Assembly: GCA_902792435.1 (NCBI GenBank)
Contig: CADAZN010000025.1
Location: 1-39,668 of the forward strand
Reading direction: 5' to 3'
Source of the DNA: an uncultured Bacteroidales bacterium
Lineage (GTDB): Bacteria > Bacteroidota > Bacteroidia > Bacteroidales > Muribaculaceae
Length of the DNA stretch: 39,668 nt
Shown: positions 1 to 39,668 of the stretch, piece by piece
Numbering within the stretch: the stretch's first letter is position 1
Layout of the letters: each line of letters begins with the position of its first letter
Notes under the pieces: model-generated
Databases searched by the model: none
Told to the model about the DNA's origin: nothing
The model's input: the letters and a program-made list of their open reading frames with translations, nothing else
Position numbers and translations under genes: made by a program

Positions 1-279
1 AAGTTTAAAGCCATCGTACAACGTTCAGATAAGGATAATTATGGACCTAAGAACGTTACCACTCCAGCCACAGGCATCACTCTTTATCCAGTAGACCTCA
101 ATCCTTCAACTAGTGAGATTCCTACCGCCATCAACACCGTTAATGTGAATGGTGAGGTTAAGAGCGTGAAGTACTATAATGTTGCTGGTATTGAGAGCGA
201 TGTTCCATTCCAGGGTGTAAACATTGAGGTTACTACCTACACCGATGGTTCTCGCACAACTCGCAAGATCATGAAGTAA
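1..279 (+). CDS. C-terminal part of a secreted/surface protein with sorting-like tail
   Basis: The frame is open from base 1 to a TAA at 277-279, leaving 92 residues of a protein whose start lies outside the window. The last 40 or so residues (around KYYNVAGIESDVPFQGVNI, then a run ending RKIMK) form the short beta-rich module often found at the C-terminus of Bacteroidales exported proteins, resembling type A sorting tails of the type IX secretion system. This suggests export and surface or extracellular location. The catalytic or binding part is not in the window, so no function can be given. The codon pattern is clean and the stop is followed by a gene-free stretch. Confidence 0.8.
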   Translation, partial: KFKAIVQRSDKDNYGPKNVTTPATGITLYPVDLNPSTSEIPTAINTVNVNGEVKSVKYYNVAGIESDVPFQGVNIEVTTYTDGSRTTRKIMK

Positions 280-360
280 TTTTATTGAGGTGAGAGGGCA
301 GTGAGAATGGGAAAACACTCTACTCTTCCCTCTCCCCTAATAATATTCATACGCTGAAAG

Positions 361-391
361 AAGAGGGCGACCCCATGCGGGCCGCCCTCTT
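361..391 (+). terminator. Hairpin after the partial secreted protein
   Basis: AAGAGGGCG (361-369) and CGCCCTCTT (383-391) are perfect inverted 9-bp arms with a GC-rich loop. It lies 82 bp after the upstream stop codon. There is no T tract, so it is only a weak candidate for an intrinsic terminator; it may instead be an mRNA-stabilising hairpin. Confidence 0.4.
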
Positions 392-417
392 GATTGCTCA
401 AGACGACCACAAGCGAT

Positions 418-694
418 GGTGTGTCAAAATAGAGGAGTCACGCTACGCGTGAGAAATCATTCAAATTGTTCCAAATCTAACAAATAATTAATTTGCTTGA
501 GACCAATTAATTAAATAATGTTTGATTTGTGATGATTTGTTAGATTTCCCATTATGTAGGGACAACGCGTGCGTTGTCCGAAATGCATGGAATGGTAGCT
601 TGTGTTGTTAATCAGGGTATTATCTTGAAGCGGACATGGCACGCCATGTCCCTACATTGACCTCGCATATCAAACATTTGTATTTTGACACACC
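418..694. repeat. Candidate MITE-like element with 13-bp terminal inverted repeats
   Basis: GGTGTGTCAAAAT (418-430) is exactly inverted as ATTTTGACACACC (682-694). Inside are further nested inversions: a 6-bp stem triloop (438-452), AAATCTAACAAAT (473-485) against ATTTGTTAGATTT (535-547), and 554-564 against 647-657. It has no ORF. This architecture resembles non-autonomous transposable elements. A related flank word (CCCTCTT, then CTCAAG) occurs on both sides (about 385-402 and 693-709), but no clean target-site duplication is seen. Assignment to a transposon family is not possible from one copy. Confidence 0.45.
554..657. repeat. Pair of palindromes inside an 11-bp inverted repeat
   Basis: ATGTAGGGACA (554-564) is inverted at 647-657. 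Each arm runs into its own palindrome: GGACAACGC-GT-GCGTTGTCC (560-579) and GGACATGGC-AC-GCCATGTCC (632-651). Both palindromes have 9-bp stems with 2-nt loops and share the GGACA/TGTCC ends. They look like two members of one palindromic repeat family placed head to head. Confidence 0.6.
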
Positions 695-790
695 CTCTTC
701 TTACTCAAGCAATCCACTGATAGTAGTTGGCATAGTCCATGTGAGTTTTTGCGAGATTGTAATAGATTTTTTTGCAAACGAAAAAATTCC

Positions 791-798
791 TATCTTTG
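791..798 (+). promoter_or_regulatory. Bacteroidota -7 box (TATCTTTG) for the DUF4105 gene
   Basis: TATCTTTG matches the TAnnTTTG consensus exactly and lies 25 bp before the ATG at 824. A TTTG at 771-774 is a possible -33 element, but its 16-bp spacer is shorter than usual. The box lies downstream of an alternative in-frame ATG at 749, which supports the later start. Confidence 0.6.
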
Positions 799-823
799 CA
801 CTCATTATAATAATATAGAGGTA

Positions 824-2014
824 ATGAAACGACAATTTTGGCATATCCTGGTGTTGAGTCTCGTTTTGGCATTTTGCGCTAATACTGGCGCGGCCCAAAG
901 CGACACTACCGCCGCCCACCCTAAGAAAGTGAGCCTTATCACTTTTTATCCGGGCAACGAGGTTTTCGAGGTGTTTGGTCACAGCGAGATATTGCTCAGC
1001 GACTCCACCGGCAACTACTATATTAATTATGGTGTGTTTGATTTCAACTCACCTGGATTTGTCACACGCTACATCATGGGTGAGACCGATTATCTGTGTG
1101 CAGTGATGCCTCCCGAACTTGACGGCGGCATAAAGGAAGGTCGCAAGATGGTGAAACAGGAGCTGAACCTCAGCCCCGAGCAGGCGCAGAAGGTGTGGGC
1201 AATGCTAGCGCTCAACGTGCTCCCTGCCAATCGCGAGTACCGCTACCGCCACTTCAGCGACAACTGCTCGACACGTCCCCGCGATGTGATAGAAACCGCC
1301 ATGGGGCGAGAGCTGGACTACAGCCACAGCGGCTATGCCGATGGTAACACGCTGCGCGAGGTGATGAGCCACTACACTCGCAACTACCCATGGGAGCAGT
1401 TTGGCATCGACCTGGCGCTGGGAGCTGCTTGCGACACCGTGATTAGCGCCCGCACCCACACTTTCGTTCCCATCTACCTCATGCACGCCCTTGACAGCAT
1501 CACCGTCACTGTTGACGGCAAAACGATGCCACTGGTGAGCAAAACCAGTGTTGTGAATCCTGGTAGTGACGATGGCATAGTTGCCGCACCCACACCGTGG
1601 TATCTCACACCGCTGTTCTTTGCGTTACTGTTGCTGGCAATCACTGTTGCAATCGTTGTGATGGAACGGCGCAGGGGAGTGGTGTGTCGCTGGTACGAAA
1701 CCGTGTTCTTCCTCGTTGCCGGTTTGTCGGGTTGCCTCATCTTCTTCATTGAGTTCATCTCCACCCATGAGGCCGTGATGCCCAACTACAATATTTTGTG
1801 GCTGAATCCATTGCTCCTGTTGCTCGCCATCTTGCCATGGATTAAGAAGGGCGCGCGCTTGCTGCGATGCGTGCACTATGTGAACCTAGCGCTTATAGGC
1901 ACAATGGTTGTGGTGTGGCTCACAGGGCTTCAGGCAGCCAATGTGGCGTTCTATCCAATAGTTGCGTCGAGCCTGCTGTTCTCGCTCTCTCGCGTTGTGA
2001 TAAAGAAAAACTAA
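824..2014 (+). CDS. DUF4105 membrane protein, candidate lipoprotein N-acyltransferase (Lnb-like)
   Basis: 396 residues. An N-terminal signal/anchor (FWHILVLSLVLAF) is followed by a periplasmic DUF4105 domain (about residues 35-230) and then about five membrane segments from residue 260 to the end. The motifs FGHSEILLSD (His53) and HFSDNCSTRPRDVIE (Cys148) are the likely catalytic His and Cys of a permuted papain-like fold, in His-before-Cys order. DUF4105 proteins of Bacteroides have been reported as the enzyme adding the third acyl chain to lipoproteins; applying that here is inference. The ATG at 824 was chosen over one at 749 because the signal peptide begins there and a promoter box lies between the two. 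The ABC-F gene follows after 17 bp, so the two may be cotranscribed. Confidence 0.8.
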   Translation: MKRQFWHILVLSLVLAFCANTGAAQSDTTAAHPKKVSLITFYPGNEVFEVFGHSEILLSDSTGNYYINYGVFDFNSPGFVTRYIMGETDYLCAVMPPELDGGIKEGRKMVKQELNLSPEQAQKVWAMLALNVLPANREYRYRHFSDNCSTRPRDVIETAMGRELDYSHSGYADGNTLREVMSHYTRNYPWEQFGIDLALGAACDTVISARTHTFVPIYLMHALDSITVTVDGKTMPLVSKTSVVNPGSDDGIVAAPTPWYLTPLFFALLLLAITVAIVVMERRRGVVCRWYETVFFLVAGLSGCLIFFIEFISTHEAVMPNYNILWLNPLLLLLAILPWIKKGARLLRCVHYVNLALIGTMVVVWLTGLQAANVAFYPIVASSLLFSLSRVVIKKN

Positions 2015-2031
2015 TATAAAGCTGTTAGGTT

Positions 2032-3900
<1,869 letters not shown>

Positions 3901-3919
3901 AACAGTTCTCAGTTTTCAG

Positions 3920-4102
3920 TTTTTTTACGACAATTAAGGACAAAGAAATTTTTCATTAGATTTCGTATACTTAGCCATTCGGCTATTGAGTATTATAGAC
4001 AATTGACTCGTTTTTTTACGACAATTAAGGACAAAGAAATTTTTACATTAGATTTCGTATACTTAGCCATTCGGCTTTTGAGTATTATAGACAATTGACT
4101 CG
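3920..4102. repeat. Tandem duplication, two copies of about 91 bp
   Basis: Copy 1 spans 3920-4010 and copy 2 spans 4011-4102, head to tail. They differ by one inserted A (TTTTTCATT versus TTTTTACATT) and one substitution (GGCTATTG versus GGCTTTTG). Both begin with a T7 run followed by ACGACAATTAAGG and end with GACAATTGACTCG. There is no coding potential. Confidence 0.9.
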
Positions 4103-4151
4103 GTTTTTTACACAGATCAGGGGAGAGGGAAGAGGGAGAGTTGAGAGAAAT

Positions 4152-4188
4152 AAAAACTGCCAGCCCGGTTGGGGACTGGCAGTTTTTT
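4152..4188. terminator. Bidirectional terminator between ABC-F gene and frdB
   Basis: AAAAACTGCCAG (4152-4163) pairs with CTGGCAGTTTTT (4176-4187), giving a 12-bp stem with A and T tracts on opposite sides. It therefore works on paper for both convergent genes. It ends 18 bp beyond the frdB stop. Confidence 0.85.
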
Positions 4189-4205
4189 AATGTGGTTGGC
4201 GATGG

Positions 4206-4961
4206 TTAGTCGCTGCACTTAGCGCTGATGTACTCGCGGTTGAGTCGCGCGATGTTGCTCAACTTGATGTTCTTAGGGCACTCGGCAGCACAGGCACCGG
4301 TATTGGTGCAGTTACCGAATCCCAGCTCGTCCATCTTTTGGAGCATAGCCTTTACGCGCTTCTTAGCCTCGGCCTTACCTTGTGGCAGGAGAGCGAACTG
4401 GCTCACCTTGGCCGAAACGAAGAGCATAGCCGAACCATTCTTACAAGCAGCTACACAAGCACCGCAGCCAATGCAGCTAGCGCTGTCCATTGCCTCGTCG
4501 GCAGCCACCTTGCTGATGGGGATAGCGTTGGCGTCTTGAGCGCCACCGGTGTTGAAGCTAACGTAGCCACCAGCCTGCTGGATTTGGTCGAACGCATTGC
4601 GGTTAACCATCAAGTCCTTGATAACAGGGAATGCAGCCGAGCGCCAAGGCTCAACAGTGATGGTCTCGCCATCCTTGAAGCGGCGCATGTAGAGCTGGCA
4701 AGTGGTAGCTCCAGTAGCGGGTCCGTGAGGATGTCCGTTGATGTATAGCGAGCACATACCGCAAATTCCCTCGCGGCAGTCATGGTCAAAAGCTACGGGT
4801 TCTTCTCCCCTCTCAACGAGCTGCTCGTTGAGAATATCGAGAGTCTCAAGGAACGAGGTATCGGTAGGGATGTCCTGGAGTTCGTAGGTTACAAATTCAC
4901 CTTGCGCCTGAGGATTAGCTTGGCGCCAAATTTTCAGTTTAATATTAATATTTGTTTCCAT
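4206..4961 (-). CDS. frdB: Fumarate reductase/succinate dehydrogenase iron-sulfur subunit
   Basis: 251 residues. It transfers electrons between the membrane cytochrome b and the flavoprotein at the inner face of the cytoplasmic membrane. The N-terminal ferredoxin domain has the [2Fe-2S] ligands Cys62, Cys67, Cys70 and Cys88 (CREGICGMC). The C-terminal domain has [12 protein letters not shown] (Cys163, 166, 169, 173) and [12 protein letters not shown] (Cys218, 224, 228) for the [4Fe-4S] and [3Fe-4S] clusters. The start [12 protein letters not shown] was preferred to an in-frame ATG 13 codons upstream, because that extension reads through simple-sequence repeat and is unlike the family. It is the last gene of frdC-frdA-(four-helix gene)-frdB, followed by a strong hairpin. 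Confidence 0.95.
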
Positions 4962-4970
4962 ATCTGTAGT

Positions 4971-5013
4971 GGACAAGTAGACAAGAAGACAAGAATACAA
5001 GAAGCATGAGAGG
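4971..5013 (-). repeat. 8-nt periodic repeat, downstream arm
   Basis: Plus-strand units ACAAGTAG, ACAAGAAG, ACAAGAAT and ACAAGAAG are followed by CATGAGAGG. They lie between the four-helix-bundle gene and frdB. They are the inverse of the array at 5437-5472, so the two arms could pair in the operon mRNA. Confidence 0.7.
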
Positions 5014-5020
5014 ACTTCTC

Positions 5021-5413
5021 CTAATCAGTTTCTACTTCGCTTTTATCAAGTTCTTTTTTCTTGTTATTAGCCAGAGCGGTTGCCATTCTTATTATTTCAT
5101 GAATTTGACTAGTGAGATGGTCAAAATCATTTCCATTTATTAGTCCAATTTCATGACAAATAATGAGTTGTGTTTCGATCTCAGCAGCTGACCCAATAGC
5201 GATATATAAAAAACGTATAAGATCTTTCTTGGAGCCACGTCCATTTCCTTCAGCAATATTAGAAGGAATGGAAACTGCTGCGCGTCGAAGTTGGGATGTT
5301 AATCCAAACATTTCATCTTTTGGAAAAGCCCTTGTGATAAGATAAATGTCCTTCACAAAACTAATGCTTTTGCTCCAAACTTGCAGATTTTTATGTATTG
5401 GATAATCGGCCAT
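5021..5413 (-). CDS. Four helix bundle protein (23S rRNA intervening-sequence protein / Avd-like family)
   Basis: 130 residues, the usual size of this family. Family signatures are [18 protein letters not shown] near the start and then [19 protein letters not shown] followed by [16 protein letters not shown]. The fold is a small four-helix bundle, best known from ORFs inside 23S rRNA intervening sequences and from the Avd accessory protein of diversity-generating retroelements. The molecular role of free-standing copies is unknown; nucleic-acid binding is inferred from Avd. No reverse transcriptase or variable repeat is nearby. It sits between frdA and frdB on the same strand, where most operons of this type have frdB directly after frdA. 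Complementary 8-nt periodic arms flank it (4971-5013 and 5437-5472), suggesting it arrived as an insertion. Confidence 0.9.
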
Positions 5414-5436
5414 ACCAAACTAATTGCCAGGGAACC

Positions 5437-5472
5437 CTCTCGTTTTCTCGTTTTCTTGTTTTCTTGTTCTCT
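5437..5472 (-). repeat. 8-nt periodic repeat, upstream arm
   Basis: On the minus strand the array reads ACAAGAAA, ACAAGAAA, ACGAGAAA, ACGAGAGGG. It starts about 9 nt after the frdA stop and precedes the four-helix-bundle gene by roughly 23 bp. It is complementary to the array at 4971-5013 with a similar period. Confidence 0.7.
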
Positions 5473-5480
5473 AAATAAAA

Positions 5481-7490
5481 CTAGTTCTTGTAATTTCTGG
5501 TTTGTACCTTAATTGCCTCGTAGTGTAGTGGCTCCTTGATGAGCGTTGGTGCCTTGGTGTCGTCACCGTTGTATTTCCAGCAAGCCACATAGAAGAAGTT
5601 CTCGTCGTCGCGCTTGGCTTCGCCTTCCTCGGTTTGATGCTCCTCGCGGAAGTGTCCACCACACGACTCCTCGCGGTTGAGTGCGTCGTAAGCGATGAGC
5701 TCGCCCATAGTGATGAAGTCGCGCAGGCGGAATGCCTTGTCTAGCTCAATGTTCATGCCTTCTTGGTCGCCAGGAATGAAGAGGTTGGTCTCAAATTCCT
5801 TGCGCAAGTCTTTGATTTTCTCAAGGGCAATCTCGAGACTCTCTTTGGTACGTCCCATGCCCACATAGTCCCACATGATGTTACCCAGCTCCTTGTGGAT
5901 AGAATCAACTGAGCGGCTGCCCTTGATGTTCATCATGGCATCAAGATCGGCCTGTACGCGTTCCTCGGTCTCCTCAAACTCTGGGAGGTCGGTGCTGAAG
6001 CGTGGCACAGTGATTTGGTCGCTCAAGTAGTTCTGGATGGTGTAGGGGAGTACGAAGTAACCGTCGGCAAGACCCTGCATCAAAGCCGAAGCACCGAGTC
6101 GGTTAGCGCCGTGGTCGCTGAAGTTGCACTCGCCAATAGCGAATAGACCCTTGATTGAGGTCTGCAGCTCATAGTCAACCCAGATGCCACCCATTGTGTA
6201 GTGGATAGCGGGATAAATCATCATTGGGTTGTAGTAGTTAACACCGTTGATCTCGTTGGCGAGCTCACCAGGATTCACGTCGGTAATTTCCTCATACATG
6301 TCGAAGAGGTTGCCGTAGCGCTGACGCACAACATCGATGCCCAAGCGGTTGATTGCCTCGCTGAAATCGAGGAATACTGCTTGGCCAGTGTTGTTCACAC
6401 CGTAGCCCTTGTCGCAACGCTCCTTGGCAGCGCGGCTGGCCACGTCGCGGGGAACGAGGTTACCGAAGGCAGGATAGCGGCGCTCGAGATAGTAGTCACG
6501 CTCCTCCTCGGGAATGTCACTACCCTTGATTTGTCCGGCTTGCAGCTTCTTGGCATCCTCAATGTTCTTGGGCACCCAGATGCGGCCATCGTTACGCAGC
6601 GACTCACTCATGAGGGTGAGCTTCGACTGCTTGTCGCCGTGGCGTGGAATGCAGGTTGGGTGAATTTGAACATAAGCTGGGTTAGCAAAGTAAGCACCCT
6701 TGCGGTAGCAAGCCATAGCGGCGCTCACGTTACATGCCATAGCGTTGGTCGAGAGGAAATAGGTGTTGCCGTAACCACCAGTGGCGATTACCACAGCGTG
6801 GGCAGCAAAACGCTCAAGCTTACCTGTAACGAGGTTCTTGGCGATGATACCACGTGCGCGACCGTCGATGATTACCACGTCGTGCATTTCGTAGCGGTTG
6901 TAGCTCTTCACGTTGCCCATCTCAATCTGGCGGTTGAGTGATGAGTAAGCGCCGAGCAGCAATTGCTGGCCAGTTTGTCCCTTAGCATAGAATGTGCGGC
7001 TTACTTGAGCGCCACCGAATGAACGGTTGGCGAGCAAGCCACCATATTCGCGTGCGAAAGGTACACCCTGTGCTACGCACTGGTCGATAATATTGTTTGA
7101 CACCTCGGCAAGACGGTAAACGTTGGCCTCGCGAGCGCGATAGTCACCACCCTTAACAGTGTCGTAGAAGAGGCGGTAAACCGAGTCACCGTCGTTCTGG
7201 TAGTTCTTAGCGGCATTGATACCACCCTGCGCAGCGATAGAGTGAGCGCGGCGTGGAGAATCTTGAATGCAGAAGTTCAACACCTTGAAACCCATCTCAC
7301 CCAGAGTAGCAGCAGCGCTGGCACCAGCAAGTCCAGTGCCCACAACGATGATGTCGAGGCGGCGCTTGTTGGCAGGGTTAACGAGTTTTTGGTGTGCTTT
7401 ATAGTTTGTCCATTTCTCAGCAACAGGTCCCTCGGGGATCTTAGAGTCAATGACTGGCTGAGCAACGTTGTTCTTAATGTTTTCTTCCAT
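5481..7490 (-). CDS. frdA: Fumarate reductase/succinate dehydrogenase flavoprotein subunit
   Basis: 669 residues. This is the catalytic subunit interconverting fumarate and succinate. The FAD-binding Rossmann motif is [12 protein letters not shown] (Gly51 on), and [14 protein letters not shown] carries His83, the expected covalent FAD attachment site. Substrate-site segments include [11 protein letters not shown] and the C-terminal FAD-contact stretch [17 protein letters not shown]. Length and sequence fit the Wolinella/Bacteroides-type quinol:fumarate reductase, which pairs with a single diheme cytochrome b. The start is 38 bp after the frdC stop. Downstream, the four-helix gene and its repeat arms separate it from frdB. 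Confidence 0.95.
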
Positions 7491-7528
7491 TTTGAAAAGT
7501 TTTTAATGATTAATTACTCAGCTTAAAC

Positions 7529-8209
7529 TTAGCAAGCTCCAATGCATTCGCATCCCCAAGCAAACTTGCAAGTGAGTGCGATAACGCAAATAGCAAACAG
7601 CAGCATAACGATGGTTGCCCACCACCAGCCAATGCATTTCCAGCGCTCAATCCACTTGTCGTTGTTTACACCAATCGACTGGAATGCGCTCCAGAAACCG
7701 TGGGTGATGTGGAACCAGATGGCAACAAAGCCAATGAGATAAACGATGCATACCCAAGGCTGGCTGAAAGTAGCCTCAAGAGCCTCACGTCCGCTAGCGG
7801 GATACTCGCCCATGATTTCGGGTAATTGCATCTTAGCCCAGAACTGATAGAGGTGCAGCACCAAGAAGCACAGCACGATCAGGCCAAGGACGAACATGTT
7901 TTGCGAAGCCCATTCAACGCTCTTGGGACGCTTGGTGACAGCATAGCGGTCGGCACCACGCGCGCTGCGGTTTTGCAGCGTGAGGATGAACGCATAGATA
8001 ATGTGAATCACAAAACCTGCGGCGAGCACTGCAGTGCCCAGCAGAGCATACCAGTTGGCACCGAGGAACTCGCAAACAGCCTCATAAGCATCGAGCGAAT
8101 AGACAGCCACAATGTTCATCAGTGCGTGGAATGTTAAGAATAGGATAAGGAACAAGCCAGTGACACTCATCACCACTTTCCTACCTACCGAAGATTTGAA
8201 TAACCACAT
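7529..8209 (-). CDS. frdC: Fumarate reductase/succinate dehydrogenase cytochrome b subunit
   Basis: 226 residues with about five hydrophobic membrane segments (starting near residues 12, 55, 103, 150 and 200). Histidines in TFHALMNIV, GFVIHIIYAF, VLHLYQFW and WFHITHGFW are candidates for the axial ligands of the two hemes in type B cytochrome b subunits. It anchors FrdAB and exchanges electrons with menaquinone. It is the first gene of the operon, has a good promoter upstream (8303-8333), and is divergent from the first C10 protease. Confidence 0.93.
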   Translation of the reverse strand: MWLFKSSVGRKVVMSVTGLFLILFLTFHALMNIVAVYSLDAYEAVCEFLGANWYALLGTAVLAAGFVIHIIYAFILTLQNRSARGADRYAVTKRPKSVEWASQNMFVLGLIVLCFLVLHLYQFWAKMQLPEIMGEYPASGREALEATFSQPWVCIVYLIGFVAIWFHITHGFWSAFQSIGVNNDKWIERWKCIGWWWATIVMLLFAICVIALTCKFAWGCECIGAC

Positions 8210-8302
8210 AGTTGATTTTAGAATTTAGTTATTAATTGATTTATTTAATTAGTTATCAATGCAATAGTAGCCACGCGCGCAGCGTATGGCCGATTTTCAG
8301 TG

Positions 8303-8333
8303 CAAATATACCATTTTTTAACGTGATGTGCAA
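8303..8333 (-). promoter_or_regulatory. Promoter of the frd operon
   Basis: On the minus strand a TTG (8333-8331) is followed by a 20-bp spacer and TATATTTG (8310-8303), an exact TAnnTTTG -7 box. It lies 94 bp upstream of the frdC ATG. Confidence 0.7.
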
Positions 8334-8362
8334 CCTGTATTAATGAAAAACTTTGTTCAGAC

Positions 8363-8393
8363 TTGTTTTTTGTAAATATAATTATTATTTTTG
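8363..8393 (+). promoter_or_regulatory. Promoter of the first C10 protease
   Basis: TTG (8363-8365), a 20-bp spacer and TATTTTTG (8386-8393) fit the Bacteroidota consensus. The box is 34 bp before the ATG at 8428. It overlaps an in-frame ATG-led extension from 8353, arguing against that earlier start. Confidence 0.7.
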
Positions 8394-8427
8394 CAGTGGA
8401 AATAAAGAAAAATTCTTAACAGAAAAT

Positions 8428-11400
8428 ATGAAAAAAGGATTATTACTTCTATCACTTGTCATGATGTGCTTGCCGTTGATGGCAGAACAACGCACCGCAA
8501 GTGAGGCTCAAAATGTGGCAAGTAACTACTTGCGAACCAAAGCAGCACACCACTTGATGGGTGTGAGTACACAATCCCCTCAATTGTCACTTTCGATGAC
8601 GGGCATGAGTGCCGACAAGAAGGTTGACTACTATGTGTTTAACAATGGAAAGGACAATGGTTTCATAATTGTGTCGGGCGACGACAAGGCCGCTCCCGTG
8701 CTGGGTTACTGTGACGAAGGCTCGTTCGACGCCAACGACATCCCCGACGGCATGCGCTACTGGCTCGAGTGCTACGCCGAGCAGATGCAGTATCTGCGCT
8801 CGCATCCCGAGAGCGCCTATGTGGCTCCACGCTCACAGTCCAACGTGATGATTACTCCATTGCTCACCTGCAAATGGAACCAGAATTCCCCCTACAACGA
8901 CCAGTGCCCCACCTATGGTGCAGCACAGAATCATGCGGCCACTGGATGTGTGGCAACAGCAACGGCTCAGGTGATGTACTATCACAAGTGGCCACAGCAG
9001 GGAACTGGTGAGTTCACCTACGTGTGCAACGTCAACGGTGAGGGCGAGCAAACGTTGAGTGCCGACTTTGGCAGCACTACCTACGACTGGGACAACATGC
9101 TTGACTACTATACGCCCAATGGCTATTCTGAAGCCGAGGGCAATGCCGTGGCAACTCTCATGAGTCATGTGGGCATCGCTTCGCACATGAACTATGGCAG
9201 TTCAAGCAACACTCCCATGTTTGCAGCGATGGAAGCTATGCGACTCTATTTTGGCTACAATTCAGGAATGAGAAAATACAACCGCATCAGTAAAACAGCA
9301 GCGCAGTGGGACAGCCTATTGATGAATGAGCTGCTAAATTCTCGCCCCATTATATATACCGGTTTCACTCCTAATGGTGGCGGCCACGCCTTTGTGCTAG
9401 ATGGCATAAATGCCGAAGGATATTACCATTTCAATTGGGGTTGGGGAGGAAAAAGCGATGGCTACTTCCTTATCACAGCTCTCAGCCCAACCGACCAAGG
9501 CATCGGCTCTTTTGAGGGCGGCTACAACACTTCTCAAGAGTTTATTGCCAATGTTTATCCCGATAAGGGCGAGCCTGAACCTGAAAGATTTATTGAAGGA
9601 ACCTGCTACAGGATCTGGTCAGGTGTTGACCATGTGAATTTGGGTCAGAATGCCCCTTTGCATTATAGATACCTGCATTTCAACAGCTATGGTTACGGTT
9701 TGAGTGCCGATATCGCGATTGGTTTTATGTTGAGCGACCTTAACGGCAATGTAGTCTATTTCCCAGGCAATAACACCATAACTCTTAATTTTGTTTTTGG
9801 ATCAAACTATTCAAGGATTAATAATAGTTCCTTCACCTACCACACGCCAGCCTCTCTTGCCGATGGCGACTACCGCCTGTGGTTTATGTATAAGTTAGCA
9901 AATCCAGCAGTTACTGGTTTTTCTTACCTTGCCAACATTCCAAACATACCTAAATATATCAATGTTAAGGTGCAGAATGGTGTGATGTACTTCTCTACTC
10001 CTGCAACTGAATCAGGGCAGTTGAGCGTCACCGAACTTGTTGCTCCCAATGTGGTGGGGGCTGGCAACAAAATGGAAGTGAGTGCCTCTATCTCCAATGC
10101 CGGCAAGGAATACTACGACAATGTTTTCTTCGCCCTCATCAACAACGAGGATGAATATAAGATTTATGACCCCATTAATATTAATGTGCCCACCGGTGGC
10201 AAGGTGACAGTAAACAGCATCCTCACTGCCCCAACCGAGCCAGGCGAATATGAGCTAGCGGTTCTAAATAAGGATTTAGCCAAGATAGGTGGTGGCACCA
10301 TCACTGTGATGGTGCAAGAGAGCAGCAACTATAACCTCACAATCAACACTCCACTGCAGGTGAATAGCTACTACATGGAAATGGACAACGTGGGCGGAAC
10401 TGCTGTGCTTGGCAACACAGGCACCGGCGACTATGTGGGGCCCATCCCTTTCATGATTCTTAGTGAAGACAGCAAGCAAGTTCTGTACAGTGGCAACACT
10501 AATGTCGTCACTGTTCCCGCTGGAGGAACTGCTACGGTGAATATCAAGACACACTTTGAAAGAGCACCTCGAGTTGTTTACAAGATGTGCCTGCGTGATC
10601 CTAAATATCCCGACAGGAACGTCATTTGGGGCGCTCAAGTTCCATTCGAGCTTAATGGAACCTGGCCCACTACCTTGCTTGACAAGCTTGTTAAAGATGG
10701 TATAAACGACGGTGACTACCGCATTGCCGACAACCTAACCATAGCCGATTCTCACAATCAGAGCGTCTTTGCCACCAACGGCAACGGCTCGTGGATTGAA
10801 GTGAAGTGTGGCGAGCACTTTGATGCTGTAAAGGATATGGGAGCGTTGAAGGCAGGAACAGTGTGGGGCAAGTACTTTATGCTCGACGGCAATCCTTCAA
10901 TCACCCTCACCCAGCTTCCTGATGTAGGCGTGGCGCAAGAGGGTGTTGTTCAAATGCTTGACTTGAGCAAGACTTACACTCCAGTTCCTGACCAAGTGAT
11001 TGACTTCACTGGATATTTCTTCGTCGAAAATGGCAAACCTATCATTTATGCTTATAATGGCAGTAATGGTGACAAGGGACAGGCGGTGCCTATCACTTTT
11101 GAATGGCTGGATGGTTCTATTTCTCTTACCGAGGGTGAATGCTACAACCTGCATGGTGTGGTAATGCTCACTCCTGCGGCCAGTGGCACTCCCGCTCTCA
11201 TGGCCGATGGAACCGTGCCAACCAACTACATTGTTTATCTTACCAAGGCTCCTCAAGCCTACACAGCAATCAGTAATGTTATCAACGATGCTGTGAATGT
11301 GAGCGTGAATGGTAGAACAATCAATGTGGCAGGAGCTAGCAGCGTGGCCATCTACAACACCGCCGGCGCATTAGTAAGCCGTGATGCTGAAACACAACTG

Positions 11401-11460
11401 CCCGCTGGCGTATATGTAGTAATCGCCGATGGCAAGAGCTACAAAGTGATTGTGCGATAA
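8428..11460 (+). CDS. C10 family (streptopain-type) cysteine protease, copy 1
   Basis: 1010 residues. A signal peptide (LLLLSLVMMCLPLMA) leads into a Spi-like propeptide region (about 20-135), including FIIVSGDDKAAPVLGY. The papain-like C10 catalytic domain (about 140-400) has Cys174 in TGCVATATAQVMYYH, His320 in GGGHAFVLDG, and the oxyanion/Trp motif FNWGWGG (336 on). It is followed by a long beta-rich region of Ig-like repeats (about 420-950) and a C-terminal sorting-like tail (VAIYNTAGALVSRD to VIVR). Exported cysteine protease activity follows from the family; the substrate is unknown. Streptopain itself is about 400 residues, so the C-terminal half is an accessory extension typical of Bacteroidota. 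A close paralogue follows directly. Confidence 0.93.
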   Translation: MKKGLLLLSLVMMCLPLMAEQRTASEAQNVASNYLRTKAAHHLMGVSTQSPQLSLSMTGMSADKKVDYYVFNNGKDNGFIIVSGDDKAAPVLGYCDEGSFDANDIPDGMRYWLECYAEQMQYLRSHPESAYVAPRSQSNVMITPLLTCKWNQNSPYNDQCPTYGAAQNHAATGCVATATAQVMYYHKWPQQGTGEFTYVCNVNGEGEQTLSADFGSTTYDWDNMLDYYTPNGYSEAEGNAVATLMSHVGIASHMNYGSSSNTPMFAAMEAMRLYFGYNSGMRKYNRISKTAAQWDSLLMNELLNSRPIIYTGFTPNGGGHAFVLDGINAEGYYHFNWGWGGKSDGYFLITALSPTDQGIGSFEGGYNTSQEFIANVYPDKGEPEPERFIEGTCYRIWSGVDHVNLGQNAPLHYRYLHFNSYGYGLSADIAIGFMLSDLNGNVVYFPGNNTITLNFVFGSNYSRINNSSFTYHTPASLADGDYRLWFMYKLANPAVTGFSYLANIPNIPKYINVKVQNGVMYFSTPATESGQLSVTELVAPNVVGAGNKMEVSASISNAGKEYYDNVFFALINNEDEYKIYDPININVPTGGKVTVNSILTAPTEPGEYELAVLNKDLAKIGGGTITVMVQESSNYNLTINTPLQVNSYYMEMDNVGGTAVLGNTGTGDYVGPIPFMILSEDSKQVLYSGNTNVVTVPAGGTATVNIKTHFERAPRVVYKMCLRDPKYPDRNVIWGAQVPFELNGTWPTTLLDKLVKDGINDGDYRIADNLTIADSHNQSVFATNGNGSWIEVKCGEHFDAVKDMGALKAGTVWGKYFMLDGNPSITLTQLPDVGVAQEGVVQMLDLSKTYTPVPDQVIDFTGYFFVENGKPIIYAYNGSNGDKGQAVPITFEWLDGSISLTEGECYNLHGVVMLTPAASGTPALMADGTVPTNYIVYLTKAPQAYTAISNVINDAVNVSVNGRTINVAGASSVAIYNTAGALVSRDAETQLPAGVYVVIADGKSYKVIVR

Positions 11461-11476
11461 TTTGATGCTTTCTTAT

Positions 11477-11511
11477 ACTGAGTCCACTTCGCGAAGTGGA
11501 CTCAGTTTTTT
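11477..11511 (+). terminator. Terminator between the two C10 proteases
   Basis: A perfect 30-bp palindrome with arms ACTGAGTCCACTTCG (11477-11491) and its exact complement (11492-11506) is followed by a T6 run. It begins 16 bp after the stop of copy 1. The second protease ATG is only 26 bp beyond it, and no -7 box is visible in between. Confidence 0.9.
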
Positions 11512-11536
11512 AAACAATAATACCAAATCACTAAAA

Positions 11537-14500
11537 ATGAAAAAAAGCATATTATTATTACTTATTGCGGTGCTAGCTTCACCAAGCATAATGGCAGAAC
11601 AACGAACTGCTAGCGAAGCTCAAAATGTGGCAAACAACTACTTGCGAACCAAGGCAACACACCATTTGTTGGGCGTAAGTGCGCAAGCACCTCAGTTATC
11701 TCTGTCGATGACTGGAACGAGTGCCGACAATAAGGTTGACTACTATGTGTTTAACAATGGCAAGGAGAATGGATTCATAATCGTCTCGGGCGACGACAAG
11801 GCAGCTCCTGTGCTTGGCTATAGCGATAGTGGTTCGTTCGACGCTAACGACATCCCCGACGGCATGCGCTACTGGCTCGAATGCTACGCCGAGCAGATGC
11901 AGTACCTGCGCTCGCATCCCGAGAGTGCCTATGTGGCTCCACGCTCGCGGCCTAACGTGATGATCACTCCATTGCTCACCTGCAAATGGAACCAGAACTC
12001 CCCCTACAACGACCAGTGCCCCACCTATGGAACAGCGCAAAATCATGCAGTCACTGGATGTGTGGCAACGGCCACTGCTCAGGTGATGTACTACCACAAG
12101 TGGCCACAGCAGGGAAGCAGTGAGTTCACCTATGTGTGCAACGTCAACGGCGAGGGAGAGCAAACGTTGAGTGCCGACTTTGGCAGCACCACCTACGACT
12201 GGGAAAACATGCTCGACTACTACTCTCCCAACAGTTATTCTGAAGCCGAGGGCAATGCCGTGGCAACCCTCATGAGTCATGTGGGCATCGCTTCGCACAT
12301 GGGATATGGCAGCATAAGCAGCACTGCCACTTATGCCGCAATGGAAGCCTTGCGACTCTATTTTGGCTATAATTCGGGAATGAGAATATACAATCGCATA
12401 ACCATGAATGCTGCGCAGTGGGACAGCCTCCTGATGAATGAGCTGCTAAATGCTCGCCCCATTATTTTTTCTGCTGCCACCCCTAAGGGCGGCGGCCACT
12501 GCTTTGTGCTCGATGGCATAAATGCCGATGGATATTACCACTTCAACTGGGGCTGGGGTGGCGTGAGCGATGGCTACTTCCTTATCACGGCACTTAGCCC
12601 AAGTGACCAGGGCATAGGCTCATTTGAGGGTGGTTACAACGCTTCTCAACAGATTGTTGCCAATGTCTATCCCGACAAGGGCGAACCTGTTCCTGAAAGA
12701 TTCCTTGAAGGAATCTGCTACAAGTTCTGGTCGGCTCAGGATCACGTGAATTTGGGTCAGAATGCCAACTTGCATTATAGATACTTGCAGTTCAACAGCT
12801 ATGGTTACGGTTTGAGCGCTGATATTACGATTGGTTTTATGTTGGCCGACATTAACGGTAATATAGTCCAGTTCACAAGCAATAACACCCACACTTCTAA
12901 TTTTAATTTTGGAACAAACTATTCATTGCTTAATGATAAATCCTTCACCTATCACACTCCTGCCACTCTTGCCGATGGAGATTACCGCCTGTGGTTTATG
13001 TATAAGTTGGCAAATCCAGCTATTACTAGTTACTCTTACCTTGCCAACTGCCCCAATATACCTCGTTTCATCAGTGTTAAGGTGCAGAATGGGGTGATGT
13101 ACTTCTCTACTCCTGCAACTGAATCAGGGCAGTTGAGCGTCACCGACCTTAGTGCTCCCCAGGAAGTGGGCGCAGGTACCAAGTTTCAAGTATCAGCCTC
13201 TATCTCTAATGCCGGCAAGGAATATTTCGACAACGTCTTTTTCGCCCTTATCGACAACAATGATAATTATAAAATATATGACCCTATTAATATTAATGTG
13301 CCCACAGGTGGCAAGGTGACTATCAACAGCATCCTCACTGCCCCGACCGAGTCAGGAAAATATGAGCTCGCGGTTCTAAATAAGGCTCTCTCCAAGATTG
13401 GTGGTGGCACAGTCACAGTGATGGTGCAGGAGAGCAGCAACTATTTCCTCACAATCAGCACTCCATTGCAGGTGGCAAGCTACTACATGGATGTGGACAA
13501 CGTGTGCGCAACTGCAGTGCTTGGCAACACAGGCACCGGCGACTATGTGGGGCCCATCCCTTTCATGATTCTTAGTGAAGACAGCAAGCAAGTTCTTTAC
13601 AGAGGCAACACTAATGTCGTTACCATCCCCGCTGGAGGAACTGCTACGGTGAATATCAAGACACACTTTGAAAGAGCACCTCAAGTTATCTACAAGATGT
13701 GCCTTCGTGACCCTAAATATCCCGACAAGAACGTCATTTGGGGCGCTCAAGTACCATTCGAGCTTAATGGAACTTGGCCCACTACCTTGCTTGACAAGCT
13801 TGTTAAAGATGGCATCGATAACGGCGACTACCGCATTGCCGACAACCTCACCATTGCCGACTCTCATGACCAAAGCGTCTTTGCCACTAACGGCCGGGGC
13901 TCGTGGATTGAACTCAAGTGTGGCGAGAACTTTGACGCTGTCAAGGCTATGAACGCCTTAAAAGCAGGCACCGTGTGGGGCAAGTATTTTATGACCAACG
14001 GCAATCCTTCTATCACCCTCACCAAGCTTCCTGAGGCTGGTGTGGTGCAGGAAGGTGTAGTCCAAATGCTTGACTTGAGCAAGCCTTACACTCCCGTTCC
14101 CGACCAAGTGATTGACTTCACTGGATATTACTTCGTTGAGAACGGAAAAGCCGTTATTTATGCTTATGATGGCAGCAATGGCGACAAGGGACAGGCAGTT
14201 CCCATCTCTTTTGACTGGCTAAATGCTTTTGATCCTCTCACCGAGGGCGAATGCTACAACCTGCACGGTGTGGTAATGCTCACTCCTGCGGCCAGTGGCA
14301 CTCCCGCTCTCATGGCCGATGGTACTGTGCCAACTAACTATATCGTTTATCTCACCAGGTCACCACAAGCCTACACAGCAATCAATAATGTTGTCAACGA
14401 TGCTGTGAATGTGAGCGTGAATGGTAGAACAATCAATGTGGCAGGAGCTAGCAGTGTGGCCATCTACAACACCGCTGGCGCATTAGTAAGCCGTGATGCC

Positions 14501-14572
14501 GCTACTATGTTGCCCGCTGGCGTATATGTAGTAATTGCCGATGGTAAGAGCTACAAGGTTATTTTGAAATAA
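11537..14572 (+). CDS. C10 family (streptopain-type) cysteine protease, copy 2
   Basis: 1011 residues, aligned with copy 1 along its whole length. It has its own signal peptide (ILLLLIAVLASPSIMA), Cys175 in TGCVATATAQVMYYH, His321 in GGGHCFVLDG, the FNWGWGG motif, the same beta-rich C-terminal half and the same sorting-like tail (ending VILK). All catalytic residues are intact, so both copies should be active. Differences concentrate in the substrate-facing part of the catalytic domain (about 250-315) and in residues 410-480. The start was set at the ATG before the signal peptide; an in-frame extension reads back through the terminator into copy 1. The lipoprotein gene follows after 6 bp, indicating cotranscription. 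It probably arose by tandem duplication. Confidence 0.93.
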   Translation: MKKSILLLLIAVLASPSIMAEQRTASEAQNVANNYLRTKATHHLLGVSAQAPQLSLSMTGTSADNKVDYYVFNNGKENGFIIVSGDDKAAPVLGYSDSGSFDANDIPDGMRYWLECYAEQMQYLRSHPESAYVAPRSRPNVMITPLLTCKWNQNSPYNDQCPTYGTAQNHAVTGCVATATAQVMYYHKWPQQGSSEFTYVCNVNGEGEQTLSADFGSTTYDWENMLDYYSPNSYSEAEGNAVATLMSHVGIASHMGYGSISSTATYAAMEALRLYFGYNSGMRIYNRITMNAAQWDSLLMNELLNARPIIFSAATPKGGGHCFVLDGINADGYYHFNWGWGGVSDGYFLITALSPSDQGIGSFEGGYNASQQIVANVYPDKGEPVPERFLEGICYKFWSAQDHVNLGQNANLHYRYLQFNSYGYGLSADITIGFMLADINGNIVQFTSNNTHTSNFNFGTNYSLLNDKSFTYHTPATLADGDYRLWFMYKLANPAITSYSYLANCPNIPRFISVKVQNGVMYFSTPATESGQLSVTDLSAPQEVGAGTKFQVSASISNAGKEYFDNVFFALIDNNDNYKIYDPININVPTGGKVTINSILTAPTESGKYELAVLNKALSKIGGGTVTVMVQESSNYFLTISTPLQVASYYMDVDNVCATAVLGNTGTGDYVGPIPFMILSEDSKQVLYRGNTNVVTIPAGGTATVNIKTHFERAPQVIYKMCLRDPKYPDKNVIWGAQVPFELNGTWPTTLLDKLVKDGIDNGDYRIADNLTIADSHDQSVFATNGRGSWIELKCGENFDAVKAMNALKAGTVWGKYFMTNGNPSITLTKLPEAGVVQEGVVQMLDLSKPYTPVPDQVIDFTGYYFVENGKAVIYAYDGSNGDKGQAVPISFDWLNAFDPLTEGECYNLHGVVMLTPAASGTPALMADGTVPTNYIVYLTRSPQAYTAINNVVNDAVNVSVNGRTINVAGASSVAIYNTAGALVSRDAATMLPAGVYVVIADGKSYKVILK

Positions 14573-14578
14573 TTTTAT

Positions 14579-15349
14579 ATGAATAACATTAAATTGATAT
14601 TGCTTGGTGTCATGTCCATGGTTCTCATGGGATGTGGCACCAAGCCACATACTGTGGGTTTAGGTAATGCAATGGAAGTGAGTTATGTTGATGCTGGTGG
14701 CAAGAAACTCATGGTAATGACCCCCGGCAAGGATACACATTGGAAATTTGTGAGTCACAAGCAGAGCGATTTTAAGGGCGAGCCCGATATTAACGACACT
14801 ACAATATTGCTGAATGTAGCGGCGGCATTCACTCTCGACTTGACGTCGATGGACGTGTGTGGCGACCATGTAGTTGCTGGGGAGCGCATCAAGGGTTATG
14901 ACGATGTCACAGCCACTGGCCATATGCTTATGGTTGATGACAAGGTGATGATTGCTTCAAATGATAAACTCGAGCAATCGATACAGAAGGCTGTCGCCGG
15001 CAAGGGCTACTTGTTCCAGCAATGTCTTGTCGTTGAGAATGGCAAGGGATTTGTGGAACGTGTTCCTGAGGCATTGCTCAAGCGCAACCCGAGTATCATT
15101 TTCCGTGCCGTGTGTGTCAAGGACGACGATAGTGTCGTGGTTGTGCAAGGCGACGAGCCAATGTTGGTGAGCGAGTTTGTTGATGCCCTAGTGGCATTTG
15201 GTGCGCGCCAGGCGCTCTACCTTGACATGGGTACATGGGCCTGGGGATGGGTGCGTGAGTGGGACAAGCTGCCACAAGAACTCAGTGAGCACTTCTTCAA
15301 TACCCGCTTCCAGAGCAACTGGCTACAGGTAGTCACTCCTAGTCGATGA
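14579..15349 (+). CDS. Lipoprotein of unknown function, weakly like phosphodiester glycosidase (DUF2233) proteins
   Basis: 256 residues. A lipoprotein signal peptide (LILLGVMSMVLMGC, lipid-modified Cys19) is followed by a soluble alpha/beta domain. The order of motifs (hydrophobic NVAAAFTLDLTS, VAGERIKGY, FRAVCVKDDDSVVVV, and ALYLDMGTWAWGWVREW near the end) recalls the NAGPA/DUF2233 fold, in which a late LDxG segment helps form the active site. That resemblance is weak. It follows C10 protease copy 2 after 6 bp. In Bacteroides fragilis, C10 proteases are paired with small exported inhibitor lipoproteins, so an inhibitor or partner role is also possible, though this protein is larger than those inhibitors. 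It converges with susD across only 7 bp, with no terminator in between. Confidence 0.7.
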   Translation: MNNIKLILLGVMSMVLMGCGTKPHTVGLGNAMEVSYVDAGGKKLMVMTPGKDTHWKFVSHKQSDFKGEPDINDTTILLNVAAAFTLDLTSMDVCGDHVVAGERIKGYDDVTATGHMLMVDDKVMIASNDKLEQSIQKAVAGKGYLFQQCLVVENGKGFVERVPEALLKRNPSIIFRAVCVKDDDSVVVVQGDEPMLVSEFVDALVAFGARQALYLDMGTWAWGWVREWDKLPQELSEHFFNTRFQSNWLQVVTPSR

Positions 15350-15356
15350 GGCTAGT

Positions 15357-16985
15357 CTAGTAGCCGGGGTTTTGTGAGTCGCCCGTGAGGGCAAGAACTT
15401 TGCCGGGGATGGGGAAGACGATGGTGTAGCCGGTGGCCTCGCCAGGGAGTTGTGGGCGGAAGGTGCGGCTGCTGGTAAATGTGCCAAAGCGAATCATGTC
15501 GTTGCGGCGCCATCCCTCCCAAGCCAATTCAAGCATTCTCTCGGCAAGGATATTGTCGAGTGTGGCGGTGCGATGTGATGCATCAACACGGTTACGCACC
15601 ACGTTGAACGGCATGTCACCGTTATCACCGTTGCGCACCAGTGCCTCGGCTTTCATGAGCAGCACGTCGGCATATCGGAAGAGTACGATGTCGTTGTCGC
15701 TTTGGTTGCCGTCTTTAGTACCAGTTGGATCTATCTCATATTTGCTCATTCTCGCTCCTGCCGTCTTCTCCCAAGGCTTACCGCTAACATCAAGTGCCAC
15801 TTTCCATGGCTCATAAATTAGTGGAGTGCCATCGTCAAGCAGCACTGGATTGCCGTCGTAATCAAAGACTTCGCCAGCATAGTAGGTTGCTGCAAAACGT
15901 GGGTCAATATTATCGGTCCCATATCCAAAGGTGTTGAGAGCCTCGATTGTGGCACTCGAACCGTTCTCGCCGTTGAGTCCTAATGCAGCGGCATGATTGT
16001 AGTGGCGTGAGCGGAACAAGTAGATAAACAGATTAGAGTAGAGGTGCTTGTCCATGGGGATTATGAAGATGTTCTCGGCCGAGTTTTCATTGTTGACAGC
16101 GAAGGGCTGTGCGAAGTAGTTGTCGAGCGTGTAGCCATGATTGGTAATATCGTCGCAGAAATAGACTGCAGCTTCCCAAGTGTTCATTTTATTGCCGTCG
16201 ATGGTCCACTCAATGCCCTTGCCGTTAGGGCGTGAGGCAGCGTCGGTCCAGTTGTCGTGGCAGTAGACTTCGGCGTTCAGGGCCAGTTTTGCAAGCAAGA
16301 AGTCGGCCACTGGCAGTGTGAAGCGACCATAATATTCTCCGTGCTTATTGCTGCGGCTATGGTTGAGCAATGGTAAAATGTCAAGCAGTTCGCTGCGAAT
16401 GAAGTTAAAGGTGGTGCTGCGAGGCTGAAGCTTCATGTCGCCCATGTCGGGAGCTGACTTGGTGAACACTGGCACACGTCCATACAGGTCCATGGCATAG
16501 AAATAGAACATTGCGCGCAAGCCACGCACCTCGGCTCGCCATTTAGCCGCATTGTCATTGCTTGAGTGCTGCTCAAGAAAGGCATTGATGTGCTCGAGCG
16601 ACTCGTTGCACTTGATGATAGCCTGGAACAGATAGTCCCAAGTGCCATCAATGGCTCCGTTGCTGGTTCCCCACTGGTGAGTAAAGAGGTCTTGCCAAAA
16701 ACCACCGTCATACCAGTCGGCACCGCGAGTGGGCATGATTGCCTCGTCGGTGGTAAAGGTGTTCAAGTCATAAACACCACGTCCTGTACCTTGCAGGCCC
16801 TGACTATTGGCATTTCCTCCCACCAGCGTGTAGAGAGAAAGCACAGCATTGCGGTAGAGCTCGCCCTCGGTGCTGTAGGCCTCATTGTCGGGGATGCGGT
16901 CGGTGGGGTCCTCCTCAAGGAACTTGTCGCATGCCGTGCAAGCGATCAGCAATAATGCTATTATGTATAGTGATATGTGTTTCAT
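15357..16985 (-). CDS. SusD/RagB family nutrient-binding outer-membrane lipoprotein
   Basis: 542 residues. The lipoprotein signal LYIIALLLIACTAC (Cys16 or Cys19) is followed by an acidic DKFLEEDP, a typical surface-export signal. The body has the helical TPR-like SusD organisation: DRIPDNEAYSTEGELYRNAV, then WRAEVRGLRAMFYFYAMDLYG, FIRSELLDILPLL and, near the end, DIVLFRYADVLLMKAEALVR with the SusD C-terminal pattern MLELAWEGWRRNDMIRFG. It should cap the SusC channel and capture a glycan or peptide; the substrate cannot be told. It is translated after susC with a 14-bp gap. No glycosidase, SusE-like or regulator gene is adjacent. Confidence 0.93.
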   Translation of the reverse strand: MKHISLYIIALLLIACTACDKFLEEDPTDRIPDNEAYSTEGELYRNAVLSLYTLVGGNANSQGLQGTGRGVYDLNTFTTDEAIMPTRGADWYDGGFWQDLFTHQWGTSNGAIDGTWDYLFQAIIKCNESLEHINAFLEQHSSNDNAAKWRAEVRGLRAMFYFYAMDLYGRVPVFTKSAPDMGDMKLQPRSTTFNFIRSELLDILPLLNHSRSNKHGEYYGRFTLPVADFLLAKLALNAEVYCHDNWTDAASRPNGKGIEWTIDGNKMNTWEAAVYFCDDITNHGYTLDNYFAQPFAVNNENSAENIFIIPMDKHLYSNLFIYLFRSRHYNHAAALGLNGENGSSATIEALNTFGYGTDNIDPRFAATYYAGEVFDYDGNPVLLDDGTPLIYEPWKVALDVSGKPWEKTAGARMSKYEIDPTGTKDGNQSDNDIVLFRYADVLLMKAEALVRNGDNGDMPFNVVRNRVDASHRTATLDNILAERMLELAWEGWRRNDMIRFGTFTSSRTFRPQLPGEATGYTIVFPIPGKVLALTGDSQNPGY

Positions 16986-16999
16986 TGTTGCTAAAGTGT

Positions 17000-19705
17000 T
17001 TAGAATGTGATGTTTACTCCCAGAGTGTAGTTGCGGGCGAGGGGATAGTTGCGCTTGTCGTCCACGCCCAGAGTGCCGTTCACGTTGTTGCTGTTGATAA
17101 TGGGTGTGAGGCCGCTATAACTTGTGAACGTGGCAAGGTTATTGATTGTCACCGAGAGGCGCAAGCGGCTTATTATCTTGCTCTTCACAGGCACGTTCCA
17201 TCCTAGCGTGAGGTAGTCGAGATTGAGGTAGTCGCCTCGCTCAAGCCAATAGTCGGTAGCCGTTTGGTCCACAATGTTTCTCTCGGGCGCTATGGCTAGC
17301 ACATTGTAGCCTGGCAGACTGTTCATGTTCATGTAGGTGAGCGACGTGCCGTTGTAGATTTTGTGTCCGAAGGCGCCGTTCATCTGCAATGTGATGTCGA
17401 AGTTTTTGTAACGGAAGCTGAAATTGGAACCGAGCAGAGCCTTGGGAGTGGCCTGGCCACACAGCTGACGGTCTCGGCCATTCTCAAGGTCGATGATGCC
17501 GTCTCCGTCAAGGTCGGCAATCTCGTAGGTGTAGCTGCCGTCATCATTGGCTTTCAGGCCAGTGCAATGTGGCAGATAGAATGTTCCAAGAGGCTGTCCC
17601 ACAATTTGATAAACGATGTTGTTGTCGCCACCGTGGAATCCTGCGCCGTTGAGGCTTGAGATTACCACATAGTCATCGGCGTTGATGTGATAACCTTGAT
17701 ATTCACCACTGAGCGAGAGAAGTTTGTTTTGCTGGAACGCGAGGTTGATGTTCACGTTAAGCTCCATGTCTTGAGTCTTGAAAGGTGTGGCTCCTACCGA
17801 AATCTCCACACCGCTGTTGCGCATCTGGCCTAAGTTGGCAAGCAGATTGCTGAATGTGAACGGAGGCACAGGCACTCCATAGTTATATAGCATGTCGCTA
17901 GTCTTACTGGTGTAGAAGTCGATTGCAGTGAAAAGTCGTCCAGCAAGGAATGCCGCATCAAGGCCAGCGTTGAAGGTTCGCTTCACCTCCCATTTGAGAT
18001 CGGGGTTCACGTTACGCAAGATGGCAAAGGTGACCAACGCCTCGTTGCCCACAGGCGCTATGCCGGCAGGTTGCGCATAACGTGCGCTTGAGTAGGAGTC
18101 GATGCCTCCCTGATTGCCGGCAAGACCATAGCCCACCCTCAGCTTCAGGTTGTCGAGCCAGGGTGTGTTGCTCATGAATTGCTCATTGCTGATGGTCCAC
18201 GCTGCCGATACCGAAGGGAAGAATCCCCACTTGTGGTTGGCGCCAAACTTGGAGGAACCATCGGTGCGAGCCGTGAGAGTGATGCTGTATCGGTCGGCAT
18301 AGTCGTAGCTCACTCGCCCCATAAACGCGGTGAGCGAGGGCCTAGAGCGATAGCTGCCAGTGCCTTCCCACAGAGTGAGTGCACCTGCTTGTATGTTGTC
18401 GATGCCAACGGCATTGTTGTTGAAATTGGTCGTGGTGGTGAAGAATCCGCTGTAGGTGTCGCGCTCGGCCTCGGCAAGTGCCAGTGCATTGATGTGGTGA
18501 AGAGCAAAGGTCTTGTCATAAGTGAGCGCGATATTTCCAAGCAGTTGCTCGGTCTTGGCGGTGCTACGGTAGGCTTGTCCATGTGCCCAGATGCTGGTTG
18601 GCAGGAATTGCTGACGCTCCGCCTCGGTGTGGCTGTAAGCGCCAAATACCGCAAGGTCAAGCCCTTGTGTCAGTCGGAATGTCAGTTTGGCGTGAGTGCT
18701 TATGTGAGTTGTGTTGTCTTTAGTGCGGCTGTCCATGAGAGCCATGGGGTGATTGATTTGGTTGCTGTAGGCAAATCCGTCATATCCTCCGTTTGCGTTT
18801 TTTGCTGCCTCAAATGTGGGGTTGAATGTAGCGGCCGAGTAAAACGTCTTTTGTACATCATAGATGGCAGTAGTGTTCTTGAGTATGCTCCCAAACATGC
18901 CCACATCAATCTTAAGCAGTCCGTCCCACATGTTTTGATACATGCTCATGTTGCTTGTGAAGTTGCGCGACTTCTCGTGCAGGATTACGCCTGCATGGTC
19001 CACATATCCAAGCGACACGCGGTAGCCATTGTCCTCTCCACCGCCGCCAAAGGCGATGTGATGGTCTTGAATGAAGGCCGTTTGCTGGATAGCTCGTTGC
19101 CAATTGGTGTCGAATCCATGGTCGATGAGCATGAGTCCCCGAGCTTTCACCTCACGCAGGTAGTCGCTGGCGTTGAGCATGTTAAGGTTTTTGAACACCT
19201 TGCTGAAACCATAACTCCCGTTGTAGTTGATGGTTGTTTTTCCCGACTTCCCCTTTTTGGTGACAACCTCAATTACACCCGAGGCACCTCGAGAACCATA
19301 CTGTGCCGTCTCGCTGGCGTCCTTGAGAATGTTGAAACTCTCGATATCGGCGGGATAAATCGATGATAGGGTAGTGAGGTCGCCCATCACACCGTCGATA
19401 ATGATGAGCGGGTCGTTACCGCCAGTGAGCGACGTGGTTCCTCGCACACGCACGGCATTCATGGCTGCCACGCCATTGTCGCTGCGAGTGATTGTGAGAC
19501 CTGCAACGCGTCCGTTGATGGCATCAAGAGCAGTCGATACCTGATCGTGGTTCATCTCTTTCTCGGTCACCGTCTCGACCGAGCCTGCTCCTGCCTTGGC
19601 ATATCCCACAGTAATTGTGGAGTCGACAGCAACAGGAGCCGATGCAGCCATAGCTATCGTTCCCGTTGCTGCCAAAATAACTGAAAAGACTCTGTGGAAA
19701 AACAT
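17000..19705 (-). CDS. SusC/RagA family TonB-dependent transporter, short form
   Basis: 901 residues. A signal peptide (VFSVILAATGTIAMAASA) leads almost directly into a TonB-box/plug region (TITVGYAK; GRVAGLTITRSDNGVAAMNAVRVRG; DPLIIIDGVMG; FNILKDASETAQYGSRGASGVIEV). A large beta-barrel follows, ending in NYTLGVNITF with the terminal Phe of outer-membrane barrels. The carboxypeptidase-regulatory-like domain of about 80-100 residues that normally precedes the plug in SusC proteins is absent; this is seen directly from the short N-terminus. It forms a pair with the downstream susD gene. No -7 box is evident in the 114 bp upstream, which hold short-period repeats, so the promoter may lie further up, before the DUF2027 gene. 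Confidence 0.93.
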   Translation of the reverse strand: MFFHRVFSVILAATGTIAMAASAPVAVDSTITVGYAKAGAGSVETVTEKEMNHDQVSTALDAINGRVAGLTITRSDNGVAAMNAVRVRGTTSLTGGNDPLIIIDGVMGDLTTLSSIYPADIESFNILKDASETAQYGSRGASGVIEVVTKKGKSGKTTINYNGSYGFSKVFKNLNMLNASDYLREVKARGLMLIDHGFDTNWQRAIQQTAFIQDHHIAFGGGGEDNGYRVSLGYVDHAGVILHEKSRNFTSNMSMYQNMWDGLLKIDVGMFGSILKNTTAIYDVQKTFYSAATFNPTFEAAKNANGGYDGFAYSNQINHPMALMDSRTKDNTTHISTHAKLTFRLTQGLDLAVFGAYSHTEAERQQFLPTSIWAHGQAYRSTAKTEQLLGNIALTYDKTFALHHINALALAEAERDTYSGFFTTTTNFNNNAVGIDNIQAGALTLWEGTGSYRSRPSLTAFMGRVSYDYADRYSITLTARTDGSSKFGANHKWGFFPSVSAAWTISNEQFMSNTPWLDNLKLRVGYGLAGNQGGIDSYSSARYAQPAGIAPVGNEALVTFAILRNVNPDLKWEVKRTFNAGLDAAFLAGRLFTAIDFYTSKTSDMLYNYGVPVPPFTFSNLLANLGQMRNSGVEISVGATPFKTQDMELNVNINLAFQQNKLLSLSGEYQGYHINADDYVVISSLNGAGFHGGDNNIVYQIVGQPLGTFYLPHCTGLKANDDGSYTYEIADLDGDGIIDLENGRDRQLCGQATPKALLGSNFSFRYKNFDITLQMNGAFGHKIYNGTSLTYMNMNSLPGYNVLAIAPERNIVDQTATDYWLERGDYLNLDYLTLGWNVPVKSKIISRLRLSVTINNLATFTSYSGLTPIINSNNVNGTLGVDDKRNYPLARNYTLGVNITF

Positions 19706-19819
19706 ATGGGTTTATGGTTTATGGTTTATGGGTTGGTTAAACGTGGAAAGTGGATCGGAGTTCAGGCTCTAGATTGCCTAGAAGTTCTAGAATTCTAGAA
19801 CTAAGAACTAAGAACTTTC
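19706..19819. repeat. Short-period repeats and palindrome upstream of susC
   Basis: Three GTTTATG units (7-nt period) lie at about 19709-19731, just upstream of the susC start codon. Next to the DUF2027 gene stop are AGTTCTT-type 7-nt units (minus strand) running into the perfect palindrome GTTCTAGAATTCTAGAAC (19784-19801), which could act as a hairpin for the DUF2027 mRNA. No TAnnTTTG box is seen on the minus strand. Confidence 0.55.
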
Positions 19820-20896
19820 CTAGTGCTTGTGGATGGTGACTTGTGTTGCACCAAAACCGTATTCCTGGAAACTTGCGTCTTGCACGGTACAAGCCGGCCA
19901 TTTGCGCTTGAGCTCAGCTAGAATGGCTTTGCGGAGCACTCCCTCTCCCTTACCGTGGATGAAGACAATTTTCTGTCCCAATTTATCCTCGTTTTCCTTC
20001 ATTACTTCGCAGAATTTAGCGAGTTGGAAGTTGAGCATGTCGGCATTTGAAAAGCCAGCTAGGTTATCTACCAGTTCGGTAATGTGCAGGTCTTGCACAA
20101 TGGTTTCCATCTTTTTCTTTTTCACAGGCTTAGGCTTGCGTTGAGGATGCTCATCACGACGCCGTTTGTCTCGCATGGCATTCTCAAGGGCGCTGCTATC
20201 GATGCGCAATGGCTTTGCTGGCAAGTCGTTGCGAGTTATCTCTAGTTGGAGCACTGGCGAGTCGAAGTATTCACTCTCGTGAAAACAGTGAAGCTTGTAG
20301 AACTTCGTCACATCAAGCTTGAGCTGCACCAGAGCAGGGTTCTTGAGGGCAAAACCCTTGCCCTGTTTGAATGCAATGTACTGCACTGCCACATGAGTCA
20401 TCGAGTTAAGGTCGTTGTGTCCGAACTCGTCGAGTGGCACCTGCGTGTTAGGCTCCACAATGTCATGGTAGCGTGTTGTCCACTCGCGGTCTTCGTCGCC
20501 GCGTGTCATGTAGGCGAAATAGAGGAAGTAGTTGCTGTCGTTTACAAGCATTGAGTAGAACGTAGTGGTGTTAAGGTGCTTGATTTCGCGTGGCTCATAG
20601 GCGAGCACAATGTTGAGAATTTCGCCTCCCTCGGTCTCGAACACAGGTTCAGTGGGCTCTGGCTTAGGTTTTGGTGCAGGGACATCGGGCTCCACGAGTT
20701 TGCTCTTTATCTCAAGAGGTTTCTCGTAGGTCGTGTGGTGAGGCTTGGCTGTGTCTACCACCACCACTTCACGTGCTAAAGCTGGGCGCTCAAAACCGTC
20801 CTCATCCTCCACATACACCATTTTGCCTTCAATTCTTGTGACCTTTCCTCCTCCCACATCGTTGAGGAATCGCACTATATCATTGACTTTTACCAT
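19820..20896 (-). CDS. DUF2027 and Smr domain protein
   Basis: 358 residues, apparently cytoplasmic (no signal peptide). The N-terminus (MVKVNDIVRFLNDVGGGKVTRIEGKMVYVEDEDGFE) is a small beta-barrel-like DUF2027 module. A middle beta-rich domain (about 95-245) follows, then a lysine/arginine-rich linker (RRRDEHPQRKPKPVKKKK). The C-terminus is an Smr domain with the signature FIHGKGEGVLRKAILAEL near residue 313. Smr domains are found in MutS2 and are often nicking endonucleases or ribosome-collision sensors; whether this family cleaves nucleic acid is not established from sequence. This domain order is characteristic of Bacteroidota. It is divergent from the fumarase gene. Confidence 0.9.
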   Translation of the reverse strand: MVKVNDIVRFLNDVGGGKVTRIEGKMVYVEDEDGFERPALAREVVVVDTAKPHHTTYEKPLEIKSKLVEPDVPAPKPKPEPTEPVFETEGGEILNIVLAYEPREIKHLNTTTFYSMLVNDSNYFLYFAYMTRGDEDREWTTRYHDIVEPNTQVPLDEFGHNDLNSMTHVAVQYIAFKQGKGFALKNPALVQLKLDVTKFYKLHCFHESEYFDSPVLQLEITRNDLPAKPLRIDSSALENAMRDKRRRDEHPQRKPKPVKKKKMETIVQDLHITELVDNLAGFSNADMLNFQLAKFCEVMKENEDKLGQKIVFIHGKGEGVLRKAILAELKRKWPACTVQDASFQEYGFGATQVTIHKH

Positions 20897-20937
20897 ATTT
20901 ATATTGTTGTGTTAAATAAATCGTTGTTATATCACTG

Positions 20938-20970
20938 CAAATTTACACAAAATTCATTAGTATTCACAAA
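20938..20970 (-). promoter_or_regulatory. Promoter of the DUF2027-Smr gene
   Basis: On the minus strand TTTG (20970-20967) and TAAATTTG (20945-20938) are separated by 21 bp, matching the Bacteroidota -33/-7 pattern. It lies 42 bp from the start codon. Confidence 0.65.
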
Positions 20971-20978
20971 AAAAAGTG

Positions 20979-20986
20979 TAACTTTG
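20979..20986 (+). promoter_or_regulatory. -7 box (TAACTTTG) for fumarase
   Basis: TAACTTTG matches TAnnTTTG, 44 bp before the fumarase ATG. No clear -33 element is seen. It is back to back with the DUF2027 promoter. Confidence 0.6.
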
Positions 20987-21029
20987 CATTATTGAAAATA
21001 ACAACAATAACTAATACATTTTTCTTATT

Positions 21030-22673
21030 ATGGCTAACACTCCTGAGTTTAAGTATGCCCCCATGTTCCAGCTTGGGGAAGACAAAACCGAGTATTACCT
21101 TCTTACTAAGGACCACGTGAGCGTGGGTGAGTTTGAAGGCAACCCAATCCTTAAAGTAGAGCCCGAGGCCCTGACCAAGCTTGCTAATGCTTGCTTCCAC
21201 GACGTGTCGTTCATGCTGCGCCGTGCTCATAACGAGCAGGTGGCTAAAATCCTGAGCGACCCCGAGGCTAGCGAGAATGACAAATATGTGGCACTCACCT
21301 TCCTGCGCAATGCCGAGACTTCGGTAAAGGGTCAGCTACCTCTGTGCCAAGACACCGGTACTGCTATCATCCATGGCGAGAAGGGCCAGCAGGTGTGGAC
21401 TGGTTTCTGTGACGAGGAGGCTCTGTCGCTTGGCGTTTTCAAGACCTACACCGAGGATAACTTGCGTTATTCGCAGAATGCTCCTCTCACTATGTTTGAC
21501 GAGGTGAATACCCGCTGCAATTTGCCAGCACAAATCGACCTCGAAGCTACTGAGGGCATGGAATATAAGTTCCTGTGCGTTACCAAGGGTGGTGGCTCGG
21601 CCAACAAGACTTACTTGTATCAGGAGACCAAGGCCCGCATTCAAAATCCTGGCACTCTCATTCCATTCCTTGTAGAGAAAATGAAATCACTGGGAACAGC
21701 TGCTTGTCCTCCTTATCACATTGCTATCGTGATTGGCGGCACAAGTGCCGAGAAGAACCTGCTCACTGTGAAGTTGGCTTCCACTCATTACTATGACGAG
21801 TTGCCCACTACTGGCGACGAGACTGGCCGTGCATTCCGCGACATTGAGCTTGAGAAGCAGCTGCTCGAGGAGGCTCAGAACATTGGCCTTGGCGCACAGT
21901 TTGGTGGCAAGTATTTGGCACACGACGTGCGTGTGGTTCGCTTGCCACGTCATGGCGCTAGTTGTCCAATTGGTTTGGGCGTTAGCTGTAGTGCCGACCG
22001 CAATATCAAAGCAAAAATCAATAAAGATGGTATATGGATCGAGAAGCTCGACGACAATCCAGGCGAATTGATTCCCGAAGAGCTTCGTCAAGCAGGCGAG
22101 GGCGATGCTGTGAAGATTGACCTCAACCAGCCAATGAGCGAAGTTTGCAAGATATTGAGTCAGTATCCTGTGAGCACCCGTCTGAGCTTGAACGGCACCA
22201 TCATCGTGGGCCGCGACATCGCTCATGCCAAGATTAAAGCACGTCTTGATGCTGGCGAGGGAATGCCTCAGTATCTTAAGGATCACCCCATCTACTACGC
22301 AGGACCTGCCAAGACTCCTGCAGGCATGGCTTGCGGCTCGATGGGCCCAACCACAGCAGGTCGCATGGACCCCTATGTTGATGAGTTCCAAGACCACGGC
22401 GGCAGCCTGATTATGCTTGCTAAGGGTAACCGTTCACAAGCCGTTACCGATGCTTGCAAGAAGCATGGCGGCTTCTATCTGGGCTCCATTGGTGGACCAG
22501 CCGCTATCCTCGCTCAGAACAACATCAAGAGCATTGAGTGCGTTGAGTATCCCGAACTCGGCATGGAGGCCATCTGGAAGATTGAAGTAGAAGACTTCCC
22601 CGCATTCATCCTCGTTGATGACAAGGGCAACGACTTCTTCAAGCAAATCAAGCCTCGCTGTCCGCTTAAATAA
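21030..22673 (+). CDS. Class I (iron-sulfur) fumarate hydratase
   Basis: 547 residues, the full two-domain length of class I fumarases (FumA/FumB type). It interconverts malate and fumarate in the cytoplasm. The N-terminal domain has [17 protein letters not shown] (Cys106), [13 protein letters not shown], and [15 protein letters not shown] (Cys226); [16 protein letters not shown] carries Cys320. These three cysteines match the known [4Fe-4S] ligands by position. The C-terminal beta domain includes [40 protein letters not shown] and [20 protein letters not shown]. The enzyme is oxygen-sensitive and fits an anaerobe. Functionally it feeds the FrdCAB complex encoded 13 kb away. It has its own promoter box and terminator, so it is monocistronic. 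Confidence 0.95.
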
Positions 22674-22703
22674 TGCATAATTCATAATGCACAATGCATA
22701 ATG
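22674..22703. repeat. Short-period AT-rich repeat after fumarase stop
   Basis: Directly after the TAA come overlapping TGCATAAT, TCATAATGCA and CAATGCATAAT words, a near-tandem array of 7-8 nt units. There is no coding potential. It belongs with the other short-period arrays located at gene ends in this window. Confidence 0.6.
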
Positions 22704-22758
22704 GGGCATCGTCTCTAATTAATGCATAGGGGAGTGCACTTGATTTAAAAGACTTTTA

Positions 22759-22798
22759 ATGAGACTTTGGAACATATAGGCCAAAGTCTCATTTTTTT
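22759..22798 (+). terminator. Terminator of fumarase
   Basis: ATGAGACTTTGG (22759-22770) pairs with CCAAAGTCTCAT (22781-22792) as a 12-bp perfect stem with a 10-nt loop, followed by a T7 run. Confidence 0.9.
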
Positions 22799-22860
22799 GG
22801 ATGTGGGCGCTGGGTGGTAATATTTCTTGGGAAAATGTGGCGAAATCCAAAAATAATTAC

Positions 22861-22868
22861 TAACTTTG
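22861..22868 (+). promoter_or_regulatory. -7 box (TAACTTTG) for the PBP1A gene
   Basis: An exact TAnnTTTG match 75 bp before the ATG, leaving an A/T-rich leader. No convincing -33 element was found. Confidence 0.55.
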
Positions 22869-22943
22869 CAAGTTAATAGGTATTAAAAGATTTATAATAA
22901 ATACTTATTTCATTAAAAGACAACAATAAACAAAAACATAAAC

Positions 22944-25430
22944 ATGGCAAAAAAGAAAAATAGAGAAGCCCGTAACCGCAGTATTGTAAAATGGATGTGG
23001 CGATGCCTAGCATTGTTCTTCCTGGCAGTGTTTGCGGTGTTTTTCCTGATTTATAATGGTTTCATTGGCTATATGCCTCCAGTTGCCGAACTGAGAAACC
23101 CGACCGACAACTTCGCTTCAACGATGTATACGGCCGATGGTGTGGAAATGGGCAAGCTTTTCCAGAGTAAAGGAAATAGATACTATGTGGAGTTTGACCA
23201 GATTTCTCCTTATTTGCGTGACGCGTTGATCGCTGTTGAGGATGAGCGCTACTATGACCACTCTGGTATTGATGCTACTGCGATTGGACGTTCGGTAGTA
23301 AAGCGCATCATTATGGGTCGTGAGGCGGCAGGTGGTGGTAGTACCATCACTCAGCAGCTTGCCAAGCAGCTCTATTCTCCTGCCTCAAGAAACATCTTTG
23401 AGCGTGCGCTTCAAAAACCTATTGAGTGGGTTATTGCCATGAAGCTGGAGCGTTATTTCACAAAAGATGAGATAATGCAGATGTACTTCAACCAGTTTGA
23501 CTTCTTGAACAACGCAGTGGGTATCAAGAGTGCCGCTTATGTTTACTTTGGCAAAGATTCTCCAAGTGAGCTCAATCTTCAGGAGGCAGCATTGCTTGTG
23601 GGAATGTGTAAGAACCCATCGCTCTATAATCCTGTGCCCGAGAAAAACCGTGAGCGCGCCAAGAGCCGCCGCAACTTGGTTCTCGAGAAGATGGCCGAGG
23701 CAGGTTTCTTGTCGCAGGCCGACTGCGAGAAGGCTAAGCAAACTGAGATTGTACTTGCCTATCACAAAGTGAGTCAGAGCAATGACGACTCTCCAGCACC
23801 TTATCTTCGCGAGGAGATAAAGCGCATGATGATGGCAAATCGTCCACAATACAAGAACTATCCCACTTGGAACAAGCAAGCGTTCTATGACGACTCGGCT
23901 CAATGGGTCGACAATCCACTTTATGGCTGGTGTAATAAGAACCACAAGGCCGACGGTCGCCCCTATAACATCTATACCGATGGTTTGAAGATTTACACGA
24001 CCATCGACAGCAAGATGCAGCAGTATGCCGAGGAGGCAGTGAAAGAGCACATGCAGAAGTTGCAGAACACCTTCTGGCATGAGAAAGGTATCAGTTCTAA
24101 TGGTACAGGCAAGCCTGATCCATACCGAGGAGCAAGCGAGCTCTCCGACACCTTGAAGCAGCGTCTTATTAAGTATGCCATCTTTGCATCAAAACGTGCT
24201 CAGACCTTGAAGGCCCAAGGCAAGACCAATGATCAAATTCTTAATGATTTCAACACTCCAAGGACACTCACCATTTGGGATCCTATCAATGGAGAGCGTG
24301 AGCAGACAATGACCCCCAAAGACTCGTTGCTCTTTGCAAAGAGTATCTTGAGGTGCGGCATGATGTCAATGGACCCCAGGACAGGATATGTTAGAGCCTA
24401 TGTTGGTGGTCCCGACTTCAACCATTTCTCCTATGACATGGTATCGGTGGGTCGCCGCCAGATTGGTTCGACCATGAAGCCTTATCTCTATTCACTTGCT
24501 ATGGAGTGTGGCTACAACCCCTGTGACAAGATTTCTAACGCTCGCATCAAGATTAACGGCTGGAGCCCTAAGGGCGGTGGCGGTGGCGGTATGCTGACAC
24601 TCAAGCAGGCACTTACCGCATCAAACAACACTTGTTCGGCTCGCCTTATCGATCTGTTGAAACCTGCCAACTTGGTTAATATGCTTCACAATTATGGAAT
24701 GACCAACGATTTCGACACCGTGGCTCCACTATGTTTGGGTCCATGTGAAATCTCGGTAAAACAACAGGTGAGCGGTTATTCAGTGTTTGCCAACCATGGT
24801 ATGCGTGCCGATCCAATATTTGTGTCTCGCATTTGTGACCGATATGGCAATGTGCTTGCCGAGTTCACTCCACGACAGAAAGAGGTGCTCAGCGAGGAGT
24901 CATGCATGAAGATGCTCACCATGTTAGAGAGCGTAATCGATGCCGGTACTGGTCGCCGTGTACGCAGCTATGTTGGTGGTCTTGAGATGGGTGGTAAGAC
25001 TGGTACTACCAACCGCAACGCCGATGGTTGGTTCATGGGATTCACCTCTCAACTCGTTACTGGCGTGTGGGTAGGTGGCGAGGAACGCTACATTCGTTTC
25101 AACAATGGTGCTATTGGTCAGGGTGCTGGTCAGGCGCTTCCTATCTGGGGCTTGTATATGAAGAAAGTGCTTGCCGATGACACTAACAATTACAACAACA
25201 GCGCTACCTTCGGTATCCCTAGCGACTTCGACTTCTGTTATCGTGAGAGGGGGCTTTACACCGATAAGGAAACTATGATTGGTGGAACTAGTGCTCGACC
25301 TGGCGGTGGTGGCACTCGCAGAGCCGGTGGCGGTGGAGCGCAGTCTGCAGCTGCAGGAGCTGCTACAGAGCAAACGCAGCACCGTGACGAGCCACGACAG
25401 GCCGAAGTTATGCAAGGCGTCTTCGATTAG
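22944..25430 (+). CDS. Class A penicillin-binding protein (PBP1A type)
   Basis: 828 residues. This is a bifunctional peptidoglycan synthase of the cytoplasmic membrane. A basic N-terminus precedes one membrane anchor (CLALFFLAVFAVFFLIY, about 21-37). The GT51 transglycosylase domain has VEDERYYDHSG with catalytic Glu99, and GGGSTITQQLAKQLY. The transpeptidase domain has STMK with nucleophile Ser509 and Lys512, the SNN motif at 560-562, and KTGT at 685-688. All catalytic motifs are present. The C-terminal tail (about 770-828) is low-complexity Gly/Ala/Arg/Gln and probably disordered. It has its own promoter box and a strong terminator. Confidence 0.95.
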   Translation: MAKKKNREARNRSIVKWMWRCLALFFLAVFAVFFLIYNGFIGYMPPVAELRNPTDNFASTMYTADGVEMGKLFQSKGNRYYVEFDQISPYLRDALIAVEDERYYDHSGIDATAIGRSVVKRIIMGREAAGGGSTITQQLAKQLYSPASRNIFERALQKPIEWVIAMKLERYFTKDEIMQMYFNQFDFLNNAVGIKSAAYVYFGKDSPSELNLQEAALLVGMCKNPSLYNPVPEKNRERAKSRRNLVLEKMAEAGFLSQADCEKAKQTEIVLAYHKVSQSNDDSPAPYLREEIKRMMMANRPQYKNYPTWNKQAFYDDSAQWVDNPLYGWCNKNHKADGRPYNIYTDGLKIYTTIDSKMQQYAEEAVKEHMQKLQNTFWHEKGISSNGTGKPDPYRGASELSDTLKQRLIKYAIFASKRAQTLKAQGKTNDQILNDFNTPRTLTIWDPINGEREQTMTPKDSLLFAKSILRCGMMSMDPRTGYVRAYVGGPDFNHFSYDMVSVGRRQIGSTMKPYLYSLAMECGYNPCDKISNARIKINGWSPKGGGGGGMLTLKQALTASNNTCSARLIDLLKPANLVNMLHNYGMTNDFDTVAPLCLGPCEISVKQQVSGYSVFANHGMRADPIFVSRICDRYGNVLAEFTPRQKEVLSEESCMKMLTMLESVIDAGTGRRVRSYVGGLEMGGKTGTTNRNADGWFMGFTSQLVTGVWVGGEERYIRFNNGAIGQGAGQALPIWGLYMKKVLADDTNNYNNSATFGIPSDFDFCYRERGLYTDKETMIGGTSARPGGGGTRRAGGGGAQSAAAGAATEQTQHRDEPRQAEVMQGVFD

Positions 25431-25452
25431 AAGAACTTGTCTAAAAATTAAA

Positions 25453-25496
25453 ATTGATGGTCACATGTTTTTCGTAGCATGTGACCATCAATGTTT
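25453..25496 (+). terminator. Terminator of the PBP1A gene
   Basis: ATTGATGGTCACATG (25453-25467) and CATGTGACCATCAAT (25478-25492) form a perfect 15-bp stem, with a short T run after it. It starts 22 bp past the stop codon. Confidence 0.85.
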
Positions 25497-25587
25497 TAGG
25501 TGCTAAATTTAATACGAAAGCTGATGGATTGTTGTCCTCGTTTTATTTGTTTTATTGTTAAATCGTGTTAAATAATTGCACATTTGT

Positions 25588-25618
25588 TTTGCTGGTATTG
25601 AGAAATGTTGTAATTTTG
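25588..25618 (+). promoter_or_regulatory. Promoter of the initiator tRNA
   Basis: TTTG (25588-25591), a 19-bp spacer and TAATTTTG (25611-25618) give a textbook Bacteroidota promoter, 11 bp before the mature tRNA 5' end. Confidence 0.8.
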
Positions 25619-25629
25619 CACTCGCAAAT

Positions 25630-25701
25630 CGCGGGGTGGAGCAGTGGTAGCTCGTTGGGCTCATAACCCAGAGGTCGTTGGTTCGAATCCGGCCCCCGCC
25701 A
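25630..25701 (+). tRNA. Initiator tRNA-Met (anticodon CAT)
   Basis: A 72-nt cloverleaf. The acceptor 5' strand is CGCGGGG, the D arm GAGC/GCTC, and the anticodon loop CTCATAA on a stem containing three consecutive G-C pairs (GGG/CCC); the T loop is TTCGAAT. The unpaired first position, the three G-C pairs and A11-T24 mark it as initiator rather than elongator. Position 1/72 is C-C here, where most bacterial initiators have C-A. CCA is not encoded (the gene is followed by CTAAAA). It is monocistronic, with its own promoter and terminator. Confidence 0.93.
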
Positions 25702-25708
25702 CTAAAAT

Positions 25709-25748
25709 AAAGAGTCTCAGTCTATTAGGCTGAGGCTCTTTAGTTTTT
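25709..25748 (+). terminator. Terminator of the initiator tRNA
   Basis: AAGAGTCTCAG (25710-25720) pairs with CTGAGGCTCTT (25730-25740), with one T-G pair, followed by TAGTTTTTTA. Confidence 0.85.
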
Positions 25749-25787
25749 TAATGCCTTAAACTAAGCGAAGGAGAGGAATAAAAACAC

Positions 25788-25826
25788 TTTACTTTCCACT
25801 CTCCACTCTTAACCCTCCACTCTCAC
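25788..25826 (-). repeat. Short-period repeat overlapping the miaB stop codon
   Basis: On the minus strand, GAGTGGA-type units with a period near 7 (GAGTGGAGGG, then GAGTGGAGAGTGGAAAGT) start inside the last codons of miaB, span its TAA at 25809-25811 and continue downstream. The last residues of MiaB (RVEG) are therefore encoded by repeat sequence. Confidence 0.6.
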
Positions 25827-27206
25827 ACCAATTAAAGTTGCGCTGGTGGCTTTTTCAACTTTGCAAGTGACGAAGTCGCCAATCTTAGTGTCGCCAGCTG
25901 GGAATACAATTACCTTGTTTTGCTGAGTGCGTCCAAACATATCATCCTTAGAACGCTTGCTGTATCCCTCGACAAGAACCTCAAAGGTTTTGCCCACGTC
26001 GGCGCGGTTGCTGCAAAGAGAGAGCTCGTTTTGCAAAGCAATCATGCGGTTGAGGCGATCAATCTTCACTTCCTCGGGCACGTTGTCGGGCAGGCGCTTG
26101 GCGGCCAAAGTGCCAGGTCGCTCGCTGTACTTGAACATGAACGACGAGTCGAAGCCCACCTCACGCATCAGCGACAAGGTCATCTCGAAATCTTCTTCGG
26201 TCTCGTCGTGGAAGCCGGTGAACATATCGGTCGATATGCCGCAGTCGGGCATAGCGGTGCGTATGCGGTCGATGCGGTCGAGATACCACTCGCGTGTGTA
26301 CTTGCGGTTCATGAGTTTGAGCACCTTGTTGCTGCCACTTTGAACTGGCAGGTGTATGTGGTTGCATATGTTGTCGTGGCTGGCCATCGTGTCGATGATG
26401 GCGTCGCTCAGGTCCTCAGGATTGCTGGTGGTGAAGCGCACACGCATCTCGGGTGCCGCTTCGGCAACCATTGCAAGAAGTCCAGCAAAGTCAACATCCT
26501 CTTGTCCTCTTGTCTCCTTGTCCTCTAGTCCTCTTGTCCCCTTGTAAAGATAGGAATTGACATTCTGCCCCAGCAGGGTAACTTCCTTGAAACCCTTCTC
26601 TTGCAGATCGTGTAGCTCATTGAGGATGCTTTGAGGCTCACGGCTGCGTTCGCGGCCACGGGTGTAGGGCACGATACAGTAAGTGCAGAAGTTGTTGCAT
26701 CCACGCATGATGGAGATGAAGCCACTGGTGCGGCTACCACTGATGCGTGTGGGGATGATGTCGCGGTAGGTCTCGGTGGTCGAGAGCTGCACGTTGATAG
26801 CCTTTTCACCAGCCTCGGCGGTGGCAATTAGGCTAGGCAGCTCAAGATAACTGTCGGGACCAGCTACCAAGTCAACACCGTGGTTGTTGATGAGCTCGTC
26901 CTTCATGCGCTCGGCCATGCATCCAATGATGCCGATGATGAGTCGTCGGTCACGTTTGCGTCGCAAAGCGTTCAGCGTGTTGAGACGAGCGAAGATGCGC
27001 TGTTCGGCATTGTCGCGCACACTACATGTGTTGATGAATATGGCGTCGGCACTGTCTAGATTGTCGGTAGTTCCGTATCCTGCCATCTGCATCACGCTGG
27101 CTACTACCTCGCTGTCGGCGACATTCATCTGGCAACCATAGGTCTCCAAAAACAGCTTCTTGGGGAACTCTGCGCTCCCCTCATATTTTAAATCAAGTTT
27201 GTTCAT
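25809..27206 (-). CDS. miaB: tRNA-2-methylthio-N6-dimethylallyladenosine synthase MiaB
   Basis: 465 residues. A radical SAM methylthiotransferase that modifies A37 of tRNAs reading codons that begin with U. The N-terminal domain starts LFLETYGCQMNVADSE with a first [4Fe-4S] cysteine, then INTCSVRDNAEQR and IGIIGCMAERM. The radical SAM core has RGCNNFCTYCIVPYTRGRERS (CxxxCxxC). The C-terminus is a TRAM domain (from about residue 400, ending VRVEG). Between VNSYLY and VDFAGLL lies KGTRGLEDKETRGQED, 16 residues encoded by six 8-bp repeat units, where relatives have a short variable loop. The frame is preserved, so the protein is probably functional. The promoter lies at 27235. Confidence 0.95.
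   Translation of the reverse strand: MNKLDLKYEGSAEFPKKLFLETYGCQMNVADSEVVASVMQMAGYGTTDNLDSADAIFINTCSVRDNAEQRIFARLNTLNALRRKRDRRLIIGIIGCMAERMKDELINNHGVDLVAGPDSYLELPSLIATAEAGEKAINVQLSTTETYRDIIPTRISGSRTSGFISIMRGCNNFCTYCIVPYTRGRERSREPQSILNELHDLQEKGFKEVTLLGQNVNSYLYKGTRGLEDKETRGQEDVDFAGLLAMVAEAAPEMRVRFTTSNPEDLSDAIIDTMASHDNICNHIHLPVQSGSNKVLKLMNRKYTREWYLDRIDRIRTAMPDCGISTDMFTGFHDETEEDFEMTLSLMREVGFDSSFMFKYSERPGTLAAKRLPDNVPEEVKIDRLNRMIALQNELSLCSNRADVGKTFEVLVEGYSKRSKDDMFGRTQQNKVIVFPAGDTKIGDFVTCKVEKATSATLIGVRVEG
26498..26545 (-). repeat. Six 8-bp repeat units in frame inside miaB
   Basis: On the coding strand the units are ACAAGGGG, ACAAGAGG, ACTAGAGG, ACAAGGAG, ACAAGAGG, ACAAGAGG. Six units make 48 bp, exactly 16 codons, so the reading frame is kept. 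The unit matches those in the arrays flanking the four-helix-bundle gene (4971-5013 and 5437-5472). Confidence 0.9.
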
Positions 27207-27234
27207 GTTGTAATAATATGTGTGTTTGAGCGTG

Positions 27235-27242
27235 CAAAGTTA
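27235..27242 (-). promoter_or_regulatory. -7 box for miaB
   Basis: CAAAGTTA on the plus strand is TAACTTTG on the minus strand, an exact TAnnTTTG match 29 bp before the miaB ATG. No clear -33 element is seen. Confidence 0.6.
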
Positions 27243-27289
27243 CGATTTTTTTGTAAAATAATAGTTGGTTTTTCTCGTTTATAGATTAA

Positions 27290-27796
27290 ATGAGTATTAA
27301 GAAGGACATATTATTGTTGCTTGTAGCGTTTTGCGCTCTGGTAGGTTGCGATAAGATAAACAACGAATCGCTACCCAATTACCCCGTTCGCATCGATTTG
27401 GGAGATTATGGCAAGTGGAACACTTATGGCGTTCATAGTTTGGGCGAATTCCGGTTTTTCATCCGTGAAAAAGGCATACCGTCGAATTTCCCTTATAACG
27501 TGAACACCTACACTGGTTTTGGCGGCGTGCTGCTGTTTATGGGGCAGGACATGTATGGCAACCCGTCTCCGCTTGCATTTGACATGTCATGTCCTGTGGA
27601 GCATAATGCCGATGTGACTGTGACAATCGACAGCGACAACCTCGATGCCTATTGTGCCAAGTGCAAGTCTCGCTATGATGTCATCACGGGGCTTGGTGGT
27701 CCCAAGAGCGGCATGGCAATCGACCGCAAGGTGGGCCTGAATATTTATAAAGTGCGTTCCACAATCAATGGAGGTTACATTATCTCAAATTATTAG
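27290..27796 (+). CDS. Lipoprotein with Rieske-like fold and degenerate cluster ligands
   Basis: 168 residues. The signal peptide ILLLLVAFCALVGC gives a lipid-modified Cys20. The C-terminal half (about 85-145) has the two-loop arrangement of a Rieske domain: LAFDMSCPVEHN (Cys101, Glu104, His105), then YCAKCKSRYDVITGLGGPKSGMA (Cys122, Cys125). A classical Rieske site has CxH and CxxH; here the first loop is CPVEH and the second CxxC, so a [2Fe-2S] cluster of the usual kind is doubtful. Zinc binding or disulfides are alternatives. Function is unknown. It is divergent from miaB and followed by a hairpin terminator. Confidence 0.75.
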   Translation: MSIKKDILLLLVAFCALVGCDKINNESLPNYPVRIDLGDYGKWNTYGVHSLGEFRFFIREKGIPSNFPYNVNTYTGFGGVLLFMGQDMYGNPSPLAFDMSCPVEHNADVTVTIDSDNLDAYCAKCKSRYDVITGLGGPKSGMAIDRKVGLNIYKVRSTINGGYIISNY

Positions 27797-27826
27797 TCAG
27801 TTGGCTAAAAATGTCAATGATATATA

Positions 27827-27867
27827 AATCTTTTACATTATTATAGGTAATGTGAAAGATTTTTTTT
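27827..27867 (+). terminator. Terminator of the Rieske-like lipoprotein gene
   Basis: AATCTTTTACATTA (27827-27840) pairs with TAATGTGAAAGATT (27848-27861) with one non-Watson-Crick position, followed by a T run to 27867. The T run overlaps the next gene's -7 box. Confidence 0.75.
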
Positions 27868-27874
27868 ATTTTTG
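27867..27874 (+). promoter_or_regulatory. -7 box (TATTTTTG) for the alcohol dehydrogenase operon
   Basis: TATTTTTG, 27 bp before the ATG at 27902, sits at the end of the T tract of the preceding terminator. No clear -33 element is seen, because that position lies inside the terminator hairpin. Confidence 0.6.
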
Positions 27875-27901
27875 CACTAATTATTCTAAACGAGAAGAAA
27901 A

Positions 27902-29050
27902 ATGTATCAGTTTAAAGTCCCCGATAAAATATACATGGGCGACAACATTGTTGCCACTGTAGAGAACGTGTTTAACCTCTATGGCAAGCATGCCTTGATA
28001 GTGACAGGACCAAACATTGCGCGCTCGACTATGATAGCGAGCCTGGAGCGCACACTCGATAATGACCGCGTGAAATATAACGTGATTACCAATATAGAAG
28101 GAGAACCCACAACCAAGATGATAGAGGCTGGAGTGGAGGCCTATAAAGAGCATGGCTGCGACTTCATTATTGGACTGGGTGGTGGCAGCCCTCTGGATTC
28201 GGCAAAAGCCATCGCAGCGATGACTGTGCTCGAAGGTTCGATAGCCGAATACAAGGGCGTGCGCATCGACGATGTGGAGCTTCCTCCATTGATTTGCATA
28301 CCTACGACAGCCGGTTCGGGCTCGGAGGTGACAAAATATACTATCATCACCGACGAGAAGACTGGTGCGAAGATGTTGCTCACTGGAGACTCGATGTTGC
28401 CCAAAGTGGCGATGCTTGACTACACTTTCTCTAATGGATGCCCCAAGACTGTTACCGTTTCGGCAGGTCTTGACGCATTGACCCATGCCATCGAGGCTTT
28501 CATTTCGGTCAACGCACAGCCCTTGAGCGACGCGCTTGCTCTGAGCGCCATCAAGCGCATCATGCGCTACCTACCACAGGTGTATCGCGACGGCAGCAAC
28601 TTCAATGCCCGTCGTGAGATGTCGATTGCAGCGTTGCAGGCAGGAATATGCATCAACAATAGTAGTGTGACTCTTATTCATGGCATGAGCCGCCCAATTG
28701 GTGCGCGCTTCGATGTGCCGCACGGCATGGCCAATGCGATGCTGCTTAATGTGTGCCTGAGCGACATGGAGATGGCTGCACGTCATAACTTGGCGCGCAT
28801 TGCAACCTATCTGCGCATCCAGGCCGTTGACGAAATTGACGCCAGCGAGAAGTTTGTCGAGGAGGTTGAGAAGCTTGTTGAGCGCCTTGATGTTCCTAGC
28901 ATGAGCCAATTTGGAATCGATCGTGATGCCTATATGGCAGCCGTCGACGACATGAGCTTCGAGGCCATTATGAGTGGTAGTCCATCGCATGCTCCTCGTG
29001 AATATACTGCCGATGTCATCCGCGACATTTACATTCGTGCCTATAAATAA
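27902..29050 (+). CDS. Iron-containing alcohol dehydrogenase
   Basis: 382 residues, the standard length for group III (iron-type) dehydrogenases. The N-terminal nucleotide-binding half has IIGLGGGSPLDSAKAIAAM (from about 89) and CIPTTAGSGSEVTKYTII. The helical metal-binding half supplies Asp191, His195 (GLDALTHAIEAF), His260 (LIHGMSRPIG) and His274 (DVPHGMANAMLL), a complete Fe2+ ligand set. It probably reduces a short-chain aldehyde to an alcohol with NAD(P)H in the cytoplasm (FucO or 1,3-propanediol dehydrogenase type); the exact substrate cannot be read. The first CapA gene follows after 19 bp, so it may head a long operon reaching to mltG. Confidence 0.92.
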   Translation: MYQFKVPDKIYMGDNIVATVENVFNLYGKHALIVTGPNIARSTMIASLERTLDNDRVKYNVITNIEGEPTTKMIEAGVEAYKEHGCDFIIGLGGGSPLDSAKAIAAMTVLEGSIAEYKGVRIDDVELPPLICIPTTAGSGSEVTKYTIITDEKTGAKMLLTGDSMLPKVAMLDYTFSNGCPKTVTVSAGLDALTHAIEAFISVNAQPLSDALALSAIKRIMRYLPQVYRDGSNFNARREMSIAALQAGICINNSSVTLIHGMSRPIGARFDVPHGMANAMLLNVCLSDMEMAARHNLARIATYLRIQAVDEIDASEKFVEEVEKLVERLDVPSMSQFGIDRDAYMAAVDDMSFEAIMSGSPSHAPREYTADVIRDIYIRAYK

Positions 29051-29069
29051 TTGTTAAGCCTATACATAA

Positions 29070-30134
29070 ATGAAAATCAGGAATTTATTATCTTTAGTTG
29101 CTGCTTTATTTATTATTGCAAGCGGCACCGATGCTTATGCTCAGAGCACTAATGCTTCAAAGCGATTTGACGGAACCGTGACAATTGCCATGAACGGCGA
29201 TATTATGACAGGAACGATTTTGCCCACTCCTAATATGCCGCCCAATGAGGGACGTGACATTTTCATCGACTGCGCCGAGCTGATAAAGAGTGCTGACGTG
29301 GCATGCGGCAACCTTGAGGGTGTGTTAGCCGATAAAGGCAAGTCACGCAAGGCTCCCGGTCCATTGTCGTTCTCATTTATGATGCCCACCAAGAGCGTGA
29401 ACCTGCTTGTTGATGCGGGCTATGACTTTTTGGGTATAGCCAACAACCACATCAACGACTTCTACCCGGTGTGCATCCAGTCGACAATAAAGACCCTTAA
29501 GGACAATGGTATAGGAGTGGCTGGCACAAGCGACTGCGAGACCAGCATTAAGGAGATAAATGGCGTGAAATATGGCTTTTGTGCATTTGGTCACGAGAGC
29601 TATACTTTAAAAACACAGGATCACGCCACAGTAAAACGCATAGTCAAGAAGCTGCGTCAGGAATGTGACATTGTAATCGTGTGCTTCCATGGTGGTTCTG
29701 AGGGTATCTCGGAGCGTCACTTGCCAAATGGCACTGAGTACTTCCATGGTGCCGATCGTGGCAACTTGAGAGAGTTTGCCCACCTGTGCATCGACAATGG
29801 CGCCGACGTGGTCTATGGCCACGGGCCTCATGTGTGTCGTGCAATTGAGCTATATAAGGGACATCTAATCGCCTATAGTCTGGGCAACTTTGCCACTCCT
29901 CGTGGCATGAAGCTCGTGAACCAAACGAGTTACGCTCCATTGTTGATTGTGCGATTGAACGGCGACGGTGAGTTTGTCGACGGCAAGATACATCCTTTCA
30001 TCCAGTATCGCGATAAGGGCCCACGTGTTGACAAAACTGGTGCAGTGGTGAAAGAAATAAGAACTCTCACCGAGGAGGATATAAAAGATAATAAACTTAA
30101 CATTGCCGACGACGGCACAATAACACGCAAGTGA
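29070..30134 (+). CDS. CapA family protein, copy 1 (secreted form)
   Basis: 354 residues. It carries a type I signal peptide (LSLVAALFIIASGTDAYA, no lipobox cysteine) and a single CapA/PGA_cap domain with a metallophosphatase-like fold: TIAMNGDIMTG, DVACGNLEGVL, FLGIANNHINDF, CAFGHESYTL, IVIVCFHGGSEG, and VVYGHGPHVCRAIELYKG followed by AYSLGNFATP. CapA of Bacillus is needed for poly-gamma-glutamate export or anchoring; most CapA-like proteins in Bacteroidota have no known substrate. It is the first of three tandem paralogues; the stop codon overlaps the next start (TGATG). Unlike its two neighbours it lacks a lipid anchor. Confidence 0.9.
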   Translation: MKIRNLLSLVAALFIIASGTDAYAQSTNASKRFDGTVTIAMNGDIMTGTILPTPNMPPNEGRDIFIDCAELIKSADVACGNLEGVLADKGKSRKAPGPLSFSFMMPTKSVNLLVDAGYDFLGIANNHINDFYPVCIQSTIKTLKDNGIGVAGTSDCETSIKEINGVKYGFCAFGHESYTLKTQDHATVKRIVKKLRQECDIVIVCFHGGSEGISERHLPNGTEYFHGADRGNLREFAHLCIDNGADVVYGHGPHVCRAIELYKGHLIAYSLGNFATPRGMKLVNQTSYAPLLIVRLNGDGEFVDGKIHPFIQYRDKGPRVDKTGAVVKEIRTLTEEDIKDNKLNIADDGTITRK

Positions 30135-31252
30135 TGAAGAGAATTAACTTGATTGCTGGATTGCTAGCTGCCTTTGCTCTGATGTCATGTAGCAATGGTG
30201 CGGTTAACGATGGGAGCGCTCGTAGCGTTGTTGACTCAACAGCCGCGACGGCCGAAAAGCCTGCTGAACGAGAGCGCATAGTCGATACAATCAGTATCGC
30301 CATGAACGGTGACATCATGACTGGCTCTATCAAGCCAAGATATGACATGCCGCCTAATGACGGCCGCGACATCTTCATTGATTGCGCCGAGATAATAAAA
30401 AGTGCCGATGTGGCTTGTGGCAATCTTGAGGGCGCTATGGGTGACGATGGCAGGACTCGCAAGGCTCCTGGGCCATTGTCGTTCTCCTTCTTGATGCCCA
30501 CCAAGAGCGTGAAACTGCTGGTTGATGCCGGATATGATTTCTTGGGCATTGCCAACAACCACATCAACGACTTTTATGAAGAAGGCGTTCAATCAACAAT
30601 CAAGACATTGCGCGATAATGGCATAGGAGTTGCTGGCACTAAGGACTGCGAGACCAGCGTCAAGGAGATAAACGGAGTGAAATATGGATTCTGCGCATTT
30701 GGCCATGAGGTTTACTCGCTGCGCACTCAGGATACAACCACTGTTAAACGCATCGTTAAGCAACTGCGTCAGGAATGCGACATCGTGATAGTGTGCTTCC
30801 ATGGCGGGTCCGAAGGTCGTGGCCAAACTCACTTGCCTTATGGCACTGAATATTTTCATGGAGCCAACCGTGGCAACCTTAGGGAGTTTGCCCACCTGTG
30901 TATCGACAATGGCGCCGACATAGTTTATGGCCACGGGCCTCACGTGTGTCGCGCCATGGAGTTGTATAAAGGCCACCTGATTGCTTACAGCTTGGGTAAT
31001 TTTGCCACACCCCGCGGAATGAGCCTTGGCGGAGTTACGTCCTATGCTCCATTACTGGTGGCTCGCATCGATGGCAACGGAATGCTTGTTGACGGCAAGA
31101 TACACTCTTTCTTGCAGTATCGTGACAAAGGCCCTAGACGCGACGCCTCGTGCACAGTGGCAAAGTCTATTAAGTCACTTTCTCAGCAAGACATTAAGGA
31201 CAACAAATTAAATATAGCCGACGACGGCACAATCACAATAAAGCAAGAATGA
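30134..31252 (+). CDS. CapA family lipoprotein, copy 2
   Basis: 372 residues. The lipoprotein signal LIAGLLAAFALMSC is followed by a spacer of about 35 residues rich in Ser/Ala/Glu. The CapA domain has SIAMNGDIMTG, DVACGNLEGAM, LGIANNHINDFYEEG, IVIVCFHGGSEG and IVYGHGPHVCRAMELYKG. It is very similar to copy 1 throughout the domain, including the closing DIKDNKLNIADDGTIT. The ATG at 30134 was chosen; a GTG at 30131 is also possible but adds only one residue. The start overlaps the previous stop by one base, indicating translational coupling. Confidence 0.9.
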   Translation: MKRINLIAGLLAAFALMSCSNGAVNDGSARSVVDSTAATAEKPAERERIVDTISIAMNGDIMTGSIKPRYDMPPNDGRDIFIDCAEIIKSADVACGNLEGAMGDDGRTRKAPGPLSFSFLMPTKSVKLLVDAGYDFLGIANNHINDFYEEGVQSTIKTLRDNGIGVAGTKDCETSVKEINGVKYGFCAFGHEVYSLRTQDTTTVKRIVKQLRQECDIVIVCFHGGSEGRGQTHLPYGTEYFHGANRGNLREFAHLCIDNGADIVYGHGPHVCRAMELYKGHLIAYSLGNFATPRGMSLGGVTSYAPLLVARIDGNGMLVDGKIHSFLQYRDKGPRRDASCTVAKSIKSLSQQDIKDNKLNIADDGTITIKQE

Positions 31253-32361
31253 AAACTATGCGCTTTTTCCAGTTTTTTGCAATAATAGCCTTCCTGGCGA
31301 TGATGGGATGTAGCGGAGTTGGTAATCAGCAAGGCTCTGGCACCCCAACGGGTAGCGATAGCACAGACGACTCGGTAGGTGGTCGCCAGCCTATCGTTGA
31401 TACAATTTCGATAGCGATGACTGGTGACATCATGCTCGGCTCGAAGTATCCCAAACCATGCCTTCCTCCCAACGAGGGAAAAGATATATTTCAAGACTGT
31501 GATTCACTCATCAAGGGCGCCGATGTGGCATGCGGTAACCTTGAAGGTGTGCTTGCCGACAGCGGACGCTTGCGCAAGAGCCTGAACGGCAAACTCTCGT
31601 TCTCGTTCATGATGCCAACAAAGAGTGTGCAGTTGCTTGTGGATGCGGGTTTTGATTTCATGGGCATCGCCAATAATCACATTTTTGACTTTTGGGACGA
31701 AGGAACTCAGTCAACAATAAAGACACTTAAGGATGCTGGAATAGGGGTCGCAGGTACCAAGGATTGCGAGACCAGCATACGTGAGATTGATGGTGTTAAG
31801 TATGGTTTCTGCGCCTTTGGCCACGAAGACTATTCGCTCAAGACTATGGACACCGTCACAGTGGAACGCATTGTGCGACAGCTCCGAAAGGATGTGGACA
31901 TCGTGATAGTGTGCTTCCATGGTGGAGCCGAGGGCACAGCTAAGCGTCACGTGCCTTATGGCACTGAGTATTTCCATGGATGGAATCGTGGCGATGTCCG
32001 TCAGTTTGCTCACTTGGCAATTGATTGTGGTGCCGATATCGTCTACGGCCATGGTCCTCATGTGCCTCGCGCCATGGAGTTATACAAAGATCACCTTATC
32101 GCCTATAGCCTTGGCAACTTCGCTACAATAGGTATGGGCACGGCTGGTGCTGTTGGCTATGCTCCATTGCTCATCGCTCGCATCGATGGCAACGGAAAGT
32201 TTGTTGATGGAAAGATTCACTCTTTGATTCAGCCTGGTAAGATAGGTCCTAGACGTGACGCTCAAAATCGAGCCGCTCATGATATATGGACTCTTACCCA
32301 AGAAGATATAAAAGATAATAAACTCAATATTGCCGACGATGGCACCATAACACGAAAATGA
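31249..32361 (+). CDS. CapA family lipoprotein, copy 3
   Basis: 370 residues. Lipoprotein signal FFAIIAFLAMMGC, then a Gly/Ser/Thr/Asp linker, then the CapA domain: SIAMTGDIMLG, DVACGNLEGVL, FMGIANNHIFDFWDEG, CAFGHEDYSL, IVIVCFHGGAEG and IVYGHGPHVPRAMELYKD. It diverges more than copies 1 and 2 do from each other (for instance IFDFW in place of INDFY, and a shorter segment after SLGNFAT). Putative metal-site His and Asp residues are kept. ATGA overlaps join it to the genes before and after, so the three CapA genes and DUF3256 form one transcription unit. Confidence 0.9.
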   Translation: MKTMRFFQFFAIIAFLAMMGCSGVGNQQGSGTPTGSDSTDDSVGGRQPIVDTISIAMTGDIMLGSKYPKPCLPPNEGKDIFQDCDSLIKGADVACGNLEGVLADSGRLRKSLNGKLSFSFMMPTKSVQLLVDAGFDFMGIANNHIFDFWDEGTQSTIKTLKDAGIGVAGTKDCETSIREIDGVKYGFCAFGHEDYSLKTMDTVTVERIVRQLRKDVDIVIVCFHGGAEGTAKRHVPYGTEYFHGWNRGDVRQFAHLAIDCGADIVYGHGPHVPRAMELYKDHLIAYSLGNFATIGMGTAGAVGYAPLLIARIDGNGKFVDGKIHSLIQPGKIGPRRDAQNRAAHDIWTLTQEDIKDNKLNIADDGTITRK

Positions 32362-32984
32362 GAAAAATATTAGTCATATTGATGTTGAGTGTGGGGCTCA
32401 TGTGCTCCGCCTACGATGGAGTAGCCCGCCTCTTTGCCGAGGAGAGCGCCGACCTTTTCAACTCGCTGTCGTTCTCGGCTAGGTATCAGTTGCTCAATAA
32501 CTATTCAAGCAGTGAGAAATCCGAGGTCCGTAATGATTTACAGACCACTGAATCGAGAATACTGAAGCTGACTCCTAATCACATGGTGATTGCCACCTCG
32601 TCGGTACGCACTGTGGAGCTAAAGTTAATACCGCAGGGCAAGAACGACTCAATCGTTGCAGTGATTGAGACTGTGGCTACTCCTGTCAAGGATAGCAAGC
32701 TCTCGTTTTATGACATGAAATGGAATAAGCTAGATGCTGCCAAGTTCATCAAGATGCCTGAATTAGGTGACTTTATTGTATCGTCGGTTCCAAAAGAAAA
32801 GCGTCAAGAGTTGATTAGTGCCGTGAATTTCGCCATGATAGAGATGGCTTTTGAGGGTGACACTCTTGTCGCTCGTTGCAATCTTCAGGACTTCTATCTT
32901 GGCGATGATTTCAAGAACTACGCAAAATGGGTTGCTAAACGCATCGAATATAACATCAACAAAGGTGTGCTTAAAAGGAAATGA
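32358..32984 (+). CDS. DUF3256 family exported protein
   Basis: 208 residues with an N-terminal signal peptide (ILVILMLSVGLMCSA) and a soluble domain of the DUF3256 type, a small family restricted to Bacteroidales and without a known function. Features include VARLFAEESADLFNSLS, the ARYQLLNNYSS segment, and a C-terminal FAMIEMAFEGDTLVARCNL region. No catalytic motif is recognised. It overlaps the third CapA gene by ATGA and is followed after 3 bp by xseA. Confidence 0.8.
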   Translation: MRKILVILMLSVGLMCSAYDGVARLFAEESADLFNSLSFSARYQLLNNYSSSEKSEVRNDLQTTESRILKLTPNHMVIATSSVRTVELKLIPQGKNDSIVAVIETVATPVKDSKLSFYDMKWNKLDAAKFIKMPELGDFIVSSVPKEKRQELISAVNFAMIEMAFEGDTLVARCNLQDFYLGDDFKNYAKWVAKRIEYNINKGVLKRK

Positions 32985-32987
32985 ATT

Positions 32988-34283
32988 ATGAGTGTTGAGG
33001 CTTTATCATTATTACAGTATAATTCTCGCATCAAGCGACTTGTTGGAGACTCTAGCGTTCAAGCTTGCTGGGTGAAGGCCGAAACTAGCGACTTGCGAGT
33101 TAGCCGTGGTCACTGCTACCTTGAGCTCATTCAAAAGAATGAGCGAGGCGACACTGTGGCAAGGCTGGGTGCTGTGATATGGGCTACAACGTTTATGCAC
33201 CTCGACAAGATGTTCTTCGACGTCACAGGAAAGCATTTGGCAACCGGAATGGCGGTGATGGTGAAGCTCAATGCCAATTTCCACGAGCAGTATGGATTGA
33301 AGGCTGTTATAAACGACATTGATCCTAGCTATACTCTTGGCGACATGGAGCGCATCAGGCGTGAGATTGAGGCACGACTAAAGGCCGAGGGCATCATCGA
33401 CATGAACAAGCAGTTGCCGTGGGGACTCGCTCCGCAACGCATAGCTGTTGTGTCGGCTAAAGGCGCTGCAGGCTATGGCGACTTCATTAACCAATTGCAC
33501 AACAACGAACTGGGGCTCAAATTCTACACCTGCCTTTTTGAGGCTGTGATGCAGGGAGCCAACTGCGTTCACAGCGTTATTGCCGCTCTCGACCGCATCG
33601 CAGCAGCCGAGTCGATGTTTGACTGCGTGGTGATAATTCGTGGTGGCGGCTCAACTAGCGACCTCAACTCTTTTGATAACTACGACCTGGGAGCGCACAT
33701 CGCACAGTTCCCTCTGCCAGTGATCACTGGAATTGGGCACGACAGGGACGTGACGATTCCCGACATAGTTTCGAAACTGCATGTCAAGACTCCAACGGCA
33801 GCGGCTGCTTTCCTTGTTCAATGTGGTGCTGCACAGCTTGAGCGAATCAAGACTTTGAGCGACGCTGTGGTGAATGTGTCACGCGATGCTGTGGCACAAG
33901 CCAGGGAGCAGTTGGCCTATTATGGCAATTACATACCTCTTGCAGCACAAAAACTCATTGAGACTAGCAACTTGCGCCTGAAGGGGTTCGTTCAGTCAAT
34001 ACCATTGGTTCTCAAGTCGAGACTTAGCAACGAGAGGGTAGGGCTCCAGCACAAGCAGGAGGCGATAAAAACTGTGGTGGGAACAACATTGGAACGCCAA
34101 CGCTTGATGCTAACGGCCCTCACCGACAAGGTGAACCTGCTCTCACCGCAAAACACCCTGAACCGTGGGTACTCGCTCACGACTTGCGACGGACATGTGG
34201 TGACGAGTGTTGGCGCTCTCAAGGCTGGTTCTCGCATTGAGACTTCGTTTGCCGATGGAAAAGTTACAAGTATAGTAGAATGA
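32988..34283 (+). CDS. xseA: Exodeoxyribonuclease VII large subunit
   Basis: 431 residues. Catalytic subunit of ExoVII, which degrades single-stranded DNA from both ends. An N-terminal OB fold (about 15-115: ACWVKAETSDLRVSRGHCYLEL) is followed by the catalytic domain with RIAVVSAKGAAGYGDF, CVVIIRGGGSTSDLNSFDNYDL, and ITGIGHDRDVTIPDIVSKLHVKTPTAAAAFL. A long helical region (about 280-385) follows, and the last part holds NTLNRGYSLTTCDGHVV. It is immediately followed by xseB, its obligate partner, 18 bp downstream. Confidence 0.95.
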   Translation: MSVEALSLLQYNSRIKRLVGDSSVQACWVKAETSDLRVSRGHCYLELIQKNERGDTVARLGAVIWATTFMHLDKMFFDVTGKHLATGMAVMVKLNANFHEQYGLKAVINDIDPSYTLGDMERIRREIEARLKAEGIIDMNKQLPWGLAPQRIAVVSAKGAAGYGDFINQLHNNELGLKFYTCLFEAVMQGANCVHSVIAALDRIAAAESMFDCVVIIRGGGSTSDLNSFDNYDLGAHIAQFPLPVITGIGHDRDVTIPDIVSKLHVKTPTAAAAFLVQCGAAQLERIKTLSDAVVNVSRDAVAQAREQLAYYGNYIPLAAQKLIETSNLRLKGFVQSIPLVLKSRLSNERVGLQHKQEAIKTVVGTTLERQRLMLTALTDKVNLLSPQNTLNRGYSLTTCDGHVVTSVGALKAGSRIETSFADGKVTSIVE

Positions 34284-34301
34284 ATAATCACACAATAGAA
34301 T

Positions 34302-34511
34302 ATGGAAAATCAAGACATTACTAAAATGACCTACACTCAAGCCATTACCGAGCTTGAAGAGATAGTAAAAAAGATGCAGAGCCCTGAGTGCTCTATCGAT
34401 AACTTGAGCCAGTACACCGCTCGTTCATTGCAACTTCTCAAGGTGTGCAAGGCAAAGCTCACCGCTACCGACGAGGAATTGAAAAAAGTCCTTGACGAGA
34501 TGAGCGATTGA
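34302..34511 (+). CDS. xseB: Exodeoxyribonuclease VII small subunit
   Basis: 69 residues, normal for XseB. It is a helical hairpin with the family pattern MTYTQAITELEEIVKKMQS followed by SIDNLSQYTARSLQLLKVCK. Several copies coat the helical arm of XseA in the ExoVII complex. It follows xseA directly on the same strand. Confidence 0.93.
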   Translation: MENQDITKMTYTQAITELEEIVKKMQSPECSIDNLSQYTARSLQLLKVCKAKLTATDEELKKVLDEMSD

Positions 34512-34561
34512 ATTAATTCAGGAAAATTTTTCAAAGTAGGACTATTTAATATTTTGAATAT

Positions 34562-34810
34562 ATGGAAAAAGAAGAAGATGTTGTGGTTTTCGCCATGTAC
34601 GACGACCCAGTCGAGGCAAATATTGTCAAGGGCGTTCTTGAGAGCAATGGTGTGGTGGCAGGCGTCATGGGCGATTCTTTTGCCAACACCATGATGAAGG
34701 GCTTCTCGCAAGGCTCGATTAGAGTAGTGGTGTTCCGCAAGGATTTGGAAAAGGCTTGGCAGATTATGGATTCTAAAGCCGAGGATGCCGATGCACAGTT
34801 ACAAGACTAA
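34562..34810 (+). CDS. DUF2007 family small protein
   Basis: 82 residues, cytoplasmic. It begins VVVFAMYDDPVEANIVKGVLESNGV, the typical start of DUF2007 (putative signal-transducing, PII-like fold) proteins, and ends in an acidic tail. The role is unknown. It lies between xseB (50-bp gap) and mltG (39-bp gap) on the same strand and is probably part of the same operon. Confidence 0.85.
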   Translation: MEKEEDVVVFAMYDDPVEANIVKGVLESNGVVAGVMGDSFANTMMKGFSQGSIRVVVFRKDLEKAWQIMDSKAEDADAQLQD

Positions 34811-34849
34811 TTGTTTTAGAAATTAGCATAACACTAAAAATTCATATTT

Positions 34850-35923
34850 ATGACAAAGAATAATAGCAAAAACTCGGAGCCTAAGGGCAAGGCAGGAAAA
34901 AAGAAACTCCCTAAATGGGTTATAATAGCAGCTATTGCAGCTCTCGTGCTCGTGGCGATAGCTGCTGTGGTGGCTTCGCCGTTCTTGACAGCTACAGCAA
35001 GTAAAGACGCTACATTGTTAATTAAACGGGGCACTTCTAATGAAGCCGTGTGTGAAATGATTGCCAAGGATGTTGATGCCGATTTTGCCAACAAAGTTAA
35101 GGAGTTGCTAACAATGACGGGAGGCGACCTTAGCACTCGTCAAGGTGCTTTCAAGATTGAGGAAGGGGAGAGCGCTCTGAGTGTTGCCAACCATTTGCGT
35201 CGTGGCGCCCCCGATGAGGTGAAGGTCACTATCAACAACATACGCACCAAGTCACAGCTTGCCAAGCTGCTGGGCAAGAAGCTGATGATGGAAGAGGGTG
35301 ATATGCTCAAGGCTCTAAACGATAAGGACTTGTGCGCGTCACTCGAAAAAGATACCAACAATGTGACAGGACTGTTTCTTGCCGACACTTATCAGTTCCT
35401 GTGGGATATTGAACCTGCCAAACTCCTTGAGTCGATGAAAAAATTCAGCGATTCTTTCTGGACTAGCGACCGCAAGGAGAAAGCCGAAAAGCTTGGGCTT
35501 ACTCCCGATCAGGTGATTGCTCTCGCTGCAATTGTCGAGGGTGAAACAGCAAAGGCCGATGAGAAAGGAAAAGTGGCTAGGCTTTACATTAACAGGCTGA
35601 ACCAGAACATCAAGCTGCAGGCCGACCCAACAGTTAAGTTTGCTATCGGTGATTTTGCACTCCGACGTCTGCGCCTCTCCGACACACGCATCGAGTCGCC
35701 GTGGAACACCTATTATATCGACGGTCTTCCCCCAGGCCCCATCTGCATCCCCGAGAAATCGTCGATAGAGGCAGTCCTTGATGCTCCCGAGCACAATTAT
35801 ATCTATATGTGCGCCAAGGAGGACTTCTCGGGCTACCACAATTTTGCCACGAGCTATAGCGAGCACGAAGCTAACGCTCGTCGCTACCAGAATGCCCTTA
35901 ATGAGCGCAATATCATGCGTTAA
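34850..35923 (+). CDS. mltG: Endolytic murein transglycosylase MltG
   Basis: 357 residues. A basic N-terminus (Lys-rich, 1-22) precedes one membrane segment (IIAAIAALVLVAIAAVVASPFL, about 25-46). A LysM-like subdomain (about 55-120) and the YceG catalytic domain follow. IVEGETAKADEKGKVARLYINR contains the expected catalytic Glu230; QADPTVKFA and ESPWNTYYIDGLPPGPICIP are conserved. MltG cleaves nascent glycan strands and is thought to set their length, working next to class A PBPs such as the one encoded at 22944. It is the last gene of the run beginning at 27902. Confidence 0.95.
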   Translation: MTKNNSKNSEPKGKAGKKKLPKWVIIAAIAALVLVAIAAVVASPFLTATASKDATLLIKRGTSNEAVCEMIAKDVDADFANKVKELLTMTGGDLSTRQGAFKIEEGESALSVANHLRRGAPDEVKVTINNIRTKSQLAKLLGKKLMMEEGDMLKALNDKDLCASLEKDTNNVTGLFLADTYQFLWDIEPAKLLESMKKFSDSFWTSDRKEKAEKLGLTPDQVIALAAIVEGETAKADEKGKVARLYINRLNQNIKLQADPTVKFAIGDFALRRLRLSDTRIESPWNTYYIDGLPPGPICIPEKSSIEAVLDAPEHNYIYMCAKEDFSGYHNFATSYSEHEANARRYQNALNERNIMR

Positions 35924-35971
35924 TTTATTGCATGTTTTTTTTGATACGGAAATTTTTGAAACACTTATTCT

Positions 35972-36655
35972 ATGAAGACGTTTTTATTGTCTGTTGTCGT
36001 GCTTGCAGGTGCTTGGTCGGCTGCAATCGCCAACGAGCTTGTGCGATTTGACCTCAACACCTATAACGGATGGGACTATACCCGCCCTGGGTTTGTGCTC
36101 AACTCCACGAGTATTGGCCAGAACGATGTCACTCTTTATAAGGCGTCTAATGGTGACAACTACACCCTCATTTCTCCAATAATTGACAAGGGAACGGTGA
36201 CCTCCCTTAATATTAAGGTACTAGGATATTCAAAGCTATACAATAACCCTAATTATGATGCCTACAAAGGCTCGCCCACCATTGAGATTATTGATGGGCA
36301 GGGAAATGTGCTCAAGAGCGTGTTCTATGAGTTTAAGGACAAAATGCTGATAAGAGATTTTACAGTTCACATGTCGGTTGCCGATTTGCACATCCCGTCT
36401 TTTAAGGTCAGGTTGGCATGCTGGAGCGCAGGTATCTATAGCGCGTTAGCGATACGCGAAGTCATTGTTGACGATGGAATAATGCGCGGTGATGTGAATG
36501 GTGACGGTGAGGTCACTAGTGCCGATGTCACTGCTCTTTATGATTATATGCTTAACAACGACAGCAGCTCATTGGTGCATGGCGACCAAAACGGCGACGG
36601 CCAAATCACAAGTTCCGATATCACAGCAGTCTACGACGTCCTCCTCGGCACTTGA
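35972..36655 (+). CDS. Secreted protein with C-terminal dockerin-like repeats
   Basis: 227 residues. A signal peptide (FLLSVVVLAGAWSAAIA) is followed by a beta-rich domain (about 22-165, jelly-roll-like in hydrophobic pattern) not assigned to a family. At the C-terminus are two calcium-binding EF-loop repeats of the dockerin type I kind: GDVNGDGEVTSADVTALYDY and GDQNGDGQITSSDITAVYD. Each has the D-x-N-x-D-G-x-(I/V)-x-S-x-D loop. Dockerins bind cohesins in cellulosomes, but no cohesin is in the window, and in Bacteroidales such repeats are widespread on secreted proteins with no known partner. It appears monocistronic. Confidence 0.8.
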   Translation: MKTFLLSVVVLAGAWSAAIANELVRFDLNTYNGWDYTRPGFVLNSTSIGQNDVTLYKASNGDNYTLISPIIDKGTVTSLNIKVLGYSKLYNNPNYDAYKGSPTIEIIDGQGNVLKSVFYEFKDKMLIRDFTVHMSVADLHIPSFKVRLACWSAGIYSALAIREVIVDDGIMRGDVNGDGEVTSADVTALYDYMLNNDSSSLVHGDQNGDGQITSSDITAVYDVLLGT

Positions 36656-36827
36656 TACAACTTAGTAGCTCTCCCTCTGTAGACCAATGGTGCAAACCTA
36701 ATTCAGAACCGAGTTTGCTCGAGTTATGCTGAGGTGCAGCCCATCGCCGCCGAAAGAACGGGATACAGGGGTAGTATGATAGTCTCTAGGCCTGGGATAC
36801 TTCAGCCGAAGGCTGACCTTTGTGTAA

Positions 36828-36882
36828 CCCCTAGTAGCGCTTGTGTAACGAGCGTAGCGAGTGCAACAAGTGCCACTAGGGG
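36828..36882. repeat. Long imperfect hairpin
   Basis: CCCCTAGT (36828-36835) pairs with ACTAGGGG (36875-36882), and the pairing continues inward through GC and CTTGT/ACAAG with two interruptions. The loop contains GAGCGTAGCGAG. It looks like a structured repeat unit rather than a simple terminator, since no T tract follows. Confidence 0.55.
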
Positions 36883-36904
36883 GGATTGAAATACCCTCAT
36901 TATT

Positions 36905-36920
36905 GTCGCTGGAGGCGACC
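36905..36920. repeat. GTCGCTGGAGGCGACC hairpin repeat, copy 1
   Basis: A 5-bp stem (GTCGC/GCGAC) around TGGAG. An identical 16-bp copy in the same orientation lies at 38992-39007, on the other side of the regulator gene. Confidence 0.7.
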
Positions 36921-36970
36921 ACCATCTTTCCCGAGCAGCAAGTCATTTTCATCAAACTAACGTTAATTAC

Positions 36971-37013
36971 ACCTGGTCAGGACTTTCTGATTTAAGGAAG
37001 TCATCCAGGTTTT
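36971..37013 (+). terminator. Terminator-like hairpin
   Basis: ACCTGG (36971-36976) pairs with CCAGGT (37005-37010), with inner pairing GGACTTTC/GGAAGTC and a short T run after. It is about 315 bp after the dockerin-protein stop, so it may end that transcript or belong to the surrounding repeat. Confidence 0.5.
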
Positions 37014-37190
37014 GCACATTGAACTTTAGGCGATTTGTGCTAATATTTTCGGCTCATTTTTTATAAAATGCTGTTTCAATTTTGGAAAATTCAGGGAAAT
37101 TTGTGTTTAAAAACCGAAAAAGCACATTTTTAATACTTGCAACCATTTGGTTTATAATGCTTTGTAAAAAGTAAGGGCACGGGCAAAATG

Positions 37191-37222
37191 TTTGGTGGTT
37201 AACAAAAAACGTGCTAAATTTG
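37191..37222 (+). promoter_or_regulatory. Promoter of the TPR-HTH regulator
   Basis: TTTG (37191-37194), a 20-bp spacer and TAAATTTG (37215-37222) match the Bacteroidota consensus. It is 20 bp before the ATG at 37243, which rules out the upstream in-frame ATG at 37192. Confidence 0.8.
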
Positions 37223-37230
37223 CACGTTTT
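37206..37230. promoter_or_regulatory. Palindrome over the -7 box (candidate operator)
   Basis: AAAACGTGC (37206-37214) and GCACGTTTT (37222-37230) are perfect 9-bp inverted arms centred on TAAATTT, the -7 box. The dyad could be a repressor or autoregulatory site, or form a hairpin at the very 5' end of the mRNA. Confidence 0.5.
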
Positions 37231-37242
37231 AAAAGCACCAAT

Positions 37243-38889
37243 ATGAGGAAATTATTATACATATTAATAACTATATTGACTCTCTCGTTTGTGATGAGTT
37301 GCAGTCGAAGTGTGGATAAGCGTCTTGTCCTCGCTGATACTCTCATGTGGACCCGTCCCGACAGCTCGCTAGCAATCCTTAATGCCATCAACCGTGATTC
37401 ACTACAAGGAGAGGAGAACCAGGCATATTACGCCCTCTTACTCACGCAAGCACAGTTCCGTTGCAATATCCCACTGACAAGTGACACGTTAATCAGCAAA
37501 GCTGTCGATTACTACAGTGACAACCACAACCAAGAGCACTACACGCGCGCATTATTATATAAAGGTGGTGCATACGAGGACATGGGCAACCAAGTTGAGG
37601 CCATAAAATGGTACAAACAAGCCGAAAATAACGCCGACAGCACCGACTACCGCAACCTCGCACAAATAAACTTCCGCATGGGTTTGTTGTACTACAACAA
37701 CTACGCCAGCAACAACCTTGATTTAAACAAGTTCCAAATGGCAGCTCATTATTACGAGATTCTGAAAGACAAGAGAATGTTAATGCAATCGCTCTATTAT
37801 TGCGGGAATTTGCTTAGAATAACAGATATTAATGCGGCTAGAAAATGTTATGATAAGGCTTTGTCAACGGCAATAGAATTAAAAGACACTATCAATCTTT
37901 ATCGCTTAGACTCCAGTTATGCGTTAATGTATATTGAAGATTCTTTATACTCACAGGCAAAGAAATATATTTTGGATGCTTTCAGGTTGAATAATAGATT
38001 TGAAGAAAACTACAATTATTACTTGCTAGGTCTTATTTATGCCAATCAGAAAGACCTTGATTCCGCTAAATATTTCATTTCTTTGCCTGATAAATCACAG
38101 AATTCCGCATACGACAGCCTGATGATGTATAAAGCTTTAAGGGAGATATCGTTGTGCGATAACGACATATCACAGTATCGTAAATTTAACACTCAATACA
38201 ATAGAATCTCTGACTCTCTTGAACACAATGAAACAAAATATATACTACATGATTCAGAACAAGAATTTGATGCCGACAGAATTGCAGCTAAAGGCAAGAA
38301 GGTGAGCTTATTAAATAAAAGCATATTTATCCTTGTTGCTTTATTTTTGATTTTTGCACTGGTTACCGCAGCACTCTTTATCGTCAGCCGCAGGAAAAAT
38401 CGCAAAGACAAGCAGCAAATGATTGACGAGCTGAAGGAAGAGAATTTCGGCAATTATGAGGAGTTGAGGAGCAACCTTGCCGACTTTGACAACCACTTCA
38501 GCAAGACCATGAATGAGAAGTTGAAATCTCTTGAGGAGATAATGACTGGTGCCTACAATCCCAACCAGGACTCAAAGAGCAAGGAGGTGGAACACAAGAT
38601 ATCGCCTATTGCTGACGATGACACGAAGTTCTGGGAAGGGCTGTATTCCTATATCAATATCAAGCATAATGGCGCGATGGACAGGATTGCCAATGACTAC
38701 CCACAACTCTCGGCCAACGATTTAAACTTCATCAAGCTGATGTGTTGCGGTTTCTCCGATGCCGCCATCGCCGTGTGCAGGAATTACAGAAATGTCGCTT
38801 CCGTAAGAAGTAGTCGTCGCAGGATAAGAGACAAGATGGGTATAGAGGGGAACCTTACTGACTATATTAGAAACATCACTGTCCGCTGA
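37243..38889 (+). CDS. Membrane-bound TPR regulator with LuxR-like HTH
   Basis: 548 residues. The N-terminal signal LLYILITILTLSFVMSC has a lipobox-like Cys20. Residues about 25-340 are helical repeats of TPR type (for example ALLYKGGAYEDMGNQVEAIKWYKQAENN). A single membrane segment (ILVALFLIFALVTAALFIV, about 360-380) is followed by a basic stretch and a coiled coil (KQQMIDELKEENFGNYEELRS). The last 60 residues (LSANDLNFIKLMCCGFSDAAIA, then VASVRSSRRRIRDKMGI) form a LuxR/GerE-like HTH. The layout suggests periplasmic sensing by TPRs and DNA binding at the membrane. Related Bacteroidota regulators often sit next to the surface genes they control, so the gene at 39492 is a candidate target. 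This is inference. Confidence 0.85.
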   Translation: MRKLLYILITILTLSFVMSCSRSVDKRLVLADTLMWTRPDSSLAILNAINRDSLQGEENQAYYALLLTQAQFRCNIPLTSDTLISKAVDYYSDNHNQEHYTRALLYKGGAYEDMGNQVEAIKWYKQAENNADSTDYRNLAQINFRMGLLYYNNYASNNLDLNKFQMAAHYYEILKDKRMLMQSLYYCGNLLRITDINAARKCYDKALSTAIELKDTINLYRLDSSYALMYIEDSLYSQAKKYILDAFRLNNRFEENYNYYLLGLIYANQKDLDSAKYFISLPDKSQNSAYDSLMMYKALREISLCDNDISQYRKFNTQYNRISDSLEHNETKYILHDSEQEFDADRIAAKGKKVSLLNKSIFILVALFLIFALVTAALFIVSRRKNRKDKQQMIDELKEENFGNYEELRSNLADFDNHFSKTMNEKLKSLEEIMTGAYNPNQDSKSKEVEHKISPIADDDTKFWEGLYSYINIKHNGAMDRIANDYPQLSANDLNFIKLMCCGFSDAAIAVCRNYRNVASVRSSRRRIRDKMGIEGNLTDYIRNITVR

Positions 38890-38991
38890 AATCAAAAAAG
38901 AATGGCATTAACCCATGATGCTCAGCAAAATGAATGGAAAGATCTAAATGGACTTCAAACGGCACTATGGGTATCTAAATGTCCACAACTA

Positions 38992-39007
38992 GTCGCTGGA
39001 GGCGACC
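38992..39007. repeat. GTCGCTGGAGGCGACC hairpin repeat, copy 2
   Basis: Identical over 16 bp and in the same orientation as the copy at 36905-36920. It lies 102 bp after the regulator stop codon. Confidence 0.7.
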
Positions 39008-39215
39008 CCTTCACTTTTATCGGACACAAATAATTTTAAACATCTCTCAAGGTTAAGAATCAAACAACTCTTTACAACAATAAAGACAACAAAAACAACC
39101 TTTTTTGCTTCCGTTTTTGTGCTTTTCATAAGACAAAATGGAAAAGCACTTTACAGAATCGCCTAAACCGCAGAACAACAACAAGTTACAGAAAGCAAGA
39201 ACACGGGCATTTTTC

Positions 39216-39246
39216 TTGCAAAAAAGTTTTTGCCACCGTAACTTTG
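39216..39246 (+). promoter_or_regulatory. Upstream promoter candidate for the last gene
   Basis: TTG (39216-39218), a 20-bp spacer and TAACTTTG (39239-39246) fit the consensus. If used, it gives a leader of about 240 nt containing the ACGACAATT inverted pair. Confidence 0.55.
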
Positions 39247-39438
39247 CAACCAGAAAATTAGTTCTACGACAATTACCGAGCAATAATTCTTTATGTTTGT
39301 TTTATTAATGACAATTGTCGTTCCTAAAATTGGCTCAAATTGAGTCAAATGTACTGGATTTTTGAGCTAAAAACACCGACAAAACCATTCGTTTTAACGC
39401 AATTTAACAAATGGGGGGGTAATTAAAAAAAATGTTTA

Positions 39439-39446
39439 TAACTTTG
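39439..39446 (+). promoter_or_regulatory. -7 box (TAACTTTG) close to the last gene
   Basis: TAACTTTG, 45 bp before the ATG at 39492; no -33 element is clear, and a G7 run lies about 20 bp upstream. Confidence 0.6.
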
Positions 39447-39491
39447 CATCATCGCAATAAGATTAAGTTTAACACATAAAAATAAACGGCT

Positions 39492-39668
39492 ATGAAAAAG
39501 ATTATTTTTACCTTGCTGGGACTGCTGCTGATGACTAGTGCTCAAGCTGTCGAGGATGACTACCACCCCTTAGTAAAAGATGGCAGGAAATGGGTTTACT
39601 TGATGTGTGAGCAGATTTCCAGCTCTAATACAATAAGACCATTACGGTTTTATTCTCTTGACATAAGA
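39492..39668 (+). CDS. N-terminal part of a secreted protein of unknown function
   Basis: 59 codons run off the right end with no stop. It has a signal peptide (IIFTLLGLLLMTSAQA) and a mature start VEDDYHPLVKDGRKWVYL. A start of the type 'xxPLVKDGRKWxY' is common in secreted or surface proteins of Bacteroidales whose function is unknown. It follows the TPR-HTH regulator on the same strand, separated by a 600-bp regulatory-looking leader. Confidence 0.8.
   Translation, partial: MKKIIFTLLGLLLMTSAQAVEDDYHPLVKDGRKWVYLMCEQISSSNTIRPLRFYSLDIR

Follow-up and report, generated by a model that had tools for sequence, protein, structure and literature searches.

The window analysed here, a stretch of 39,668 nucleotides from an uncultured Bacteroidales bacterium of the Muribaculaceae (assembly GCA_902792435.1, contig CADAZN010000025.1), contains a frd operon on the minus strand. 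Between frdA and frdB lies a small IVP/S23p gene, bracketed by two short tandem arrays that are called arms below. The features of the locus are the following.

4206 to 4961 (end approximate), minus strand: frdB, iron-sulfur subunit, the host gene downstream (PRK07570, 424 bits)
4971 to 5004, minus strand: 3' arm in operon sense, a complementary period-8 array of the TTCTTGTC type, about 4.1 copies (TRF, 4972-5004; array scan, 4968-5003; alignment)
5021 to 5413, minus strand: IVP/S23p four-helix-bundle gene, 130 aa (PF05635, TIGR02436; PDB relative 2gsc)
5438 to 5472, minus strand: 5' arm in operon sense, a period-8 array of the ACAAGAAA type, about 4.4 copies (TRF, array scan, alignment)
5481 to 7490, minus strand: frdA, flavoprotein subunit of fumarate reductase / succinate dehydrogenase, the host gene upstream (PRK07573, 1142 bits)
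7529 to 8209, minus strand, in common with frdA and frdB: b558-type membrane subunit

The initial annotation had placed an IVP/Avd-like four-helix-bundle gene inside the frd operon, and the profile searches agreed with this. The protein scored 138.9 bits against PF05635 (23S_rRNA_IVP; cut-off 33.8) and 133.3 bits against TIGR02436 (cut-off 24) and thus belongs to the family; its PDB relative 2gsc was found at E 2.1e-24. The Avd proteins of diversity-generating retroelements form a related family, but the scores against DivGenRetAVD (26.1 bits) and bAvd (23.9 bits) were below the respective cut-offs of 80 and 40. The neighbouring genes inspected, which were frdA, frdB, the membrane subunit and an ABC protein, included no reverse transcriptase, and the element was not classed as a diversity-generating retroelement. 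Pfam at E 0.001 gave PF05635 and a weak bAvd match only, with no transposase or nuclease domain. No other open reading frame of at least 80 aa was found between the arms, no recombinase was seen with the element, and it was not classed as an insertion sequence or transposon. A search of window positions 3800-8300 against Rfam, up to E 1, returned only a weak Thr_leader below the gathering score.

TRF confirmed arrays of about four 8-nt units on both sides of the gene, and these are complementary to each other; GAGAGG could be read directly from the sequence near the inner end of each arm, also as first described. The 5' arm starts 8 nt past the frdA stop codon and the 3' arm ends about 9 nt short of the frdB start. 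In operon sense, the 5' arm and the reverse-complemented 3' arm aligned along 36 nt with 78% identity (score 40, as compared to a swapped-arm 95th percentile of 33.6), in line with the pairing proposed for the operon mRNA. Folding of the operon-sense RNA of the insert likewise gave paired arms (-136.3 kcal/mol, z -4.1), and none of 100 shuffles was as good. A general repeat search with default settings at 4700-5700 reported neither direct nor inverted repeats, because the match between the arms is imperfect; TRF and local alignment detected them. A 92-nt tandem duplication (97% match) was also observed at window positions 3919-4111, between an ABC-F type gene and frdB. It is resembled by a TTGAGTATTATAGACAATTGACT stretch beside an ACAAG array in locus L395.

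To compare junctions, frdB was searched in 61 genomes of the genus and was matched in 57. Among the best 30 frdB loci one had no frdA, leaving 29 readable frdA-frdB junctions. Six of these held the IVP gene with both arms and 23 were empty, with a stop-to-start distance of 8-34 nt, so that gene and arms were present or absent together. No target-site duplication was seen when filled and empty junctions were compared by eye. The arm units differed among the six filled junctions: ACAAGRRR-type octads were found in G000 and G041, a related octad, ACAAGTTN, in G044, and other units in G001, G014 and G005. The four frd IVPs entered in the tree formed one group with support of 97/70, the second value being under the usual 80. 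Repeated independent insertion into frd is therefore disfavoured, and the likeliest history is one old insertion in which both arms later changed unit together. At one empty junction (L017) three CGTAAAN/CGTAACN heptads were found, perhaps a remnant of the element.

The frd insert is one case of a wider pattern: in several phyla, IVP genes have inverted arrays on both sides, mostly with units of 7 nt; the search for such arrays around other four-helix-bundle genes had been proposed at the outset. Local complementarity was scored between the 150 nt before and the 150 nt after each gene, with arms swapped between loci and shuffled flanks as controls. A PF05635 match was present in 55 of the 61 genus genomes, and among the matches listed 137 loci (8 + 29 + 100) were studied, 135 of them with usable flanks, at 65 host sites. 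Among these 135 listed loci, cognate arms had a median score of 47, as compared to 18 for swapped arms (95th percentile 33.6) and 18 for shuffled flanks (highest 46); 106 lay above the swapped 95th percentile and 68 above the best shuffled score. The array unit differed from locus to locus and was common to both arms of one locus. The own genome had eight PF05635 matches, the weakest two (L007, L008) under the family cut-off, and only L001, L004 and L005 of the eight exceeded the swapped 95th percentile. Outside the genus, the loci above their own swapped 95th percentile were 17 of 29 in a phylum sample (12 were not) and 35 of 75 in named genomes (40 were not), or 35 of 48 when 27 loci of Chryseobacterium and similar genomes were left out. 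Named hosts with good arm matches included Oscillospiraceae, Selenomonadaceae, Chloroflexi, Planctomycetota, Verrucomicrobium, Desulfobacca and Treponema.

The period was examined in the 99 of 169 loci with a score of at least 34. Identity within the 5' arm was 0.63, 0.61 and 0.55 at lags 7, 14 and 21, as compared to about 0.31 when shuffled, and no other lag from 2 to 21 gave a rise in these 99 loci. The best period of 98 5' arms was 7 in 63, 8 in six and none in 26, and the frd element with its period of 8 is of a minority type. Period-7 arrays were found upstream of the IVP gene in 74 of 169 loci and downstream in 71 of 168 (shuffled, 0 and 1), and the median array length was 5.1 units on each side. 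At threshold, period-7/8 arrays stood on both sides in 65 of 168 loci, on one side in 38 and on neither in 65. Stop codons in all three frames were enriched in the 5' arms (54% of 99; shuffled 28%, reverse complement 34%), but they do not explain period 7 in general, since the frd arrays have no stop codons in sense. In the flanks of L245, L251 and L213, pairs of inverted heptad arrays were observed that are separated by a few nt and enclose no gene; these resemble gene-free miniature elements.

Eight loci on cyanobacterial plasmids were chosen from 28 records. A period-7/8 array with a score of at least 12 was found on at least one side in seven of them and on both sides in five; the eighth (L451) had an array score of 11.2. 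In L445 the array was not adjacent to the IVP gene and had no partner, and in L447 two arrays ran mostly in the same direction. Some of these genes and their heptad or octad arrays were seen inside CRISPR-Cas operons, as cas6-IVP-cas4 (L447, L452) and cas10-IVP-cmr3 (L448), and in L446 an array-flanked IVP gene lay between two ribonucleotide reductase genes.

The arms were also found to follow the protein lineage. Between different host sites, arm 5-mer sharing was 0.73 at an IVP identity of at least 75% (44 pairs) and 0.07 below 30% (2522 pairs), where a few 'different' pairs, such as L137/L139 (97% identical), may be one site, as host-site groups were defined by flank similarity. The correlation of arm unit with IVP identity was not reached in any of 200 permutations (106 loci, 53 sites). 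Two related elements, L150 and L151, matched from arm to arm with 90.7% identity across 492 nt; the match ended in the arms and the flanks differed, one element lying before cysS and the other after it. The upstream gene was codirectional with the IVP gene in 107 of 109 callable loci out of 169 (26/28, 26/26 and 55/55), and the downstream gene in 102 of 118, although in only 19 of 32 in the genus. The codirectional rule fails on the cyanobacterial plasmids, where the IVP gene was antisense to both annotated neighbours in three of eight loci. Eight of the 12 largest site groups held a single IVP clade among the grouped entries, which indicates that movement is rare. Different IVP clades were observed at the 3' end of seemingly the same host gene, which we take to be a UbiE-like methyltransferase, in different species (L127 as compared to L147/L152).

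Arrays of the same kind were also found in the window and in the rest of the genome without an IVP gene. Two such solo arrays in the window are the following.

22670 to 22703, plus strand: AATGCAT/AATGCAC heptad array starting at the stop codon of a class I fumarase gene (array scan, TRF)
26497 to 26545, minus strand: ACAAGRGG octad array with the core of the frd arm, in the variable loop of miaB (25809-27206) and with no IVP gene (array scan, TRF)

The fumarase was identified by NCBIfam and miaB by TIGR01574 (489 bits). Among the 30 loci examined, the fumarase-stop array was present in G000, G010 and G001 and missing from the other 27. The miaB loop was different, and mostly shorter, in the other 29 of 30 loci examined. 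A degenerate heptad array (GGAGAGT type, minus strand) was seen at 25791-25824, overlapping the miaB stop codon, which gives miaB an internal array and a second one at its end. At 19709-19816, between two minus-strand genes, GGTTTAT and AGAACTA heptad arrays and a CTAGAA-type repeat were observed, also with no IVP gene. A three-unit pattern of the frd arm was found at 14 further places in the own genome, hits within 100 nt being merged as one; there were 54 hits in total, as compared to two with the reversed control. Next to IVP genes, 84 kb of sequence contained 175 flanks with an array (2.08 per kb), as compared to 58 arrays in 334 kb further from them (0.17 per kb). Many solo arrays had neither a gene nor an adjacent partner arm, and no fixed orientation to genes was found (16 with, 29 against). 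The miaB locus hinted that a host TACAAG might seed ACAAG arrays, but frd did not bear this out, as the array there begins only after a further 14 nt. The initial annotation had named gene-free arrays at unrelated positions as speaking against its reading, and such arrays proved to be common. As their unit tends to match the arms of a resident IVP gene, they widen the picture and do not thereby make the arms accidental.

The tie between arrays and IVP genes was examined in sampled stretches of up to 20 kb, taken from 8 IVP-free and 9 IVP-rich chosen genomes and then from 20 regions per class, mostly in list order. IVP-free was defined as no PF05635 match at E 0.001, and three genomes with less than 2 kb of sequence were dropped. 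No period-7/8 array was found in 727 kb from 25 IVP-free genomes, as compared to 61 in 736 kb from 27 IVP genomes. Arrays were present in 17 of these 27 (Fisher by genome 4e-7, the genome counts taking no account of phylogeny), and none was found in the sampled stretches of the other 10, including those of G251 (15 IVPs) and G184 (10 IVPs). The control periods 5, 6, 9 and 10 gave 22 arrays in IVP-free and 26 in IVP genomes. The number of IVPs and array density had a rank correlation of 0.61, and the second sampling batch alone gave 0 arrays in IVP-free and 20 in IVP-bearing regions. G+C content was rejected as the cause, because the difference persisted at a G+C of at most 0.50 (0 arrays in 300 kb against 50 in 656 kb). 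Of the 61 sampled arrays, 59 were not within 300 nt of an IVP gene.

The units ACAAG, AATGC and GTTTAG were then counted in the 61 genus genomes as overlapping pattern hits, not arrays, after subtraction of IVP-flank hits. Genomes with a cognate-armed IVP among the loci examined contained 405 of 416 solo hits for ACAAG (3 of 61 genomes), 708 of 814 for AATGC (10 genomes) and 492 of 680 for GTTTAG (13 genomes). Solo hits were present in all 26 cognate genome-unit cases, and in 3 of 58 (ACAAG), 9 of 51 (AATGC) and 19 of 48 (GTTTAG) remaining genomes, defined as those in which the unit does not occur twice in tandem in the examined loci and in which further IVPs may exist. The exceptions with many hits and no cognate IVP among the examined loci were G006 (41) and G048 (36) for GTTTAG and G033 (27) and G047 (25) for AATGC; the G047 IVP has a related arm that the search pattern missed. 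Solo arrays thus preferentially carry the unit of the resident IVP. The genomes have common ancestry, so an IVP gene and a repeat family could have been passed down jointly even if neither produces the other.

The IVP protein is maintained under constraint, as median dN/dS was 0.093 in 65 same-site pairs with usable dS. The solved relatives 2gsc and 2rld have five chains each, from which a ring of five subunits is probable. The X. campestris protein is called a homopentamer in the accessible text of PMC4990558. The median pI of IVP proteins is 6.9 and that of the frd protein 6.4, so they are not basic, and this does not suggest a general nucleic-acid binder.

We lean slightly towards reading the frdA-frdB insert as a mobile protein-encoding element with cognate satellite repeats, a trans role of the protein being suggested by association. 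The element is a compact unit of about 0.5 kb, with an IVP gene between two inverted arrays of about 4-6 copies each, the units usually being 7 nt (8 nt at frd). Its protein may recognise arrays of its own unit and may help to make, spread or keep them, and the gene would then own a satellite-repeat family, much as REP repeats belong to RAYT transposases. Within the frd operon the element would be passive cargo between a stop and a start codon, carried by a few related species. The extension of this reading to the whole family, in which IVP/S23p proteins would be trans-acting makers or keepers of scattered heptanucleotide arrays, each lineage would own a family with its own unit, and 23S rRNA intervening sequences would be one special case, is tentative, and we are slightly more inclined to doubt it than to accept it.

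The insert had initially been read as an mRNA-level intervening element that spreads with its own stem, and this account was only partly upheld. The element does go with its arms, as seen at the frd junctions and in L150/L151, but the arms do not look as if they were maintained for an RNA stem. In a helix selected at the RNA level, G.U mismatches should be better tolerated than A.C mismatches, and no excess of G.U was found either in 47 of 65 sites with a stem score of at least 40 (G.U 73, A.C 79, p 0.69) or in 99 of 169 loci with a score of at least 34 (G.U 143, A.C 167, p 0.19). The result does not support pairing maintained to a visible degree by RNA-level selection, although cleavage of the stem is compatible with it. 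The order of unit variants was mostly not mirrored between the arms: when heptads were permuted in 30 loci, the median fraction of permutations reaching the real score was 0.5, and the real score was above the permuted mean in 16 loci and at p<=0.05 in five. Most of the pairing thus comes from the common unit and not from exact copying. That the arms pair in the frd transcript and are cut by RNase III, with the IVP RNA excised or the frdA and frdB messages separated as in 23S rRNA intervening sequences, is unlikely in our judgement. It fits the strong stem predicted in operon sense, the codirectional upstream genes, which would be expected if the host transcript matters, and the Coxiella 23S intervening sequence, for which the accessible text of PMC4990558 gives RNase III cutting, a 28-bp terminal stem and tandem GACAGAT heptamers before the S23p start. 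The wobble counts and the unmirrored heptads argue against it, as do the antisense genes on cyanobacterial plasmids and the many solo arrays with neither gene nor adjacent partner arm.

We find it similarly improbable that polymerase slippage and hairpin-templated copying make the arrays as a by-product that some lineages favour, with IVP genes as passengers trapped by recombination. Copy number does vary between related loci and stem mismatches are strand-symmetric, and a polymerase explanation of heptamers has already been proposed, as far as the accessible text of PMC4692102 goes. This would, however, leave unexplained why IVP-free stretches have no arrays while other periods are similar in both classes, why array units match the resident IVP, and why arrays are denser beside IVP genes. 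More doubtful still is the idea that the arrays are regulatory RNA sites, in which IVP rings would bind single-stranded arrays in UTRs and control the neighbouring genes, the element being a small regulon. The model for this is the TRAP ring, which binds (G/U)AG repeats. C is scarce in the sense strand of the 5' arm (10.6%), so that the two strands are not equivalent, and TAG and AGT each occur in 67 of 99 loci; several arrays begin at stop codons, and the median of 5.1 units in period-7 arrays is close to the five chains of each solved entry. Against this, there is almost no constraint on the unit sequence, close species lack the fumarase array, one array lies within the coding sequence of miaB, and our informal impression of the host genes revealed no common function.

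The favoured reading, a mobile element with its own satellite repeats, can be compared with known systems. In the RAYT/REP system (REPtron), a tyrosine (HUH) transposase, RAYT, goes with a palindromic repeat, REP. The frd element resembles this system in that a gene is framed by inverted copies of a short repeat and solo copies matching the resident gene are scattered in the genome. It is not a member, because the IVP is a four-helix bundle, not a tyrosine transposase, and the repeats are tandem arrays of 7-8 nt (8-mers at frd), not palindromic REPs. Bacterial heptanucleotide arrays, also named STRR, are likewise mostly intergenic tandem heptads with a patchy distribution across species. They have been described as TAACTGA heptads in Beggiatoaceae, cyanobacteria and five Bacteroidetes (PMC4679880) and as GGGAATC of Xanthomonas and GGGGATT of Nostoc (PMC4692102), in the accessible texts of which no gene family is linked to them, whereas here the unit goes with the IVP lineage. 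The words 'intervening', 'helix bundle' and '23S' are all absent from the main text of PMC4679880 as accessible. With the 23S rRNA intervening sequences that carry an S23p ORF, such as that of Coxiella in the accessible text of PMC4990558, the frd element shares the protein family, pairing terminal inverted repeats that can form a stem, heptamers before the start codon and a size of about 0.4-0.5 kb. It differs in lying between protein genes and not inside a 23S rRNA gene, in having arrays as both arms and in having cognate solo arrays scattered in the genome.

In open-access papers, to which our search was confined, no report linking the S23p/IVP family to heptad arrays was found. The protein family and the other parts were already known; what the association suggests as new is the system of a gene with cognate satellite arrays. 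As IVP carriers tend to carry matching scattered repeats, the protein and the repeats are suggested to be one previously unlinked genetic system. Two long-standing puzzles, the role of S23p/IVP proteins and the origin of heptanucleotide repeats in cyanobacteria, Bacteroidetes and others, may then have one answer, and the link between gene and array makes both testable.

A second, longer type of PF05635-like protein, of about 200-240 aa, was also observed in the own genome (L006, L007 and L008). Upstream of L006 and L007 the repeats were of other kinds and self-paired.
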